The notes under the pieces were generated by a model, which saw only the letters and a list, made by a program, of their open reading frames with translations, was not told where the DNA came from and did no database searches. From the NCBI RefSeq assembly GCF_001997345.1, contig NZ_CP019606.1:744001-808000 (forward strand): 64,000 nt of DNA. The letters run 5' to 3'. Made by a program: the position numbers and the translations under genes. Origin of the DNA: Tessaracoccus aquimaris. GTDB taxonomy: Bacteria; Actinomycetota; Actinomycetes; Propionibacteriales; Propionibacteriaceae. Below are positions 1 through 64,000 of this stretch, one piece after another; within the stretch, counting starts at the first letter, position 1, and every line of letters starts with the position of its first letter.

Positions 1-630
1 AGGCAGGGCATCCTGTACGTCGCGAAGCGGCTCCCACCGCCCGGGCGTGACGGCATGAACGAGGCGACCCTCGCCGAGATCGCGCAGCTCATCTGGGCGG
101 CGGAGGGTCGCACGCTCGGGCTGTTCGCGTCGCGCCGGGCCGCAGAGCAGGCCGCGGAGTACTGCCGCCGCGAACTGCCGAAGCAGACCATCCTGTGCCA
201 GGGCGACGCGCAACTCTCCGAGCTCACCAGGCGGTTCACGGCCGAGCCGGAGACTGTGCTGTTCGGCACCATGTCGCTGTGGCAGGGCGTCGACGTGCCG
301 GGGGAGACCTGCCAACTGGTCATCATCGACAAGATCCCGTTCCCGCGCCCCGACGACCCGCTGATGCAGGCCCGCAAGAAGGCCGTCGACGATGCGGGGG
401 GCAACGGCTTCATGTCGGTGGCCGCCACGCACGCGGCGCTGCTGCTGGCTCAGGGCGCTGGCCGCCTGATCCGCAGGTCCGAGGACCGTGGCGTCGTCGC
501 GATGCTCGACCCGCGGCTCGTGACGGCGCGCTACGGCTCGTTCCTGAAGGCTTCTCTCCCGGAGTTCTGGATGACCACCGACGGCGACATCGCGGTGCAG
601 GCGCTGCGCAGGCTCCGCGGCCAGGAGTAG
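1..630 (+). CDS. ATP-dependent DNA helicase, DinG/XPD-like, C-terminal part (5' end outside window)
   Basis: The reading frame is already open at base 1, so this is the 3' end of a longer gene; about 209 residues are visible. They match the second helicase domain (HELICc2) of DinG/YoaA-type superfamily 2 helicases: a GTMSLWQGVDVPG segment, then an IIDKIPFPRPDDP segment, then the Q-x-x-G-R-L-I-R-R arginine-finger motif (QGAGRLIRRSEDRG). DinG proteins unwind DNA 5' to 3' and often carry an Fe-S cluster, which would lie upstream of the window. The neighbouring GH13 gene converges on it, with the two stop codons almost touching. Assignment to the DinG/XPD family is firm; which paralogue it is cannot be told from this part. 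Confidence 0.85.
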   Translation, partial: RQGILYVAKRLPPPGRDGMNEATLAEIAQLIWAAEGRTLGLFASRRAAEQAAEYCRRELPKQTILCQGDAQLSELTRRFTAEPETVLFGTMSLWQGVDVPGETCQLVIIDKIPFPRPDDPLMQARKKAVDDAGGNGFMSVAATHAALLLAQGAGRLIRRSEDRGVVAMLDPRLVTARYGSFLKASLPEFWMTTDGDIAVQALRRLRGQE

Positions 631-631
631 C

Positions 632-2602
632 TCAGCGGATCCGGCGACTCACGGTCGACTCCCACGGCGTCATCGTCTCAGCCCTCGGCCCGCCGAGAAT
701 GGGCTCCCAGTCGCCCGCGACCTTGGGTCGACGACGGGGGCCGGGGGAGGCGTTGCACTCGACGAGGAACGCCTCGCCGTCGGCCTCCCGGATGTAGGCC
801 AGGTAGCCCTTGACGCCGGGTCGCAGCCACGTCAGGGTGCCGCGGGTGAGCGCGGGGTTGGCCCGCCGCAGCCCGATCAGCTTCTTGTGCCACGAGTACA
901 CCGACGCGTCGTCGAGTACCTGCTCCGCCGCCGAGAACCCCAACGCGTCGTCGCTGCCCTCCAGCCACGGCGTGCCGCTCGTGAAGCCGCCCTCGGGTGA
1001 CCATCGCATCGGCACCCGGGCGTGGTCGCGCGAGCCTGCGATGATCTCGGCCCACGCGTCGTGCGGCCCCTTCCCGGCGGCGCGAAGTTCCTCGTACCTG
1101 TTGATCGACTCGACGTCGCGCAACTGGTCGAGCCGGGTGAAGTTCTGGTCGACCGCGGCGAGTTCCTGCCCCTGGAACAGGAAGGGGGTGCCGCGCATCG
1201 TCAACTGCACGGTGGCGAGCAGTCTCCCGACGGCGGTCCGCACGGCCGGGTCCGACTCGGCGCCGCCCGCGAGCTTGCTGAGCATCCGCGGGTTGTCGTG
1301 GTTGTCGAGGAACACCGCGATCCAGTCGCCCTCGCCGATGCCTTCCAGGTAGCGGCGGTAGTAGTCCTTGAGGTAGTCGGGGTCGAAGTCGTAGTCGTCC
1401 CACCTGGTGTGGCCGGGGGTGTCGAGCACGTCGAAGTTGAACACCAGGTCCAGTTCGCCGCGGTCGGAGCCGCTCAGCATCCTGCCCAGTTCGATGCCGA
1501 CGCCCGGGGTCTCGCCGACCATCACGCCGACCTCGTCCGGGGTCTGCGGGTCGCCGAGCGACCCGTCCGGCAGCCGCCTCCGCACCGTCGACGCAGGCGC
1601 AGCCCGCCTGGTGAACCCGTCGGCGCGGAGCCCCCGCAGGAACTCCCCGAGCCGGGGGCCGTAGAAGTAGTGTTCGACGCCGGTGAAGCCCATCAACTCG
1701 CCGACGAACGGGTTGCCGTCGGGCAGCCCCTCCGGCTTGGAGATGTAGTTGATGACGTCGAGCCGGAATCCGTCGATGCCGCGAGCCAGCCACCACTGCA
1801 CGATGTCGGCGACCTCGTCGCGGACCGCGGGCGTGTCCCAGCGCAGGTCGACCTGGCCGTCGGCGAACAGGTGCAGCGCCCAGCGCCGCGCCTCGGGGAT
1901 CCACCTCCACGCGGGCCCGGAGAAGAACGACGTCCAGTTGTTCGGCGGCCGCGCCGGGTCGCCCGGTTCGAGGAAGTAGTAGCTTCCGTACGGCCCGTCG
2001 GGGTCGGCGACGGCGCGCTCGAACCATTCGTGCCGGTCGGAGGTGTGGTTGACGACCAGGTCGAGGATGATCCGCATGCCCCGCTCGTGGCAGCCGCGGA
2101 TCAGGTCATCGACGTCGTCGAGGGTGCCCATCTCGTCCATCACGGCGCGGTAGTCGCTGATGTCGTAGCCCATGTCCTCGTTGGGCGAGGCGAAGATGGG
2201 TGACAGCCACACGCAGTCCACGCCGAGGTCGGCCAAGTGGTCGAGGTGGTCGATGATGCCGCGGATGTCGCCGATGCCGTCCCCGTCGGAGTCGGCGAAC
2301 GAGCGTGGGTAGACCTGGTAGAACACCGCGTCGCGCCACCACGGCACCGAAGCGGGAGCGGGGGTGTCGGTCGGCCTGTCCGGTTCCGAGTTGACCAGGC
2401 TCAGCACGCCGTCGACGAGTCCCGGCCCGGTGAATCGCCTGGTGAGGCGCTCGATCGTCGAGATCCGCATCGGTCCGAGCGCCCTCAGCAGCGGCCGCGG
2501 GAGCCCCGACTGCAGCAGCAGTTTGTCGATCGCGTCGCGGCCGACGGGCGTCGCGTAGACGTCGGAGAGGCGGTCACGCCTTGTCAGTGGTCGCGGCGTC
2601 AT
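632..2602 (-). CDS. glycoside hydrolase family 13 (alpha-glucosidase / oligo-1,6-glucosidase-like)
   Basis: A 656-residue GH13 enzyme expected to hydrolyse or transfer alpha-glucosidic bonds in the cytoplasm; no signal peptide is visible. The (beta/alpha)8 domain starts near residue 88 (WWRDAVFYQVYPRSF). Conserved region I (DLVVNHTSD) lies at about 181-189. The nucleophile is Asp282 in GFRLD, the acid/base is Glu364 in MVGE, and the transition-state Asp436 lies in FLDNHDN. Residues 1-80 form an unusual predicted helical extension ahead of the catalytic barrel. The ATG has AAGGAG four bases upstream, and the gene overlaps the end of the preceding sugar transporter by 29 bases. It is therefore probably the last gene of an AAA ATPase, GPH transporter, GH13 operon. 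The exact substrate is unknown. Confidence 0.88.
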   Translation of the reverse strand: MTPRPLTRRDRLSDVYATPVGRDAIDKLLLQSGLPRPLLRALGPMRISTIERLTRRFTGPGLVDGVLSLVNSEPDRPTDTPAPASVPWWRDAVFYQVYPRSFADSDGDGIGDIRGIIDHLDHLADLGVDCVWLSPIFASPNEDMGYDISDYRAVMDEMGTLDDVDDLIRGCHERGMRIILDLVVNHTSDRHEWFERAVADPDGPYGSYYFLEPGDPARPPNNWTSFFSGPAWRWIPEARRWALHLFADGQVDLRWDTPAVRDEVADIVQWWLARGIDGFRLDVINYISKPEGLPDGNPFVGELMGFTGVEHYFYGPRLGEFLRGLRADGFTRRAAPASTVRRRLPDGSLGDPQTPDEVGVMVGETPGVGIELGRMLSGSDRGELDLVFNFDVLDTPGHTRWDDYDFDPDYLKDYYRRYLEGIGEGDWIAVFLDNHDNPRMLSKLAGGAESDPAVRTAVGRLLATVQLTMRGTPFLFQGQELAAVDQNFTRLDQLRDVESINRYEELRAAGKGPHDAWAEIIAGSRDHARVPMRWSPEGGFTSGTPWLEGSDDALGFSAAEQVLDDASVYSWHKKLIGLRRANPALTRGTLTWLRPGVKGYLAYIREADGEAFLVECNASPGPRRRPKVAGDWEPILGGPRAETMTPWESTVSRRIR

Positions 2603-3934
2603 GGCGCTCCTTCAGTTCCTGGACGATGCCCGCGTAGGTGGCCTCGTCGAGGCGGTACCTGGCGCGCATGATGAGGTAACTCGCGATCACGAGCAGCATC
2701 GGGATCACGAGCATCGAGAAGCGCAGCAGGTTCGCGCCCTCCGGGGTGACGTCGGCGGCGCTGGTCGCGACGTCGATGCCGGAGACGATCAGCGTCGCGC
2801 CGACGATGCCGCTGGCGACCGCGTTGCTGAACTTGTAGATGAACGGTTGCAGCGAGAAGGTGACCGACTCGTTGCGGCGGCCGAGTTTCCACTCGCCGTA
2901 CTCAACGGAGTCGGCGATGAACATCACCATCATCAACTGGATGGCGCCCTGGCCGGTGAACAGCAGCACTCCCGCGACCCCGACGATCGCGAGGTTGGTT
3001 CCCGAGGCGAGGAAGACCAGGTATCCGGCGACGCACAGCACGGTCGCGATCAGGAAGATCCTCGCGCGGGGGAGCCGCTTCGACACCAGCGGGAAGAGGG
3101 CGAGCGCGGTGATCTGGGTGACGCCGAGCACGGCCGCGAAGATCGGGTACGCCCCTCGTCGCCGAAGACGTACTTGAAGTAGTACAGCCCGAACGACGTG
3201 GTGGTGCCGTAGCCGATCATGTAGGCGACCATCGCGACGGTGACCCACAGCAGTTGGTCGTTGCGGAAGATGACGCCGAACAGTTCCCGCAGCGGGGTCG
3301 CCTCGTGCGTGGTGGCGACCCGCTCCCGCGCGAAGATCAGCGTCAGCGATTGGAACGCCAGCATGATCACGACCAGGATCGCCGCCAGCACGAACCAGGC
3401 GAGCTGTGCCGAGCCGAGCGCCTCCGTGAGCGCCCCGGTGACGGGGACGAGGGCGACGACCATGCTGAACAGGCCGATGTTGGCGCAGATCCTGGCGACC
3501 ACGCCGATCTTCTCGCGCTCCTTCTGGTCCTGCGTCAGCGCGGGCAGCATCGACCAGAAGGCGATGTCGTTGATGGTGTAGGCGATCTCGTAGACCAGGT
3601 AGACGACGGTGAACACGACGACGTAGCCCCAGCCGTGCACGCCGAAGTCGAAGAACATCAGGAGCGTCGCAAGGCCCCAGAGCAGGGCGCCCCAGAAGAT
3701 CCACGGCTTGAACTTGCCCCACCTGCTGCGCGTGTTGTCGACCACCACGCCCATGAACGGGTCGTTGACGGCGTCGAAGACGCGCATCACGACGAGCACG
3801 ACGGTGATCGCGCCCAGTTGCGTGCCGGAGATGTTCAGCACGTCGGTCAGGTAGAACAGCAGGTACATCGACACCAGCGCAGCGACCATGTCGCGGCCGA
3901 GGGTCCCCAGCCCGAACGCGAGGCGCTGGTTCAT
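2574..3934 (-). pseudogene. GPH-family (MelB-like) sugar:cation symporter, frameshifted
   Basis: Two overlapping frames together encode one glycoside-pentoside-hexuronide MFS transporter of about 453 residues. The N-terminal part runs from 3934 (MNQRLAFGLGTLGRDM, then several membrane segments) to YFKYVFGDEG. The C-terminal part (AYPIFAAVLGV to the end) lies in the next frame and stops at 2574. The frames join at a run of four C (3152-3155 on the plus strand). One additional C there restores a continuous protein, so this is either a base-calling deletion or a recent inactivating mutation. GPH transporters import disaccharides or glycosides with Na+ or H+. The start codon overlaps the stop of the upstream AAA ATPase by one base (TGATG), and the end overlaps the GH13 gene, which suggests glycoside uptake followed by intracellular hydrolysis. 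Confidence 0.8.
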
Positions 3935-5319
3935 CAGTAGCCGTCCGGGGTCGGGTCGATGAAGCCGCTGATCAGGTTGCGTGACAGCGTCTCCTGGTCC
4001 GACTGCAGCGCACCGAGCGCCGACAGCAGGTGCACGTCGGTCGGCTCGAGGCCGTCCTCGGCGGCGTACAGCACGGCCCGGCGGATCAGTTCCTTGAAGA
4101 AGGACGCGGTGCGGGCGTCGCTGCGGCGCGCCACCTCGTCGAGCGCGGAGTCGCTGAACGAGACGCTGCCCTGATACAGGTCGAGCAGGCGACGGCGCGA
4201 CGCCTCGTCCGGCGGCGGGATCTCGACGGCGAGGTCGACGCGGCCGGGCCGCTGCGTGAGGGCCTCCTCCAGCACGTCGACGCGGTTGGTGGTCAGCACG
4301 AACGCGATGTCGGTGTCGGAGTCGAGCCCGTCGAGGGCGTCGAGAAGCTCGAAGAGCAGCGGGTTGCCGGACGGGTCGTAGCCGCGCTCCATCGCGACCA
4401 GATCGCAGTCCTCCAGCACCACGATGGCGGGCTGCAGGTGCCGCGCGATCGACGTGGCCTGACGCACCAGGGCGAGCGTCTGGCCCGAGAGCAGGATCAC
4501 CGTGTGCCCCGGGGAGGAGGAGATCAGGTGGCGCACCGTGTGGGTCTTGCCGGTGCCCGGCGGGCCGTACAGCAGCACGCCACGCTTGAGGTGCTGCCCG
4601 TAGCGGCGCAGTGTCTCGGCGTGCTCCGCGACCCCCAGCACGTGCCCCGTGATCCGCTCCAGGGTGCCAGCGGGCAGCACCACGGCCTCGGCGGGCACCT
4701 CCGGGCGTGCCAGGAACCGGAACCCGTCGCCCTCGGCCTCGTAGCCGACCATCTCGAGCGTGATCACGTTACCGCGCAGCAGTGACCGCTCAGTGCCGAT
4801 CCTGGTGGCCTCCGCGATCAGGTCGCTTGCCACCTGGCCGTCCGGGCAGAGCACCTCGATGACGCCGACCCCATTGCCGTGCATCCGCGAGTTGCGCCTC
4901 GTCAGCACCGCGACGGGCTCGTCGCGGAACGTGAACAGCCGGATGCCGAGCGCCACCACCCGCCGGGTCGCGACCGGACCGACCGCGACGTCGGCCCAGT
5001 CGACCTGCCCGACGGGGATGTGCTGCCAGGAGCTCCCGACGATGTCGGCGAGGCTCGCGTTGTGGCGCTGGTCGCCCCCACCGAGGCCGATCAACCCCGC
5101 GTCGGGGCCCGCCAGATGTTCAAAGGCGACGTCGTAGTCGGCGAACCGGTAGCCGACGACTTCCTTGGAGACGGTCGCGACCTCGTCGGCCGGGCGACCG
5201 AGGTGCTTGGTGAGGGCGTCCTTGAGGCTGTTCTCGTGCTGGTGGGACAGTTGGTGGGCCGCCTCGGACAACCGGGCGAACTGGGTGAGGAAGGCGCGCA
5301 GGTCGTCGTCGATGTCCAT
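3934..5319 (-). CDS. AAA-family ATPase, function unknown
   Basis: A 461-residue protein with a novel-looking N-terminal region of about 235 residues and one AAA module. Walker A is GPPGTGKT at about 252-259, Walker B is VLEDCD at about 301-306, sensor 1 is LTTNR, and the arginine finger is in the QRPGR segment. After the module comes a helical lid (TASFFKELIRRAV). The lid resembles proteasome-ATPase or CbbX-like remodellers, but no protease domain or zinc-binding motif is present, so a chaperone or remodelling role is the most that can be said. It is first in its operon and translationally coupled to the GPH transporter. A TAGGGT -10 hexamer sits 6 nt before the ATG, so its mRNA is probably leaderless. 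AAA membership is certain; the biological role is not. Confidence 0.85.
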   Translation of the reverse strand: MDIDDDLRAFLTQFARLSEAAHQLSHQHENSLKDALTKHLGRPADEVATVSKEVVGYRFADYDVAFEHLAGPDAGLIGLGGGDQRHNASLADIVGSSWQHIPVGQVDWADVAVGPVATRRVVALGIRLFTFRDEPVAVLTRRNSRMHGNGVGVIEVLCPDGQVASDLIAEATRIGTERSLLRGNVITLEMVGYEAEGDGFRFLARPEVPAEAVVLPAGTLERITGHVLGVAEHAETLRRYGQHLKRGVLLYGPPGTGKTHTVRHLISSSPGHTVILLSGQTLALVRQATSIARHLQPAIVVLEDCDLVAMERGYDPSGNPLLFELLDALDGLDSDTDIAFVLTTNRVDVLEEALTQRPGRVDLAVEIPPPDEASRRRLLDLYQGSVSFSDSALDEVARRSDARTASFFKELIRRAVLYAAEDGLEPTDVHLLSALGALQSDQETLSRNLISGFIDPTPDGY

Positions 5320-5325
5320 GGGGAC

Positions 5326-5331
5326 ACCCTA
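5326..5331 (-). promoter_or_regulatory. -10 element of a probable leaderless promoter for the AAA ATPase operon
   Basis: TAGGGT on the minus strand lies six bases before the ATG at 5319. With a normal 6-8 nt distance from -10 to transcription start, the mRNA would begin at or next to the start codon. No clear -35 is seen. Confidence 0.45.
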
Positions 5332-5340
5332 GGGCCGTCC

Positions 5341-6135
5341 TCAGGCGGGCGTGGGGGAGACCAGCGCGATCACCTCGACGTCGACATCGAGGAAGGCCGC
5401 CTCGACGTGCCCGGGCAGGCCGTGGAAGGCGTTGGGGCCCATCCCGATCAGGTCGGCGACCACCGAGGCCGACACCTCGACTCGGCGGGCGATCCGCTCG
5501 CGTGTCGTCACGTCCCAGCCGGGCAGCGAGGCCGCGAGCCGCTCAGACTTGTCCTCCCCGACGCCGAGCAGGCCGTGACGTTCGCGCAGTTCGGCGAGGT
5601 GGCCGGGCAGCGGTTGCGCCACCACGAGGGTTCCTCCGGGGCGAAGCACCCGTTTGAACTCCGCCGGGTTGCGCGGCGCGAAGACGCACACGATCGTGTC
5701 CAGCGAGTCGTCGGGCAGCGGCAGTCGCGCCCAGGTGTCGGCCACGACCGCGTCGGCGCGGGGGTGCGACCGCGCGGCCCGCTTCGCGGCGGCCACGGAC
5801 ACGTCGGTCGCCAGGCCCTCCGCGTCAGGGTGAGCGTCGAGGACGCGGGCGAGGTAGAAGCCGGTGCCCGCGCCGACCTCCGCGATCCTCGGCCCGTGCG
5901 CCGCGCGAGCGACGGCGTCGGCGATGGGGTCGTAGTGGCCCGCAGACAGGAAGCGGGCGCGGGCGTCGAGCATCTCTGCGGTGTCGGCGTTGGCTGGGGG
6001 AGTGCGGCCGAGCAGGTTGACGTAGCCCTGCCGTGCGAGGTCGTAGCTGTGCCTGTTCCCGCAGCGCAGCGCGCCGTCGCGGCGGGTCAGGCGCTGGTGG
6101 CAGACGGGGCAGGCGGTCCAGTCGAGACCGCTCAC
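5341..6135 (-). CDS. RlmA-type 23S rRNA (guanine-N1)-methyltransferase family protein
   Basis: A 264-residue SAM-dependent methyltransferase. The N-terminus has a small zinc-binding motif (CPVCHQRL, then CGNRHSYD) followed by the linker GYVNLLGR, typical of the RlmA/RrmA (TlrB-like) group that methylates G745 or G748 in helix 35 of 23S rRNA. The Rossmann SAM-binding motif is EVGAGTGFYLARV near residue 85, with VCVFAPRNPAEFKRVLRPGG further on. It starts with GTG behind a GAGGAGGAG ribosome-binding site and overlaps the SURF1 stop by four bases (GTGA), so it is the third gene of the DUF3099, SURF1, rlmA operon. Family assignment is good. Whether it targets G745 or G748 cannot be read from the sequence, and a drug-resistance role should not be assumed. 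Confidence 0.82.
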   Translation of the reverse strand: MSGLDWTACPVCHQRLTRRDGALRCGNRHSYDLARQGYVNLLGRTPPANADTAEMLDARARFLSAGHYDPIADAVARAAHGPRIAEVGAGTGFYLARVLDAHPDAEGLATDVSVAAAKRAARSHPRADAVVADTWARLPLPDDSLDTIVCVFAPRNPAEFKRVLRPGGTLVVAQPLPGHLAELRERHGLLGVGEDKSERLAASLPGWDVTTRERIARRVEVSASVVADLIGMGPNAFHGLPGHVEAAFLDVDVEVIALVSPTPA

Positions 6136-6902
6136 CCGACCTCCTCCTCGGCGGGCTCGGATGCCTCCTCAACGGCTGCCTTGGCCTTCGCCTTCTTGCG
6201 GTCGCGCAGGTCGGCGCGGATCAGGACGCCCATGCCGATGATGCCGATCGCGGTGAACGCGAACCACTGCAGCGCGTAGCTGAGGTGGGGACCCTCGGTC
6301 ATGTCGGGCGTCGAGAGCGGGATCAGGGCGTCGGACTCTGCGGGCTGCGACTCGATCATCGACACGTAGCCGTTGACGAGCGTCACGCCCATCGCCTTGC
6401 CGAGCGCGTCGGAGTTGGTGAGGCGCACCTGGTTCTCGTGCGGCGTCATGGCGTTCTCGTCGCCGCGGTCGTTGCGGCGGACGTAGCCGGTGACGGTGAC
6501 GGTGCCGTCGAGGGTCGCTGGCATCTCCCCGTCCGGATGGCCGGGTTGACGCGTCAGGAAGCCGCGGTTGACCAGCAGCAGGTCGCCGCGGTCGGTCTCC
6601 ATCACGGCGACCACCTCGCTGCCGTAGGCGCCGTCGAGCGAGCGGTAGCGCACCTGGAACTGGTCTCCGGTGTAGGTGCCGGTCGCGGTGACCCGGAACC
6701 ACTGGTCGTCCTCGCCGATCTCCTGAGTCATCACGGCGCTGTAGTCCTGCACCGGCAGCGACTCGTGCGCGAGCACCGTCGCGTTGCGGTCCCGACGCTC
6801 GTCGAGGCGGCGCAACTGCCATTCGCCGAGTTGGATGAACGTGAACGCGAGGATCGCGGCGAGCACGCCCATCGCGATCCAGCGCTTGACCTGGCGACTC
6901 AC
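6132..6902 (-). CDS. SURF1 family protein (cytochrome c oxidase assembly)
   Basis: A 256-residue SURF1-like protein with the family topology. One membrane segment lies at about residues 9-25 and is followed by the LGEWQLRRLDERRDRN signature. A large periplasmic-side domain follows, containing VNRGFLTRQPGHPDG. A second membrane segment lies near residues 205-230 (YALQWFAFTAIGII). SURF1 helps insert heme a into subunit I of aa3-type cytochrome c oxidase. The start is GTG at 6902, overlapping the stop of the DUF3099 gene by four bases (GTGA). The C-terminal tail is charged (Lys/Glu-rich). Confidence 0.88.
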   Translation of the reverse strand: MSRQVKRWIAMGVLAAILAFTFIQLGEWQLRRLDERRDRNATVLAHESLPVQDYSAVMTQEIGEDDQWFRVTATGTYTGDQFQVRYRSLDGAYGSEVVAVMETDRGDLLLVNRGFLTRQPGHPDGEMPATLDGTVTVTGYVRRNDRGDENAMTPHENQVRLTNSDALGKAMGVTLVNGYVSMIESQPAESDALIPLSTPDMTEGPHLSYALQWFAFTAIGIIGMGVLIRADLRDRKKAKAKAAVEEASEPAEEEVG

Positions 6903-7218
6903 TTGTCGGTGTCCTCCTCGACGGTGCCCTGCACCACCACGCCCGTGGTGATCGCCTTGCGGGTCGTCGTCTCGTCCTTGGCGGCCGTCGCCGGGGGCGA
7001 TGGTCCGAGTTGTTCGCGAAAAGCACCGCGAACGCGGGCAGCAGGGCCGCGGCGCCGAGCGCCAGCAGTTTCCACCAGCCAGGCACCACGAGGAAGGCCA
7101 GGAAACAGCCGGTCCTGATGCCCATCGTGATGAGGTAGCGCTTCTGACGCTCCGCCAGCGCGAGGGACTGGCTGCGCCCCGCGTTGGTGATGAGCGTCGC
7201 GTCGCTCGTGCGTGCCAT
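6899..7218 (-). pseudogene. DUF3099 membrane protein, single-base frameshift
   Basis: The ATG at 7218 opens a DUF3099-like protein with ITNAGRSQSLALAERQKRYLI followed by two hydrophobic segments. That frame then runs into low-complexity Arg/Pro sequence. The expected tail (PPATAAKDETTTRKAITTG and onwards) lies in the next frame and stops at 6899, exactly where a GTGA overlap couples it to SURF1. The 320-base span needs one extra base; the run of five G at 6993-6997 is the likely site. A base-calling deletion is more likely than a broken gene, because the downstream coupling is intact. The restored product would be about 106 residues. The function of DUF3099 is unknown. Confidence 0.65.
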
Positions 7219-7224
7219 GGCCCC

Positions 7225-7230
7225 AGCTTA
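7225..7230 (-). promoter_or_regulatory. -10 element, leaderless promoter for the DUF3099-SURF1-rlmA operon
   Basis: TAAGCT on the minus strand is separated from the ATG at 7218 by six bases. It is divergent from the TATGGT element at 7261-7266, about 30 bases away. Confidence 0.45.
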
Positions 7231-7260
7231 GTCCCGATCCGGTGGGGCGGTCCGCGTGAC

Positions 7261-7266
7261 TATGGT
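7261..7266 (+). promoter_or_regulatory. -10 element, leaderless promoter for the DUF2599 protein
   Basis: TATGGT lies six bases before the GTG at 7273. No Shine-Dalgarno sequence is visible in the six-base gap. Confidence 0.4.
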
Positions 7267-7272
7267 GGGTCC

Positions 7273-8037
7273 GTGCAGCGCAACAGGGGGCCATGGGCGG
7301 TGGCGTTGATCGCCGTCGCAGCGCTCTGTGCGTCCTGCCAACAGGCCGAGTCGCCGCGCCCCGTCGACCCGGGCACGCCCGCGGTTTCGCCGTCGCCGAC
7401 TTCTCCCACGCCGTCGCCTTCGCCGCCCATCGAGGCGCCGACGACGCAGATCGACGTGGGAGGTCACCGCGTCGAGGCCCCGGAGGGCACACGGGCCGAG
7501 GCTCAGGACGATGGCACCGTCGCGCTGACCGTGCCGGTCTCTGGCCCTGGTGCGCTCGGTTTCTCCCTCGACACCCCTGCGGACGTCGTCTCCGGGCGAC
7601 TTGCGGGCGATGGCATCTGGCTCACCAGGCCGCTCGCCGTCACGCCGAGCGGCTCGCGCAACGCCCCCTTCGAGACGGAGGGGAACGGGTTCGCCGTCAC
7701 GCCGCCCGAGGGCGCGACCGGCCTCACGCTGCTCGCAGGGACGGCGCTGGTCGTCGAGTCTGAGTGGGAGTCCTCGACGCGCATGTTCGTCTACCCGAGC
7801 CTGCTGGCCCGCTCACTCGCGACCGGCGACCCGATGGGGGCGACCGCGCTCGCCCCCGACGTGATGGCGGAGGTCATCGCGGCGCACCCCGACAGGAAGG
7901 ACCGGCTGTCGACGCCCAGCGCCCTGAACCAGTTGGCGTGCCACCTGGTCGGCGCGCCCGAGAAGGAGAGTTGGAACCTGGAGACGGAGCGCCCCGACAA
8001 GGGGCTGGTCGGCTTCATGGTCGACAGGTGCAACTGA
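7273..8037 (+). CDS. secreted DUF2599 domain protein, possible lipoprotein
   Basis: 254 residues from GTG at 7273. The N-terminus is a signal peptide (basic MQRNRG, hydrophobic core, ALCASCQQ). The Cys could be lipidated, although the lipobox is not ideal. A Pro/Ser/Thr-rich linker follows (about residues 27-60). The C-terminal 100 residues show the DUF2599 pattern: VVESEWESSTRMFVYPSLLAR, then LNQLACHLV, a KESWNLE-x-x-RP motif and a terminal DRCN. DUF2599 proteins are exported actinobacterial proteins of unknown role; the conserved Cys pair near the end may form a disulfide. The frame is open further upstream to 7000, but that part overlaps the divergent DUF3099 gene. The signal peptide and the leaderless -10 both point to 7273. 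Confidence 0.78.
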   Translation: MQRNRGPWAVALIAVAALCASCQQAESPRPVDPGTPAVSPSPTSPTPSPSPPIEAPTTQIDVGGHRVEAPEGTRAEAQDDGTVALTVPVSGPGALGFSLDTPADVVSGRLAGDGIWLTRPLAVTPSGSRNAPFETEGNGFAVTPPEGATGLTLLAGTALVVESEWESSTRMFVYPSLLARSLATGDPMGATALAPDVMAEVIAAHPDRKDRLSTPSALNQLACHLVGAPEKESWNLETERPDKGLVGFMVDRCN

Positions 8038-8078
8038 TCCGGGCCAAGACAACCCGGATCCGCGGCCACCGGCTGCGG

Positions 8079-8084
8079 TAAGTT
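8079..8084 (+). promoter_or_regulatory. -10 element, leaderless promoter for fabG-fabI
   Basis: TAAGTT lies seven bases before the GTG at 8092. There is no ribosome-binding site in the gap. Confidence 0.45.
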
Positions 8085-8091
8085 GCTCCCC

Positions 8092-8805
8092 GTGGCTGAA
8101 CAATCGCGCGTAGTACTCGTCACCGGCGGCTCCAAGGGCATCGGTCGCACCATCGCTCTGCAGTTCCGCGACGCCGGTTACCGCGTCGCCGCGACCTACC
8201 GCTCGGGCGACGTGCCCGAGGGCGTGCTCGGGGTGGTGTGCGACATCACCGACCAGGGCCAGGTCGATCAGGCGTTCGACACCGTCGAGGCGGAACTCGG
8301 CCCCGTCGAGATCGTGGTCGCCAACGCGGGCGTCACGAAGGACACCCTGCTGCTCAGGATGTCCGACGACGACTGGAACACCGTCATCGACACCAACCTG
8401 ACCGGCACCTTCCGCGTCGTGCGCCGAGCAAGCCGCGCCATGATGCGCGCCCGGTTCGGCCGAGTCATCCTCATCTCGTCCGTCGTGGCGCTGCTCGGCT
8501 CCGCGGGACAGATCAACTACTCCTCAAGCAAGGCCGCGCTGGTCGGCATGGCGCGCAGCATCAGCCGCGAGCTCGGAACCCGCAACGTGACCGCAAACGT
8601 CATCGCGCCCGGGTTCATCGAGACCGACATGACCGCGGTGCTGGCCGACGACGTGATCGCCGGGTACAAGGCGCGGATCCCCGCCGGCCGCCTCGGATCG
8701 GTCGACGACGTCGCCCAGGCCGCCCTCTTCCTCGCCGGCGACCACGCCGGCTACATCACCGGCGCCGTGCTTCCTGTCGACGGCGGCCTCGGCATGGGTC
8801 ACTGA
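8092..8805 (+). CDS. fabG: 3-oxoacyl-ACP reductase FabG (MabA-like)
   Basis: 237 residues from GTG at 8092. A TTG nine bases upstream is also in frame but lies inside the probable promoter. It is a short-chain dehydrogenase with the NADPH-binding TGGSKGIG at the N-terminus, NAG at VANAGVTKD, and the catalytic Ser-Tyr-Lys set in ISSVVAL and INYSSSK. It ends with the family's GGLGMGH motif. It reduces 3-oxoacyl-ACP in fatty-acid synthesis II. The immediate downstream partner is enoyl-ACP reductase, 14 bases away, the same pairing as mabA-inhA of mycobacteria. Confidence 0.93.
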   Translation: MAEQSRVVLVTGGSKGIGRTIALQFRDAGYRVAATYRSGDVPEGVLGVVCDITDQGQVDQAFDTVEAELGPVEIVVANAGVTKDTLLLRMSDDDWNTVIDTNLTGTFRVVRRASRAMMRARFGRVILISSVVALLGSAGQINYSSSKAALVGMARSISRELGTRNVTANVIAPGFIETDMTAVLADDVIAGYKARIPAGRLGSVDDVAQAALFLAGDHAGYITGAVLPVDGGLGMGH

Positions 8806-8819
8806 GAAAGGCAACCACC

Positions 8820-9593
8820 ATGGGAATCCTCGAAGGCAAGAACATCCTGGTCACCGGCGTGACCATGCGCACCTCGATCGCATACGCCGTCGTCGACATC
8901 GCGCAGAAGGAGGGCGCCAACGTCGTCGTGTCCGCCGCGGGCCGTGCGGTCGCGCCCGCCCAGCGCGCGATCTCCAAGCTCGACACCGTCCCCCCGCTGA
9001 TCGAGGTCGACGTCACCGACCCCGAGCACCTCGCGGCCCTGCCCGAAAAGCTCTCTGAGCACTTCGGCGACCGCCTCGACGGCATCGTGCATTCGATCGC
9101 CTACGCCGACCCGGAGACAGCGCTCGGCGGCAAGTTCCTCACCACCGGCTGGGACGCGGTCTCGACCGCAGTCCACGTCTCCGCCTACTCGATGCAGTCA
9201 CTGACGATGGCCGCCAAGCCCATGATGCCGCGCGGCAGCAGCGTCGTCGGGCTGACGTTCGACGCCACCGTTTCCTGGCCGACCTACGACTGGATGGGCG
9301 TGGCGAAGGCGGCCCTCGAGTCGACCTCGCGCTACCTGGCGCGCTACCTCGGCCCGGACGGCATCCGCAGCAACCTCGTCGCGGCGGGCCCCGTCGACAC
9401 CGTCGCCAAGAAGGCCATCCCCGGTGCCTCGTCGTTCAACGACATCTGGGCCGAGCGCGCCCCGCTCGGCTGGGACCCGAGCGACGCCGTCCCGTCGGCC
9501 AAGGCGATCGTCGCCCTGCTGAGCGACTGGTTCCCCGCCACGACCGGCGAGATGCTGCACGTCGACGGCGGCCTCCACTCGACCGGCGCCTGA
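8820..9593 (+). CDS. fabI: enoyl-[acyl-carrier-protein] reductase (NADH), FabI/InhA type
   Basis: 257 residues. It has the atypical SDR nucleotide-binding pattern GKNILVTGVTMRTSIAYA and the InhA-like active site YDWMGVAKAALES (Tyr, Met and Lys spaced as in InhA). It performs the last reduction of each fatty-acid elongation cycle. The ATG at 8820 follows a GAGAAAGGCAACCACC leader after the fabG stop, so the two genes form an operon. By family knowledge this is the target class of isoniazid and triclosan; the sequence alone does not show susceptibility. Confidence 0.93.
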   Translation: MGILEGKNILVTGVTMRTSIAYAVVDIAQKEGANVVVSAAGRAVAPAQRAISKLDTVPPLIEVDVTDPEHLAALPEKLSEHFGDRLDGIVHSIAYADPETALGGKFLTTGWDAVSTAVHVSAYSMQSLTMAAKPMMPRGSSVVGLTFDATVSWPTYDWMGVAKAALESTSRYLARYLGPDGIRSNLVAAGPVDTVAKKAIPGASSFNDIWAERAPLGWDPSDAVPSAKAIVALLSDWFPATTGEMLHVDGGLHSTGA

Positions 9594-9594
9594 G

Positions 9595-10620
9595 TCACCA
9601 GACGACGGCCACCTTTCCCAGTCGGCCGGAGTCGGCCGCGGCGTACGCATCGGCGGCCCGCTCCAGCGGGAACCGTTCCGAGACGATCACCTCGGGGTGC
9701 AGCCCCCAGGCGTCCAGGTCGCGCAGCAGTTCGGCCATGTGCAGCGTCGAGGTGACCCACGAGCCGTGGATGGTCAACTGCTTGTGGATGATGTGCTCGC
9801 TCACGTCGATGTCGAGCCGCCCACCCTCTCCGACCAGCGCCACCCGCCCCCAACGCCGCGACCTGGCGATCGCCTGATGCTGCGCCTGGCCCGAGCCTGA
9901 GGCGTCGAAGGCGGCGCTCGCGCCGCGCGGCAGCGCCTCGTCCAGGCCCTCCTCGTCGTCTGCCGCCACTGCCCGGGTGACGGCGCCGAGGTCCATGGCG
10001 CGCTGGCGCCGCTCGGGGCTGACGTCGGTCCCGACGATGCTGCGCACGCCCATCCTGCCGGCCAGCAGGCCGGCGGCCAGCCCAACCGGCCCCAGCCCCG
10101 TGATCAGCAACTCGTCGCGGCCGTTCACGTCGAGCCTGCGGAGCGCCTCATAGGCGGTGCCGAAGCCGCATGCGACGCAGGCGCCGTCGAGGAAGGTCAT
10201 GGAATCGGGGAGCACGACGCAGTCCCGCGCGTCGGCGAGCAGGCGGTCGGCGTGCCCGCCGTCGCGCTGCCACCCGTACGCGGCGCGGGCCTCGCCCGTG
10301 CAGGAGATCTGGTAGCCCTCGCGGCAGTCGTCGCACACCCCGCAGCCACTGATGTGGTAAACGACGACCCGGTCGCCGGGGGAGAGGTGCGTCACGCCGG
10401 GGCCGACCTCGATGACCTCGCCTGCGGGTTCGTGGCCGCCGATCACGCCCTGATAGGCCTCGGGCCCCTCGCCGAGGTGCTCGCGGTAGATGGCGCGCAG
10501 GTCCGAGCCGCAGATGGTCGAGGCCTTCATGGCGAGCACGACCTGGCCGTGCCCGGGGCGGGGGTCCGCGACCTCCGCCAGGTCGACCCGTCGCCCGCCG
10601 GGGAGGAATGCTGCCAACAT
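9595..10620 (-). CDS. zinc-dependent alcohol dehydrogenase (medium-chain)
   Basis: 341 residues from ATG at 10620, chosen because AAGGAGG sits just upstream; an in-frame ATG at 10638 lies inside the operator. The catalytic zinc site includes the Cys of STICGSD and the GGHEPAGEV motif. The structural zinc lobe is CGVCDDCREGYQISC. The NAD(P)-binding motif is GLGPVGLAAGLLAG. Such enzymes oxidise sugar alcohols or polyols, or reduce the corresponding ketones. It is divergent from an aldo/keto reductase, and both carry a LacI-type operator, so it probably acts in a shared polyol or sugar pathway. The substrate is not evident. Confidence 0.85.
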   Translation of the reverse strand: MLAAFLPGGRRVDLAEVADPRPGHGQVVLAMKASTICGSDLRAIYREHLGEGPEAYQGVIGGHEPAGEVIEVGPGVTHLSPGDRVVVYHISGCGVCDDCREGYQISCTGEARAAYGWQRDGGHADRLLADARDCVVLPDSMTFLDGACVACGFGTAYEALRRLDVNGRDELLITGLGPVGLAAGLLAGRMGVRSIVGTDVSPERRQRAMDLGAVTRAVAADDEEGLDEALPRGASAAFDASGSGQAQHQAIARSRRWGRVALVGEGGRLDIDVSEHIIHKQLTIHGSWVTSTLHMAELLRDLDAWGLHPEVIVSERFPLERAADAYAAADSGRLGKVAVVW

Positions 10621-10636
10621 GTGAGCCTCCTTGCTC

Positions 10637-10656
10637 AAAGTAAAACGTTTCGCTCA
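10637..10656. promoter_or_regulatory. LacI-type operator A (alcohol dehydrogenase side)
   Basis: AAAGTAAAACGTTTCGCTCA is an imperfect 20-base palindrome centred on an AACGTT core. Its half-sites resemble those of operator B at 10738-10757. It lies between the minus-strand -10 (TACCGT at 10657-10662) and the dehydrogenase start, so bound repressor would block transcription. The LacI regulator is encoded 1.1 kb downstream. Confidence 0.6.
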
Positions 10657-10685
10657 ACGGTAGGAGGGTGCAGGTTCGGCGTCAA
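10657..10685 (-). promoter_or_regulatory. promoter of the alcohol dehydrogenase gene
   Basis: On the minus strand, TTGACG (10685-10680) is followed after 17 bases by TACCGT (10662-10657), close to the sigma-70 class consensus. Operator A adjoins the -10 on its downstream side. Confidence 0.55.
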
Positions 10686-10706
10686 GTTGCTTCGTCCTCG
10701 GCACGG

Positions 10707-10736
10707 TTGACGAACGGCCGGTTGGCTGCTTAGTCT
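10707..10736 (+). promoter_or_regulatory. promoter of the aldo/keto reductase-lacI operon
   Basis: TTGACG (10707-10712), an 18-base spacer, then TAGTCT (10731-10736). Operator B starts two bases downstream, over the expected transcription start. Confidence 0.6.
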
Positions 10737-10737
10737 C

Positions 10738-10757
10738 TGGGTGAAAGGTTTTACTCA
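10738..10757. promoter_or_regulatory. LacI-type operator B (aldo/keto reductase side)
   Basis: TGGGTGAAAGGTTTTACTCA is an imperfect palindrome. Its right half (GTTTTACTCA) is the mirror of TGAGTAAAAC and is shared with operator A. It lies between the -10 and the AGGAGG ribosome-binding site, so repression by promoter blocking is expected. Confidence 0.6.
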
Positions 10758-10771
10758 ATGAGGAGGGGTCA

Positions 10772-11767
10772 ATGCCCATCGTCGCCCGCGACTTCCCGCC
10801 CATCGGCGTCGGCACCTTCGGGTCCGACCGCTACACGCCCGCGGAGGTCGGGGCAGCCGTCGCCTCGGCGCTCCGGCTCGGCTACCGGCTGGTCGACTGC
10901 GCCGCCGTCTACGGCAACGAGGCCGAGGTCGGAGCCGCCCTCGAGGCGACCGTGGCCGAGTTGGGTCTGGCCCGCGACGAGTACCGCGTGATGACCAAGG
11001 TCTGGAACGACGCGCACGCCCCCGCCGACGCCGTCGCGTCCGTGCATCGCTCGCTGCGCGACCTGCGCCTGGACAGCCTCGACGTCGTGTTTGTGCACTG
11101 GCCCTTCCCCAACCATCACGCCGCCGGCGTCACCGTCCACTCGCGCGATCCGCACGCCAAGCCCTACGACCACGCGGCCTTCATGGCGTTGTGGGCGGCG
11201 CTGGAGGGGATGGTCGACGAGGGGCGGGTCGCCGCGCTCGGCGTCTCGAACGTGTCGATCGCGAAACTGCGGCTGATCCTGCGCGACGCGCGGGTCGCGC
11301 CCCGCTTCCTCGAACTCGAACTGCACCCCACCCTGCAACAGGGGGAGTTGGTCCAGTTCGCCGTCGACCACGACATCCAGCCGGTCGGCTACTCGCCTCT
11401 CGGGTCGCCCTCGCGCCCGGAACGCGACCGCACCCCTGACGACCTGGTCGACCTCGAGGCGCCGGAGATCGTGGCGATCGCCGAGGCGCGGGGGCTCCAC
11501 CCCGCGCAGGTCTGCCTCAAGTGGGCCGTGGAGCGCGGCCAGATCCCGATCCCGTTCTCCGTCAAGCCAGGCCAGCAGGCCGCGAACCTGGAGGCCCTCG
11601 AAGGACCTCCGCTGACGCCCCGCGAGCGCGACGCCCTCGCCGCCGTCGAGCGCAACAACCGCCTGATCAAGGGCCAGGTCTTCCTGTGGCCGTCGGCCGA
11701 GTCGTGGGTCGACCTGTGGGACGTCGACGGGGTGATCGCGGGGCAGGGCGAGGCCGTGGTGGAATAG
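10772..11767 (+). CDS. aldo/keto reductase
   Basis: 331 residues, an AKR with the catalytic tetrad visible: Asp in LVDCAAVYGNE, Tyr in the same motif, Lys in VMTKVWN and His in FVHWPF. The NADPH-binding end is IPFSVKPGQQAANLEAL, slightly different from the usual IP-K-S pattern. AGGAGG is placed well before the ATG. The LacI regulator follows after four bases and probably shares its mRNA. Together with the divergent dehydrogenase it suggests interconversion of an aldose or ketose and its alcohol. The substrate is unknown. Confidence 0.85.
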   Translation: MPIVARDFPPIGVGTFGSDRYTPAEVGAAVASALRLGYRLVDCAAVYGNEAEVGAALEATVAELGLARDEYRVMTKVWNDAHAPADAVASVHRSLRDLRLDSLDVVFVHWPFPNHHAAGVTVHSRDPHAKPYDHAAFMALWAALEGMVDEGRVAALGVSNVSIAKLRLILRDARVAPRFLELELHPTLQQGELVQFAVDHDIQPVGYSPLGSPSRPERDRTPDDLVDLEAPEIVAIAEARGLHPAQVCLKWAVERGQIPIPFSVKPGQQAANLEALEGPPLTPRERDALAAVERNNRLIKGQVFLWPSAESWVDLWDVDGVIAGQGEAVVE

Positions 11768-11771
11768 CGCG

Positions 11772-12785
11772 GTGGCGACCTACAAGGACCTCCAGCGGGC
11801 GACCGGGCTGTCGCTGGCGACCATCTCCAAGCACTACAACGGCAAACCGGTGCGCGCCGCCAACGCCGCGGCGATCGAGGAGGCGGCCGCCCGCCTCGGG
11901 TTCCGGGTCAACCCCGCCGCCAGGTCGCTGCGCGCCGGCCGGACCCGCGCCGTCGGGGTGGTGCTTCCCGCGCTCGACAATGCCTTCCACCAGGCGATCG
12001 TCGCAGGCATCGAACGCCGGTTGCGGTCGGCGGGGCTCAGTCTGATCCTGGGCGTCAGCCACGGCGCCGAGGAGCCCGGGACGGTCGACTTCCTCGTCGA
12101 CAAGGGCGTCGACGGCATCATCGCCGTCCCCTCGCCCGGCGACGCGGACGCGCTGCGTGCGCAGGCCGAGTCGGGCATGCCGGTCGTGCTCGTCGACTGG
12201 TTCGTGGCGGGCATCCCGGGCGGGGCGGTCGGCCTCGATAACCGGGCCGCGGGCAGGATCGCGGCCCTGCATCTGCACGATCACGGGCACCGGAGGGTCG
12301 CCGTGATCGGCGGGCCCGCCACCGTCTCGTCGCTGCGGGAACGAGCGGAGGGCTTCGAGACGGCCTTCCCAGGAGAGGCGGTCGTGCACGCCGTCCCCCT
12401 CACAGTCGAGGACGGAAGACGCGCCGCCACCAGGGTGCTGTTCGCGGAGCGAAGGCCGAGCGCCGTCTTCACGGCCAACCACGAGCTCACGCTCGGGGCG
12501 TTGCAGGCGGTAGCGGACGCCGGGCTCGTGCTGGGGAGGGACGTCTCGCTGATCGGCTTCGACGCGGACGAGATCGCGGGGATCGTGTCGCCGCGGCTGA
12601 CCACCATCGTCCAGCCGACCGCCGCGTTGGCGGAGGCGGCCGCGGACCAGCTCCTCGCAAGCATCGGCGGAGCGGCCCGCGATCATGCGGGCATCCGGCT
12701 CGATCCGGAGCTCATCCCCGGAGGTTCCGTGGCCACCGTGGTGGACCCCCTGACGGATCCGCGTTCGTCGATGCCTCGACCGTGA
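11772..12785 (+). CDS. LacI-family transcriptional regulator
   Basis: 337 residues. The N-terminal helix-turn-helix (TYKDLQRATGLSLATISKHYNG) and hinge (AARSLRAGRT) are typical of LacI, and a periplasmic-binding-protein-like effector domain follows from about residue 57. The GTG start lies four bases after the reductase stop. It is the obvious candidate to bind the two matching palindromes at 10637-10656 and 10738-10757 and so control the divergent dehydrogenase and reductase and its own synthesis. The effector is probably a sugar or polyol. Confidence 0.88.
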   Translation: MATYKDLQRATGLSLATISKHYNGKPVRAANAAAIEEAAARLGFRVNPAARSLRAGRTRAVGVVLPALDNAFHQAIVAGIERRLRSAGLSLILGVSHGAEEPGTVDFLVDKGVDGIIAVPSPGDADALRAQAESGMPVVLVDWFVAGIPGGAVGLDNRAAGRIAALHLHDHGHRRVAVIGGPATVSSLRERAEGFETAFPGEAVVHAVPLTVEDGRRAATRVLFAERRPSAVFTANHELTLGALQAVADAGLVLGRDVSLIGFDADEIAGIVSPRLTTIVQPTAALAEAAADQLLASIGGAARDHAGIRLDPELIPGGSVATVVDPLTDPRSSMPRP

Positions 12786-12808
12786 TGTCTACTGTTACGC
12801 GACTCCGG

Positions 12809-12814
12809 TAGGTT
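12809..12814 (+). promoter_or_regulatory. -10 element, leaderless promoter for ABC ATPase-nfeD-SPFH
   Basis: TAGGTT lies seven bases before the ATG at 12822. Confidence 0.4.
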
Positions 12815-12821
12815 GGTACGC

Positions 12822-13607
12822 ATGGTGGCGGTTGCTGAACTCGCAGGTGTGTCGGTCCGACGGGGGAGCGCCGTGCTGCTCAACTCCGTCGAGCTCATAG
12901 TCGACGAGCACGAACGGTGGGTCGTGATCGGCCCCAACGGCGCTGGCAAGACCACCCTCCTGCAACTGCTCGGCGCCCAGCTCTACCCGAGCGACGGTGT
13001 CGTCGGGCTGCTCGGCGAGGTCGTCGGCGCGATCGACGTGTTCGAACTCCGCCCCAGGATCGGGCTCAGCTCATCCGCCTTCGCCGAACGGATCCCCGCG
13101 GGCGAACGGGTCCGCGACGTGGTGTTGTCGGCCGCCTACGCGGTGGTCGGTCGCTGGCGCGAGGACTACGACGAGTACGACCTCGACCGGGCGAACCAGT
13201 TGCTCGCGTCCCTTCGCATCGACCAACTCGCCGAGCGGACCTTCGGCACGCTGAGCGAGGGCGAGCGCAAGCGCGTCCAGATCGCCCGCGCGCTGATGAC
13301 TGACCCCGAACTGCTGCTGCTGGACGAGCCGGCAAGCGGCCTGGACCTCGCGGGCCGCGAGGCGCTGATCGACACCCTGTCGTCGATCTGCCTCGACCCT
13401 GCGTCGCCCGCGACGGTGCTCGTGACGCACCACGTCGAGGAGATCCCTGAGGGCATCACGCATGCGCTCCTGCTGAACAAGGGAAGCGTAGTGGCGGCGG
13501 GTCCGGTCGGTCTTGTCCTGACCTCGGACAATCTGAGCCAGACCTTCGGCCTACCCTTGAGTGTGGAACTCCGCGACGGACGTTGGAGCGCCAGGAGTCG
13601 ACGATGA
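12822..13607 (+). CDS. ABC transporter ATP-binding protein
   Basis: 261 residues, a single ATPase domain: Walker A GPNGAGKTTLL, signature LSEGERKRVQIAR, Walker B LLLLDEPASGLD and the switch His in VTHHVEE. No permease is encoded nearby. The domain resembles the ModF/YlmA-like stand-alone ATPases, so its partner is unknown. The ATG at 12822 follows a -10 hexamer closely. The end overlaps the NfeD start by four bases (ATGA), which ties it to the membrane-organising pair downstream. Confidence 0.82.
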   Translation: MVAVAELAGVSVRRGSAVLLNSVELIVDEHERWVVIGPNGAGKTTLLQLLGAQLYPSDGVVGLLGEVVGAIDVFELRPRIGLSSSAFAERIPAGERVRDVVLSAAYAVVGRWREDYDEYDLDRANQLLASLRIDQLAERTFGTLSEGERKRVQIARALMTDPELLLLDEPASGLDLAGREALIDTLSSICLDPASPATVLVTHHVEEIPEGITHALLLNKGSVVAAGPVGLVLTSDNLSQTFGLPLSVELRDGRWSARSRR

Positions 13608-14080
13608 ACGAGTTTGTGACGTGGGTGCGCGAGCACCTGTGGGCCGCCTGGGGCGTGCTTGCGCTCGGGCTCGCCGCCGCCGAACTCTTCACCCTCGACC
13701 TCACACTCCTGATGCTCGCCTCCGGCGCCGCCATGGGTGGCGTCACGGCACTGATCTTCCCTGGACTTGTCTGGCTGCAGGTGCTCGTCGCCATCGTGAC
13801 GGCGTTCTGCACGCTGTTCCTGTTGCGCCCCACGCTGCTCGCCAAGGTCCGTAACGCCCCCGGCTACCGCTCCTCGCTCGACAAGCTGGTCGGGTCTGCG
13901 GGCTTCGCCACCGCCGCCATCACCGGCTCCGCGGGCGAGGTCAAGGTCGACGGCCAGGTGTGGGAGGCCCGCTCCTACGACCCGTCCGTCCCGATCTCCG
14001 CCGGGGAGGCCATCGAGGTCTTCGGCCTCGACGGCATCACGCTCATCGTCTATCCCACTTCGAAGCCGCTCAGCCGCTAG
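13604..14080 (+). CDS. NfeD family membrane protein
   Basis: 158 residues. Two or three N-terminal membrane segments (AAWGVLALGLAAAELF, LLMLASGAAMGG, WLQVLVAIVTAFCTLFLL) precede a C-terminal OB-fold of the NfeD type (VGSAGFATAAITGSAGEVKVDG). The start is ATG at 13604 with an AGGAG sequence ahead. Short NfeD proteins usually pair with SPFH or stomatin proteins, as here: the next gene, nine bases on, is an SPFH protein. They are thought to organise membrane microdomains. Confidence 0.85.
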   Translation: MNEFVTWVREHLWAAWGVLALGLAAAELFTLDLTLLMLASGAAMGGVTALIFPGLVWLQVLVAIVTAFCTLFLLRPTLLAKVRNAPGYRSSLDKLVGSAGFATAAITGSAGEVKVDGQVWEARSYDPSVPISAGEAIEVFGLDGITLIVYPTSKPLSR

Positions 14081-14089
14081 GAGGCAGCC

Positions 14090-15304
14090 ATGCCCGATCC
14101 GACACTGATCCTCGTCATCGTCCTTGCCGTGGTGTTGGTGCTCGCGCTCGCCGCGACGCTCAAGATCATCAGGCAACAGCAGGTCGCCCTCGTGGAGCGG
14201 CTCGGCAAGTTCCGCAAGGCGCTCGAGCCCGGCCCGCACCTGGTCATCCCGTTCTTCGACCAGATCCGCTACACGCTCGACATGCGCGAGCAGGTCGTCC
14301 CCTTCCCGCCGCAGGGTGTCATCACCGAGGACAACCTGATGGTGTCGATCGACTCGGTCATCTACTTCCAGGTGGTCGACCCGGTCAGGGCCGCCTACGA
14401 GGCGCAGAACTACCGCGCCGCGATAGAGCAGCTCACGATGACGACGCTGCGCAACATCATCGGCGGCATGGACCTCGAGGCCGCGCTCACCTCGCGCGAG
14501 GAGATCAACCAGCGCCTGCGAGCCGTCCTGGACGAGGCCACCGGGAAGTGGGGCATCAAGGTCAACCGAGTCGAACTGCGCGCCATCGAGCCGCCGCCCA
14601 CGATCCGCGACGCCATGGAGAAGGGCGCCCGCGCCGAGCGCGACAAGCGAGCCCAGATCCTGCTCGCCGAGGGCCAGCGCCAGTCGCAGATCCTTTCGGC
14701 AGGCGGCGACCGCGAGGCCGCCATCCTCCGGGCCCAGGGCGAACGCGAGGCGCAGGTGCTGCGCGCCCAGGCGGAACGCCAGGCGCAGATGCTCCGCGCC
14801 GAGGGCGAGGCGCAGGCCATCGGCACTGTGTTCGGGGCCATCCACGCCGCCGAACCCGATCAGGCGCTGCTCGCCTACCAGTACATGCAGATGATGCCGA
14901 AGCTGGCCCAGGGCGACGCGAACAAGGTGTGGATCGTGCCGTCCGAGCTCAATGACGCGCTGAAGGGGCTCGGCCAGGTGACGGACATGCCGCAGGTGCG
15001 CGACTACATCTCGCAGGCCGCGAAGAAGTTCGTGGCGCCCGAGAAGGTCGACGTGCACGCGGAGATCGCGGAGCAGGCCCGCCGGGACCGCGAGCGCTCG
15101 AATCAGACCGTGGAGAAGGCCATCGCCGACGCTCAGTCGTTGGAGAAGAGCAACGGCAGGCGCGGCGCGGGAGCCCTGCCGCCTGCCATCGGGCAGAACA
15201 GGCAGGAGCCTGCGCAGGTCGAGGCGCCCGCGCCCGAACAGTTGCGGCAACAGGGGGTCGAGTTCCAGCCCCCAGGCCTGGGCCAGCCGCCCGCCAAGCC
15301 TTAG
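14090..15304 (+). CDS. SPFH/band 7 (stomatin/paraslipin-like) membrane protein
   Basis: 404 residues. One N-terminal membrane segment (LILVIVLAVVLVLALAATL) is followed by the SPFH domain (QQVALVERLGKF, then GVITEDNLMVSIDSVIYFQV). A long coiled-coil follows with alternating Glu/Arg/Ala/Gln repeats (about residues 180-245, for example QGEREAQVLRAQAERQAQML), then a Pro/Gln-rich tail. Stomatin-like proteins oligomerise at the inner face of the membrane and scaffold other proteins. It is an operon partner of NfeD. The end overlaps the convergent transporter gene by four bases. Confidence 0.88.
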   Translation: MPDPTLILVIVLAVVLVLALAATLKIIRQQQVALVERLGKFRKALEPGPHLVIPFFDQIRYTLDMREQVVPFPPQGVITEDNLMVSIDSVIYFQVVDPVRAAYEAQNYRAAIEQLTMTTLRNIIGGMDLEAALTSREEINQRLRAVLDEATGKWGIKVNRVELRAIEPPPTIRDAMEKGARAERDKRAQILLAEGQRQSQILSAGGDREAAILRAQGEREAQVLRAQAERQAQMLRAEGEAQAIGTVFGAIHAAEPDQALLAYQYMQMMPKLAQGDANKVWIVPSELNDALKGLGQVTDMPQVRDYISQAAKKFVAPEKVDVHAEIAEQARRDRERSNQTVEKAIADAQSLEKSNGRRGAGALPPAIGQNRQEPAQVEAPAPEQLRQQGVEFQPPGLGQPPAKP

Positions 15305-16275
15305 TCCGAGGCGGGAGGCTCCGGAGCGGAGTCGCGCAGCCTGCCGGCCAGGATCGAACTGACGATCAACTGCGCCTGGTGATACAGCATCAGCGGGATC
15401 ACCAGGACGCTGACGATCGGACCGCTGAACAGCACGCTCGCCATCGGTACGCCGGTGGCGAGCGACTTCTTGGTGCCGCAGAACAGCAGCGCGATGCGGT
15501 CGCCGCGCGGGAAGCCGAGCCACCCGCCGAGGTGCCAGGTGAGCCAGAACATCAGGGCGAGCAGCACCGCGACGATCACCACCACCGTCAGCAGGTCCTG
15601 CAGTTGCAGTTGCCGCCACACCCCGGAGACGCGCAGGTCGGAGAACGCACCGTAGACGATCAGGCAGATGATCGACTGGTCGAGGTAGCGCAGCCTCGCC
15701 TTGTGTTTCGCCATGAACTTCGCCGTGGCGAACCGCGAGAGTTGCCCCAGGAAGAACGGCAACAGCAACTGGATCACGACGTCCATCAGCTGGCCGAGAC
15801 CGACGCTGCCACCCCCTGCGTCGGGGATCATCAGCATCACGAGCAGCGGGGTGAACAGCACCCCGAGCACGTTCGACGCGGTCGCGGACACCATTGCGGA
15901 GGCGACGTTGCCGCCGGCCAGCGACGTGAACGTGATCGACGACTGGACCGTCGACGGGACAAGGCACAGGAACACCAGCCCCATCCGGATCGGGCCGGTC
16001 GCCGCCCAGTCGGGCAGCCACATCATGGGCAGCGCGATCAGGGGATAGAGCACGAACGTCGTGGCGAGGATCGCCAGATGCAGTTTCCAGTTCTTCAGCC
16101 CCGCAAGCGACTCGGCGGCCGAGAGCCGGGCCCCGTAGCCGAAGAACAGCGCGAAGATGCCGACCTTTGTCACGATGTCGAGCACCTCCCCGGAGCGGCC
16201 GCCCACCGGTAACAGCAACCCAAGGGCGAGCGCGCCGAGGATGGCCATCAGGTTCGGGTCGAGCTTGAACTTCAA
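15301..16275 (-). CDS. bile acid:sodium symporter family (SBF-like) transporter
   Basis: 324 residues with about nine or ten hydrophobic segments. The pattern matches the SBF-like CPA group (YfeH type): LVPSTVQSSITFTSLAGGNVASAM in the centre and LLFCGTKKSLATGVPMASVLF near the end. The substrate is unknown; members are predicted to move organic anions with Na+. It overlaps the pabBC gene by four bases and is probably co-transcribed with it, though no functional link is obvious. Confidence 0.82.
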   Translation of the reverse strand: MKFKLDPNLMAILGALALGLLLPVGGRSGEVLDIVTKVGIFALFFGYGARLSAAESLAGLKNWKLHLAILATTFVLYPLIALPMMWLPDWAATGPIRMGLVFLCLVPSTVQSSITFTSLAGGNVASAMVSATASNVLGVLFTPLLVMLMIPDAGGGSVGLGQLMDVVIQLLLPFFLGQLSRFATAKFMAKHKARLRYLDQSIICLIVYGAFSDLRVSGVWRQLQLQDLLTVVVIVAVLLALMFWLTWHLGGWLGFPRGDRIALLFCGTKKSLATGVPMASVLFSGPIVSVLVIPLMLYHQAQLIVSSILAGRLRDSAPEPPASD

Positions 16276-17939
16276 CGGTGCTCCTCCAAGCGGGCGTCGA
16301 GTACGCCCTGGACGGCGTTGGTGACGACGATCCGTTGGGCGCGGCGGAACTGGTCGAGGCTCAGTTCCGCCTCCGCGACCCGATCCGTGCCGAGCTGGCT
16401 CGGATCGGCGAGCAGCGCGGCGCGTTGCACGCCGGGCAGCAGGCCGAGGGTCGCGGGCGGCGTCACCCAGGTGCCGTCCACCAGCGCAAACACGTTACAC
16501 CGACCGCCCTCGAGCACCCGACCGGCCTCGTCGTAGCCGATGGTGTCGAACGCCCCGACGGCGACGGCCCGCCGCCACGCGTCGTCGAGCGCGGCGCGGT
16601 CGTCGGTCTTGAGGTCGGCGTTGGGTCCGGGGTGCCACGCGGCGTCGGCCAGCAGCAGCGTGACGGTACCTGCCTCCCGCTCCAGCGGGCGCCGGGTGAC
16701 GGTGACCGAGCCGTCGGGTGCCACGTCGACGCCGACCCGCCAGGCTCCTTGCGGCGTGCCCGCGACCGCGTCCTCGATCACCTTGTCCACGGCCGGGAAG
16801 CAGAGCCGCGCCGCGGCGGCCGACAGCCGCTCGGAATGCAGGGCCGCGAGCGGTGCCGCGCCGTCGACGACGCGGATGGCCTCCTTCAGCGTGGGCTGTG
16901 CGGCGAACCGCGCCTTCAGCAGCGACTCGGCCCACTCGTCCTCGGCCACGCTGTCCGCGACGATCCCGGACCCGACGCCAAGCGTGGCGGCGCCGTCTGC
17001 GTCGATCTCGACCGTGCGGATCGCGACGCTGAGGCTCAGCCCGTCCGGGTCGAGCAGGCCGAGGCTGCCCGTGTAGGTGCCGCGCGGGGACGTCTCGGTG
17101 CGCTCGATCAGGCCCATGCTGGACAGCTTGGGGGCGCCCGTGATGGAGCCGCATGGGAAGGCGGCGCGCAGCACGTCGCCGGTCGTGACGCCCGCGGCCA
17201 GCCTCGCCTGCACGGTGCTCGTCAACTGCCACAGCGATCCGACCCGCTCGACGTCGAACAGGCTCGGCACCGCGACGGTGCCTGGGACGGCGACCCGGCT
17301 GAGGTCGTTGCGCAGCAGGTCGACGATCATCAGGTTCTCTGCCCGGTTCTTGGGGTCGGCCCGCAGGAAGCCGCGCGGCGCCTCGGCGGGCGCGGTGCCC
17401 TTCATGGGGCGCGCGGTGACGATGCCGTCGCGCACCTGGAGGAAGAGTTCGGGGGAGAGGCTGAGCAGCCACGACGGCGCGGGCTCCGGCAGGTGGGCCA
17501 CCACCCCGAACTCGGCGGGCTGCCGGTCTCTCAGTTGCAGGTAAGCCCCTACGGGGTCGCCCTCGAGGCGGCCGCGCATCCGGAAGGTGTAGTTGACCTG
17601 GTAGCTCTCGCCGGAGGCGATGGCCTCCTGCAGCGCCGCGACAGAGTGGGCGTGCTGCGCCTCGTCGATGTCGGGAGCGAGGCCGGTGATCCGGCCTGGG
17701 CCGCCCTCGGGCAGCGCCGTCGGGCTTGACTGGTGGGCGAACCAGTACAGCCCGACCGTCGCGCCGGTGCCCGCCTCGTAGGGCAGCCACGCGAAGCACC
17801 GCCACCCGTTGGCCCACCCGTCGGCGAGGCTCTCGTCGACGGCCTCGATCGGGACCCGGTCCACCCGGCGGAGATCGCTCAGCATCAGGAGTCGACCGGC
17901 CCGCGCGTCGTCGAGCAGCACGAACGGCCGGGTAGTCAT
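16272..17939 (-). CDS. pabB: PabB-PabC fusion: aminodeoxychorismate synthase component I / 4-amino-4-deoxychorismate lyase
   Basis: 555 residues with two enzymes. Residues 1 to about 345 are a chorismate-binding domain. The RPMKGTAP motif has the Lys expected for PabB rather than the Ala of anthranilate synthase. GSITGAPK and GVGSGIVADS are the other chorismate-site motifs. Residues from about 355 are a class IV PLP aminotransferase-fold lyase domain; the likely PLP Lys is in ADLKTDDR, with NVFALVDG and GLLPGVQR following. Together they make 4-aminobenzoate for folate once a PabA glutaminase (not in this window) supplies ammonia. The ATG is preceded by a -10 hexamer that overlaps that of the divergent methyltransferase gene. 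Confidence 0.87.
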   Translation of the reverse strand: MTTRPFVLLDDARAGRLLMLSDLRRVDRVPIEAVDESLADGWANGWRCFAWLPYEAGTGATVGLYWFAHQSSPTALPEGGPGRITGLAPDIDEAQHAHSVAALQEAIASGESYQVNYTFRMRGRLEGDPVGAYLQLRDRQPAEFGVVAHLPEPAPSWLLSLSPELFLQVRDGIVTARPMKGTAPAEAPRGFLRADPKNRAENLMIVDLLRNDLSRVAVPGTVAVPSLFDVERVGSLWQLTSTVQARLAAGVTTGDVLRAAFPCGSITGAPKLSSMGLIERTETSPRGTYTGSLGLLDPDGLSLSVAIRTVEIDADGAATLGVGSGIVADSVAEDEWAESLLKARFAAQPTLKEAIRVVDGAAPLAALHSERLSAAAARLCFPAVDKVIEDAVAGTPQGAWRVGVDVAPDGSVTVTRRPLEREAGTVTLLLADAAWHPGPNADLKTDDRAALDDAWRRAVAVGAFDTIGYDEAGRVLEGGRCNVFALVDGTWVTPPATLGLLPGVQRAALLADPSQLGTDRVAEAELSLDQFRRAQRIVVTNAVQGVLDARLEEHR

Positions 17940-17946
17940 GGCGGCA

Positions 17947-17956
17947 AGGCTAGCCT
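17947..17956. promoter_or_regulatory. palindromic -10 shared by two divergent leaderless genes
   Basis: AGGCTAGCCT is a perfect 10-base palindrome, so TAGCCT reads on both strands. On the plus strand it ends six bases before the GTG at 17963. On the minus strand it ends seven bases before the ATG at 17939. The whole intergenic space is 23 bases. Confidence 0.5.
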
Positions 17957-17962
17957 GGGGCG

Positions 17963-18736
17963 GTGCTGATCGAGGTGGACGACCGAACCGACCCGCGCCT
18001 GCGCGACTTCGCGGGGCTGCGCGACGCCCAGTTGCGCCGCGACGAGGACCGGTTCATCGCCGAGGGGCTGAAGATCATCGAGCGGTCCTTCGCGGCGGGC
18101 TGTGCCCCGCGCGCCATGCTGCTGCAGCCACGCTGGCTGGACGGCCTCGCCCCGCTGCTCGACGCGTGGCCCGACGTGCCGGTCTACGTCGGGAGCGAGG
18201 CGCTCATCGAGCAGGTCAGCGGCTTCCACGTGCACCGCGGCGCGCTCGGCTCCTTCGACCGGCCGCGGGAGGCCTCGCTGGGGGAGATGACGAGCGGGCG
18301 ACGTCTGATCGTGTGCGAGGACATCGTCGACCACGCAAACCTCGGGGCGATCATCCGGGTCGCCGCGGGGCTCGGCTGGGACGGTCTGCTCGTCTCGGCG
18401 GGGTCGGCCGACCCGCTGTACCGGCGCGCCATCAAGGCGTCGATGGGTGCCTCGCTCGAACTGCCGTGGCGCAGGATGAACGACGACGGCGAGTTGTACG
18501 CGCTGCAGGATGCCGGCTTCCGGCTGGTCGCGGCGACGCTGGCACCGGGGTCTGTCCCGCTCGGCGGCTACCGCCCGGGCGAACGGATCGCTCTGCTGCT
18601 CGGCAGCGAGGGCCCCGGCCTGAGCGACGCGTGGCAGCGGGCCGCCGACGACAGGGTCACCATCGAGATGACCGACCGGGTCGACTCCCTGAACGTCGCG
18701 ACGGCCGCGGCGATCCTCGGCTACGCGCTGCGCTGA
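17963..18736 (+). CDS. TrmH/SpoU-family RNA 2'-O-methyltransferase
   Basis: 257 residues. An N-terminal substrate-binding subdomain (ERFIAEG-like motif as DRFIAEGLKIIERSF) is followed by a SPOUT knot. The knot carries the three SpoU motifs: DIVDHANLGAIIRVAAGLGWD (motif 1), LLLGSEGPGLS (motif 2) and SLNVATAAAILGY (motif 3). It methylates a ribose in tRNA or rRNA; the exact site is not deducible. The GTG start is leaderless with respect to TAGCCT at 17951-17956. It converges with the MFS gene. Confidence 0.87.
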   Translation: MLIEVDDRTDPRLRDFAGLRDAQLRRDEDRFIAEGLKIIERSFAAGCAPRAMLLQPRWLDGLAPLLDAWPDVPVYVGSEALIEQVSGFHVHRGALGSFDRPREASLGEMTSGRRLIVCEDIVDHANLGAIIRVAAGLGWDGLLVSAGSADPLYRRAIKASMGASLELPWRRMNDDGELYALQDAGFRLVAATLAPGSVPLGGYRPGERIALLLGSEGPGLSDAWQRAADDRVTIEMTDRVDSLNVATAAAILGYALR

Positions 18737-18740
18737 CGGC

Positions 18741-20047
18741 TCACGCGGGGCGGGTGCCTCGTCGTCGTGTGGATCGTCGTGCGGTTCGTGCGTGGTGACC
18801 CACAGCACGCTGCTGACCGCAAGCCCGATCGTCAGCAGAGCCGCCGTCAGCCAGAACGGCCACGACCGGTCCATGCTGGACAGCCACCCGGAGAACCAGC
18901 CGAACGGCGCGGCCACCAGCATCACGCAGGTCCGCTGGATCGCCATCACGCGAGAGCGTTCCTGGCGGTCGACGTGCAGCGCGACGAGGGACTCGGCCAG
19001 CATGAAGAGGATGCCCGAGCCGAACGCGTCCAGCAGCAGGCAGCCGGCAAGCATCAGGTACGTGTCGAGGGTCGCCGCGCCGGCAGGCACCGGCACCAAC
19101 AGCAGCAACACCTGACCTGCCAGGTAGACCGCGAAGCCCAGCTGGGTCGGCCGCTTCAGGTTGTGGCCACCCGTAAGCAACGGGATCAGGGTGAAGAAGA
19201 ACAGCATCGACAGCAGCGAGCGCACCATCGGGAAGTACGGCAGCAGGTCGTCGGGCACGCCAAGCCTGGTGTTGATGGCGACCTGCCAGAAGGTCCCCGT
19301 CACCAGCGTGACGGCCGCCACGATCGCCGAGATGCTCAGCGAGAAGAGCGTGCCCTTCGAGCGGAGGATCAGGCCCAGCACGCCCCGGTAGCCCTTGAGC
19401 ACGCGCCACAGGCTCACGCCGCGCAGTTGGGCCCTGCGCTGCTCACCGACCGCGGTCTCCTTGGAGTAGCGCCAGAGCAGGTAGACCTTCGCGGTCATCA
19501 CCACGAAGGCGTTGAGGTACAGGATCCGCACGGCGGGCTCGAGGCCCATCCGGTAGACGAGCAGCGCCGCGATGGGAGCGAAGATCGCCGACATGTCCGC
19601 GGCGACCTTGACCAGTGAGTAGACGTGCGGGATCTGGCGTCGGTCGACGTCCTCGACGAGCAGGCAGTCCCAGGAGTTCTGGGTGATCTGCCAGGCGCCG
19701 TTGATGAGCGAGGCGACCAGGAACCACCAGAAATTCTGCGCGAACGCCCAGATCAGGCAGGGCAGGGACCAGGCGATCAGGTCGAAGATCGCGGTGGTGT
19801 TCCTGCGCCCCAGCTTGTCGGTGATCGCGCCGCTCAGCAGGCCGAAGACGACCTGGGAAAGCGTCGAGATGGTGGCGAGCAGGCCGATCTCGGAGTCGTT
19901 GAGCCCGAGGGCCAACATGAACACGGATGCGTAGGGCAGCACCAGGGCCATCGAGAGGCCCCACATGGGTTCGGTGTAGACGCTGGCCCGCCCGTTCCCG
20001 CGCAGCGAGAGCAGCGTGCCGAGCAGCCCGGTGCGGGCTCTCTGCAT
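18741..20047 (-). CDS. MFS transporter; true stop probably lost by a one-base deletion
   Basis: About 435 residues with 10-12 membrane segments. It opens with a proline/glycine-rich N-terminus, then LLATISTLSQVVFGLLSGAITDKLGRRN (MFS motif A region). As sequenced, the frame does not stop after the last membrane segment but continues antisense through the whole SpoU gene to 17936 (703 codons). Adding one base in the GGGGCGGG stretch at 18747-18754 brings a TGA at 18743-18741 into frame, just past the end of the convergent SpoU gene. I therefore annotate the gene to 18741. It follows the def gene by 38 bases. The transported substrate is unknown. Confidence 0.75.
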
Positions 20048-20085
20048 GACAATTCCTCAGGACTCGGCGGCGCTGAGCGCCGGAC

Positions 20086-20691
20086 TCAGGCCTCCACGGG
20101 CTCCGGGGTGGCGATCTTCTTCTTCGGCGTCACGGGCCAGTCGTCGGGGTAACGGAACGCCAGCTCCGAGACCTTCTTGTCGAGTTGGCGCCGCGAGCGG
20201 GCCGAGAGACGGTCACCGAAGACCATCCCGTTGAGGTGGTCCGTCTCGTGTTGCAGGCAGCGGGCCAGCAGGCCGGTCCCCGTGACCGTGATCGTGGTGC
20301 CGTCGGTGTCCTGGCCCGTGCACGACGCGTTGTCGGGGCGCGCGAGGCTCTGATACCCGCCCGGGTAGGACAGGCATCCCTCCTCGGCGGCCTCCAGGTT
20401 GCGGTCCTTGCCCTCGGGCAGCGTCACGACCGGGTTGCAGACCACGCCGAGCTGGATCCGGTCGTCCGCGTCGGGGCACTCGTAGATGAACACCGCGAGG
20501 TCGACGCCGACCTGGGTCGCCGCGAGCCCGACGCCGTCTGCCGCGCGCATGGTGGCGAACATGTCGCGCACCAGGGTGTGCAGTTCGTCGCCGAAGTCGG
20601 TCACCGGGCGCGTCTGCGCGTGCATGACCGGGGCGCCCCATCGGGTGATGGGCAGGACCTTGCCACCCTTTGTCAGGTCGGCATCGGTCAT
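20086..20691 (-). CDS. def: peptide deformylase
   Basis: 201 residues from ATG at 20691. All three metal and active-site motifs are present: GVGLAATQVG (motif 1, with Thr in place of the common Pro or Asn), EGCLSYPG (motif 2, Cys ligand) and HETDHLNG (motif 3, the two His ligands and catalytic Glu). It removes the N-formyl group from nascent proteins. The C-terminal Lys-rich tail (TPKKKIATPEPVEA) is slightly longer than in minimal enzymes. The frame is open further upstream but there is no better start. It is divergent from xerC. Confidence 0.93.
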   Translation of the reverse strand: MTDADLTKGGKVLPITRWGAPVMHAQTRPVTDFGDELHTLVRDMFATMRAADGVGLAATQVGVDLAVFIYECPDADDRIQLGVVCNPVVTLPEGKDRNLEAAEEGCLSYPGGYQSLARPDNASCTGQDTDGTTITVTGTGLLARCLQHETDHLNGMVFGDRLSARSRRQLDKKVSELAFRYPDDWPVTPKKKIATPEPVEA

Positions 20692-20790
20692 GGTGAACCT
20701 CCAGGGTCTCGGGCGGCTGCGGCGAGGCCAAGTATGCCGCACCGCGTGTGCTGGTCGCCTCCGCATCCCGGGTGCGCAAGACTGGCGGCC

Positions 20791-21696
20791 ATGGAACCCA
20801 GCCCGGGATGGCGAGCCCTCATCGAGGAGTATGCGGCGCATCTCGACGCGGACCGTGGCCTGTCCGCGCACACGGTGCGCGCGTACACGGGCGACCTCCG
20901 CGAACTGGCCACCCACTTGCAACGGGAGGCGCCGGCCGTGACGCTTCCCGCCCTGCGCGGTTGGCTGGCCGACCTGACCGACGAGGGCGCCGCCTCCGCC
21001 ACGATCCAGCGCAGGGTCGCAAGCGTGCGCGGGTTCTTCTCATGGGCGGAGGCCGAGGGGCATCTGGCCGCCGACCCCGCGGCCCGGCTGAAGGCCCCGA
21101 AGAAGTCGCGCCGGCTGCCGAAGGTGCCCTCGGGGGAGGCCCTTGGCGCGACCTTCGGGTCCGCTGAGGCTCGGGCCGCCGAAGAGGGCGACGCGATCGC
21201 GCTGCGCGATCTTGCGCTGCTCGAGGTGTTGTACTCCAGCGGGCTGCGCGTGTCGGAGGCGTGCGCGCTGCGGTTGCGTGACGTCGACCGCGACCGGCGT
21301 TCCCTCGCCGTCTTCGGCAAGGGAGGCAAGGAGCGCACGGTGCCGGTCGGCGTCCCGGCGCTCGCCGCCGTCGACGCGTGGCTGAAACGCAGGCCGGAGG
21401 TCGCGCGGCCGGACAGCCCCGACACGGTCTTCCTCGGGGCGCGCGGCGGCGCCATGGACCCGCGCGTGGTGCGGCGGGTGGTGCACGAGGCGACCCGTGC
21501 CGCGGGCCCTGGCGCCGAGACGGGCCCGCACGGGCTGCGTCACGCAATGGCCACCCACCTGATCGAGGGAGGGGCCGACCTGCGGAGCGTGCAGGAGATG
21601 CTCGGCCACTCCTCGGTGGCGACCACCCAGATCTACACGCACGTGACCACCGAGCGGCTCCGCACCGCCTATCGCCAGGCGCACCCACGCGCCTGA
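20791..21696 (+). CDS. xerC: tyrosine recombinase XerC
   Basis: 301 residues. The N-terminal SAM-like core-binding domain (about 5-95) includes LSAHTVRAYTGDL. The catalytic domain has the full R-K-H-R-H-Y set: Arg in SSGLRVSE, Lys in GKGGKER, His/Arg in HGLRHAMATH, His in LGHSSVATT and nucleophile Tyr in IYTHV. Its size and its place beside the rpsB block match chromosomal XerC, which resolves chromosome dimers at dif with XerD, rather than a phage integrase. No attachment site or phage gene is near. It ends convergent with the M23 gene, 21 bases away. Confidence 0.9.
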   Translation: MEPSPGWRALIEEYAAHLDADRGLSAHTVRAYTGDLRELATHLQREAPAVTLPALRGWLADLTDEGAASATIQRRVASVRGFFSWAEAEGHLAADPAARLKAPKKSRRLPKVPSGEALGATFGSAEARAAEEGDAIALRDLALLEVLYSSGLRVSEACALRLRDVDRDRRSLAVFGKGGKERTVPVGVPALAAVDAWLKRRPEVARPDSPDTVFLGARGGAMDPRVVRRVVHEATRAAGPGAETGPHGLRHAMATHLIEGGADLRSVQEMLGHSSVATTQIYTHVTTERLRTAYRQAHPRA

Positions 21697-21717
21697 GCCG
21701 ACACCGCCCGGACACGT

Positions 21718-22626
21718 TCAGCCGCCCAACGTCAGGGGATCGACGAGCCGACCGCCCCGCCAGGCCATCCAGTGCAGGTGACAGCCGGTGGACAGCCCCG
21801 TCGTCCCGACCGCTCCGATCCGTCCGCCCGCCTCGATCCGCTGCCCGACCGCGACCGAGACCGACGGCAGGTGGTTGTAGGCCGTGACGAGGCCGCCCCC
21901 ATGGTCGAGGAAGACCCGCCACCCGTAGGCCGGGTTGTAGTACGCCCGCGTCACGGTTCCTGCAGAGGGGGCGACGATCGGGGTGCCGCACGGGGCGGCG
22001 ATGTCGGTGCCGTCGTGCAGTTTCCACACCCCGGTGATGGGGTGGCGGCGCATGCCGAACGGCGAGGACGACCGACCCGCCACAGGCAGTCCGCCCAGGC
22101 GCGCCGCGGGCAGTGTCGCCTCGGCGATGCGCGGCGGGGGAGCGGGTTGCGTGCCGTGCGGCACCAGCCTGACCGGTGGGGCGGCCAGGAAGCTCAGTGG
22201 GTCCGCGTAGCGGGTGCCGTCGGTCAGCCCCCAATGCAGGCAGCCGGCTGAGCAGTGCCCGGAGGTGAGCATCCCGAGCGGCTGCCCCGCATCGACCCGG
22301 TCGCCCTTCGCCACCGCCGCGACGACCGGTTGGTAGGTGGTACGCCAGCCGTTGCCGTGGTCGACGCTGACGGTCGGCACGCCCGCCACCAGCCCAGCGA
22401 ACTGCACCACCCCCACGGCCGCCGACCGGACCGTCTCACCGGGGCTGCCCCGCAGGTCGACGCCGCGGTGGCCTGCCTCGAACCGACCCACGTCGTCGAA
22501 GCCGCGCGCGACGCCTCCCGCAACGGGGGGCGTCAGCACAAGGCCCTGCGCGGAGGCGGGCGACGCGGGCCAAACCAGCAGCAGGGACGCGACGAGGATC
22601 AGGGACAGCCGCACGGTGGTTCGCAT
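21718..22626 (-). CDS. secreted M23-family peptidase with two LytM-like domains
   Basis: 302 residues from ATG at 22626. A signal peptide (TTVRLSLILVASLLLVWPASPASAQG) is followed by two M23-like segments. The first (about 50-140) has GHRGVDLRG and SAGCLHWGLTDG, in which the first His of the usual HxH is replaced by Cys. The second (about 180-295) has the complete LHDGTDIAAP and STGCHLHWM ligand set. The second domain is therefore the likely active endopeptidase and the first may be a degenerate regulatory domain. A secreted M23 gene divergent from rpsB is a recurring actinobacterial arrangement. Its role is presumably peptidoglycan remodelling. Confidence 0.85.
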   Translation of the reverse strand: MRTTVRLSLILVASLLLVWPASPASAQGLVLTPPVAGGVARGFDDVGRFEAGHRGVDLRGSPGETVRSAAVGVVQFAGLVAGVPTVSVDHGNGWRTTYQPVVAAVAKGDRVDAGQPLGMLTSGHCSAGCLHWGLTDGTRYADPLSFLAAPPVRLVPHGTQPAPPPRIAEATLPAARLGGLPVAGRSSSPFGMRRHPITGVWKLHDGTDIAAPCGTPIVAPSAGTVTRAYYNPAYGWRVFLDHGGGLVTAYNHLPSVSVAVGQRIEAGGRIGAVGTTGLSTGCHLHWMAWRGGRLVDPLTLGG

Positions 22627-22927
22627 GCCTCGTTCTTCGCCCCGGCAGCCGCCCCCTTTCACGGCACCAGGAACCTGTGGACAAGGGCGCCGCTCCGGTT
22701 TGTGGCCGGTCGTCGCGCCGGGGTAACATGGCCGGGCAACCTTCACGGGTTGACTTCGCATGTGTTTCTGACGGGCGACCGTCGGCTCCCGCGTGGTCCC
22801 GCCTCACGGCGGGTGCGGGCGTCAGGCACATCAGGCAAAGGCCCTCTCAAGGGGTCAACGATCAACCACGAGTGGGCCGCGTGCCCACGCTACACAGGCG
22901 GGCGCACCCGCCGCGAAAGGAACGGCC
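22627..22927. other. intergenic region between the M23 gene and rpsB (rpsB leader)
   Basis: This 301-base stretch has no convincing gene. It holds the divergent start of the M23 gene, the rpsB promoter near 22700-22729 and a roughly 190-base 5' leader for rpsB. A small hairpin (CCCGCC TCAC GGCGGG, about 22798-22813) and other GC-rich complementary segments lie in the leader. Feedback regulation by ribosomal proteins is possible, but I cannot match it to a known leader motif. Confidence 0.5.
22700..22729 (+). promoter_or_regulatory. promoter of rpsB-tsf
   Basis: TTGTGG (22700-22705), an 18-base spacer, TAACAT (22724-22729). The 5' UTR to the rpsB ATG would be about 190 bases. Confidence 0.45.
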
Positions 22928-23935
22928 ATGGCCGTCGTCACCACCCGTCAGCTGCTCGAGGCAGGCGTCCACTTCGGTCACCAGACCCGTCGTTGGAACC
23001 CCAAGATGAAGCGATTCATCTTCACCGAGCGCAACGGCATCTACATCATCGATCTCCAGCTTTCGCTGCGCTACATCGACAAGGCTTACAACTTCGTCAA
23101 GTCGACCGTCGCCCGCGGCGGCCAGGTCATGTTCGTCGGCACCAAGAAGCAGGCCCAGGAGGCCATCGCCGAGCAGGCCACCCGCGTCGGGATGCCCTAC
23201 GTCAACCAGCGTTGGCTCGGCGGCATGCTCACCAACTTCCACACCGTCACCAAGCGGATCCAGCGCCTCAAGGAGCTTGAGGGCATGGACTTCGCCGACG
23301 TCCCCGGCAGCGGCCTCACCAAGAAGGAGCTCCTGCAGCTCGAGCGTGAGAAGAACAAGCTGGAGAAGACCCTCGGCGGCATCCGTGACATGGTCCGGGT
23401 TCCCCAGGCCGTGTGGATCGTCGACACCAAGAAGGAGCACCTCGCCGTTGACGAGGCCCGCAAGCTGAACATCCCCGTCGTCGCGATCCTCGACACCAAC
23501 TGCGATCCCGACGAGGTCGACTACGCGGTGCCCGGCAACGACGACGCGATCCGTTCCGTCGCGCTGCTCACCCGCATCATCGCCGACGCCGCCGCCGAGG
23601 GTCTGATCGACCGCTCCTCCGGCCGCACCGGTGAAGAGGCCCAGGCTGAGCCCATGCCCGATTGGGAGCGCGAGCTGCTCGCCACCGACCAGCCCTCCGC
23701 CGTCGCCGTCGAGGCGACCGACGCGCAGGCCGATGAGCTGGCCGAGGCCGCAGGCGAGACCGTTGAGACCGTTGAGGCCGTCGAGGCCCCCGCTGCCGAG
23801 GCCGTCGAGGCCCCCGCTGCCGAGGCCGTCGAGGCCCCCGCTGCCGAGGCCGTCGAGACTCCCGCCGTCGAGCTGGCCGAGGCCGCCGATGCGCTCGAGG
23901 CGGAGGCCAAGCCCGAGGCCACCGAAGCCAACTGA
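22928..23935 (+). CDS. rpsB: 30S ribosomal protein uS2, with long C-terminal tail
   Basis: 335 residues. The S2 core is complete ([26 protein letters not shown] to about residue 265), including TKKQAQEAI and [17 protein letters not shown]2 is a late-assembling protein of the small subunit. A tail of about 70 residues rich in Glu, Ala, Val and Pro follows and contains a perfect octapeptide tandem repeat (EAVEAPAA). Most bacterial S2 proteins end much sooner; Ala/Glu-rich tails are known in some actinobacteria. tsf follows after 32 bases, the standard order. Confidence 0.97.
23774..23866 (+). repeat. 24-base tandem repeat in the rpsB 3' end
   Basis: Three perfect copies of a 24-base unit (23774-23797, 23798-23821, 23822-23845) and a diverged partial fourth copy encode EAVEAPAA repeats. 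Identical third-codon positions suggest recent duplication by slippage or unequal exchange. Confidence 0.9.
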
Positions 23936-23967
23936 TCCACCACCAACACGGATAGAAACGAGTATCC

Positions 23968-24777
23968 ATGGCAATCACTGCCGCTGACGTGAAGAAGCTC
24001 CGCGACGCCACCGGCGCGGGCATGATGGACGCCAAGAAGGCCCTCGTTGAGGCCGACGGCGACTTCGACAAGGCCATCGAGGGGCTGCGCATCTCCGGCC
24101 TGGCCAAGGCCGCAAAGCGCGCCGACCGTGAGGCGACCAACGGCATCGTCGCGGGCCGCGACGGCGCCCTGGTGCAGTTCGCCGCCGAGACCGACTTCGT
24201 CGCGAAGAACGCCGAGTTCGTGGGGTTGGCCGAGGAGATCCTCACCGCCGTCCTCGCCTCCGGCGCTACCGACGTCGCCGCCGCCAACGAGGCCGCGCTT
24301 GCCTCCGGCGTCAAGGTCGTCGACGCCGTGCAGGAGCTTGGCGTCAAGATCGGCGAGAACCTGTCGGTGGCCAACGTGGCCAACTTCGACGGAGCCACCC
24401 ACCTGTACCTGCACCGCCGCGCGGCCGACCTGCCCCCGCAGGTCGGTGTGCTCGTCGAGTACAAGGGCAGCGAGGATCTCGCCCATCACGTCGCGCTGCA
24501 GGTCGCCTCGATGTCGCCCCAGTGGGTCAACCGCGAGGACGTCCCGGCCGACCTGGTCGAGAACGAGCGTCGCATCGCCGAGGCCACCGCGAAGGAGGAG
24601 GGCAAGCCCGAGGCCGCCCTTCCCCGCATCGTCGAGGGTCGCGTCGGCGGCTACTACAAGGACGTCGTCCTCGTCGACCAGGCCGCGGTCTGGGAGGACA
24701 AGAAGTCCGTCGGTGACGCCCTCAAGGACGGCGAGACCGAGATCGTGCGTTTCGTGCGGTTCGCGATCGGCGCCTGA
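23968..24777 (+). CDS. tsf: translation elongation factor Ts
   Basis: 269 residues. The N-terminal UBA-like domain begins ITAADVKKLRDATGAGMMDAKKAL. The EF-Tu contact motif is the AAETDFVAKN segment. EF-Ts exchanges GDP for GTP on EF-Tu. It is co-transcribed with rpsB. A hairpin (TGAGCG CGTT CGCTCA) includes its stop codon. Confidence 0.97.
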   Translation: MAITAADVKKLRDATGAGMMDAKKALVEADGDFDKAIEGLRISGLAKAAKRADREATNGIVAGRDGALVQFAAETDFVAKNAEFVGLAEEILTAVLASGATDVAAANEAALASGVKVVDAVQELGVKIGENLSVANVANFDGATHLYLHRRAADLPPQVGVLVEYKGSEDLAHHVALQVASMSPQWVNREDVPADLVENERRIAEATAKEEGKPEAALPRIVEGRVGGYYKDVVLVDQAAVWEDKKSVGDALKDGETEIVRFVRFAIGA

Positions 24778-24790
24778 GCGCGTTCGCTCA
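24775..24790 (+). terminator. short hairpin at the end of rpsB-tsf
   Basis: TGAGCG, loop CGTT, CGCTCA: a 6-bp stem starting at the tsf stop codon. There is no T-tract, so it may be a weak or processing hairpin. Confidence 0.35.
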
Positions 24791-24798
24791 TAGTGAAG

Positions 24799-24804
24799 TA
24801 GAGT
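24799..24804 (+). promoter_or_regulatory. possible -10 for pyrH
   Basis: TAGAGT lies just before the strong hairpin at 24806-24839. No good -35 is seen. If used, the 5' part of the hairpin would be partly excluded from the transcript. Confidence 0.3.
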
Positions 24805-24805
24805 T

Positions 24806-24839
24806 ACGTGCGCCGCGACCCCTGGGTCGCGGCGCACGT
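24806..24839. terminator. perfect 16-bp inverted repeat between tsf and pyrH
   Basis: ACGTGCGCCGCGACCC (24806-24821), a two-base loop, and its exact reverse complement (24824-24839). It is very stable and GC-rich. No T-run follows on the plus strand, so it may be a U-less terminator, an RNA processing site or a partial attenuator that lowers read-through from rpsB-tsf into pyrH. Confidence 0.5.
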
Positions 24840-24873
24840 GCCATGTCCACCCACAGTCAACCCAGGAGGTCTG

Positions 24874-25581
24874 GTGGCTTACCAGCGAGTCTTGTTGAAG
24901 CTTTCCGGCGAGGAGTTCGGGGGAGGCAAACTGGGCGTCGACCCGGTGATCGTCTCCAACATCGCGGACCAGATCGCCCAGGTGGTGCGGGGTGGAACCC
25001 AGGTCGCCGTCGTCGTCGGCGGTGGCAACTACTTCCGCGGTGCCGAGCTCTCCAAGAGCGGGATGGCGCGCGACCGGGCCGACTACATGGGCATGCTCGG
25101 CACCGTCATGAACGCCATCGCGCTGCAGGACTTCTGTGAGAAGGCGGGCATCGAGACCCGCGTCCAGTCGGCCATCAGCATGGCGCAGGTCGCCGAGCCA
25201 TACATCCCGCGTCGCGCGGAACGCCACATGGAGAAGGGCCGCCTCGTGATCTTCGGCGCCGGCTCCGGTATGCCGTACTTCTCCACCGACACCGTCGCGG
25301 CGCAGCGCGCCCTCGAGATCGGCGCAGAGGTGCTGCTGATGGGCAAGCAGGGCGTCGACGGGGTCTACAACAAGGACCCGAAGATCCATCCCGACGCGAC
25401 CAAGTTCGACCGGCTCACGCACGACCAGTTCCTCACGGAGGACCTGAAGGTCGCAGACGCCACCGCGATCTCGCTGGCGCGCGACAACAATCTCAACCTC
25501 GTCTTCTTCAGCCTCTCCGAACCCGGCAACATCGCGCGCGCCATCGCGGGCGAGCCGATCGGCACCCTCGTCACCCGCTAG
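24874..25581 (+). CDS. pyrH: UMP kinase
   Basis: 235 residues from GTG at 24874, preceded by a near-perfect AGGAGGT. It is a bacterial amino-acid-kinase-fold UMP kinase: [42 protein letters not shown] and GVYNKDPK are all present. It makes UDP from UMP. The order tsf-pyrH-frr-cdsA is conserved in many bacteria. Confidence 0.96.
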
Positions 25582-25613
25582 ACAACTCTCAGGCACTAGG
25601 AGCCAAGAACAAG

Positions 25614-26171
25614 ATGATCGCCGAAATCCAGCAGGAAGCCGCCACCAAGATGCAGCAGGCGGTGGACCACGCCCGCGAGGACATGGCCACGATCCGGACC
25701 GGCCGCGCCCACCCCGCGATGTTCAACAAGATCAACGCCGACTACTACGGCGCCCCGACGCCGCTGCAGCAGCTCGCGCAGTTCACCTCGCCCGACCCCC
25801 GCTCGCTGCTGATCACCCCCTTCGACCGCAGCGCCATCGGCGCCATCGAGAAGGCCATCCGCGACGCCGACCTTGGAGTCAACCCGAGCAACGACGGCAA
25901 CGCCGTGCGCATCGTGATGCCGCAGCTCACGGAGGAGCGCCGCAAGGAGTACATCAAGATGGCCAAGGGCAAGGCCGAGGACGCGCGCATCGCCGTGCGC
26001 AACATCCGCCGCAACGCCATGGACCAGTTGAAGAAGCTCGAGAAGGACGGCGAGATCGGCGAGGACGACCTCTCCCGCGCCGAGAAGGCCCTCGACGGCA
26101 CCACGAAGAAGTTCGTCGAGAGCGTCGACGAGGTGCTGAAGCACAAGGAAGCCGAACTGGCTGAGGTGTGA
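25614..26171 (+). CDS. frr: ribosome recycling factor
   Basis: 185 residues, the usual length. The tRNA-mimic triple-helix motif begins MQQAVDHAREDMATIRTGRAHP. The C-terminal half has MPQLTEERRKEYIK and the KKLEKDGEIGEDD turn. It splits post-termination ribosomes together with EF-G. It overlaps cdsA at the stop (GTGATG). Confidence 0.97.
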   Translation: MIAEIQQEAATKMQQAVDHAREDMATIRTGRAHPAMFNKINADYYGAPTPLQQLAQFTSPDPRSLLITPFDRSAIGAIEKAIRDADLGVNPSNDGNAVRIVMPQLTEERRKEYIKMAKGKAEDARIAVRNIRRNAMDQLKKLEKDGEIGEDDLSRAEKALDGTTKKFVESVDEVLKHKEAELAEV

Positions 26172-27031
26172 TGTCCCAGGTCGAGCAGGCACCCAAAAAG
26201 GCGAAGGGGGGCCGGGATCTTCCGGCCGCCATCGCCGTGGGGGTGGGGCTGTTCGCCGCGCTCGCCGTCGGGCTGATCTGGGCGCCGTGGTTCTTCGCGA
26301 TCCTCGTCGCCACCGCGCTCGGGCTCGGCACCATCGAGGTGCACCGGGCCCTGCTGCGCAAGTCGATGCGCTCCGAGATCGTGCCGATCGTGATCGGCAC
26401 CGTCGTCAGCACGCTCGGCAGTTACGCCGCCGTGGTCGCGAGGATCGACCTCGACCCGACCACCCTCGTCATCATCTGCCTCACCGCGACCATGATTGTC
26501 GCGCTCGCGCTGCGGCTCAGGCGCGGGCCTGAGGGTTTCGTGGGGGACGTCGCGGCCAGCGCACTCCTGATCGCCTACATCCCGCTGCTCGGCGCCTCGG
26601 TGCCACTGCTGCTCGTCGCCTCGGACGGCACCATGCGGATCCTCACGATCGTCGCATGCGTCGTCGCCTCCGACACGGGCGCCTTCGCCGTCGGGGTGCT
26701 GTTCGGCAGGCACAAGATGGCCCCGACCATCAGCCCAAACAAGACCTGGGAGGGCTTCGCCGGAGGGATCGTCTTCTCCGTCGCGGTCGGCGTGCTCGCC
26801 GCCATCTACCTGCTGCAGATCCACTGGGCCATCGGACTGCTCCTCGGCGTGCTGCTCAGTCTCGCGGGCACCGTCGGCGATCTGGTTGAATCGTTGATCA
26901 AGCGGGACGTAGGCTTGAAGGACATGTCGAACTTCCTGCCCGGCCACGGGGGAGTGATGGACCGCCTGGACTCCATGCTCGTCGCGGTGCCCGTCGGCTG
27001 GATGATTCTGCACCTGACCATCGGCGGCTGA
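26168..27031 (+). CDS. cdsA: phosphatidate cytidylyltransferase
   Basis: 287 residues with a Lys-rich N-terminus and about eight membrane segments. It has the [12 protein letters not shown] motif and the CDS signature around [26 protein letters not shown]. It makes CDP-diacylglycerol, the precursor of all membrane phospholipids. Either GTG at 26168 or ATG at 26171 could start it; both overlap the frr stop and imply translational coupling. Confidence 0.94.
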
Positions 27032-27053
27032 GACCGCCCGGAAGGACCCCGCC

Positions 27054-28175
27054 GTGCCCACCCAACTCCCGCTCGTCTTCGAGGCCCCCCGCAGAGGAAA
27101 GCCCCCGAAGCACTGGCTCGACCTCGCACCAGAGGAGCGCGTCGAGGCGACCGTCAAGCTCGGCCTTCCCAAGTTCCGCGCCGACCAGATCTCCCGGCAC
27201 GTCTTCGACCGCCTCGAGGTCGACGCCGCGAACTTCACCGACCTTCCCGCCGCCATCCGCGCCGACCTCGGTGAGCAACTCTTCCCGAACCTGCTCGACC
27301 AAGTCACCGTCCGCAGCACCGATGACGGCTCCACGCTCAAGACGCTGTGGAAGTTGCACGACGGCTCGCTGCTCGAGTCCGTGCTGATGCGCTACCCCAA
27401 CCGGACGACGCTCTGCATCTCCTCACAGGCGGGCTGCGGCATGGCCTGCCCGTTCTGCGCCACCGGCCAGGGAGGCCTGAAGCGCAACCTCTCGCAGGCG
27501 GAGATCACCGCGCAGGTGCTCGCGGCCGATCAGCAACTCGCCACCGGCGCGGTGCCCGGCGCAAGCGGCAGGCTCAACAACATCGTCTTCATGGGGATGG
27601 GTGAGCCGCTGGCCAACTACAACGCCGTGATGGGCTCGATCCGCACGTTCGTGGAGCCGAGCCCCAACGGCTTCGGGATGAGTGCACGGCACATCACCGT
27701 CTCCACGGTGGGCCTCGTCCCGCAGATCACCAAGCTCACGGAGGAGGGGCTGCCGCTGACGCTCGCGGTGTCGCTGCACGCCCCCGACGACGAGTTGCGC
27801 GACGAGATCGTCCCCATCAACAACAGGTGGAAGGTGGACGAGGTCGTCGACGCGGCCTGGGAGTACGCCAAGAAGACCAAGCGGCGCGTCTCCATCGAGT
27901 ACGCCATGATGCGCGACATCAACGACCAGGTCGAGCGCGCCGAACTGCTCGCGAAGGTGCTCAAGCGGCGCGGTGACTGGGGCTGGGTGCACGTCAACCT
28001 CATCCCCCTGAACCCGACACCTGGCTCGAAGTGGACGGCGTCTCGCAAGGTGGACGAGAAGGCGTTCATCGACACGCTGGATCGTCGCGGCGTGCCCGTG
28101 ACGCTGCGCGACACCCGCGGCCAGGACATCGACGGCGCTTGTGGGCAGCTCGCCGCGAGCCAGTCGCAGGCCTGA
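27054..28175 (+). CDS. rlmN: dual-specificity 23S rRNA/tRNA (adenine-C2)-methyltransferase RlmN
   Basis: 373 residues, a radical-SAM enzyme. The Fe-S motif is CGMACPFC (CxxxCxxC) at about residues 126-133, with GMGEPLANY for SAM binding. The N-terminus has the [11 protein letters not shown] helical domain. The C-terminal Cys needed for methyl transfer is in the [12 protein letters not shown] motif. It methylates A2503 of 23S rRNA and A37 of some tRNAs. The GTG start lies 22 bases after cdsA. Confidence 0.95.
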
Positions 28176-29624
<1,449 letters not shown>

Positions 29625-29649
29625 TCGACGCTGCTCCGATCGACATGCG

Positions 29650-29679
29650 CGACGCCCCGGCCGACCGGCCGGGGCGTCG
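29650..29679. terminator. terminator hairpin between gdhA and the convergent peptidoglycan-binding gene
   Basis: CGACGCCCCGGCC, loop GACC, GGCCGGGGCGTCG: a perfect 13-bp stem 25 bases after gdhA. It probably serves both convergent genes. No T-tract. Confidence 0.6.
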
Positions 29680-29693
29680 TCGCGTCCAGGAAC

Positions 29694-30539
29694 TCAGGAG
29701 AGCAGGGCTGGCCAGGACTCGGAGCCGACGTACCCGTCGACGGTGAGGCCCCTGTCGCTCTGGAAGGCGCGAACGGTCGCGGCCGTCTGCTCGCCGTAGT
29801 CGCCGTCGACGATGGTGGGGTAGCCGCGGTCGTTGAGCAGCGCCTGCAGCACCTTCACGGCCCCGCCCGAGTCACCCTGGCGCAGTTCGGGCGTCAGGGT
29901 CTCCCACGTCGTGTCGTCGACGACGCCCGTCACGCTCAGCCCCTGCTGAGCCTGCCACTGGCGCACGGAGCGCTCGGTCGCCGCCCCGAAGTCGCCGTCG
30001 ACGAAGGTGCGAACCCCCTGCATGCCCAGAAGGCCCTGCAGCGCGACGACCACGTATCCGCCGTCCCCGCGGCCCAACGGGTAGAACCGGTCGAAGCGCT
30101 GCTCCACAGGCGCGACCGGCGGGTCGTCCACGACAGGCGGTTCGTCCACGACCGGCGGCTCGGAGGGCTCGGTCGGTTGAGGCGTGGGCGTCTCCGGGGA
30201 CGGCTGCGTCGCCGGGGCCGGGCTCGGGGTCCGCGTCACGGTCACGACGACGGTGGGCCGCGGCGCGGGCGTCGGGGTCGGCTGCGCCTTGGTCGCGGAC
30301 GGAGGCGGAGCCGGGGAGGCCACCTTCGGGTCCGAGCCGCCGAGGAAGAGCAGCGCCAGCCCGACGGCCGCAGCCAGTCCGATCACCGCAAGGCTGGCCA
30401 CCACGGCGACGCGCCACCTGCCTTCACGATCCTTAGGCTGAGGCTCGGGCTGGGGTTCCGGCGGCGCCGCGAACCAGACCGCGCAGTGCGCGCAGAACTC
30501 TTCGGTGGCCGGCGCTCCACACTGGCGACACTGTCGCAT
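29694..30539 (-). CDS. membrane-anchored protein with two peptidoglycan-binding domains and a zinc ribbon
   Basis: 281 residues. The N-terminal zinc ribbon (CRQCGAPATEEFCAHC) should be cytoplasmic. A single membrane helix follows (about 45-66), then a long Pro/Thr linker (about 70-145) that would cross the cell-wall space. Two PG_binding_1 repeats follow (VVALQGLLGMQGVRTFVDGDFG and VKVLQALLNDRGYPTIVDGDYG, about 160-280). No catalytic domain is attached, so it likely senses or anchors to peptidoglycan rather than cuts it. The role is unknown. Confidence 0.8.
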   Translation of the reverse strand: MRQCRQCGAPATEEFCAHCAVWFAAPPEPQPEPQPKDREGRWRVAVVASLAVIGLAAAVGLALLFLGGSDPKVASPAPPPSATKAQPTPTPAPRPTVVVTVTRTPSPAPATQPSPETPTPQPTEPSEPPVVDEPPVVDDPPVAPVEQRFDRFYPLGRGDGGYVVVALQGLLGMQGVRTFVDGDFGAATERSVRQWQAQQGLSVTGVVDDTTWETLTPELRQGDSGGAVKVLQALLNDRGYPTIVDGDYGEQTAATVRAFQSDRGLTVDGYVGSESWPALLS

Positions 30540-30586
30540 CCCAACCCCCAGGATCTCGGTTGCAGCGACACGATATCCCGGCGTCG

Positions 30587-31297
30587 TCAGGCGTCAACGG
30601 CGGGGTCCGGCTCGTCCCAGAGCCGCCGGTAGTGCGCGATCCGGTCCGGGTCGGGCTCGATGCCGTAGGCGTCCCAGAAGGCCCTCTCGTGACCCGGGCC
30701 GTAGTCCCACTCGAGCGACCAGGAGGCGATCGCCAGGTCGGCCCAGCGGTCCGCGACGCCGAGCGATCCGAGGTCGACGTGGCCGACGAACCGGCCGTCG
30801 GCCCCGATGATCGTGTTGGGGACGCAGGCGTCGCCGTGCGCGATGACGAGTTGGTCGATGTCGGGTTGGTCGCCCACCCAGTCGACGGCGCCGAACATCG
30901 AGATCGACGGGTCCAGCGAGTGCAGCACCGCATAGCCCTCGCCGATCGCGGCGGCGGCCCGGTCGGGGTCAGCCGTCCAGCGCGGGTCGACGGCGGAGAC
31001 GCCCGGCAGCGCGCCACTGACGAGAAGCCACTGGTCGCCGTCATCGACGTAGTCGAAGACCCGAGGGGCCGGATGCCTGCCGGAGAGCCAGCTCATCCGC
31101 TCCGCCTCCGGCTCCAGGTCGACCGGGCTCCACTTGGCGAACAGGTCCTTGGTGTCGGGCGCCGTCAGCCGGGCAGTGATCCCGCCGAGCTCGTTTCGCC
31201 ACACCAGTTCCGCGACGTCGCGGCGATGCTCGCGCGCCCACCGGGTGACGAGTTCGGGAACTGGGGTGCCTGCCGGGGGAGGAGCTGCCAAAGCCAT
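30587..31297 (-). CDS. APH-like phosphotransferase (aminoglycoside 3'-phosphotransferase family)
   Basis: 236 residues. The kinase catalytic loop is VIAHGDACVPNTII (HGD...N) and the metal-binding motif is GHVDLGSLGVADRWADLA, as in APH(3') enzymes. The N-terminus has the nucleotide-lobe pattern GGITARLTAP and LFAKWSP. It is shorter than the roughly 265-residue resistance enzymes. Chromosomal relatives often phosphorylate unknown small molecules, so antibiotic resistance is only a possibility. Confidence 0.72.
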   Translation of the reverse strand: MALAAPPPAGTPVPELVTRWAREHRRDVAELVWRNELGGITARLTAPDTKDLFAKWSPVDLEPEAERMSWLSGRHPAPRVFDYVDDGDQWLLVSGALPGVSAVDPRWTADPDRAAAAIGEGYAVLHSLDPSISMFGAVDWVGDQPDIDQLVIAHGDACVPNTIIGADGRFVGHVDLGSLGVADRWADLAIASWSLEWDYGPGHERAFWDAYGIEPDPDRIAHYRRLWDEPDPAVDA

Positions 31298-31346
31298 GAC
31301 TCCGATCGTGTCACATGGGGCAAGTTCGTCGTGCGCGGAGGACGCC

Positions 31347-31352
31347 TAGACT
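31347..31352 (+). promoter_or_regulatory. -10 element, leaderless promoter for dxr-rseP
   Basis: TAGACT lies six bases before the GTG at 31359. Confidence 0.45.
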
Positions 31353-31358
31353 TGCCCG

Positions 31359-32561
31359 GTGCGCACCATCGTTCTGCTCGGCTCCACCGGGTCCATCGGT
31401 ACCCAGACCCTCGACGTGATCTCGACCCGACGCGACCAGTTCCGCGTCATCGGGCTCGCGGCCTCTGGCGGCAACCTCGAGACCCTTGTCGCCCAGATCG
31501 TCGAGTTCCGTCCCCAGGTCGTCGCGCTCGCCAAGCCGAGCGCCGCGCAGGAGTTGCAGCGGCTGCTGTACGCCGCGGCCGACGGGCACGGCTGGAACCA
31601 GGGGGATTTCGCGATGCCGAAGCTGCTGCTCGGCCCGGGCGCCGCCACCGACCTCGCGGCGATGCAGTGCGACGTCGTCGTCAACGCCATCACCGGAGCC
31701 GCTGGGCTGCTCCCGACGCTCGCGGCCCTGGGCGCTGGCACCACACTGGCGCTGGCCAACAAGGAGTCGCTCGTCATCGGCGGACGGCTCGTCACCGGCG
31801 CGGCGAGCCCCGGGCAGATCGTGGCGGTCGATTCCGAGCACTCGGCGTTCGCCCAGGCGCTGCGCGCTGGCAGGGCCGACGAGGTCCGCCGCCTGATCCT
31901 GACCGCCTCCGGGGGGCCGTTCCGCGGCCGCGACCGGGCCGAACTCGAAGGCGTCACCCCTGATGACGCGATGGCCCACCCGACGTGGGCGATGGGACGC
32001 GTCATCACCATCAACTCCTCCACCCTCGTCAACAAAGGCCTGGAACTGCTGGAGGCGGCCCTGCTCTACGACGTCGCGCTCGACGACGTCGTCGTGACGG
32101 TGCACCCGCAGTCGATCGTGCACTCGATGGTCGAGTTCCAGGACGGGTCGACCATCGCGCAGGCCTCCCCGCCGGACATGCGGCTGCCCATCGGCATCGC
32201 CCTGACGTGGCCGGAGCGGCTCGCCGACGCGGCCCGCCCGTGCGACTGGTCCACGCCGGCCGCCTGGACCTTCGAGCCCCTCGACTCGGACACCTTCCCG
32301 GCCGTCGAACTGGCCCGCTCCGCGGGCAAGGCCTCCGGCACCGCCCCCGCCGTCTACAACTCGGCCAACGAGGCCGCCGTCGACGCGTTCTGTGACGGCC
32401 GGATCGGCTTCCTCGACATCACCGACATCATCGCGGCCTGCCTCGACGAGCACCTCGCCGACGGGCACGTCGCGGACGCCGACCTCACGGTCGACGCCGT
32501 CCTCGCCGCGGACCGCTGGGGTCGCCAGCGCGCCGCCGAACTCGTGGAGGCCCGCGCATGA
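31359..32561 (+). CDS. dxr: 1-deoxy-D-xylulose-5-phosphate reductoisomerase
   Basis: 400 residues. NADPH site LLGSTGSIGTQTLDVI; LANKESLVIGG; metal and substrate motifs VDSEHSAFAQAL and TASGGPFRG; MGRVITINSSTLVNKGLE; and HPQSIVHSMVE. It makes 2-C-methyl-D-erythritol 4-phosphate, the committed step of the MEP isoprenoid pathway, and is the target class of fosmidomycin. rseP starts four bases before its end, and ispG of the same pathway follows. Confidence 0.96.
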   Translation: MRTIVLLGSTGSIGTQTLDVISTRRDQFRVIGLAASGGNLETLVAQIVEFRPQVVALAKPSAAQELQRLLYAAADGHGWNQGDFAMPKLLLGPGAATDLAAMQCDVVVNAITGAAGLLPTLAALGAGTTLALANKESLVIGGRLVTGAASPGQIVAVDSEHSAFAQALRAGRADEVRRLILTASGGPFRGRDRAELEGVTPDDAMAHPTWAMGRVITINSSTLVNKGLELLEAALLYDVALDDVVVTVHPQSIVHSMVEFQDGSTIAQASPPDMRLPIGIALTWPERLADAARPCDWSTPAAWTFEPLDSDTFPAVELARSAGKASGTAPAVYNSANEAAVDAFCDGRIGFLDITDIIAACLDEHLADGHVADADLTVDAVLAADRWGRQRAAELVEARA

Positions 32562-33841
32562 CCGTCTTCCTCACCATCGTGTTCGCGATCCTGTTCTTCG
32601 CGCTCATCATGGCCTCGATCGCCTTCCACGAGATCGGCCACCTGGTGCCAGCCAAGCTGTTCGGCGTGAAGGTCACGCAGTACTTCGTCGGCTTCGGCAA
32701 GACGCTGTGGTCGCGCACCAAGGGCGGCACCGAGTACGGCGTCAAGGCCGTCCCGCTCGGCGGCTACGTCAAGCTCGTCGGGATGTACCCGCCGGAGAAG
32801 CACGTCGAGAGGCCCAACTGGCTCACCCGGCTCGCCGACCAGGCCCGCTCATTCGAGTACGAGGACATCACGCCCGCCGACGACGGCCACCTGATGTATC
32901 AGAAGAAGACGTGGCAGAAGATCGTCATCATGCTCGGCGGGCCCCTGATGAACATCCTGCTCGCCTTCCTGATCTTCCTCGGCATCAACGTCTTCCACGG
33001 CACCTACGAGTCGACGCTGACCGTGGCGAACGTCTCCGAGTGCGCGATCCCCGCGAACCGTCCCGACCAGAAGTGCACCGCTGCCGACCCGCTGACCCCC
33101 GCCAAGGAGGCGGGCGTCGAGGTCGGCGACGTGCTCGTCAGCTTCAACGGCGTCCAGTTGACCAGTTGGCTGCAGATGGGCGACCTGATCCGCGAGAACC
33201 GCGACCAGCCCGCGACCGTGGTGGTGGAGCGCGACGGCAGGCAGGTCACGCTTGCCACCGTCGACACCGTGCTCAACCACGTGCCCGACCGGATCGACCC
33301 GAGCAAGTACGTCGAGGCAGGCTTCTTCGGCGTCTCCCCGACGCAGGAACTGACCCACGGGGGGCCCATCAAGACCGTCGAACAGATGTGGACGATGACC
33401 GAGCAGTCCGCGGTCGCCCTCGTCAGCTTCCCGGTGCGCGTCTACAACGTGGCGGCAGACCTCGTCACGGGCAAGCCGCGCGACATCAACTCGCCGCTGT
33501 CGATCGTCGGCGCATCACGCATCGCGGGCGAGATCGGCGTCGACACCCAGATGTCGGCGGGCGACAAGGCCGCGACCTGGCTGTCGCTGCTCGGCTCCGT
33601 GAACCTGTTCGTGGCCCTGCTGAACCTGGTGCCGCTGCTTCCCCTGGACGGCGGCCACATCGCGGGCGCCATCTACGAGTGGCTCAAGCGCAACCTCGCG
33701 AAGGTCTTCGGGCGCAAGGACCCGGGTCCGGTCGACACTGCGCGGGCGCTGCCGCTGACCTATCTCGTGGGCGGCTTCCTGCTGATCGGCGGCCTCGTGC
33801 TGGTGATCGCCGACATCGTCAGCCCCATTCAGCTCTTCTAG
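32558..33841 (+). CDS. rseP: M50 site-2 metalloprotease (RseP/Rip1-like)
   Basis: 427 residues. The first membrane helix carries the zinc motif AFHEIGHL (HExxH). A PDZ domain lies in the middle (about 175-270, from AKEAGVEVGDVLVSFNG). The third zinc ligand is in NLVPLLPLDGGH, and there is a final helix at the C-terminus. It cuts anti-sigma factors inside the membrane. The dxr-rseP-ispG-GNAT order is the same as in mycobacteria. It starts with ATG overlapping the dxr stop. Confidence 0.92.
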   Translation: MTVFLTIVFAILFFALIMASIAFHEIGHLVPAKLFGVKVTQYFVGFGKTLWSRTKGGTEYGVKAVPLGGYVKLVGMYPPEKHVERPNWLTRLADQARSFEYEDITPADDGHLMYQKKTWQKIVIMLGGPLMNILLAFLIFLGINVFHGTYESTLTVANVSECAIPANRPDQKCTAADPLTPAKEAGVEVGDVLVSFNGVQLTSWLQMGDLIRENRDQPATVVVERDGRQVTLATVDTVLNHVPDRIDPSKYVEAGFFGVSPTQELTHGGPIKTVEQMWTMTEQSAVALVSFPVRVYNVAADLVTGKPRDINSPLSIVGASRIAGEIGVDTQMSAGDKAATWLSLLGSVNLFVALLNLVPLLPLDGGHIAGAIYEWLKRNLAKVFGRKDPGPVDTARALPLTYLVGGFLLIGGLVLVIADIVSPIQLF

Positions 33842-33879
33842 GCGGGCCGATGATGGCGGGAGTTCTTCGGCGCAGGTAC

Positions 33880-33885
33880 TAATCT
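33880..33885 (+). promoter_or_regulatory. -10 element, leaderless promoter for ispG
   Basis: TAATCT lies seven bases before the ATG at 33893, in the 51-base gap after rseP. Confidence 0.4.
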
Positions 33886-33892
33886 TGGGGGC

Positions 33893-35035
33893 ATGTCCGT
33901 GAATCTCGGTATGCCCGCCCCTGCCCCCGTCACCCTCGCGCCGCGCCGCAAGACGCGTCAGATCAAGGTCGGGAAGGTGCTGGTGGGCGGCGACGCCCCG
34001 ATCAGCGTCCAGTCGATGACGACCACCAAGACCACCGACATCAACGCGACCCTGCAGCAGATCGCGGAACTGACCGCCACCGGGTGTGACATCGTGCGCG
34101 TCGCGGTCCCGAGCCAGGACGACGCAGAGGCGCTGCCGATCATCGCCATGAAGTCCCAGATCCCCGTGATCGCCGACATCCACTTCCAGCCGAAGTACGT
34201 CTTCGCCGCCATCGACGCGGGCTGCGCGGCGGTCCGCGTCAACCCGGGCAACATCAAGCAGTTCGACGACAAGGTCGCCGAGATCGCGAAGGCCGCGGCA
34301 GAGGCAAACGTCAGCCTGCGGATCGGCGTCAATGCCGGATCGCTCGACAAGCGACTGCTCGCCAAGTACGGAGCCCCGACGCCGGAGGCCCTCGTCGAGT
34401 CCGCGCTGTGGGAGGCGTCCCTGTTCGAGGAGGTCGGCTTCTACGACTTCAAGATCTCGGTCAAGCACAACGACCCCGTCGTGATGGTGCGCGCCTACGA
34501 ACTGCTCAGCGAACGCTGCGACTACCCGCTGCACCTGGGCGTCACCGAGGCAGGGCCGGCGTTCCAGGGCACCATCAAGAGTTCCGTCGCGTTCGGGGCG
34601 CTGCTCTCCGAGGGCATCGGCGACACCATCCGCGTCTCGCTGTCCGCGCCGCCCGCCGAGGAGGTCAAGGTCGGGCTCAAGATCCTCGAGTCGCTGAACC
34701 TGCGGCCCCGCAAGCTCGACATCGTCTCGTGCCCCTCCTGCGGCCGCGCGCAGGTCGACGTGTACACGCTGGCCGAGCAGGTCACCAAGGGCCTTGAGGG
34801 CATGGAGGCGCCGCTGCGCGTCGCGGTGATGGGCTGCGTCGTCAACGGCCCAGGCGAGGCCCGCGAGGCCGACCTCGGCGTCGCGTCGGGCAACGGCAAG
34901 GGCCAGATCTTCGTCAAGGGCGAGGTCATCAAGACCGTGCCCGAGGACCAGATCGTCGAGACGCTGCTCACAGAGGCGCGCCGGCTCGCGGCCGAGATGG
35001 GCGAAGTTGGCCAACCGGAGGTCAGCGTCTCCTAA
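33893..35035 (+). CDS. ispG: 4-hydroxy-3-methylbut-2-enyl-diphosphate synthase (flavodoxin/ferredoxin)
   Basis: 380 residues. TIM-barrel motifs [15 protein letters not shown] and RVNPGNIK. The [4Fe-4S] Cys ligands lie in [11 protein letters not shown] and [13 protein letters not shown]. It makes HMBPP in the MEP pathway, two steps before IPP. It lies two genes after dxr. Confidence 0.96.
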
Positions 35036-35038
35036 TGT
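35033..35038 (+). promoter_or_regulatory. -10 element overlapping the ispG stop codon (GNAT promoter)
   Basis: TAATGT begins with the TAA stop codon of ispG and ends seven bases before the ATG at 35046. Confidence 0.4.
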
Positions 35039-35045
35039 CTCCCTC

Positions 35046-35879
35046 ATGAATCCCCGACTGCATGCCCTTGGCGCGGCAGATCGGGACTCCGTGCTGGACT
35101 ATCTGGCCCGTAGCCCCGTCGAGAATCTGTTCCTCGCGTCAAAGGTCGACGCATACGGGATCGACCGCCGTCGCCTCGGCAAGCTGTACGCCTTCGAGCG
35201 CGACGGGCAGATCGCCTCGCTGCTGCTCGACGGCGGCACCCTGTTCGTGGCGGGCTTCGACCCCGAGGCCCTGCCAGCATTCGTCACCCACCTCGGGCCG
35301 ATCCGGCGCTGCACGTCGATCCTCGGCCCCGCCATCTCGGTGCTCGGCCTGTTCGTCGGCCTCGCGGAGCGGTGGCGCGGGGCGTGGGGGAGCGTCTCGA
35401 ACGTGCGCAAGCGGCAGCCGCTGATGCTGCTGGAGGAGGCGCCCGAGCCGCCCGCCGACCCGCGCGTGCGCAAGCTGACGGTGGACGACTACCAGAGCTA
35501 CCTCGACGCGTCGGTGAGCATGTACACCGACGAGATCGGCAGTTCCCCGTTCAAGTACGGCGCCGGCTACGAACGCTTCGTGATGGACCGGCTCCGCGCG
35601 GGTGAGGCCTACGGCATCGTCGAGGGCGGCAAGGTGATCTTCAAGGCCGACCTCGGCCCGAAACTGCGCGACCAGGCACAGCTGCAGGGCGTGTGGGTCT
35701 CGCCCGATCGGCGCGGCGAGGGCATCAGCGTGCCCGCCCTCTCAGGCATGCTGCGGTTGGCGATGCGCGACTATCCGACGATCAGCCTCTACGTCAACGA
35801 CTTCAACACCCCCGCGATCCGGGCCTACGAGAAGCTGGGCTTCGTCGAGGTCGGAGCACTCGCCACCGTGCACTACTGA
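35046..35879 (+). CDS. DUF4081-GNAT N-acetyltransferase (Rv2867c-like)
   Basis: 277 residues. The N-terminal half (about 1-135) is a DUF4081-like degenerate acetyltransferase lobe. The C-terminal half (about 140-277) is a GNAT domain with the acetyl-CoA loop QLQGVWVSPDRRGEGISVPAL and the final NDFNTPAIRAYEKLGFVEVG. The same gene follows ispG in mycobacteria. The acyl acceptor is unknown. Confidence 0.83.
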   Translation: MNPRLHALGAADRDSVLDYLARSPVENLFLASKVDAYGIDRRRLGKLYAFERDGQIASLLLDGGTLFVAGFDPEALPAFVTHLGPIRRCTSILGPAISVLGLFVGLAERWRGAWGSVSNVRKRQPLMLLEEAPEPPADPRVRKLTVDDYQSYLDASVSMYTDEIGSSPFKYGAGYERFVMDRLRAGEAYGIVEGGKVIFKADLGPKLRDQAQLQGVWVSPDRRGEGISVPALSGMLRLAMRDYPTISLYVNDFNTPAIRAYEKLGFVEVGALATVHY

Positions 35880-35904
35880 GCCGCCCGCGGTCCACGGCCA
35901 GTTC

Positions 35905-36189
35905 GTGGCCGAGACGAAGAAGTGTTCGCTCGTCGCGTGCAAGGCCCGCGGCACCTGGCGCGCCGACGACGGCCGCGTGATCCTCGAGGCGGAGGCCAAC
36001 GCCGACCTGTACGTGGGACGGACGGCCGAGGCCTACGGCTTCCCCGGCGAGAGCGAGAGGGTCTACACGGTCTACGACCGTTCCTGGCTGCGCGTGTGGA
36101 TGTGGGGATCGGTGTCGGTGCTGATCGGCCTGGTGTGCCTGGCCAGCGGCATCGTGGAGGTGGCGGCCCTTCGCCGGGCGCTAGAGTGA
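35905..36189 (+). CDS. small hypothetical membrane protein
   Basis: 94 residues from GTG at 35905. The first 60 residues are hydrophilic with a Cys pair ([12 protein letters not shown]). One membrane helix (about 67-88, [20 protein letters not shown]) ends the protein. I do not recognise a family; the motif [13 protein letters not shown] vaguely resembles DUF3592-type proteins, which are longer. It ends five bases before proS, and the proS -10 overlaps its last codons. It fills an otherwise empty 314-base gap in the right orientation, but it could be a truncated remnant. Confidence 0.5.
36182..36187 (+). promoter_or_regulatory. -10 element, leaderless promoter for proS
   Basis: TAGAGT lies six bases before the GTG at 36194. 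Confidence 0.45.
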
Positions 36190-36193
36190 GGCC

Positions 36194-37966
36194 GTGATTT
36201 CCAACCTGTCCTCCCTCTTCGTCCGCACGCTGCGCGACGACCCCGCCGCCGCAGAGGTGCCGAGCCACCGTTGGCTGGTGCGCGCAGGCTACATCCGCCG
36301 CGCGGCCCCCGGCATCTACACGTGGCTGCCGCTCGGCCTCAAGGTGCTGCAGAAGGTCGAGACGATCGTCCGCGAGGAGATGGAGGCCATCGGCGGCCAG
36401 GAGGTGCACTTCCCGGCGCTGTTGCCCCGCGAGCCGTACGAACTGACCAACCGGTGGACCGAGTACGGCGAGAACCTGTTCCGCGTCGTCGACCGCAAGG
36501 GCGCCGACCTGCTGCTCGGGCCGACGCACGAGGAGATGTTCACGCTGCTGGTCAAGGACCTGTACTCGTCGTACAAGGACCTGCCGCTGACCCTGTTTCA
36601 GATTCAGACCAAGTACCGCGACGAGGCGCGCCCGCGCGCGGGCCTGCTGCGCGGCCGCGAGTTCGTGATGAAGGACTCCTACTCCTTCGACCTCGACCAG
36701 GACGGCCTGGACGCCGCCTACCTGCGGCACCGCGACGCCTACATCAGGATCTTCACCCGGCTCGGTCTCGAGTTCGTGATCGTGGCGGCGATGGCGGGCG
36801 CGATGGGCGGTTCCCGGTCCGAGGAGTTCCTGGCCGTCGCCGAGAACGGCGAGGACACCTTCGTCCGCTCGCCCGGTGGATACGCCGCCAACGTGGAGGC
36901 CGTCAAGGTCGCCGTCCCGGACGAGCAGGACGTGTCTCTGGCGCCGGCGATGGCGCGCGTCTCCACGCCCGCCGTCGGCACCATCGCGGGCGTCGTCAAC
37001 CTGCTCAACGCGAACCTGCCACGCGAGGATCGGCCCTGGGCGGGCTCCGACACGCTCAAGAACGTGCTGTTCCTCGTCACCAACCCCGACGGCACCGACT
37101 ACCCGCTGGCGCTCGGCCTCCCCGGCGACCGCGAGATCGACGTCAAGCGCCTCGAGGCCGCCCTCGAGCCCGCCACGGCCGCCCCGTTCACGCCCGAGGA
37201 CTTCGCGAAGTTCCCCGACCTCAAGGTCGGCTTCATCTCGCCCGTCAGCCTGGACGGCGCCCGCGTGCTCGGCGAGGAGTCGAGCACCGGCATCCGCTAC
37301 GTGACCGACCCGCGCGTGGTGACCGGCACCCACTGGGTGACCGGCGCCAACGTCGTCGACGAGCACCTGAGCGGCGTCACCGCGGGCCGTGACTTCGTGG
37401 GCGACGGCGTCCTCGACGTCGCGGAGGTCCGCGAGGGCGACCCGGCGCCCGACGGCTCCGGCGCCCTGACGCTGGCCCGCGGCATCGAGATGGGTCACAT
37501 CTTCCAACTCGGCCGCAAGTACGCAGAGGCCCTCGACCTCAAGGTGCTCGACCAGAACGGCAAGCTGGCGACGGTGACGATGGGCTCCTACGGCGTGGGA
37601 GTCTCCCGCGCCGTCGCGGCGGTCGCCGAGGCCACCTGCGACGACAAGGGCCTCTGCTGGCCCGTCGCGCTCGCCCCGTACCAGGTGCACATCGTCGCAA
37701 CGGGCAAGGACCAGGCGGTCTTCGACGAGGCGGCCCGGATCGCGGGCGAACTCGACGCCCTCGGCGTCGACGTCCTCGTCGACGACCGGAAGGCCAGCCC
37801 CGGCGTGAAGTTCGCCGACGCGGAGATCCTCGGCATGCCGGTGATCCTGGTGATCGGCCGCGGCCTCGCCGACGGCAAGCTCGAACTGCGCGACCGCCGC
37901 AGCGGTGACAAGCGCGAGATCGCCGTCGGCGACGCGGTCGCCGAGATCAGCGCCCTGCTGGCCTGA
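36194..37966 (+). CDS. proS: prolyl-tRNA synthetase (bacterial type with editing insertion)
   Basis: 590 residues. Class II motifs 1 to 3 are present, for example [27 protein letters not shown] (motif 2 region) and GSYGVGVSR (motif 3). The INS editing domain lies between them (about 225-390) and removes mischarged Ala. The C-terminal anticodon-binding domain has [17 protein letters not shown]. It charges tRNA-Pro. The GTG start is leaderless. It converges on kdgK with only three bases between the stops. Confidence 0.96.
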
Positions 37967-37969
37967 GGC

Positions 37970-39064
37970 TCAGCGCACCACGCGCGCCGAGCCTCCCGAG
38001 GCGACCCGGAACACCTCCTTGGCGGTTGCCATCGAGGTGTCGCCGGGCGTCGTCATGGCCAGCGCGCCGTGCGCTGCGCCGTACTCGACGCTGGTGGCGA
38101 GGCTCTCCCCGGTGAGCTGCCCGTAGATCAGCCCCGAGGCGAACGAGTCGCCGCCGCCGACCCGGTCGAGGATCTCGAGCCTGCGTTCGCTCGCCTGCAC
38201 GAGCCCCTCGTCGCGGGACCAGGCGAGCGCCGACCAGTCGTTGTCTGAGGCGCTGTGCACGGCCCGCAGGGTCGTGCCGATCACCTGGAAGTTGGGGTAG
38301 GTGGCGGCGGCCTGCTCGATCATCGCGCGGAAGCTGTCGATGGGCAGTTCGGTCAGGTCATCGTCGACGCCCTCGATCTCGAAGCCGAGGGAGGCGCTGA
38401 AGTCCTCCTCGTTGCCGATCATCACGTCGACGAGGCTCGCGAGGTCGCGGTTGACCTCCTGCGCCTTCGCCTGACCGCCGAGCGACTGCCACAGCGATGG
38501 GCGGTAGTTCAGGTCGTAGGAGATCACGGTGCCGTGCCGCTTGGCCGCGGCCATCACGGCACGCGCCGTCTCGGCGGACTGCTCCGAAAGGGCCGCGTAG
38601 ATCCCGCCGGTGTGCAGCCATCGCACGCCGAGCTCGCCGAAGAGCCGGTCGAGGGCCAGGTCATCGGGGGAGAGTTGGGAGATGGCCGTGTGGCCGCGGT
38701 CGGAGACGCCGATCGCGGAGCGCACCCCGAAGCCCCGCTCGGTGAAGTTGAGGCCGTTGCGGGCGGCGCGTCCGATGCCGTCGAAGTCGACCCAGTGGAT
38801 CAGCGAGGCGTCGACCCCGCCCGCAAGCACGAAGTCCTCGATGAGCCGGCCTACCTCGTTGTCGACCAGGGCGGTGAGGACGGCGGTGCGAAGGCCGAAG
38901 ACCTTTCGTAGGCCTCGCACCACGTTGTACTCGCCGCCCCCCTCCCACGCCTGGAAGGTGCGGGCGGTGCGGGTCCGCAGTTCGCCGGGGTCGAGGCGCA
39001 GCATGATCTCGCCGAGGCTGACGGCGTCGTAGCGGCACTCTTCTGCTGGTCGGATGGTGAGCAT
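37970..39064 (-). CDS. kdgK: 2-keto-3-deoxygluconate kinase (PfkB family)
   Basis: 364 residues. PfkB signatures: GGGEYNVVRGL at the N-terminus, YDLNYRPSLW in the centre, and the catalytic Asp306 in VGGGDSFASGL. The sugar-acid kinases share the DLNYRPSLW pattern, which supports KDG as the substrate. It would make 2-keto-3-deoxy-6-phosphogluconate, the substrate of the aldolase encoded 15 bases upstream. It is the last gene of the six-gene operon. Alternative: another 2-keto-3-deoxy sugar acid. Confidence 0.83.
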   Translation of the reverse strand: MLTIRPAEECRYDAVSLGEIMLRLDPGELRTRTARTFQAWEGGGEYNVVRGLRKVFGLRTAVLTALVDNEVGRLIEDFVLAGGVDASLIHWVDFDGIGRAARNGLNFTERGFGVRSAIGVSDRGHTAISQLSPDDLALDRLFGELGVRWLHTGGIYAALSEQSAETARAVMAAAKRHGTVISYDLNYRPSLWQSLGGQAKAQEVNRDLASLVDVMIGNEEDFSASLGFEIEGVDDDLTELPIDSFRAMIEQAAATYPNFQVIGTTLRAVHSASDNDWSALAWSRDEGLVQASERRLEILDRVGGGDSFASGLIYGQLTGESLATSVEYGAAHGALAMTTPGDTSMATAKEVFRVASGGSARVVR

Positions 39065-39079
39065 GGTGTCCTCCTGGGC

Positions 39080-39718
39080 TCAGTTGTTGGCGGCCTGCGC
39101 GACGGCGGTCGCGCAAAGCTGGGTGATGGTGTCGAAGTCGCCTGCGTCCACTGCCGAGGCAGGGACCATCCAGGAGCCCCCTACGGCGGCCACGGACGGC
39201 ACGGCCAGGAACTCGGCGAGATTGCCGGGGGAGACGCCACCGGTGGGCACGAAGCTGACGCCCCCGAAGACCGAGCCGAGCGCCTTGAGCGCGGCGACGC
39301 CCCCGTAGATGCCTGCGGGGAAGAACTTCAGCAGGCCCAGTCCCATGTCGAGGGCCGCCATGATCTCGGTCGGCGTGACCGCGCCCGGGATGACGGGCAC
39401 GCCTCGCTCCCGGGCGGCGGCGACCACGTCGCGGCTCAGGCCGGGGGACACGAGGAAGCGTGCGCCTGCGTCCATGGCGGCGGTCGCCTGGGCGACGTTG
39501 AGCACGGTGCCTGCGCCGACGAGCAGGTCGGCGCGGGTGGACATCGCGGCGATCGAGGCGAGGGCGGCCGGGGTGCGGAGCGTGACCTCGGCGACCGGCA
39601 GGTCCCCGGCGATCAGCGCGTCCGCGAGCGGAAGCGCGTTGGAGTCGTCGTTGATCACGACGACCGGGACGATGCGCCGGGCGAATGCCTCGGCGAGGAT
39701 CGGGTCGGGAGTTGGCAT
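39080..39718 (-). CDS. eda: bifunctional KDPG/KHG aldolase
   Basis: 212 residues, class I aldolase. The catalytic Glu44 lies in AEVTLRTPAA and the Schiff-base Lys131 in LLKFFPAG. GGVSFVPTGGVSPGN is the phosphate-binding loop. It splits 2-keto-3-deoxy-6-phosphogluconate into pyruvate and glyceraldehyde-3-phosphate. It lies between the M20 gene (51-base gap) and kdgK (15-base gap). Confidence 0.9.
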   Translation of the reverse strand: MPTPDPILAEAFARRIVPVVVINDDSNALPLADALIAGDLPVAEVTLRTPAALASIAAMSTRADLLVGAGTVLNVAQATAAMDAGARFLVSPGLSRDVVAAARERGVPVIPGAVTPTEIMAALDMGLGLLKFFPAGIYGGVAALKALGSVFGGVSFVPTGGVSPGNLAEFLAVPSVAAVGGSWMVPASAVDAGDFDTITQLCATAVAQAANN

Positions 39719-39769
39719 GGCGGAACAGAGCCTTCCTGGTTGGTGACGGCGTTGCGGTGGGGATTCTGG

Positions 39770-40897
39770 TCAGAGGTCGCGCAGGAACTCGGCGAGCCGG
39801 TCCGTCGCCCAGCTCAGTTGCGCGACGGGGATGTGCTCCTGGTCCGTGTGGGCCACGGCGATGCTGCCGGGGCCCCACACGATGCAGCCGATGCCTGCCG
39901 CCGCGATCTTGCTCGCGTCGCTTCCCCAGCCGGCCCCGACGGGATCAGCGGGATGGGGCGGGCCGGTCAGGGCGGAGGTGCTTCTCCGGACCCAGGTTGA
40001 GGCCGGGTCGGTGTCGAGCGCGATGTCGAGCGTGAACGGCTCGTCGATCGTGACGCCGGGGCAGTCGCGGGAGAGGATGGCACGCATGGACCCGAGGGCC
40101 TCCTCCGGCGTCTCGCCCGGCGCGAGTCGGCGGTCGACGACCGCGGCGCAGTGAGCCGGGATGACGTTGTCGCCCTCGCCGCCCTCGATCCTGGTGACCG
40201 CGAGCGATCCCCGGCTCAGGAGAGGGTTGGTCGACGCGTTGAGGATCGCGTCCGCGTTGCGGTGCAGCGCGAGGATCGCCTCGGAGACCGCCACGACGGC
40301 GTTGGGCTGGAGATGTCCGAGGCTGCTGTGGCCGCCACGCGTCGAGGCATGGATCCGGCAGCGGATGACGCCCATGTGGGCCGCGACGACCCTCGTGTCG
40401 GTCGGCTCTCCCACGATCGCCCCGACGTAGTCCTCGCCGCCGAGGGAGCCGTCCGCGAGGAGGCCTGTGACGCCCTTGTAATGGTGCTCCTCGTCGATGA
40501 CCGCCGCGAGGCGGATGGTCACGGGCGGGGGAGAGACCCGGAACTCCGAGATGGCCGCCATGAAGCAGGCGAGCGGGCCCTTGGCGTCGCAGGCACCGCG
40601 CCCGCGCACCGTCGCCTCGTCGACCGTCACCTCGGGGGTCACGACCCCGACGGGCAGTTCGACGGTGTCGAGGTGGGTCTCCAGCAGGACCGCCCTGCCG
40701 GCGTCGGCGCCCGGGACGGTCACCACGACGTTGTGGCGCCCGTCGATCACCTCGTGCAGTTCGGCCGGGAAGCCCTGCGCACGTGCCCAGTCGCGGACGA
40801 ACTCGGCGAGCGGCGTCTCTGCCGGCTCTGCGCGGTCTCGCGGGTTGACGCTCGGGATCAGGATGAGTTGTCGCAGCAGGTCAACGGGGTCTGTCAT
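39770..40897 (-). CDS. M20-family amidohydrolase (ArgE/DapE-like), candidate N-acetyl sugar-acid deacetylase
   Basis: 375 residues. Metal-binding and catalytic residues are complete: His75 and Asp77 in LLETHLDTV, Asp104 in GRGACDAKG, the Glu pair 136-137 in IDEEHH, Glu in IVGEPTD and His in the VAHTDQEHI segment. It removes acyl groups from an N-acyl amino compound. It overlaps the regulator gene by four bases (ATGA) and is encoded with a PLP ammonia-lyase-like enzyme, aldolase and KDG kinase, so N-acetyl-D-glucosaminate is a reasonable candidate substrate. An N-acyl amino acid is the alternative. The arginine genes are absent here. Confidence 0.85.
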   Translation of the reverse strand: MTDPVDLLRQLILIPSVNPRDRAEPAETPLAEFVRDWARAQGFPAELHEVIDGRHNVVVTVPGADAGRAVLLETHLDTVELPVGVVTPEVTVDEATVRGRGACDAKGPLACFMAAISEFRVSPPPVTIRLAAVIDEEHHYKGVTGLLADGSLGGEDYVGAIVGEPTDTRVVAAHMGVIRCRIHASTRGGHSSLGHLQPNAVVAVSEAILALHRNADAILNASTNPLLSRGSLAVTRIEGGEGDNVIPAHCAAVVDRRLAPGETPEEALGSMRAILSRDCPGVTIDEPFTLDIALDTDPASTWVRRSTSALTGPPHPADPVGAGWGSDASKIAAAGIGCIVWGPGSIAVAHTDQEHIPVAQLSWATDRLAEFLRDL

Positions 40898-41613
40898 GTT
40901 CGTCTCACTTCGTCGAGATAGCCGTAGACGGTGACCTTTGAGACAGCGAGTCGGGCGGCCACCACGTCCACCGATCGCTTGATGTCGAAGGCGCCGCGCT
41001 GCTCGAGGAGCGCGATCACCCGGATGCGCTCCGACTTGGACAGCAGTGCGGGCGGCTTGCCGACCGACTCGAGGGCCTCCTCCACCATGGATTCAAGGAT
41101 CGAGCCGATGTCGGGGGTGAGGAGTTCCTGGGGCCTGCTCGGGTCCTCCTGCGTCATCACCGACTGCAGGTTGGCCATCGCGAACTGCAGCGGTGAGAGG
41201 TCATGGTTGATGCAGAGCGCGGCGATGATGCTGCCCGCCTCGTTGCGGAAGTAGAGCGACGATGACCGCATCTCGCGACCGTCCTGGGTCAGTGAGCTGT
41301 AGCCGAAGGCGTCGTGGTTGTTCTGCTCGTCACGCATGGCCGCGAAGCCCAACCTGGTGGAGGGGCTGCCGACGGTGCGTCCGGTCAGCTTGCCGTTGTA
41401 GATCGCGTAGACGCTGTGGTTCAGGTCGCGGCTGGTGAGGTCGTGCAGGACCATCTCGCATTGTCGTCCCACGGCTTCGCAGACGGCTTGCATGATCGGA
41501 AGCGCGACACTCGCCACGTCCTCGATCGTCTCGAACCGCGGCTCGGAGGGCGAGAGCCGGGTCTGCAACCCGCTGCTCGGCGCTGCGCCACTTGCCTGCA
41601 TCTCTTTCACCAT
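40894..41613 (-). CDS. YheO/DauR-type transcriptional regulator (PAS-like plus helix-turn-helix)
   Basis: 239 residues (ATG at 41613; a GTG one codon earlier is also possible). The N-terminal YheO-like PAS domain (about 30-150) has NHSVYAIYNGKLTGRTVGSP and SSSLYFRNEAGSIIAALCINHD. The C-terminal helix-turn-helix of the DauR type (about 195-239) has FDIKRSVDVVAARLAVSKVTVYGYL. DauR represses D-amino acid (D-arginine) catabolism, and other members regulate nearby catabolic genes. Encoded inside the operon, it is likely its local regulator, acting at the AT-rich divergent region 43269-43434. Confidence 0.85.
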   Translation of the reverse strand: MVKEMQASGAAPSSGLQTRLSPSEPRFETIEDVASVALPIMQAVCEAVGRQCEMVLHDLTSRDLNHSVYAIYNGKLTGRTVGSPSTRLGFAAMRDEQNNHDAFGYSSLTQDGREMRSSSLYFRNEAGSIIAALCINHDLSPLQFAMANLQSVMTQEDPSRPQELLTPDIGSILESMVEEALESVGKPPALLSKSERIRVIALLEQRGAFDIKRSVDVVAARLAVSKVTVYGYLDEVRRT

Positions 41614-41643
41614 CACGGTTTCCCTCTCTCACTGTCCGCCCGA

Positions 41644-42876
41644 TCAGAACTCGGTCCGATAGGCGTCGACCAGGTGGCCGCCGTCCCAGTCATCGACAAC
41701 AGGGATCCAGCGCCACTTGTCCATGATTGTGCATGGATGCGAGAGGCCAAGCTCAATGAGGTCCCCGACACGCAGGTCGGCGACACCGCGCAGGAAGGTG
41801 TGGTGGTCGTTCGTGGCGACGCTGACAAGCCCTTCGGCCAGGTCGCGCCACACCCCGTCGCGCTGGACACGCAGGGGAAGGGGAAGTCCCTCGTCGTAGG
41901 CGAACTCGCGCTTGCCTCCCTCGAGGATGAACAGGTCCGGCTCAGGGTGCGACTGCACGCGCGCATAGCCACGGGCCGCAGGGACCAGGCAGGCTCGGTG
42001 GTCAAGACCCGGGTCGACGCGGGGCGACAGCGGCGAGAGCCGTTCGTAGACGCCGTGATCGTGGACCAGGTATGCGCCCGAACGCAGCACCACCCGACGC
42101 CCGAGGCGGCCGAGGACGCTGGCGACCTCGTCGAAGTAGATGCTCCCGCCGACGCTCAGCACGCCCTCGACGCCGGTCTCCGCGGTGATCCAGTCGGACA
42201 ACTCGCCGAGCAGCGCGAGGTAGGCGCGGACCCGTTCGATGGACTCGCTCGTCCGGTCGTGGGCGAGCGCCCCCTCGTAGCCTGCGACGCCCGCGAGGTC
42301 GAGGACGGGGGACTCGGCGATCCTCAGCGCGAGCGACCTCGCCTCGTCGAGCGATCGCGTCCCGGTCCTGCCGCCCTCGGCGCCGACGTCGACCAGCACA
42401 TCGAGCGGGGCGCTTCCAGGCAGGGCGCCCGCCTCCAGCAGGTCGACGGTGGCCGGGGAGTCGGCCCACACGCAGAACCTGGTGTCCCCTCCGGAGAGGC
42501 TCGACACGACCCGAACCTGATCAACGCTGGCGAGTTCGTTGGCCAGTTGGACCCGGGCGATGCCCGCCCGGGCGGCCGCGACGGCCTGCTGGAGGGTCGC
42601 TACGGTGAGCCCGATCGCGCCCTTGCGCAACTGCAGGTCCCACATCGGCGTCGACATGGTGGTCTTCGCGTGCGGTTGCAGCGACAGCCCCCGCGCCTCG
42701 ACCCAGTCGGCCATCACCGCCGCGTTGTGTTCGAGGTCGTCGCGGCTGAGCGCGATGAACGGGGTGAGGAGGTCGCCTATCCCGAGGCCAAGGTCGACGA
42801 CCTCGGATGCGGTGGCTCCGACGGCGGAGACGGGGAATCCCTTCTCGACGCCGAGGCGGGGCTCGGCGCCGCTCAC
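41644..42876 (-). CDS. fold-type III PLP enzyme, D-serine dehydratase/D-threonine aldolase-like
   Basis: 410 residues. The alanine-racemase-like barrel begins with TPFIALSRDDLEHN. The PLP Lys71 is in LQPHAKTTMS. The C-terminal beta domain has the metal pair His380 and Cys382 (LSHPCTIMDKW), diagnostic of the zinc- or manganese-dependent D-serine dehydratase and D-threonine aldolase group. These catalyse beta-elimination or retro-aldol cleavage of D-beta-hydroxy amino acids. D-glucosaminate is such a compound, and D-glucosaminate dehydratase activity has been reported in this family. It overlaps ridA by four bases (GTGA). With KdgK and Eda encoded in the same operon, release of 2-keto-3-deoxygluconate and ammonia is the best guess. 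Confidence 0.82.
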   Translation of the reverse strand: MSGAEPRLGVEKGFPVSAVGATASEVVDLGLGIGDLLTPFIALSRDDLEHNAAVMADWVEARGLSLQPHAKTTMSTPMWDLQLRKGAIGLTVATLQQAVAAARAGIARVQLANELASVDQVRVVSSLSGGDTRFCVWADSPATVDLLEAGALPGSAPLDVLVDVGAEGGRTGTRSLDEARSLALRIAESPVLDLAGVAGYEGALAHDRTSESIERVRAYLALLGELSDWITAETGVEGVLSVGGSIYFDEVASVLGRLGRRVVLRSGAYLVHDHGVYERLSPLSPRVDPGLDHRACLVPAARGYARVQSHPEPDLFILEGGKREFAYDEGLPLPLRVQRDGVWRDLAEGLVSVATNDHHTFLRGVADLRVGDLIELGLSHPCTIMDKWRWIPVVDDWDGGHLVDAYRTEF

Positions 42877-43268
42877 CCCCGCCCCTGCGGGACCGCGGCG
42901 ACCACGTCGATCTCGACGAGGATGTTCGCAAGGGTCGAGCCGACGGTCGTGCGGGCCGGGTACGGGGCGGTGAAGAACTCGCTGTACGCCTCGTTGTAGG
43001 CCGCGAAGTCCCGGTCCAGGTCCTGGAGGTGGACGGTCGTCTTGAGGACGTGTTCGAAGGAGAGCCCTGCCTCGGCGAGGGCGGCACCGACATTGCGGAG
43101 CACCTGACGGGTCTGCTCGGCGACCCCGTCCGGAACCTGTCCGGTGGCCGGGTCCTGCGGGCCGAAGCCGGCGGTGAACAGCAGGCCGTTGGCGCTGACG
43201 GCGTGGCTGTAGGGGCCGGCCGGCCGCGGTGCATCGGCCGACATGTAGGCCTGCTTGTCGAGGGTCAT
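42873..43268 (-). CDS. ridA: RidA family reactive intermediate deaminase
   Basis: 131 residues, YjgF/RidA fold. RPAGPYSHAV at the N-terminus and PARTTVGSTL with the conserved catalytic Arg identify the hydrolytic RidA branch. RidA hydrolyses enamine or imine intermediates released by PLP dehydratases. It is the first gene of the operon and overlaps the PLP dehydratase-like gene, which fits that role exactly. AGGAGG precedes the ATG. Confidence 0.9.
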   Translation of the reverse strand: MTLDKQAYMSADAPRPAGPYSHAVSANGLLFTAGFGPQDPATGQVPDGVAEQTRQVLRNVGAALAEAGLSFEHVLKTTVHLQDLDRDFAAYNEAYSEFFTAPYPARTTVGSTLANILVEIDVVAAVPQGRG

Positions 43269-43434
43269 TGGTTACCTCCTGGTGGGCGAGGGGCTGTCTT
43301 GACCGTCTCGCATCTGGAAAATATTCTATTGGTATAGATGTACTTTCTGTTAAGGTAGCAGAAGTTTCTATGGGTTGTCACGCATGGCGACCCACTCAGA
43401 GGGCGACGAAGCCCCCATCCGAGAGGTACACGAA
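43269..43434. promoter_or_regulatory. AT-rich divergent control region between ridA operon and ABC transporter
   Basis: The stretch 43316-43375 is strikingly AT-rich for this genome. It has a plus-strand promoter, TTGGTA (43329-43334), a 16-base spacer, TAAGGT (43351-43356). It also has minus-strand -10-like TAGAAT (43328-43323) and an upstream TTAACA. The inverted repeat TCTAT-TGGT-ATAGA (43325-43338) overlaps both and is a candidate binding site for the YheO-type regulator. Confidence 0.55.
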
Positions 43435-44718
43435 ATGTCGATAAGAAGGGTTCTTGCCGCTGCGCTGACAGGCGCTGTCGCGGTAGGCCTTGCCGCATGC
43501 TCACCGTCCGCGGAGGGGGAGGGCGGGAACAAGAGCGTCAACGTGGTGCTCGCGAACCACCCGTGGACGGATCTGATGAAGGAGAAGATCCCCGAGTTCG
43601 AACAGCAGAGCGGGATCAAGGTCAACCTGACCACCTACACCGAGGACCAGCTGTCGCAGCAGCTCAACGTGAAGCTGAACGCGGGCGCCTCCGACGTCGA
43701 CGTGATGATGATCCGGCCACTGCAGGAGGCGCGCCTCTTCGACCGCAACAAGTGGCTGGCGGACCTGGCCGAGAAGGCGCAGGGTGACGCCGAGTGGGAC
43801 TGGAGCGACTTCCAGCCCGGCCCCCAGGAGTCGGTCACCATCGACGGGCGCATCGTTGCGGTGCCGCTCTCGACCGAGCGGGAGGTGCTCTACTACCGCA
43901 AGGACCTGCTCGATCAGGCAGGGATCGCCATACCCACCACGCTCGAGGAGCTCGAGGCCGCCGCGAAGCAGATCCACGAGTCGAGCAACGGCGAGGTGTA
44001 CGGCTTCGTTGCGCGCGGCCAACTCTCCGCGGCCGTGACGCAGTTCTCGAGCTTCCTGTACTCCTCCGGCGCGGACTGGGTCAACGAGGACGGCACCTCC
44101 GGCATCGCAACCCCCGAGGCCATCGCGGCGTACGAGCTCTACGGCCGACTGCTGCGCGAGTACGGCCCCCCTGGCGTGACCAACATGTCCTGGCCTGAGG
44201 CGATGGGCGTGTTCACCCAGGGACGAGCCGCCTTCTACGCCGAGGCGGACTCGCTCTACACCAACGCGACCGACCCCGCGAAGTCGAAGGTCGTCGACTC
44301 GCTGGGGTTCGCACAGTTCCCCGCGGGCTCGGCAGGCTCACGGCCGACCAACGTGCCCGCCTGGGCCGTCGCGGTTCCCTCCGCGTCGAAGAACGCGGAC
44401 AACGCCTGGGAGTTCATCAAGTGGGCGACCGACAAGGACAACACCCGCTACGTGCAGGAGAACGGCGTGATCGGCTCCCGCGCGTCCGCCTGGGATGCCG
44501 CGCCGAACTCGGTCATCCCGGCGGACCTCGCCGAGGTGCAGGCCGCCAGCGCCAAGGTCGGCGTCGGCTACAGCCACCCCGTGGTGCTCAACGTCGCCCG
44601 CTCGCGGGAGATCGTCGGTGAGCCCATCATCACCGCGATCGAGGGCGGCGACGTGAAGGCGTCGGCCGAGAAGGCCAGCGCCCTCTTCGACGAGTTCCTC
44701 GCCGCAGGCGGCGAGTGA
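43435..44718 (+). CDS. CUT1-type ABC transporter sugar-binding lipoprotein
   Basis: 427 residues from ATG at 43435, chosen because a lipoprotein signal peptide follows (SIRRVLAAALTGAVAVGLAAC, lipobox LAAC). It is a cluster 1 extracellular solute-binding protein (MalE/UgpB-like): VTIDGRIVAVPLSTEREVLYYRKDLL and the C-terminal WAVAVPSASKNADNAWEFIKW. It delivers a sugar-like solute to the two permeases downstream. An in-frame ATG at 43384 and others upstream lack a signal sequence directly after them. Confidence 0.88.
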   Translation: MSIRRVLAAALTGAVAVGLAACSPSAEGEGGNKSVNVVLANHPWTDLMKEKIPEFEQQSGIKVNLTTYTEDQLSQQLNVKLNAGASDVDVMMIRPLQEARLFDRNKWLADLAEKAQGDAEWDWSDFQPGPQESVTIDGRIVAVPLSTEREVLYYRKDLLDQAGIAIPTTLEELEAAAKQIHESSNGEVYGFVARGQLSAAVTQFSSFLYSSGADWVNEDGTSGIATPEAIAAYELYGRLLREYGPPGVTNMSWPEAMGVFTQGRAAFYAEADSLYTNATDPAKSKVVDSLGFAQFPAGSAGSRPTNVPAWAVAVPSASKNADNAWEFIKWATDKDNTRYVQENGVIGSRASAWDAAPNSVIPADLAEVQAASAKVGVGYSHPVVLNVARSREIVGEPIITAIEGGDVKASAEKASALFDEFLAAGGE

Positions 44719-44776
44719 CGGGCAGGTCGGCCGGCGAGCACGAGCGCGCCGGCCGACCGACACGAAAGGGTTCCCG

Positions 44777-45667
44777 ATGACCTCAACCGCCTTGGAGGCG
44801 TGGACCAACCGCAACCGCAAGTGGATCTTCGCCGGCCCGGCGCTGATCTATATCGCGCTCCTGCTGGTCGGCCCGCTCGCCTACACCGCCTTTCTCAGCC
44901 TCACCGACGCGCGGGGCTCCATCCAGGCCGACTTCAGTTTCGTCGGCATCCAGAACTACCTGACGGCGCTGACCGCCGACCCACGCTTCTGGCCGGCGGC
45001 CGGTCGCACCCTGATCTTCACGGCCGGGGCGCTGATCGCCGAGATGATCCTCGGCATGGTGGTCGCCCTCGCCCTGCACGCGCGCCTCAAGACCGGCGCG
45101 TTCGTGCGCATCACGTTCCTGCTTCCGCTGGTCGCCACACCGGTGGCGGTCGCGATGATGTGGCTCCTGATCTTCGAGCCGACCATCGGGTTCGCCAACG
45201 AGGCGCTCGGCTGGCTCGGCATCCCGGCGCAGGGGTGGATCTCCGAGCCTGCGACCGCGCTGCCGACGCTGATGCTCGTCGACGTGTGGCAGTGGACGCC
45301 CATGGTGATCCTCATCCTGTCCGCCGGGTTGGCGAACCTCCCGCAGGACCAGCAGGAGGCCGCCATGGTCGACGGCGCGTCCGGGTGGAACCGCTTCTGG
45401 CACATCACCTTGCCGACGATCTGGCCGACGGTGATGGCTGCGGTGCTGCTGCGCGGCATCGACGCGATGAAGACCTTCGACCTGCTGTACGTCACCAAGG
45501 GTGCGGGCGGCGGGTCGCGGCATGAGGCGGAGACGCTCAACGTCTACGCCTACGCGCAGAACTTCTCGTACAACGACTACGGCGCGGCCTCGGCGATCTC
45601 GATCCTGTTCTTCGCCTTCATCGCCATCGTGATCGGCATTCTGAACGGATTGGGGAACAAGCGATGA
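44777..45667 (+). CDS. CUT1 ABC transporter permease (MalF/UgpA-like)
   Basis: 296 residues with six membrane segments. The ATPase-contact EAA loop is EAAMVDGASGWNRFWHITLP. It pairs with the next gene, whose start overlaps its stop by four bases. It starts 58 bases after the binding protein. Confidence 0.9.
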   Translation: MTSTALEAWTNRNRKWIFAGPALIYIALLLVGPLAYTAFLSLTDARGSIQADFSFVGIQNYLTALTADPRFWPAAGRTLIFTAGALIAEMILGMVVALALHARLKTGAFVRITFLLPLVATPVAVAMMWLLIFEPTIGFANEALGWLGIPAQGWISEPATALPTLMLVDVWQWTPMVILILSAGLANLPQDQQEAAMVDGASGWNRFWHITLPTIWPTVMAAVLLRGIDAMKTFDLLYVTKGAGGGSRHEAETLNVYAYAQNFSYNDYGAASAISILFFAFIAIVIGILNGLGNKR

Positions 45668-46497
45668 AGAAGTCAGAACCGGCCGAGGGTCGGGGCACGT
45701 CGTCAAAGCTCGCGGGTGTCGTGGTGGTGGTGTACGGACTCGTCTGCCTGCTGCCGCTGCTGTGGATGATCGCCTCGTCGTTCAAGACGAGCATCGACAT
45801 CAACGACCCGTCAAAGGCGCTGGTCTTCACCCCGACGCTCGAGAACTACGTCAAGGTGCTCGCGCAGGAGAACTTCCTGTTCTTCATGTTCAACAGCGCC
45901 GTCGTCGCGCTGGTGTCGACAGGTCTCGCGCTCCTGGTCGGCGTTCCCGCCGCGTACGCGATCGCCCGGTTCAAGATGCGCCACACGTCGTCGCTGATCC
46001 TGTTCTCCAGGGTCGTGCCGCACATCACGCTGCTGGTCCCGTGGTACTACATCTTCGCGAAACTCGGCCTGGTGGGGACCTACCCGTCGCTGATCCTCTC
46101 CCACATGTTCATCGCAGTGCCGCTGGTGGTGTGGATCATGATCGGCATCTTCGAGGTGATCCCGGTGGAACTGGAGGAGGCCGCCCAGGTCGACGGGCTG
46201 ACCCCCATCAGGGCCTTCCTGAAGGTCATCCTTCCCCTCGGAATGCCCGGGATCGCCACAGCGTCGGTGCTGTCGCTGATCTTCTCGTGGAACAACTTCG
46301 TGTTCGCGCTGGTGCTCTCCGGCATGGAGACCCGCACGCTCCCCGTGGCGATCTTCAACTTCGTGGGCTACGCGTCGATCGACTGGGGCGCGCTGATGGC
46401 GGCCTGCGTCACCATCACGCTTCCCATGCTGGTGCTCGCGATGGTCGGCAACCGCTACGTGGTGGCCGGTCTGACGGCAGGCGCGGTCAAGGGCTGA
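45664..46497 (+). CDS. CUT1 ABC transporter permease (MalG/UgpE-like)
   Basis: 277 residues with six membrane segments. EAA loop EEAAQVDGLTPIRAFLKVILP. No ATP-binding subunit is encoded in the cluster, as is usual for actinobacterial CUT1 systems that share an MsiK/UgpC-type ATPase encoded elsewhere. It ends the transporter operon and converges with the next gene. Confidence 0.9.
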   Translation: MKKSEPAEGRGTSSKLAGVVVVVYGLVCLLPLLWMIASSFKTSIDINDPSKALVFTPTLENYVKVLAQENFLFFMFNSAVVALVSTGLALLVGVPAAYAIARFKMRHTSSLILFSRVVPHITLLVPWYYIFAKLGLVGTYPSLILSHMFIAVPLVVWIMIGIFEVIPVELEEAAQVDGLTPIRAFLKVILPLGMPGIATASVLSLIFSWNNFVFALVLSGMETRTLPVAIFNFVGYASIDWGALMAACVTITLPMLVLAMVGNRYVVAGLTAGAVKG

Positions 46498-46500
46498 GGC

Positions 46501-46941
46501 TCAACCCCGATCCCGGATCACGTCCGGGAGGGCGCGGCGGGCGGCCGACAAGGCCAACGCCGCGCCCGCCAGCAGCGCGATCCAGGCCGCGACGACCTGC
46601 CAGCCCCACGAGGAGATCACGAACGACCAGCCGACCAGGATCACGACCCCGGCCAGCGCCCACCAGGCCGGGACCCTGCTCGGCTTGCGCCAGTACACCC
46701 CGAGCCACGCGCCGATCGCGGAGATGGCCGCGCACAGCGCGGCAAGGGGAGCGTGGAAGGCGCCGTACCCGAACGGCATCGGAGAGAACCAACTGTGGAA
46801 GGTGACGGGGCCGGCCGCGCCTGTGTTCGGGTCGCCCATCCACTCCATCGGATAGGTCGGCGCGATCGTCCACACCACGACGGCGGTCAAAACCACCGCC
46901 GAAGCCACCTGCCAACCCAACCTGCTGCGTGCCACGCTCAT
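46501..46941 (-). CDS. hypothetical multi-pass membrane protein
   Basis: 146 residues with four predicted membrane segments (AVVLTAVVVWTIAPTY, LAALCAAISAIGAWLGVYW, WWALAGVVILVGWSFVI, VVAAWIALLAGAALALSA). I do not recognise a family. The loop between segments 1 and 2 is Pro/Gly/Phe-rich. The ATG at 46941 is preferred over a GTG six codons earlier; neither has a clear ribosome-binding site. Confidence 0.65.
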   Translation of the reverse strand: MSVARSRLGWQVASAVVLTAVVVWTIAPTYPMEWMGDPNTGAAGPVTFHSWFSPMPFGYGAFHAPLAALCAAISAIGAWLGVYWRKPSRVPAWWALAGVVILVGWSFVISSWGWQVVAAWIALLAGAALALSAARRALPDVIRDRG

Positions 46942-46980
46942 GCGCAGATGATGGCCCACGGGACGCCGGTCGTCAACGGG

Positions 46981-47910
46981 TCAGGCGAACCAGCCTGGCC
47001 AGATCCCCAGCCTGCCGCCGACGGCCTGCACCGGGCCGACCTGCGTCAGCATCGCCTGTCGCCAAGCGTCCTCGTCGGAGGAGGCGACCAGCCGCGCGTA
47101 ACCGCCGAGCAGGTTTGTCTCGAGCGCCGCCCACCCGGAGCGGATCTCGTCCGGAGTGGACATCTCGTTGGGAAGAGTGAAGGCGGCGGGCTCGTCTGGC
47201 ACCTCTCCGGTGATCGCCCCCCGCAGGTCGTTGCGCAGGCCCTTCACGATGGCAAGCCGGGCGCTGCCGAGGGCGTGCAGCGGATCCTTGGAGCCGAGCC
47301 TGCCCAGCCCGACGCCCAACCCGTAGATCAGCGCCCAGGCGTGCCCGAGCGCGATGGGAAGCGAGGCCTCGAGCGTGGCGGGCTGCAGTCGCACCGGCGT
47401 CGGGCCGTCGATGACGGGCTCGAGCGACTGGTTGGCGAGCGCGGTCGCGCCCGCGGCGGCGGAGGCGTACATCAGGCGCACGTCACCCTCCGGCGCGGAC
47501 TTGGCGGCAGCGCCGAGGGCCTTGACGGCGGCGGCAACCTGCTCGGCGACCGCCGCGACACCCGCCTCGACGGAGGCAGGGGGCGCGGGAGTGGGGCTCT
47601 CAACCGCGAACGGCTCCTGATCCTCGGGTCCGAACGGATCGGGCAGCGCGAGCACCGCAAGTTGAGCGTCGCACTGCGCCAGGGCCGCCGTCGCCCAGGG
47701 GCCGGCAGCGAACCCGGGCGCCTTCGAGAGCGCCTCGACCGAGCCCCGCAACGCGGCGACGGCGACCTGCGCGGCGCTCGCCTCCGGCGCCTGACTCGGC
47801 GGCGGGGGAGATGGCGCCAAGGCGGGAGTACCGGAGATCACGGGGCTCGCCGCGCAGCCGCTCACGCCCAGGACAAGGGCGGCGAGGGCGGCGCGTCGGG
47901 TCAATGGCAT
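46981..47910 (-). CDS. DUF4439-type ferritin-like lipoprotein
   Basis: 309 residues. A lipoprotein signal peptide (LTRRAALAALVLGVSGCAAS, with a Cys after LGVSG) also shows an RR pair. A Pro/Ser linker and then a helical region follow (about 40-150). The C-terminal four-helix DUF4439 domain (about 175-300) has LGHAWALIYGLGVG and RNDLRGAI. DUF4439 lies next to rimP in many actinobacteria, divergent as here. The function is unknown and no iron ligands are obvious. Confidence 0.72.
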   Translation of the reverse strand: MPLTRRAALAALVLGVSGCAASPVISGTPALAPSPPPPSQAPEASAAQVAVAALRGSVEALSKAPGFAAGPWATAALAQCDAQLAVLALPDPFGPEDQEPFAVESPTPAPPASVEAGVAAVAEQVAAAVKALGAAAKSAPEGDVRLMYASAAAGATALANQSLEPVIDGPTPVRLQPATLEASLPIALGHAWALIYGLGVGLGRLGSKDPLHALGSARLAIVKGLRNDLRGAITGEVPDEPAAFTLPNEMSTPDEIRSGWAALETNLLGGYARLVASSDEDAWRQAMLTQVGPVQAVGGRLGIWPGWFA

Positions 47911-47916
47911 GGGCCC

Positions 47917-47922
47917 AGACTA
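47917..47922 (-). promoter_or_regulatory. -10 element, leaderless promoter for the DUF4439 lipoprotein
   Basis: TAGTCT on the minus strand lies six bases before the ATG at 47910. Confidence 0.4.
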
Positions 47923-48010
47923 GTGCCCATCTGAGCGGCGGCCGACCCCGGTGGGTGCCGGTATGCTTGGCCCTCACAACAAGGCGAACAACCGGATATG
48001 GAGTCTCGAC

Positions 48011-48490
48011 ATGCAGGAATCGCAGATCGTTGCGCTCATTGAGCCGATCCTGTCGGCGCACGGGCTGGAACTCGACCGGCTCGACGTGACCCCCATCGGT
48101 AAGCGCTCCGTGCTGAGGGTCACCGTCGACGGCGACGGGCCCGACGGTCACGGCCCCCTGCTCGACGACATCGCGGAGGCGTCCTCGGCCATCTCGGCCG
48201 CGCTCGACGCCAGCCCCGCGGTCGGCAGCGCGCCCTACACGCTTGAGGTGAGCACCCGCGGCGTCTCCAAGCCGCTGACGGAGGCCAAGCACTTCCGCCG
48301 CAACGCCGGTCGCCTCGCCAAGGTGTGGGTCGGCGAGGAGCAGAGCATCGGGCGGATCGTCGGGGTCGACGGCGAGACGCTCACCCTTGATGTGGACGGC
48401 GAACAGCGCGAACTCGCGCTGCCCACCATCGACAAGGCCGTGGTCCAGGTTGAGATGAACCGGGCGGCCGCAGAGGACGAGGAGAACTGA
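48011..48490 (+). CDS. rimP: ribosome maturation factor RimP
   Basis: 159 residues from ATG at 48011. N-terminal alpha/beta domain ([37 protein letters not shown] motif as [17 protein letters not shown]). A C-terminal SH3-like barrel follows with an acidic tail. It helps 30S subunit assembly. nusA starts two bases after its stop. A possible -10 (TATGCT, 47962-47967) lies about 40 bases upstream. Confidence 0.93.
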
Positions 48491-48491
48491 G

Positions 48492-49466
48492 ATGGATGTT
48501 GATCTGGCTGCCCTTCGGGCAATCGAACGGGATCGGGAGATCCCGATGGAGTACCTCCTCAAGACCCTCGAGGACGCGCTGCTGAACGCGTACCACAAGA
48601 CCCCCCACGCGCTGCGTGGCGTCAAGGTCGAGGTCGACCGCCGCTCGGGCAAGGTCTCGGTGCTCGCCCCCGAGTTCGACGACGACGACGAGATCATCGG
48701 CTACTTCGACGACACCCCGGAGGACTTCGGCCGGATCGCGGCCGCCACCGCCCGCCAGGTGATCTTCCAGCGCATCCGCGAGGCCGAGGACGACCAGAAG
48801 TTCGGCCACTTCTCGGGAAGCGAGGGCGACATCCTCGTCGGCACCATCCAGCAGGACCGCGACTCCAAGGCGGTCCGCGTCGACCTGGGCGCCCTCGAGG
48901 CGATCATGCCGCTTGCCGAGCAGGTGCCGGGCGAGGACTACTCGCACGGCCGCAGGCTGCGCGTCTACGTCGTCACCGTCCGCCGCGAACTGCGGGGCCC
49001 GCAGGTCGTGGTGTCGCGCACGCACCCCAACCTGGTCCGCAAGCTGTTCGCGCTGGAGGTGCCCGAGATCGACAAGGGCATCGTCGAGATCAAGGAGATC
49101 GCGCGAGAGGCCGGCCACCGCACCAAGATCGCCGTGAAGTCGAACGACCCGAACGTCTCATCCAAGGGCGCCTTCATCGGGCCGATGGGGCAGCGCGTCC
49201 GCGCCGTGACCAACGAACTGGGGGAGGAGAAGATCGACATCGTCGACTACTCCGACGACCCCACCAAGTTCGTCGCCGCCGCGCTGTCGCCCGCCAAGGT
49301 CCTCTCCGTGACGGTCGTCGACGAGTCGGCCCGGGCCTGCAGGGCGATCGTGCCCGACTACCAGTTGTCGCTCGCGATCGGCCGTGAGGGGCAGAACGCC
49401 CGCCTCGCGGCCCGCCTGACCGGTTGGCGCATCGACATTCAGCCAGACGTGACCGCACAGTCCTGA
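48492..49466 (+). CDS. nusA: transcription termination/antitermination factor NusA
   Basis: 324 residues, the short actinobacterial form without the C-terminal acidic repeats. An RNA polymerase-binding N-terminal domain (about 1-105) is followed by S1 and two KH domains ([22 protein letters not shown] and [17 protein letters not shown]). It modulates pausing and termination. A hairpin 18 bases downstream and an unrelated gene after it separate it from ylxR-infB. Confidence 0.94.
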
Positions 49467-49484
49467 CGCGGGGCTCTCCCCGCG
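49467..49484 (+). terminator. hairpin after nusA
   Basis: CGCGGGG, loop CTCT, CCCCGCG: a 7-bp stem starting in the nusA stop region. A short T-run (TTTT, 49498-49501) lies further downstream. Confidence 0.45.
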
Positions 49485-49522
49485 CTAAGATGCGGACTTT
49501 TCGGGGCGGTCGGATCATCGCG

Positions 49523-49528
49523 TAAGAT
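49523..49528 (+). promoter_or_regulatory. -10 element, leaderless promoter for the LTA-synthase-like gene
   Basis: TAAGAT lies eight bases before the ATG at 49537. Confidence 0.45.
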
Positions 49529-49536
49529 TTGCTGCG

Positions 49537-51411
49537 ATGACTTCCGTTCGCCCCACGTTCACCCAGCGTTTGCTCCGCCCCCGTCACGTGTGGGGGCGGC
49601 TGATCGTGCTGCTGCTTCCCGTCGCCGTGCTCGGCGTCTGGTTGAAGCTGCTGCGGATCGGTAACTTCTTCCCCGCGGCGGGGCCAGTCGAGGTCCTCGC
49701 GAAGGTGGCCTCCGACCTCGCCTTCGGTGCGGCGTGGATGCTGCTGTGGATGCTGGCCTGCTGGTTCGCCAAGGGCACCGTCCGCACCGTCGTCTTCTAC
49801 CTCGCACACCTGGCGACGATCGTCGTCGGCGTGTTCACGGTGATCAACCACGAGTACGTCAGTCGCACAGGTAACCCGCTCACGTGGGACGAGATGGCCT
49901 ACGCCTGGCGCCAGCAGGGCGAGCTGTCGTCGCTGCTGCAGTCGCAGATGAGTTCAAGCGTCATTGCGCTGCTCGCGTTCGCCGTCCTCGCCCCCATCGT
50001 CGTGCCCCCGCTGCTCGGTCCGCTCGTGAGCCGGTTGCTGCGCAAGCGCCCGGGCAGGAAGGCCAAGGCGGCGGCCGTTGCGGTGCTCGCGCTGCTGCTG
50101 GTGCTCTCCAGTTGGAGCGCGCCGACGGTCTCTGCAGCGTTCTCGCTCGCGGCCCCCGTCCAGTTGGCCGTGACGCCGGTGCGTGAGGCGATGGCCTACC
50201 CGGAGGGACTCGCCGATCCGACGGTGCTTCCCACCCCCGACGCGACGAAACTGGTCGACAGGGACGGCAAGCACAAGAACCTGGTCGTGATCACGCTCGA
50301 GTCGCACCGGGCCACCTCGACGCTTCCCGAGACCCGTCAGAGCGTCACGCCCGTGATGGACGCGCTCGCCCAATCCGCGATCCGTCCGGAACGCGGCTAC
50401 GCCGTCCTGCCCCACACCTCCAAGGCGCTCACCGCCGTCACCTGCGGCATCTCGCCCGCCCTCGACAGCGAGAACAGCGAGGCCGATCCTGGCAGCCTTC
50501 CCGCGAAGTGCCTGCCCGAACTGCTGGGGGAGCAGGGCTACTCGTCCGCGTTCTTCCAGTCCGCGACCGAGAACTTCGAGCGCAGGCGCGGCACGGTCGC
50601 CAACTTCGGCTACCAGGACTTCACACCGGTCGACGAGATGAGCCCGATCGGATTCAGGCGCGTCAACTACTTCGGCTACGAGGACGACATCATGCTCGAC
50701 CCGGCCCGCAAGTGGCTCGTCGCGCACTCCGGTCAGCCGTTCATGCTCGGCATGCTGACCGTCACCGGCCACCACGACTACGCGCTCGAGGGCTTCGACC
50801 TGATCGACTTCGTCGACGACCCGCTGCTGAACAAGTACCTCAACGGCATCCACTACCAGGACCAGTTCGTCGGCCACGTCCTCGACATGTTCAAGGAACT
50901 GGGCCTCTACGACAACACCGTCTTCGTCATCACCGGCGACCATGGCGAGGGCTTCGGCGAGCACCGGGTCTTCCAGCACGACAACACCATCTACGACGAG
51001 GGTCTGCGCATCCCCTACCTGATCATCGACCCCTCCAAGGAGGGCAAGCTGATCGAGGGACCCGCCAACCAGTTGGCCGTGCTGCCCACCGCCGTCGACC
51101 TGCTGGGCTTCGACCTGGTCAGCGACACGCAGTACAAGCCGTCGCTGATGAGCGACGAGCCGCAGGGCCCGGTCGTGGCCACGTGTTATGCGAGGGGGCG
51201 CTGCGCCGCAACCATGGACGGCGACATGAAGGTCATCCACCACTTCGGCGACCGGCGCGACGAGGTCTACGACCTGTCCGTCGATCCGTACGAGACCAAC
51301 GACCTGGCGGCGGGCACCGACTCGGGCTGGGTTTCGGAGCAGAGCGACATCGCGCTCAAGTGGTATCTGGAGGCAGAGAACGCCTACGCGGCGTACCACG
51401 AGTCGAAGTAG
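49537..51411 (+). CDS. LTA synthase-family sulfatase-fold membrane protein (phosphoglycerol transferase-like)
   Basis: 624 residues. Five N-terminal membrane segments (about 18-200) are followed by an extracellular alkaline-phosphatase/sulfatase-fold domain (about 245-560). Metal and catalytic motifs: VVITLESHRATST (Glu ligand), Thr in LPHTSKALTAVTCG (the position of the LtaS nucleophile Thr), VTGHHDY and TGDHGEGFGEH. The family transfers glycerol phosphate from phosphatidylglycerol to build or decorate cell-envelope polymers. A free Thr instead of the Cys/Ser-formylglycine signature argues against a true sulfatase. It is inserted between nusA and ylxR, with its own leaderless start and a terminator. 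Confidence 0.85.
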   Translation: MTSVRPTFTQRLLRPRHVWGRLIVLLLPVAVLGVWLKLLRIGNFFPAAGPVEVLAKVASDLAFGAAWMLLWMLACWFAKGTVRTVVFYLAHLATIVVGVFTVINHEYVSRTGNPLTWDEMAYAWRQQGELSSLLQSQMSSSVIALLAFAVLAPIVVPPLLGPLVSRLLRKRPGRKAKAAAVAVLALLLVLSSWSAPTVSAAFSLAAPVQLAVTPVREAMAYPEGLADPTVLPTPDATKLVDRDGKHKNLVVITLESHRATSTLPETRQSVTPVMDALAQSAIRPERGYAVLPHTSKALTAVTCGISPALDSENSEADPGSLPAKCLPELLGEQGYSSAFFQSATENFERRRGTVANFGYQDFTPVDEMSPIGFRRVNYFGYEDDIMLDPARKWLVAHSGQPFMLGMLTVTGHHDYALEGFDLIDFVDDPLLNKYLNGIHYQDQFVGHVLDMFKELGLYDNTVFVITGDHGEGFGEHRVFQHDNTIYDEGLRIPYLIIDPSKEGKLIEGPANQLAVLPTAVDLLGFDLVSDTQYKPSLMSDEPQGPVVATCYARGRCAATMDGDMKVIHHFGDRRDEVYDLSVDPYETNDLAAGTDSGWVSEQSDIALKWYLEAENAYAAYHESK

Positions 51412-51430
51412 CACACCCAAGTAGCAGCGC

Positions 51431-51473
51431 CGAGGGGCCGCGGACGGGGGGAGACCCCGACCGCGGCCCCTCG
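51431..51473. terminator. terminator between the LTA-synthase-like gene and the convergent small secreted protein
   Basis: CGAGGGGCCGCGG (51431-51443) pairs perfectly with 51461-51473. The 17-base loop can itself fold (CGGGG with CCCCG). It probably serves both convergent genes. Confidence 0.65.
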
Positions 51474-51481
51474 CTGTGTGC

Positions 51482-52051
51482 TCAGCCCCTTGGCCCGCCG
51501 CGCATCGAGACGATGCCCGCGTCGAGGGCCTTCTGGACGGCGTCGGCCTCACTTGAAGTGAGCTTGCCATCGGTGACCGCCTTGGCGAGGGTCTCCTTCT
51601 GATCGGCGGTCCGCTGCGCCTCCTCCGCGGTCCGGAGCTCGGCCAGCGCGTCGGTGACCTTCTGCTCGTCGAGCGTCAACTGCTCCGCGAGCGCCTTGGC
51701 GAACGCGGCCTCGCGCGCGATGCGCTCGGCCTCGGTCGGGGCGGTGCGGGTCCCCTCTTCGGGGCGGGTCGCCTCCCGTGCGGCCTTGAGGGCGTCCTTC
51801 AGGGCCGTCTCCTCGACGCCGAGCTTGGAGGCGAGCGTCGCGGTGTCGAAACCCGCTCCCCGGTGACCGCCCCGCTCGGGGCCGCCGCCCTTGTCGCCCG
51901 CTTGGTCGTCGGCGCCCTTCTCGGGCGCCTGGGAGGCGGTCGCCGACGGGGTGGGGGAGGTGGTCTCCGCGTTCGCCAACGACGTCGCGCCGACACCGAT
52001 GCCCGCGGCCATCGCCGCGGCGGAGATGCCGATGATCATCTTCTTGCTCAT
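51482..52051 (-). CDS. small secreted helical protein, unknown function
   Basis: 189 residues. A signal peptide (MSKKMIIGISAAAMAAGIGVGATSLANA, cleavage after ANA) leads into a Ser/Pro/Gly-rich linker. Three helical repeats follow with a LASKLGVEETALKDAL pattern (residues about 70, 120 and 155). No cysteines or catalytic motifs are evident. It converges with the LTA-synthase-like gene. Similar Ala/Glu-rich exported proteins are common in actinobacteria, but I cannot give a role. Confidence 0.72.
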   Translation of the reverse strand: MSKKMIIGISAAAMAAGIGVGATSLANAETTSPTPSATASQAPEKGADDQAGDKGGGPERGGHRGAGFDTATLASKLGVEETALKDALKAAREATRPEEGTRTAPTEAERIAREAAFAKALAEQLTLDEQKVTDALAELRTAEEAQRTADQKETLAKAVTDGKLTSSEADAVQKALDAGIVSMRGGPRG

Positions 52052-52144
52052 TGATGTTCCTTCCTGCTCATCCGGGCTGTCCGGATGATGTCAAAGGTGA
52101 CGGCGCCGCCTGTGGTAGCGCTGTGGCCAGGCTGGCAAAGCGCG

Positions 52145-52150
52145 TAGGAT
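52145..52150 (+). promoter_or_regulatory. -10 element, leaderless promoter for ylxR
   Basis: TAGGAT lies eight bases before the GTG at 52159. Confidence 0.45.
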
Positions 52151-52158
52151 CAAGGGCC

Positions 52159-52416
52159 GTGACCCCCGAACGCACCTGCATCGCCTGCCGCGGGCGTGCG
52201 CCCCAGTCGGAGCTGTTACGCCTGGTGCGGCGCGGCGACCTCGTCGTCGACGGCACCTCGCCTCGGCTCCCAGGGCGCGGCGGATACGTCCACCACGGCT
52301 GCCTTGACCTGGCCGGGAAACGCCAGTCCATCCGGCGCAATTTCGGCTCAGGGGCGGTCCTGGACCCCTCCGTTGGGGCGCCAGGTGGAAGCTCGGGCGA
52401 CGGCGGGTTAAGATAG
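52159..52416 (+). CDS. rnpM: YlxR family RNA-binding protein (RnpM)
   Basis: 85 residues from GTG at 52159. The conserved PERTCIACRGRAPQSELLRLV and GRGGYVHHGCLDLA motifs identify YlxR/RnpM, a nucleic-acid-binding protein reported to modulate RNase P. It normally sits directly between nusA and infB. Here it keeps its place before infB but has its own -10. Confidence 0.88.
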   Translation: MTPERTCIACRGRAPQSELLRLVRRGDLVVDGTSPRLPGRGGYVHHGCLDLAGKRQSIRRNFGSGAVLDPSVGAPGGSSGDGGLR

Positions 52417-52572
52417 TGGGCGGCCTGCGTCCGCGCAGGTGCATCGTTCCACGCCCGAGAGGGCGGCAACCAGAAGGTGGGCTAACGCTCATGACCACTC
52501 GATGAGTACCCAACGATGACCAAGCAGAACTAGGGACCCCGGCCTTGGAGGTCGGACCCACGAAGGAGAGTA
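52417..52572. other. infB leader region
   Basis: This 156-base gap between ylxR and infB contains no gene. CCAAGGCCGGGGTC-like complementary segments could fold. A GAAGGAGAG ribosome-binding site precedes the GTG of infB. No clear promoter is seen, so read-through from ylxR is likely. Confidence 0.35.
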
Positions 52573-55383
52573 GTGGCTAAGCCTCGAGTCCACGAGATCG
52601 CCAAGGAGATCGGGATCACCAGCAAGGAACTCCTTGCAAAACTCGGAGAGATGGGCGAATACGTTCGCGGTCCGTCCTCCACCCTGGAAGCACCCGTTGT
52701 GCGTCGCATCCGCGAAGCGTTCGACGGTGCCTCCGACGCGCCCAAGGCCCCCGCCGCAAAGGCGGAGGCACCTGCCCCCAAGCCCGCCGCGGCCAAGCCC
52801 GCGGCCCCTGCCGCGCCGAGCGCCCCCAGCGCACCGGCCGCGACCCCCGGCGCCCCCGAGCCGACGGCACCGCCGGCCGCTGAGGCGCCCCGTCCCAGCA
52901 CACCCCGCCCGGCCCCGCGCCCGGCGGCGGCCAGCGACACCAAGCCGGCGACCCCGGCGGCGCGTCCCTCGGCCCCTCGCCCCGCGGCGCCGGCTCCCAG
53001 CCGTCCCGCGGCTACCCCCGGCCCGCGCCCAGGAGCCCCGACGCCGCGCCCCGGCGGCGGAGCCCCGACGCCCGGCCCGCGCAAGCCTGGAGCCCCGCGT
53101 CCCGGCAACAACCCCTTCGCCCCCGCTCAGGGGATGGGAACGCAGCAGCGTCGTCCGGGCAACCGTCCCGACGGTCAGCGTCGCGAGGGTGGCCCCGCGC
53201 GCCCCGGCCAGGGCGACCAGCGGATGCCCCGTCCCGGTGGCACCGGCGGCCTTCCCGGCATGCCGCGCCCCAACCCGGCCATGATGCCCAAGACGGCCAA
53301 CGCCGCGATCGGTGCGCGCCCGTCGCGCCCCGGCCAGGGCGGTCCCGGTCGCGGTCGCCCCGGTGGCGGCGGTGGCGCAGGCGGTAACCGTCCCGGTGCC
53401 GGTGGCCCGCCCATGGGTGGTCCCGTCGGTGGTCGCGGCGGTGGCCGCGGTCGCGGCGGCACGCAGGGCGCGTTCGGCCGCGGCGGTGCTGGCGGCAAGC
53501 GTGGACGCAAGTCGAAGAAGCAGCGCAGGCAAGAGTTCGATCAGATGGAGGCCCCGTCGATCGGCGGCGTGCGCGTCCGCAAGGGCGACGGCCAGACCGT
53601 CCGCCTGCGTCGCGGCGCCTCGTTGACCGACCTGGCCGAGAAGATCGGCGTCGAGCCGGCGTCGCTCGTGCAGGTGCTGTTCCACCTGGGCGAGATGGTC
53701 ACCGCAACCCAGTCGGTCGCCGACGACACCCTCGAGGTGCTCGGCGCGGAGCTCGACTACCGCATCGAGGTCGTCTCGCCTGAGGATGAGGACCGCGAGC
53801 TGCTGGAGAGCTTCGACCTGGAGTTCGGTGAGGACATCGGCGACGAGGACGACCTGGCGGCCCGCCCGCCGGTCGTGACCGTGATGGGTCACGTCGACCA
53901 CGGCAAGACCAAGCTCCTCGACGCCCTGCGCAACTCGAACGTTCAGGGTCGGGAGGCAGGCGGCATCACGCAGGCCATCGGCGCTTACCAGGTCGAGACC
54001 GAGGTCGACGGCACCGAGCGCAAGATCACCTTCATCGACACCCCGGGTCACGAGGCGTTCACCGCCATGCGTGCCCGTGGCGCGAAGTCCACGGACATCG
54101 CGGTGTTGGTGGTCGCTGCCGACGACGGTGTGATGCCCCAGACGATCGAGGCACTCAACCACGCTAAGGCGGCCGACGTGCCCGTCGTGGTTGCGGTCAA
54201 CAAGGTCGACAAGGACACCGCCGACCCGACGCGTGTTCGCGGTCAGCTCTCCGAGTTCGGGCTGGTGCCCGAGGAGTACGGCGGCGACACCCAGTTCGTC
54301 GACGTCTCGGCCGTCACCGGCCAGGGCCTCGAGGAGCTGCTCGAGTCGATCGTGCTGACGGCCGACGCGGCCCTCGACCTGCGCGCCAACCCGGACATGC
54401 CCGCCCAGGGCGTGGCCATCGAGGCGCACCTCGACAAGGGTCGCGGCCCCGTCGCGACCGTCCTGGTGCACCGCGGCACGCTGCGGATCGGCGACTCGAT
54501 CGTCGCGGGTTCTGCCCACGGCCGCGTCCGCGCACTGATCAACGATCAGGGCGACAGCGTCCTGGAGGCTCCTCCGTCGATGCCGGTGCAGTTGCTCGGC
54601 CTCACCTCCGTGCCCGGCGCAGGCGACAACATGCTTGTCGTCGACGACGACCGGATGGCCCGCCAGATCGCAGACAAGCGCGAGTCGCGGATGCGTGCGG
54701 CACAGCAGGCCAAGACCAGCCGTCGTAAGACCCTCGATCAGCTGTTCGAGCAGCTCGAGAAGGGCGAGACGCAGGAGCTGCTGCTCATCCTCAAGGGTGA
54801 CGGCGCCGGTTCGGTCGAGGCCCTCGAGGACGCCCTCAGCAAGATCGAGGTCGGCGAAGAGGTGTCGCTGCGCGTCATCGACCGTGGTGTCGGTGCGATC
54901 ACGGAGACCAACGTGTCGCTTGCCGCCGCGTCGAAGGCCGTCATCATCGGCTTCAACGTCCGGCCCACGCCGCACGCCGCCCAGCTTGCCGACCGCGAGA
55001 ACGTGGACATCCGCTTCTACTCGGTCATCTACTCGGCCATCGACGAGATCGAGGCCGCGCTCAAGGGCATGCTCAAGCCGATCTACGCCGAGGAGACCCG
55101 CGGTCACGCGGAGATCCGCGAGGTGTTCCGCTCCTCCAAGTTCGGAAACATCGCAGGCTGTATGGTCCTCGACGGCCTCATCCGCCGCAACGCCAAGGCA
55201 CGCCTGCTGCGCGATGGTGTCGTCATTGCCGACACCTCGATCGCGTCGCTGCGTCGCGAGAAGGACGACGTCACCGAGGTCCGCGAGGGCTTCGAGTGTG
55301 GTCTGACGGTCGCGAACTACAACGACATCAAGATCGGTGACGTCCTCGAGACGTACGAGATGGTGGAGAAGGAGCGCGAATGA
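52573..55383 (+). CDS. infB: translation initiation factor IF-2
   Basis: 936 residues. A short N-terminal IF2N helix ([26 protein letters not shown]) is followed by about 280 residues of low-complexity Pro/Ala/Lys and then Arg/Gly sequence, typical of actinobacterial IF-2. A second IF2N element follows near 355. The GTPase domain starts near residue 436: [11 protein letters not shown] (G1), DTPGHEAF (G3) and NKVDK (G4). Domains II to IV complete the protein. It brings initiator tRNA to the 30S subunit. It overlaps rbfA by four bases. Confidence 0.97.
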
Positions 55384-55820
55384 TGGCAGGACCGCGTAAC
55401 GCCAAGCTGGCAGATCAGATCCAGGTGATCCTGGCGTCCACGATCCAGAACCGGATCAAGGATCCAAGGCTTGGCTTCATGACGATCACGGAGGTGCGTC
55501 TCACGGGCGACAACCGCGAGGCGACAGCCTTCTACACCGTGCTCGGCGACGAGGAGGCCCGCAAGGGCACCGCGGCGGCGCTGGAGTCGGCCAAGGGCCT
55601 GCTCCGCTCCACCGTCGGTCAGCAGTTGGGGCTGAAGTTCACCCCGACGCTGGCCTTCGTCCTCGACGCCACCCCGGACACCGCCCGCCACATCGAGGAC
55701 CTGCTCGCGCAGGTGCAGGCGACCGACGCTGCGTCGGCCGCCGCCTCGGCGGGCAAGGAGTTCGCGGGTGAGGCCGACCCGTACAGGAAGCCCCGGGAAA
55801 CCGAGGACGAGATTCAGTGA
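55380..55820 (+). CDS. rbfA: ribosome-binding factor A
   Basis: 146 residues. KH-like core with [31 protein letters not shown] and a C-terminal tail. It assists 16S rRNA 5' end maturation and cold adaptation. ATG at 55380 (overlapping the infB stop) or the adjacent ATG at 55383 may start it. Confidence 0.95.
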
Positions 55821-56680
55821 GTTCCGCCTCTGGGGTGGTGATCGTCGACAAGCCGTCGGCGGTCACCTCCCACCAGGTGGTGGGCATGCTCCGCCGCCTG
55901 CTCGGCACCCGCAAGATCGGCCACGCAGGCACCCTCGACCCGATGGCGACCGGCGTGCTGATCCTCGGCGTCAACCGCGCCACGCGGTTGCTGGGTCACC
56001 TCGCGCTGCACGACAAGCGCTATCTCGCGACCGTGCGGCTCGGTGCCTCGTCCAGCACGGACGATGCCGACGGCGACCTGACGCTTGTCGGGGACGCCTC
56101 GCACCTCACCCTCGACGAGGTCGACGCGGCGCTCGAGGTTCAACGCGGAGACATCTCCCAGGTGCCGAGTTCCGTCTCGGCCATCAAGGTCGACGGGAAG
56201 CGCGCCTACGCGCTGGCCCGGGCGGGGGAGAGCGTCGAACTGAAGTCGCGCCCCGTGACCATCAGCCGGCTCGACGTCCTCGAGGTGCGGGCCTCTGACG
56301 GCTTCCTCGACGTCGACCTCGACGTCGAGTGCTCTTCAGGAACCTACGTGCGCGCCATCGCGCGCGACCTCGGCGCGGCACTGGGCGTCGGCGGCCACCT
56401 GACGGCGCTCAGGCGCACCAGGATCGGCGGCTACAGCCTCGACGACGCCGTGTCGCTCGGCGACGAGCCCCCCGCGCTGATGTCGATGGCCGACGCGGCC
56501 CGGCTCAGCTTCCCCGTGCTGGACGTCACCGCGGAGGAGGCGACCGACATCGGCTTCGGGCGCCCCATCGCCCGCCCCGTTCCGGCAAACCCCACCGGCA
56601 TGATCGCACCCGATGGCTCCCTGCTCGCGCTGTACCAGCCGACGGCGGAGGGCTCTCGCCCCCTTGCGGTGCTCGTGTGA
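55817..56680 (+). CDS. truB: tRNA pseudouridine-55 synthase
   Basis: 287 residues. The catalytic Asp lies in GHAGTLDPMATGVL. Motifs VSAIKVDGKRAYALAR and SSGTYVRAIARDLG are conserved, and a PUA-like C-terminal domain follows. It makes pseudouridine 55 in the T-loop of tRNAs. The GTG start overlaps the rbfA stop (GTGA). Confidence 0.95.
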   Translation: MSSASGVVIVDKPSAVTSHQVVGMLRRLLGTRKIGHAGTLDPMATGVLILGVNRATRLLGHLALHDKRYLATVRLGASSSTDDADGDLTLVGDASHLTLDEVDAALEVQRGDISQVPSSVSAIKVDGKRAYALARAGESVELKSRPVTISRLDVLEVRASDGFLDVDLDVECSSGTYVRAIARDLGAALGVGGHLTALRRTRIGGYSLDDAVSLGDEPPALMSMADAARLSFPVLDVTAEEATDIGFGRPIARPVPANPTGMIAPDGSLLALYQPTAEGSRPLAVLV

Positions 56681-56682
56681 GC

Positions 56683-57603
56683 GTGCCAGATTTGTCTGCT
56701 GTGGAGAACCCAGTGACCAGCACCATCGTCGTGATCGGCAACTTCGACGGCGTGCACCGCGGGCACCGCTCGGTGCTCCAGGAGGCATGCCGAGGGGTCG
56801 ACCTGCCGCTCGTGGTGGTCACCTTCTGGCCACACCCCGTCAGCGTGCTCCGCCCCGAGTTGGCGCCGAAACTGCTGACCGATCTGCGCAGCCGCATCGA
56901 ACTTCTCAAGCAGGCTGGCGCGCACGAGGTCCGCGTCATCCAGTTCAACCGCGACGTCGCGGCGCTCAGCCCTGGCGAGTTCGTCGAACGGTTCCTGATG
57001 CCGCTGCACCCGGCCAGGATCGTGGTCGGGCAGAACTTCCGCTTCGGGCACCGGGCCGCGGGCGACGTCCGCACTCTCGCTGAGCTCGGCGAGGGGCGCT
57101 TCGAGGTGTGCGCCATGCCGCTGCAGGCCATCGACGACGAGGTGACCTGTTCGACCGGCATCCGCGAACTCCTGGAGCAGGGCGACGTCGCGGAGGCGGC
57201 ACGGCACCTCGGTCGCCCGTTCGAGTACCGCGGCGTGGTTGTGGTGGGGGACCAGCGCGGCAGGGAACTCGGCTTCCCGACCGCCAATCTGAGCGTCCCC
57301 GGCGACCTCGCCGTGCCCGCGGACGGCGTCTACGCCGGATGGGTCACCAGGCTCGACGAGCCGGGCGCGGAGCCGATGGCCGCTGCGATCTCGGTGGGCA
57401 CCAACCCGACGTTCGACGGCGCCGACCACCGCGTCGAGAGCTATGTGATCGACCGCACCGACCTGGAGTTGTACGGCGTGGAGATCGCCGTCGACTTCGT
57501 GGACCGGCTGCGTGGCCAGGTCAAGTTCGACGGCGTGGAGGCCCTGATCGAGCAGATGAGCGCCGACGTCGCGGCCGCGAAGCTCCGCCTGGGCGTCGCG
57601 TGA
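56683..57603 (+). CDS. ribF: bifunctional riboflavin kinase / FAD synthetase
   Basis: 306 residues from GTG at 56683, two bases after truB. The N-terminal FMN adenylyltransferase has GNFDGVHRGHRSVL and VGQNFRFGHRAAGD. The C-terminal flavokinase has GRELGFPTANLSV and VESYVIDRTDLELYG. It makes FMN and FAD from riboflavin. Its place after truB is conserved. Confidence 0.95.
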   Translation: MPDLSAVENPVTSTIVVIGNFDGVHRGHRSVLQEACRGVDLPLVVVTFWPHPVSVLRPELAPKLLTDLRSRIELLKQAGAHEVRVIQFNRDVAALSPGEFVERFLMPLHPARIVVGQNFRFGHRAAGDVRTLAELGEGRFEVCAMPLQAIDDEVTCSTGIRELLEQGDVAEAARHLGRPFEYRGVVVVGDQRGRELGFPTANLSVPGDLAVPADGVYAGWVTRLDEPGAEPMAAAISVGTNPTFDGADHRVESYVIDRTDLELYGVEIAVDFVDRLRGQVKFDGVEALIEQMSADVAAAKLRLGVA

Positions 57604-57604
57604 G

Positions 57605-58084
57605 TCAGCGGACGGTCAACGACTTCTTGTAGACGGCGTAGTGCTTGCTGGCCTGCACGTCGTCCTCGACCTGCGTGATCTCGGGATCCTCGACGAACAG
57701 GTGCTCGCCGGTGGGGTGGTACTCGAGCGAGACGTACAGCGGGACGGCCTTCTCGTTGTTCGGGTCGACCGCGAGGTAGACGGCGGTGTAGCCGGCGGCC
57801 TTCGCCTCGTCCTCGATGAAACTGCTGAGCGCACGGCCCGCGCCGCCGCGGCGGGCCGACGGGTAGACGTACATGTTGCGCAGTTCGGGGGTGTACTCCG
57901 GGCTCTCCAGATCGAGGAGTGCCGTTCCCACGGGATCCTCGCCGTCGAAGGCCACCGCGAAGATGAGCGATCCGGCCTCCTGGGCCTGGAAGTGCTTGTC
58001 GACGAGATTCAACTCCGGGCGGGCCTGTTGGGCCCGCAGCTTCTCAAGGTCGTCGGCGGTCGCTCGTCGCACGCTGATGGCCAT
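57605..58084 (-). CDS. GNAT N-acetyltransferase
   Basis: 159 residues from ATG at 58084 (GGAGG just upstream; earlier in-frame starts look spurious). The acetyl-CoA loop is [23 protein letters not shown]-terminal extension ([17 protein letters not shown]) is present. The acceptor is unknown. It converges with ribF, with stops one base apart. Confidence 0.8.
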
Positions 58085-58313
58085 AGCCGGTGCCTCCCTT
58101 TGGTCGCTAAGCGTCGAGGCTACCCTAGCGCCTGCCATTGCCCAGTCACAGGGGTGCGGGAGTTTGGACACCCGACCTGCCCCGCGTGGATTGGTGCTGC
58201 GCGGAGGCGCGGTGCTAAAGTACTCAGGTTGCCGTCAGATCGGCCACGGCCTCGTAAGAGCCCCGAAAGCATCCGCGAGTGGGGCGCCGTGCAGCGAACT
58301 AAGGAGTCCCGAC

Positions 58314-58577
58314 ATGGACGCTGAAACCAAGAAGCAGATCATCGAAGAGTACGCGACCGCGCCCGGCGACACCGGTTCGCCCGACGTGCAGATCGCGCTG
58401 CTTACCAAGCGGATCTCGCACCTGACCGAGCACCTCAAGCAGCACAAGGGCGATCACCACAGCCGTCGCGGCCTGATGCTGATGGTCGGCCAGCGCCGCC
58501 GTCTGCTCAACTACGTCGCGAAGAACGACGTGGAGCACTACCGCGAGCTGATCGCTCGCCTCGGCCTTCGTCGCTGA
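58314..58577 (+). CDS. rpsO: 30S ribosomal protein uS15
   Basis: 87 residues, the usual length. The S15 motifs [22 protein letters not shown] and [18 protein letters not shown] are complete. It binds the 16S central domain. It has its own leader (about 110 bases from a possible -10 TAAAGT near 58215) and a clear terminator. Confidence 0.97.
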
Positions 58578-58592
58578 CCTCAGATCTTCCTC

Positions 58593-58622
58593 AACAGGGC
58601 ACCCTTCGGGGTGCCCTGTTTT
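58593..58622 (+). terminator. rho-independent terminator of rpsO
   Basis: AACAGGGCACCC, loop TTCG, GGGTGCCCTGTT, then TT. It is a 12-bp stem with a UUCG tetraloop, the best classical terminator in the window. Confidence 0.85.
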
Positions 58623-58650
58623 GCGTCTTCTGGAGGCTCCGCGCGGCCTG

Positions 58651-58667
58651 GTTAACGTTTCGATAAC
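58651..58667. promoter_or_regulatory. candidate operator of the ribose/galactofuranose-type ABC operon
   Basis: GTTAACGTTTCGATAAC is an imperfect palindrome (GTTA-x-CG arms around TTT) of LacI type. It lies about 130 bases before the ABC operon and 50 bases before a -10-like TAATGT (58716-58721). No regulator gene is in the window. Confidence 0.45.
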
Positions 58668-58795
58668 TAAATCGGCGAGGTGGTTGCCAGTCGTCGGTTT
58701 TACGCGAAGAATCCCTAATGTTCCCGGTCACATTTGGGCGATCGGGGGTCGCTAGGCGGGGCAGTGAGGTTCCGCCGGACTGCAAAGGAGCAATC

Positions 58796-59815
58796 ATGAC
58801 CAACCTCAACCGGCGCACCTTCCTCGGCGGACTCGCCGCGAGCGCCATCGTCCTGCCGCTGGCCGCCTGCGGCAACGACACGGACCCGGGAACCGCGGGC
58901 AGCCCGGCCGCCACCGGAGGCGGTGGCGGCGACAAGGCCGGCCCCATCGTGCTCGGCTTCTCCCAGGTCGGCGCCGAGTCGGGTTGGCGCGCGGCCAACA
59001 CCAAGTCCATCCAGGAGACCCTCACCGCCGAGAACGGCTTCGACTTGAAGTTCTCCGACGCCCAGCAGAAGCAGGAGAACCAGATCCAGGCGATCCGCTC
59101 CTACATCTCGCAGGGCGTCGATGTGATCGCCTTCTCGCCCGTCGTCGAGACCGGCTGGGACGCAGTGCTTCAGGAGGCGAAGGAGGCCAAGATCCCCGTC
59201 ATCCTGACCGACCGCGCGGTCGACTCGCAGGACGACAGCCTGTACGTCTCCTTCATCGGCTCGGACTTCGTCCTCGAGGGTGACACCGCAGGCAAGTGGG
59301 CGGTCGAGCAGTACAAGGGCCAGGGCCTCAAGATCGTCGAACTGCAGGGCACCACCGGAGCGGCTCCCGCGATCGACCGCAAGGAGGGCTTCGAGAAGGC
59401 GATCGCGGGCAGCGACCTGACGATCATCGACTCGCAGACGGGCAACTTCACCCGCACCGAGGGCAAGACCGTGATGGAGGGCTTCCTGCAGAAGCACGGC
59501 GACCAGATCGGCATGGTGTTCGCGCACAACGACGACATGGGGCTCGGCGCCATCGAGGCCATCGAGGCGGCGGGCAAGAAGCCAGGCGTCGACATCAAGA
59601 TCATCACGATCGACGCAGTCAAGGACGGCATGCAGGCGCTCGCCGACGGCAAGATCAACTACATCGTCGAGTGCAACCCGCTGCTCGGCCCCGATCTGGC
59701 CGACATCGCCAAGAAGGTTCTCGCGGGCGAGAGCGTCCAGAAGCGCATCGTCGTCAAGGACGAGGCCTTCGACCAGGAGCAGGCAAAGGCCGCCCTCCCG
59801 GACCGCAAGTACTGA
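58796..59815 (+). CDS. ytfQ: sugar ABC transporter substrate-binding lipoprotein (YtfQ-like)
   Basis: 339 residues. The N-terminus combines a Tat-like NRRTFLGG with a lipobox LAAC. It is a periplasmic-binding-protein family of the RbsB/YtfQ type: DAQQKQENQIQAIRSYISQGVDVIAFSPVVETGWD, and AHNDDMGLGAIEAI. The gene order (binding protein, double ATPase, two permeases) matches ytfQRT-yjfF, the galactofuranose transporter of E. coli. The sugar here is unproven. AAGGAG precedes the ATG. Confidence 0.85.
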   Translation: MTNLNRRTFLGGLAASAIVLPLAACGNDTDPGTAGSPAATGGGGGDKAGPIVLGFSQVGAESGWRAANTKSIQETLTAENGFDLKFSDAQQKQENQIQAIRSYISQGVDVIAFSPVVETGWDAVLQEAKEAKIPVILTDRAVDSQDDSLYVSFIGSDFVLEGDTAGKWAVEQYKGQGLKIVELQGTTGAAPAIDRKEGFEKAIAGSDLTIIDSQTGNFTRTEGKTVMEGFLQKHGDQIGMVFAHNDDMGLGAIEAIEAAGKKPGVDIKIITIDAVKDGMQALADGKINYIVECNPLLGPDLADIAKKVLAGESVQKRIVVKDEAFDQEQAKAALPDRKY

Positions 59816-59847
59816 GCAGGCAGCGGCGGAAGGAAGTGGGGTAGCCC

Positions 59848-61386
59848 ATGGTGGCGGAGGATCTCGCCCGGGTGGTGAGCGATGAGCCGGTGATCTCGAT
59901 GACCGGCATCTCCATCGAGTTCCCGGGAGTCAAGGCGCTCGAGGAGGTCGACTTTCGACTCTATCCGGGCGAGGTCCACGCCCTCATGGGCGAGAACGGG
60001 GCGGGCAAGTCGACGCTGATCAAGGCGTTGACCGGCATCTACGGCATCGACGCGGGGACCATCGTCGTCGAGGGGAGGGCGGTCAGCTTCTCAAGCCCGC
60101 TGCAGGCGCAGGCCGCGGGCATCAGCACGGTGTACCAGGAGGTCAACCTGTGCGAGAACCTGAGCGTCGCGGAGAACGTGATGCTCGGGCAGGAGGTGCG
60201 GCGCGGCCCGTCTATCGACTGGCGCGCCACCCGCCGCGAGGCGCAGCGCCACCTGAGCGACATGGGCCTCGACATCGACGCCAACTCCTCGCTCGGCTCG
60301 CACTCCCTCGCGGTGCAGCAGTTGGTCGCGATCTGCAGGGCAGCGTCATTCGACTGTCGGATCCTGGTGCTCGATGAGCCGACCTCGTCGCTCGACTCGG
60401 GCGAGGTCGAACAGTTGTTCCGCGTGATGCGCAGCCTGCGCGACCAAGGCGTCGCGATCCTGTTCGTGTCGCACTTCATCGACCAGGTCTTCGAGATCTC
60501 CGACCGGGTCACCGTGCTGCGCAACGGCAGGTTGATCGCGGAGCATCGAACAGCCGACCTCGACCAGGAGCACCTCATCTCGGAGATGATCGGTCGTTCG
60601 CTGGCGGCGCTCGGCGACCTGCGCGTCGATGCCCGCGACGACGACGCCGAGCCATACGTGCGGGCCATCGGCCTCGGCAGGGCGGGCTCGGTCGAGCCGT
60701 TCGACCTGGACGTCTACTCCGGGGAGGTGGTCGGCCTCGCTGGGCTGCTCGGCTCCGGTCGCACCGAACTGGCTCGCCTGCTCGCCGGGATCGACACCAC
60801 CACCGCGGGAACCACCGCGGTCGAGGGAAAGGCGGCGAGGCTCGGCAACCCCCGCGCGGCCCTCGACAGGAAGATCGCCTACTCCTCGGAGGACCGCAAG
60901 GGCGAGGGCGTCATCGGCGACCTGACGGTGCGCGAGAACATCATCCTCGGCCTGCAGGCCTCGCGCGGCTGGCTCAGGAAACTGCCGAAGGGCACCGTCG
61001 ACGCGGTCGTCGCGAAGTACATCGAGGCGCTCAACATCATGCCCCCCAACCCGAACGCCCGGATCAGCAACCTCTCCGGCGGCAACCAGCAGAAGGTGTT
61101 GCTGGCCCGCTGGCTCGCGATGCAGCCTAAGCTGCTGCTGCTGGACGAGCCGACGCGAGGCATCGACGTCGGCGCGAAGGCAGAGATCCAGAAGACCATC
61201 GCCGAGCTTGCGCGAGACGGCATGGCGGTCGTCTTCATCTCGGCGGAGCTCGAAGAGGTGCTCCGCCTCAGCAACCGCATCGCCGTCATGCGTGACCGGC
61301 GCAAGACAGGCGAACTCGACAACGACGGCAACCTGGAAGTGAGCGACATCGTGTCCTTCATCGCACAAGGGGGGAAGGCCTCATGA
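59848..61386 (+). CDS. ytfR: sugar ABC transporter ATP-binding protein, two ATPase domains (YtfR-like)
   Basis: 512 residues. The first ATPase domain has Walker A GENGAGKSTLIKAL and Walker B LVLDEPTSSLD. The second has the degenerate Walker A-like GLLGSGRTELARL, signature LSGGNQQKVLLARW and Walker B LLLDEPTRGID. This layout is that of RbsA/XylG/YtfR. It overlaps the first permease by four bases. Confidence 0.9.
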   Translation: MVAEDLARVVSDEPVISMTGISIEFPGVKALEEVDFRLYPGEVHALMGENGAGKSTLIKALTGIYGIDAGTIVVEGRAVSFSSPLQAQAAGISTVYQEVNLCENLSVAENVMLGQEVRRGPSIDWRATRREAQRHLSDMGLDIDANSSLGSHSLAVQQLVAICRAASFDCRILVLDEPTSSLDSGEVEQLFRVMRSLRDQGVAILFVSHFIDQVFEISDRVTVLRNGRLIAEHRTADLDQEHLISEMIGRSLAALGDLRVDARDDDAEPYVRAIGLGRAGSVEPFDLDVYSGEVVGLAGLLGSGRTELARLLAGIDTTTAGTTAVEGKAARLGNPRAALDRKIAYSSEDRKGEGVIGDLTVRENIILGLQASRGWLRKLPKGTVDAVVAKYIEALNIMPPNPNARISNLSGGNQQKVLLARWLAMQPKLLLLDEPTRGIDVGAKAEIQKTIAELARDGMAVVFISAELEEVLRLSNRIAVMRDRRKTGELDNDGNLEVSDIVSFIAQGGKAS

Positions 61387-62450
61387 GCGAACGCTACGGC
61401 CACGACAGGCGCGTCGGGCTCGGGAAGAGGATCACCTCCAGCAACCTGTTCTGGCCCCTCGTGGCGCTGCTTGCGCTGTTCGTCGCCAACACGATCGCCA
61501 GCCCCAACTTCCTCAAGATCACCTGGCTCGACGGCCACCTGTTCGGCTCGCTGATCAACCTGATGCGCAGTTCCGCGCCGCTGATGCTTGTCGCGCTCGG
61601 CATGACGCTGGTGATCGCGACCCGCGGCATCGACCTGTCGGTCGGGGCGGTGCTTGCGATCTCCGGAGCCGTCGCGCTCTCCTACATCGCCGGCGCACCC
61701 GACCCCGCGTCCCCCGCGACGGTCGCCGTCGCGGTGCTGATCGCGCTTGCGCTCTCGGCGGTCCTCGGCCTGCTCAACGGCCTCCTCGTGGCGGTGCTCG
61801 GCATCCAACCCATCATCGCGACCCTGATCCTGATGACGGCGGGCCGCGGCATCGCCATGCTGATCACCGGTGGTCTGATCACCACCGTCAACAGCGCCCC
61901 CTACAAGTGGCTCGGCTCCGGCTGGCTGCTCGGGCTGCCTGTAGCGGGCTGGATCGCGGTGGTCGTGTTCGTCGTCCTGCTGCTGCTGACCCGCAGGGGC
62001 GCGCTCGGCATGCTCATCGAGGCGGTCGGCATCAACCCCGACGCGGCCCGCATCGCTGGCGTGTGGTCGAGGCTCATCATCTGGATGGTCTACGTCCTGT
62101 CCGGCCTGTTCGCGGGCATGGCGGGCATCCTCAGCTCGGCGGACGTGATGGCCGCCGACGCCAACAACGCGGGCATGATGATCGAGATGGACGCCATCCT
62201 GGCGGTCGTCATCGGCGGCACCGCACTCTCGGGAGGCAAGTTCTCCCTGAGCGGCACGTTCGTCGGCGTCCTGGTGATCTCCACCCTGACGCTCACCGTC
62301 ACGATGCTCGGCATCTCACCGCTCGTCACCCCGCTGTTCAAGGCCATCATCGTGCTGATCGTGATGCTGCTGCAGTCGCCGCGGGCCCGAACCACATTCG
62401 AGGCGTGGAGCAGACGCACCGCCTTCAGGAAGAAGGAGGCGGTGGCATGA
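61383..62450 (+). CDS. ytfT: sugar ABC transporter permease (YtfT-like)
   Basis: 355 residues with eight to ten membrane segments. Family motif GMTLVIATRGIDLSVGAVLAISG. Pairs with the next permease as a heterodimer. ATG overlaps the ATPase stop; its own stop overlaps the next start (ATGA). Confidence 0.88.
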   Translation: MSERYGHDRRVGLGKRITSSNLFWPLVALLALFVANTIASPNFLKITWLDGHLFGSLINLMRSSAPLMLVALGMTLVIATRGIDLSVGAVLAISGAVALSYIAGAPDPASPATVAVAVLIALALSAVLGLLNGLLVAVLGIQPIIATLILMTAGRGIAMLITGGLITTVNSAPYKWLGSGWLLGLPVAGWIAVVVFVVLLLLTRRGALGMLIEAVGINPDAARIAGVWSRLIIWMVYVLSGLFAGMAGILSSADVMAADANNAGMMIEMDAILAVVIGGTALSGGKFSLSGTFVGVLVISTLTLTVTMLGISPLVTPLFKAIIVLIVMLLQSPRARTTFEAWSRRTAFRKKEAVA

Positions 62451-63439
62451 CCACCGATCAGTTGGTCGAAGCGCCGACGCGGCGTCGGCGCGGCCTGGAC
62501 GTGAGATATCTCCCGGTGCTCGGCACCCTGACCGTCGTGATCCTGATGGTCGTGATCGGCGGAGCGCTGTACCCGAACTTCCTGACCCCCCGCACGATGG
62601 GCAACCTGTTCATCAACAACGCGCACCTGATCGTGCTCGCCGTCGGCATGACGTTCGTGATCATCACGGGCGGCATCGACCTGTCGGTGGGGGCGGTGCT
62701 CGCACTGTCGAGCATCATCGTCGCCACGCTGCTGCAGGCGGGCTGGAACATGTGGCTCGTGCTGCCCATCGCGATCGCGGCGGGCACGCTGTTCGGCCTG
62801 ATGCACGGCGCGATCATCTACTACTTCCGGGTCCAACCGTTCATCGTCACGCTGGCGGGCATGTTCCTGGCCCGCGGGCTGTGCTTCCTGATCGCCCCGC
62901 TGTCGATCCCCATCGCCAACAAGGGGTTCGACCGGTTCGTCGGGTGGCGCATCAAGTTCGGTGACTTCCGGATCACCACAGCCGTCGGCATCGCCCTCAT
63001 CGTCGTGCTCGTCGCCTTCCTGGTGCTGCACTACACCCGCTTCGGCCGCACCGTGTATGCGATCGGCGGGAGCGAGCCGTCGGCGATCATGATGGGCCTC
63101 CCCGTGACGCGCACCAAGATCCTGGCCTACGTGATCAGCGGCACCTGCGCGGGCCTGGGCGGCGTGCTGTTCGCCATGAGCCTCAAGTCCGGGTATGCGC
63201 TGACCGGGGTCGGCATGGAACTCGACGCCATCGCGGCCGTCGTGATCGGAGGCACCCTGCTGACCGGCGGCGCAGGCTTCGTGCTCGGCTCGCTGCTCGG
63301 CGTGCTTGTCCTCGGCCTGATCCAGACCATCATCACGTTCCAGGGAACGCTCAGTTCCTGGTGGACCAAGATCGTGATCGGCGCGCTGCTGCTGATCTTC
63401 GTGGTCCTGCAGCGACTGTTGTCGAGGCGGAGGGCGTAG
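62447..63439 (+). CDS. yjfF: sugar ABC transporter permease (YjfF-like)
   Basis: 330 residues from ATG at 62447, chosen for the ATGA overlap and an AGAAGGAGG sequence upstream. Eight to ten membrane segments; motif GMTFVIITGGIDLSVGAVLALSS; GTLLTGGAGFVLGSLLGVLVLGLI near the end. A second, distinct permease gene is typical of the ytf system rather than of rbs. Confidence 0.88.
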   Translation: MTTDQLVEAPTRRRRGLDVRYLPVLGTLTVVILMVVIGGALYPNFLTPRTMGNLFINNAHLIVLAVGMTFVIITGGIDLSVGAVLALSSIIVATLLQAGWNMWLVLPIAIAAGTLFGLMHGAIIYYFRVQPFIVTLAGMFLARGLCFLIAPLSIPIANKGFDRFVGWRIKFGDFRITTAVGIALIVVLVAFLVLHYTRFGRTVYAIGGSEPSAIMMGLPVTRTKILAYVISGTCAGLGGVLFAMSLKSGYALTGVGMELDAIAAVVIGGTLLTGGAGFVLGSLLGVLVLGLIQTIITFQGTLSSWWTKIVIGALLLIFVVLQRLLSRRRA

Positions 63440-63457
63440 CCCGATCGCCGGGCGCGG

Positions 63458-64000
63458 CTAGATGCTGAGGTGTGGCGTCAATGGGCTTGGATGCCCGAAC
63501 CGGTGGTTCGTGACGCACACCGCCTGCTCGCGCAGGTAGGGGAGCATCGCGATCCGACCGGCGGGCAGGCTCGGCCCGTCATAGACCGTCACGGAGATGT
63601 CGCCGCCGAGGGCCGAACGGAGGTCGCGGTCGCCGAGGAACCGGATCCGCCCTGAGGCGGTGCGGTCGAACTCCTCGTCGGTGGCCACGTCCGACGGCAC
63701 GCGCAGCGATTCCAGCACCTCGACGAGACGCTCCGACGGTTCGTCGCGGAACGAGAAGGAGACCTTGCCGCGCGCCGCGACCGAGGCGGAGAGTTCGCGC
63801 AGCACGGACGCCAGGTCGGCGCCCTCGACGCGCACCGTCACGGGGACGCTGCGGTAGCGGAGCACGTTGAGTTCCGAGGCGAGCGCCGACGGGTCGTGGC
63901 TCGCCCAGAATGTGGTGCGCGCGGCGGCCTCGTCTCCGGCCACCACGGCGGCGAACCCGTCGCCGCCCAGGTCGCCGACGCTGCGCACCAGGCGCGCGAG
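63458..64000 (-). CDS. C-terminal part of a PutA-like proline dehydrogenase/delta-1-pyrroline-5-carboxylate dehydrogenase
   Basis: 181 codons are visible and the frame stays open to the window edge. The end (AGRIAMLPYLREQAVCVTNHRFGHP) matches the C-terminus of actinobacterial bifunctional PutA proteins, where the segment LLHHLREQAISVTRHRYG or similar is usual. The rest (ELNVLRYRSVPVTVRVEG, VSFSFRDEPSERLVEVLESL) fits the post-catalytic extension of that family. No catalytic residue lies in this part, so the assignment rests on the tail motif only. Confidence 0.6.
   Translation of the reverse strand, partial: LARLVRSVGDLGGDGFAAVVAGDEAAARTTFWASHDPSALASELNVLRYRSVPVTVRVEGADLASVLRELSASVAARGKVSFSFRDEPSERLVEVLESLRVPSDVATDEEFDRTASGRIRFLGDRDLRSALGGDISVTVYDGPSLPAGRIAMLPYLREQAVCVTNHRFGHPSPLTPHLSI

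Follow-up and report, generated by a model that had tools for sequence, protein, structure and literature searches.

A cluster of nine genes lies between proS and rimP in the window, the 64,000-nucleotide stretch of Tessaracoccus aquimaris DNA analyzed here. On the minus strand, the genes run from ridA (enamine/imine deaminase; P0006, 42873..43268) through genes for a fold-III PLP enzyme proposed to be a 2-amino-aldonate dehydratase/deaminase (P0005, 41644..42876), a YheO/DauR-type regulator (P0004, 40894..41616), and an M20 amidohydrolase proposed to be an N-acetyl-aldonate deacetylase (P0003, 39770..40897), to eda (KDPG/KHG aldolase; P0002, 39080..39718) and kdgK (PfkB-family 2-keto-3-deoxygluconate kinase; P0001, 37970..39064). 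Overlaps of 4 bp join the PLP gene to ridA and the M20 gene to yheO, the gaps are 27 bp (yheO-PLP), 51 bp (eda-M20), and 15 bp (kdgK-eda), and no terminator-like site was found within the run.

The plus strand encodes a CUT1 transporter with the expected make-up, a solute-binding lipoprotein (P0007, 43375..44718; SBP_bac_1, PF01547) and two MalFG-type permeases (P0008, 44777..45667, and P0009, 45664..46497; both BPD_transp_1, PF00528). There is no ATPase gene for it within the cluster. The TTG start of P0007 is probably wrong, and the true start is probably the ATG at 43435, because the protein has 427 residues (P0250) in the copy of this contig that the database holds. Upstream of the transporter genes lie a σ70-like promoter match (43299..43327, plus strand), which comes from a consensus scan only (1 found, 0.4 expected), and, in the divergent intergenic stretch, an operator-like motif, TTCYGTTAANNTNNNAGAAGTT (43345..43366, plus strand), located by a pattern scan. 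An earlier note on this DNA had described a ridA/PLP/YheO/M20/eda/kdgK run divergent from CUT1 genes, and all nine open reading frames and their families are confirmed.

Predicted enzymes and a proposed pathway

P0005 combines an alanine-racemase-type barrel (Ala_racemase_N, PF01168) with a D-ser_dehydrat domain (PF14031), and it carries a PLP lysine, K71, in a PHAKT motif as well as the His380/Cys382 metal pair that the earlier note had pointed out. This is the layout of fold-III D-serine dehydratases and D-threonine aldolases. The structure model (pLDDT 93.9) has as its best solved neighbors 3gwq, 6qkb, D-threonine aldolases, and D-serine dehydratase; no OngC structure is among the solved chains matched in these comparisons. 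P0003 contains PF01546 and the dimerization domain PF07687, together with H75, D77, D104, E136/E137, E164, and H350, and reaches no NCBIfam cut-off among the 25 matches listed. P0001 (PF00294) has the PfkB GGGDSF motif and reaches no NCBIfam equivalog cut-off; its closest solved chain is 2afb, '2-keto-3-deoxygluconate kinase' (E 7e-45). P0002 (PF01081) passes the NF004325 and TIGR01182 cut-offs and has the Eda KFFPA motif, and P0006 (PF01042) passes TIGR00004 and has R106. We take the listed M20 residues, GGGDSF, KFFPA, and R106 to be catalytic or metal residues. P0004 joins a YheO PAS domain (PF08348) to HTH_22 (PF13309).

On balance, the locus is probably devoted to the catabolism of an N-acetyl-2-amino-aldonate, with N-acetyl-D-glucosaminate (GlcNAc1A) as the probable substrate. 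GlcNAc1A, which is oxidized N-acetylglucosamine, is a product of oxidative chitin cleavage. Gene content, gene order, protein families, active-site residues, a recurring gene unit, and a common motif are what is observed; from these we infer each substrate, the acyl group, the pairing of regulator and site, the direction of regulation, and co-transcription. The CUT1 transporter would import an N-acetylated 2-amino-2-deoxy-aldonate, most likely GlcNAc1A, and the M20 enzyme would deacetylate it. From the resulting 2-amino-aldonate, the fold-III PLP enzyme would eliminate water and ammonia to give 2-keto-3-deoxygluconate (KDG), with RidA hydrolyzing the enamine/imine. KdgK would phosphorylate KDG, and Eda would split KDPG into pyruvate and glyceraldehyde 3-phosphate. 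Both divergent operons may be controlled by the YheO/DauR protein from the site at 43345.

Regulators of the YheO/DauR type are known to act in D-amino-acid catabolism. The presence of this regulator type and the identity of the closest solved relatives of P0005 (a putative D-serine deaminase, D-threonine aldolases, and D-serine dehydratase) fit a different reading, in which the M20 enzyme deacylates compounds of the N-acyl-D-serine/D-threonine type, the PLP enzyme converts the products to 2-oxo acids with the help of RidA, and kdgK-eda is a separate KDG module. We consider this unlikely, since 51 bp separate kdgK-eda from the M20 gene within one run and the transporter is of the CUT1 type, from a clade whose four other examined loci are all aldonate clusters.

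Relatives of the cluster in other genomes

Close relatives of the binding protein (54-57% identical) were found at those four other loci, all of which encode a galactonate dehydratase over the NF010624 cut-off; some add ManD, KDG-kinase-like, or Eda-like genes. Judged by these gene neighborhoods, the P0007 clade goes with C6 aldonates. The tree behind this clade has 39 rows, with 29 of 120 listed homologues; L054, which yielded no binding protein, is not in it. The galactonate dehydratases also raise the case of another sugar handled by the same logic: with N-acetyl-D-galactosaminate or a different acetamido-aldonate as the substrate, the kinase and aldolase would act on 2-keto-3-deoxy-galactonate. 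Several NCBIfam kinase models cover bifunctional KDG/KDGal kinases, and the kinase and aldolase of the ong-type cluster of Klebsiella pneumoniae are annotated as galactonate-type. This substrate is nevertheless quite improbable: Eda passes the KDPG/KHG models and fails the KDPGal model (NF006600, 105.9 bits against a cut-off of 207), and GlcNAc1A is, in the excerpts of two papers, a common compound arising from oxidized chitin (PMC9537276, PMC12017989).

In the same binding-protein tree, a clade with support of 100/100 joins the window to the Ruaniaceae. Four genomes of that family (loci L065, L072, L073, and L074), those with the closest M20 enzymes, contain a unit in the order binding protein-permease-permease-M20-PLP with a divergent yheO. 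Its transporter is 63-67% identical to that of the window overall (permease 1, 65-66%; permease 2, 64-67%), its M20 enzyme is 47-49% identical to P0003, and its yheO product is 47-53% identical to P0004 in each of the four units. A ridA gene, with a product 37-38% identical, is seen in three units; the contig of the fourth ends at the PLP gene. The transporter, M20 enzyme, YheO protein, and operator-like motif are thus alike, with an orthologous transporter, whereas the PLP enzyme belongs to a different clade than that of the window, yheO is divergent rather than inside the operon, and kdgK-eda is unlinked to the unit instead of lying in the same minus-strand run. In all four genomes kdgK and eda adjoin each other elsewhere. 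The earlier note had counted the wide occurrence of its first four genes without kdgK-eda against the pathway, and this pattern is partly found, in that the four units have yheO, M20, and PLP genes (ridA in three) and kdgK-eda is unlinked. The co-occurrence of kdgK with the unit in Ruaniaceae was dropped as support, as 22 of 24 Ruaniaceae genomes have kdgK, whether they carry the unit or lack it.

The 22-bp motif TTCYGTTAANNTNNNAGAAGTT is exact in the window and in all four Ruaniaceae units. It is missing in its exact form from 131 of the 137 loci examined, and two further matches, in L001 and L076, come from the window's DNA itself. When 3 mismatches are allowed, 0.01 chance matches are expected in the window for this pattern, which was derived from these same sites. 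Near the Ruaniaceae kdgK-eda genes and the kdgK loci of the window's genus (L121-L132), nothing scored above 12, except a site in L122 far from kdgK.

In the same genus, 37 other genomes lack the PLP gene. This, together with a position between proS and rimP, could mean that a transporter, amino-acid genes, and kdgK-eda were assembled by chance in one genome and share no pathway. Such an assembly is very improbable, given that the transporter-M20-PLP-yheO part recurs with the motif in another family.

The M20 enzyme was followed further. At six of the nine M20 places examined, the M20 gene has neighbors of both kinds, fold-III PLP and CUT1, with PLP enzymes of different clades; counts from those M20 searches that scored the top 5-6 candidates per genome are lower bounds. 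At one of these places, in another family (G581), about 7 kb hold CUT1 genes, a complete fold-III PLP gene, and the M20 gene, and this PLP gene bears on the pairing of the enzymes, not on the substrate. The other three places (G244, G481, and L075, a second copy in G740) are without a fold-III PLP match, so that belonging to this M20 group does not in itself imply the pathway. G244 has CUT1-like permeases about 4 kb from the M20 gene, and G481 and L075 have none of the other cluster genes, save a RidA relative in L075. A search of genome contigs with M20 as the sole query gave one distant match (29%). The window M20 pairs with P0132-P0134 in a tree of 59 rows, with 49 of 120 listed homologues.

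P0005 pairs with P0011 in a PLP tree of 60 rows, with 39 of 120 listed homologues and the split genes of L111 (Microbacterium) left out. The contigs that encode P0011 and P0134, one partner from each tree, have the same length, 209,073. Two other actinobacterial clusters, on a Tsukamurella tyrosinosolvens plasmid record and in a genome of the window's own family (G090), combine this PLP family with a D-aminoacylase-type deacylase, an aldolase, and a PfkB kinase, which argues against N-acyl-D-amino-acid catabolism. Like the window, they have a PLP relative (40-45% identical), RidA, a KDPG-type aldolase, and a PfkB kinase, and G090 also has YheO; they differ in the deacylase type, in a GntP (Tsukamurella) or MFS transporter, and, in Tsukamurella, in an IclR regulator. 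Among the 26 loci of the window's family with the best PLP matches, KdgK and Eda relatives are also present in one, that of G090. Of five such PLP loci that were profiled, four have D-aminoacylase-type genes and four have MFS genes. What speaks for N-acyl-D-amino-acid catabolism is two relatives in the window's family (L034, L037) that adjoin D-aminoacylase, MFS, RidA, and YheO genes without kdgK-eda, and a Pantoea PLP copy next to an amino-acid ABC transporter. In addition, kdgK-eda may be a KDG module of general use and a mere neighbor, because a full-length kdgK (at least 70% identical) occurs without the PLP gene in 11 of 38 other genomes of the genus.

Comparison with the ong pathway

The chemistry proposed for the N-acetyl-2-amino-aldonate has a close precedent. 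According to the excerpted parts of Jiang et al. (2022, PMC9537276), Pseudoalteromonas prydzensis ACAM 620 converts GlcNAc1A to GlcN1A, KDG, and KDG-6-P by the ong pathway, which knock-outs and enzyme assays have proven: OngB deacetylates GlcNAc1A, OngC, a fold-III PLP enzyme, yields KDG, and growth requires OngD (RidA) and KdgK. In Vibrio, Klebsiella, and Serratia, kdgA joins the cluster (PMC9537276). OngC also deaminates D-serine and D-threonine, and activity on these two compounds, which the earlier note had proposed as a refuting result, therefore cannot discriminate between the readings. The deacetylation, PLP-dependent deamination, and RidA, KdgK, and Eda steps that the earlier note had suggested are thus of a proven type (PMC9537276), and further support comes from the transporter's clade and from the recurrence of the unit; the specificity at this locus is what we infer. 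The note's statement that no actinobacterial system with this exact set had been described stands for the set of parts and the lineage; the pathway itself, as these excerpts make clear, is published.

The excerpts of PMC9537276 report GlcNAc1A catabolism from Proteobacteria only, namely Gammaproteobacteria and one Betaproteobacterium. No actinobacterial GlcNAc1A pathway appears among the best-ranked literature matches listed, and an Arthrobacter chitin paper (PMC13106269) has Jiang 2022 in its reference list and GlcNAc1A nowhere in the passages at hand. The Tessaracoccus genome itself has 0 matches to AA10 LPMO (PF03067) and one partial GH18 match, so any oxidized chitin would have to be supplied by other organisms. 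LPMO action anywhere makes oxidized chitin.

What the two systems would have in common is deacetylation followed by deamination to KDG by a fold-III PLP enzyme, together with RidA, KdgK, and dedicated uptake and regulation, all clustered; for RidA and KdgK the counterparts would be P0006 and, as predicted from its PfkB family and nearest solved chain, P0001. The KDPG aldolase, predicted in P0002, belongs to the window cluster and to the ong clusters of some genera. P0005 is homologous to the PLP enzymes encoded in ong-type clusters of P. shioyasakiensis and K. pneumoniae and to that of a Vibrio record with unannotated context (31-35% identity), and in the PLP tree it sits on a long branch outside the OngC clade. 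The deacetylase is an M20 enzyme in the window and OngB, of the D-aminoacylase fold, in ong; no Amidohydro_3 gene of the latter type is among the nine genes, which also sets the locus apart from N-acyl-D-amino-acid clusters of the D-aminoacylase type. We assume the two folds to be unrelated. Uptake is by a CUT1 ABC transporter rather than the SSS symporter OngIT, and the regulator is of the YheO/DauR type rather than the RpiR-type OngR, with no SSS-family transporter and no RpiR-type regulator in the cluster; GH20 (OngA) and TonB receptor genes are also missing from the nine. The host is an actinobacterium in one case and a proteobacterium in the other. The window locus, then, is not an ong cluster.

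Together, these comparisons allow a tentative proposal, somewhat short of probable, that actinomycetes have their own GlcNAc1A pathway. Its core would be an aldonate-type CUT1 transporter and a novel carbohydrate de-N-acetylase of the M20 type; separate lineages would have drawn their fold-III PLP deaminases from different clades, with a YheO/DauR site common to two of these lineages. The pathway would be a convergent counterpart of ong that lets LPMO-less bacteria live on the oxidized chitin of others. If this is true, oxidized-chitin catabolism extends to actinomycetes, and the operator-like motif and the transporter clade become a testable marker for further cases. OngB is described, in the excerpts of Wang et al. 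(2025, PMC12017989), as a metal-dependent (β/α)8-barrel amidohydrolase that is sister to the D-aminoacylases, so that P0003 would carry out the same reaction from a different protein family. M20 enzymes would then stand beside OngB as another type of acetamido-aldonate deacetylase, one with no relation to it.

Recurrence of the transporter, M20 and PLP genes

The M20 gene of the cluster is rare. Besides the window, it is found in one of 292 genomes of the order (1e-40) and 3 of 393 genomes of the class (1e-45), with only each genome's top candidates scored for both counts. Close relatives of the gene exist in environmental data, because an M20 protein of 375 residues (P0130), encoded on a 5,007-bp contig, is 98% identical to the window's enzyme. 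In the family of genome G690, which we take to be the Ruaniaceae, 4 of 24 genomes carry an M20 enzyme with 48-49% identity to that of the window. All four share one arrangement: a yheO gene divergent from genes for a CUT1 solute-binding protein, two permeases, the M20 enzyme and the fold-III PLP enzyme. The next gene after the PLP gene is ridA in three of these units, and the contig of the fourth stops at the PLP gene. The Ruaniaceae binding proteins and permeases are 63-67% identical to those of the window (genes ending at 46497).

A putative operator-like sequence of 22 bp, TTCYGTTAANNTNNNAGAAGTT, lies between the divergent genes (43345..43366 in the window) and is exact in the window as well as in each of the four Ruaniaceae units. 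Among the 137 loci examined, the only others with an exact match are L001 and L076, which are copies of the window's own DNA. With three mismatches allowed, 0.01 chance matches are expected in the window, a figure that describes rarity only, since the pattern was derived from these very sites. At position 11656 of L037, just upstream of the YheO gene in a D-aminoacylase-type cluster, the motif has a weak match with a score of 14.4; scores above 12 occurred 0-1 times in shuffled controls.

A third lineage, genome G581, has adjoining genes for CUT1 components, a fold-III PLP enzyme, a GFO/IDH oxidoreductase, M20, a PLP enzyme of fold II (PALP) and an epimerase (L066, 5948-15749). Its M20 enzyme is 43% identical to that of the window, and its CUT1 proteins are more distant (23-32%); the locus is a richer variant of the gene set. 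In 6 of the 9 M20 places examined, window counted, the M20 gene has CUT1 genes and a gene for a fold-III PLP enzyme beside it. A chance neighbourhood is judged highly improbable.

In the trees, the binding proteins of the window, the Ruaniaceae and Georgenia form one clade (support 100/100). The window's M20 enzyme groups with P0130, P0131 and P0132-P0134 (99/100), and the Ruaniaceae M20 enzymes form a separate group. The window's PLP enzyme pairs with P0011 (100/99) within a large actinobacterial group; P0011 and P0134 come from contigs of the same length, 209,073 bp, which are probably one. The Ruaniaceae PLP enzymes fall in a clade distant from the window's, with long branches and unsure placement, and that of G581, a 52-residue tblastn match outside the PLP tree, is still more distant. 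The simplest reading is that lineages differ in the fold-III enzyme to which an M20 enzyme and a sugar transporter were joined.

Neighbourhoods of the PLP relatives

The PLP gene, which like the rest of the window lies on a single 3.93-Mb contig, has matches in 61 of 197 family genomes, its own included (E 1e-3), many of them weak; the same search gave none in the 37 other genomes of the genus. Apart from the window's genome, 60 in the family have a match of any strength; neighbours were surveyed, in stretches of 5-20 kb, at the 26 loci among them that match best. A RidA relative is present in 16, a YheO relative in 4, both Eda and KdgK in 1, and M20 in none. That one locus, L032 of genome G090, reads RidA, Amidohydro_3, PLP, aldolase, PfkB and MFS, with a divergent YheO; L034 and L037 hold a similar set that lacks the aldolase and the kinase. 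A Tsukamurella locus (L110) has PLP, D-aminoacylase, aldolase and GntP permease genes divergent from PfkB, IclR and RidA. Judged by gene content, at least three actinobacterial lineages (the window, G090 and Tsukamurella) thus combine the PLP enzyme and RidA with a deacylase and with a kinase and aldolase of KDG type; deacylases and transporters differ among the three.

A Microbacterium sp. NIBRBAC000506063 plasmid record (L111, 5974-10227) contains genes for PfkB, the PLP enzyme, an amidohydrolase and Rid proteins; the PfkB and PLP genes are in pieces, and the cluster is either decayed or mis-sequenced. On pRL10 of Rhizobium johnstonii 3841 (L109, 2398-10597), a sugar ABC transporter, an amidohydrolase, a PLP relative, RidA and an aspartoacylase-like gene form one run, which may be a further variant that uses another kind of deacylase.

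The kdgK-eda module and the transporter substrate

The kdgK-eda pair stands at the end of the window operon (37970..43268, minus strand). It is a general module, in the window in the same run as the other cluster genes, since it is unlinked to the unit in the four Ruaniaceae genomes (71-74% and 58-60% identity), kdgK is found in 22 of 24 genomes of G690's family and, at full length and at least 70% identity, in 11 of 38 other genomes of the genus, and kdgK is paired with eda in 9/9 same-genus loci fetched. The three Ruaniaceae kdgK-eda regions fetched (L130-L132) have no copy of the motif. The window's own genome has another eda-kdgK-like pair, distant in sequence (36-38% and 30-36%), at L133 (G000:C1:3573622-3574796); some 4 kb further along are CUT1-like permease genes. 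The main rival reading, in which the cluster degrades N-acyl-D-amino acids and the KDG module next to it is unrelated, is considered unlikely.

Besides the window, close matches to the binding protein number four among 197 genomes of the class, its own included (1e-100; 54-57% identity). All four loci carry a galactonate dehydratase (NF010624, over cut-off); ManD is over cut-off in L081 and L084, a KDG-kinase-like gene is present in L081 and L082, and an Eda-like gene in L081 and L083. Among solved binding proteins, the nearest (26% identity) are 4rya, whose name refers to sorbitol, and 5iai. These loci and structures favour an acyclic C6 acid or polyol over an amino acid as the substrate of the transporter. 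A galactosaminate version of the pathway is judged improbable. The most likely reading, with moderate confidence, is catabolism of an N-acetyl-2-amino-aldonate, probably N-acetyl-D-glucosaminate (GlcNAc1A).

Elsewhere in the window, a ribose-type sugar ABC transporter (Peripla_BP_4, ABC_tran, BPD_transp_2) occupies 58718-62450. Two minus-strand genes between the cluster and rimP (46501-47910; 152 and 309 residues) have no Pfam match, and the 309-residue product starts like a lipoprotein.

Comparison with the ong pathway

Jiang et al. 2022 (PMC9537276) describe GlcNAc1A catabolism in Pseudoalteromonas prydzensis. OngB converts GlcNAc1A to D-glucosaminate, the fold-III PLP enzyme OngC converts this to 2-keto-3-deoxygluconate (KDG) and ammonia, and KdgK forms KDG-6-P; RidA-type OngD is required for growth. 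OngC also deaminates D-serine and D-threonine. Full ong sets are reported from Gammaproteobacteria and one Betaproteobacterium, with kdgA added in Vibrio, Klebsiella and Serratia (PMC9537276).

By gene content, ong-type clusters are present on a P. shioyasakiensis megaplasmid, whose listed annotation has no SSS gene, and on a K. pneumoniae plasmid record, where the kinase and aldolase carry galactonate-type names. Identity between the window's PLP enzyme and the P. shioyasakiensis, K. pneumoniae and Vibrio copies is 31-35%. A search of the window's own genome gave no AA10 LPMO and one partial GH18 match. Among the papers listed by searches of an open-access library, none deals with a pathway of this type in actinomycetes. 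Because the window cluster differs from ong in its deacetylase, transporter and regulator features, it is not classed as an ong cluster; it would resemble the ong pathway in how it works.
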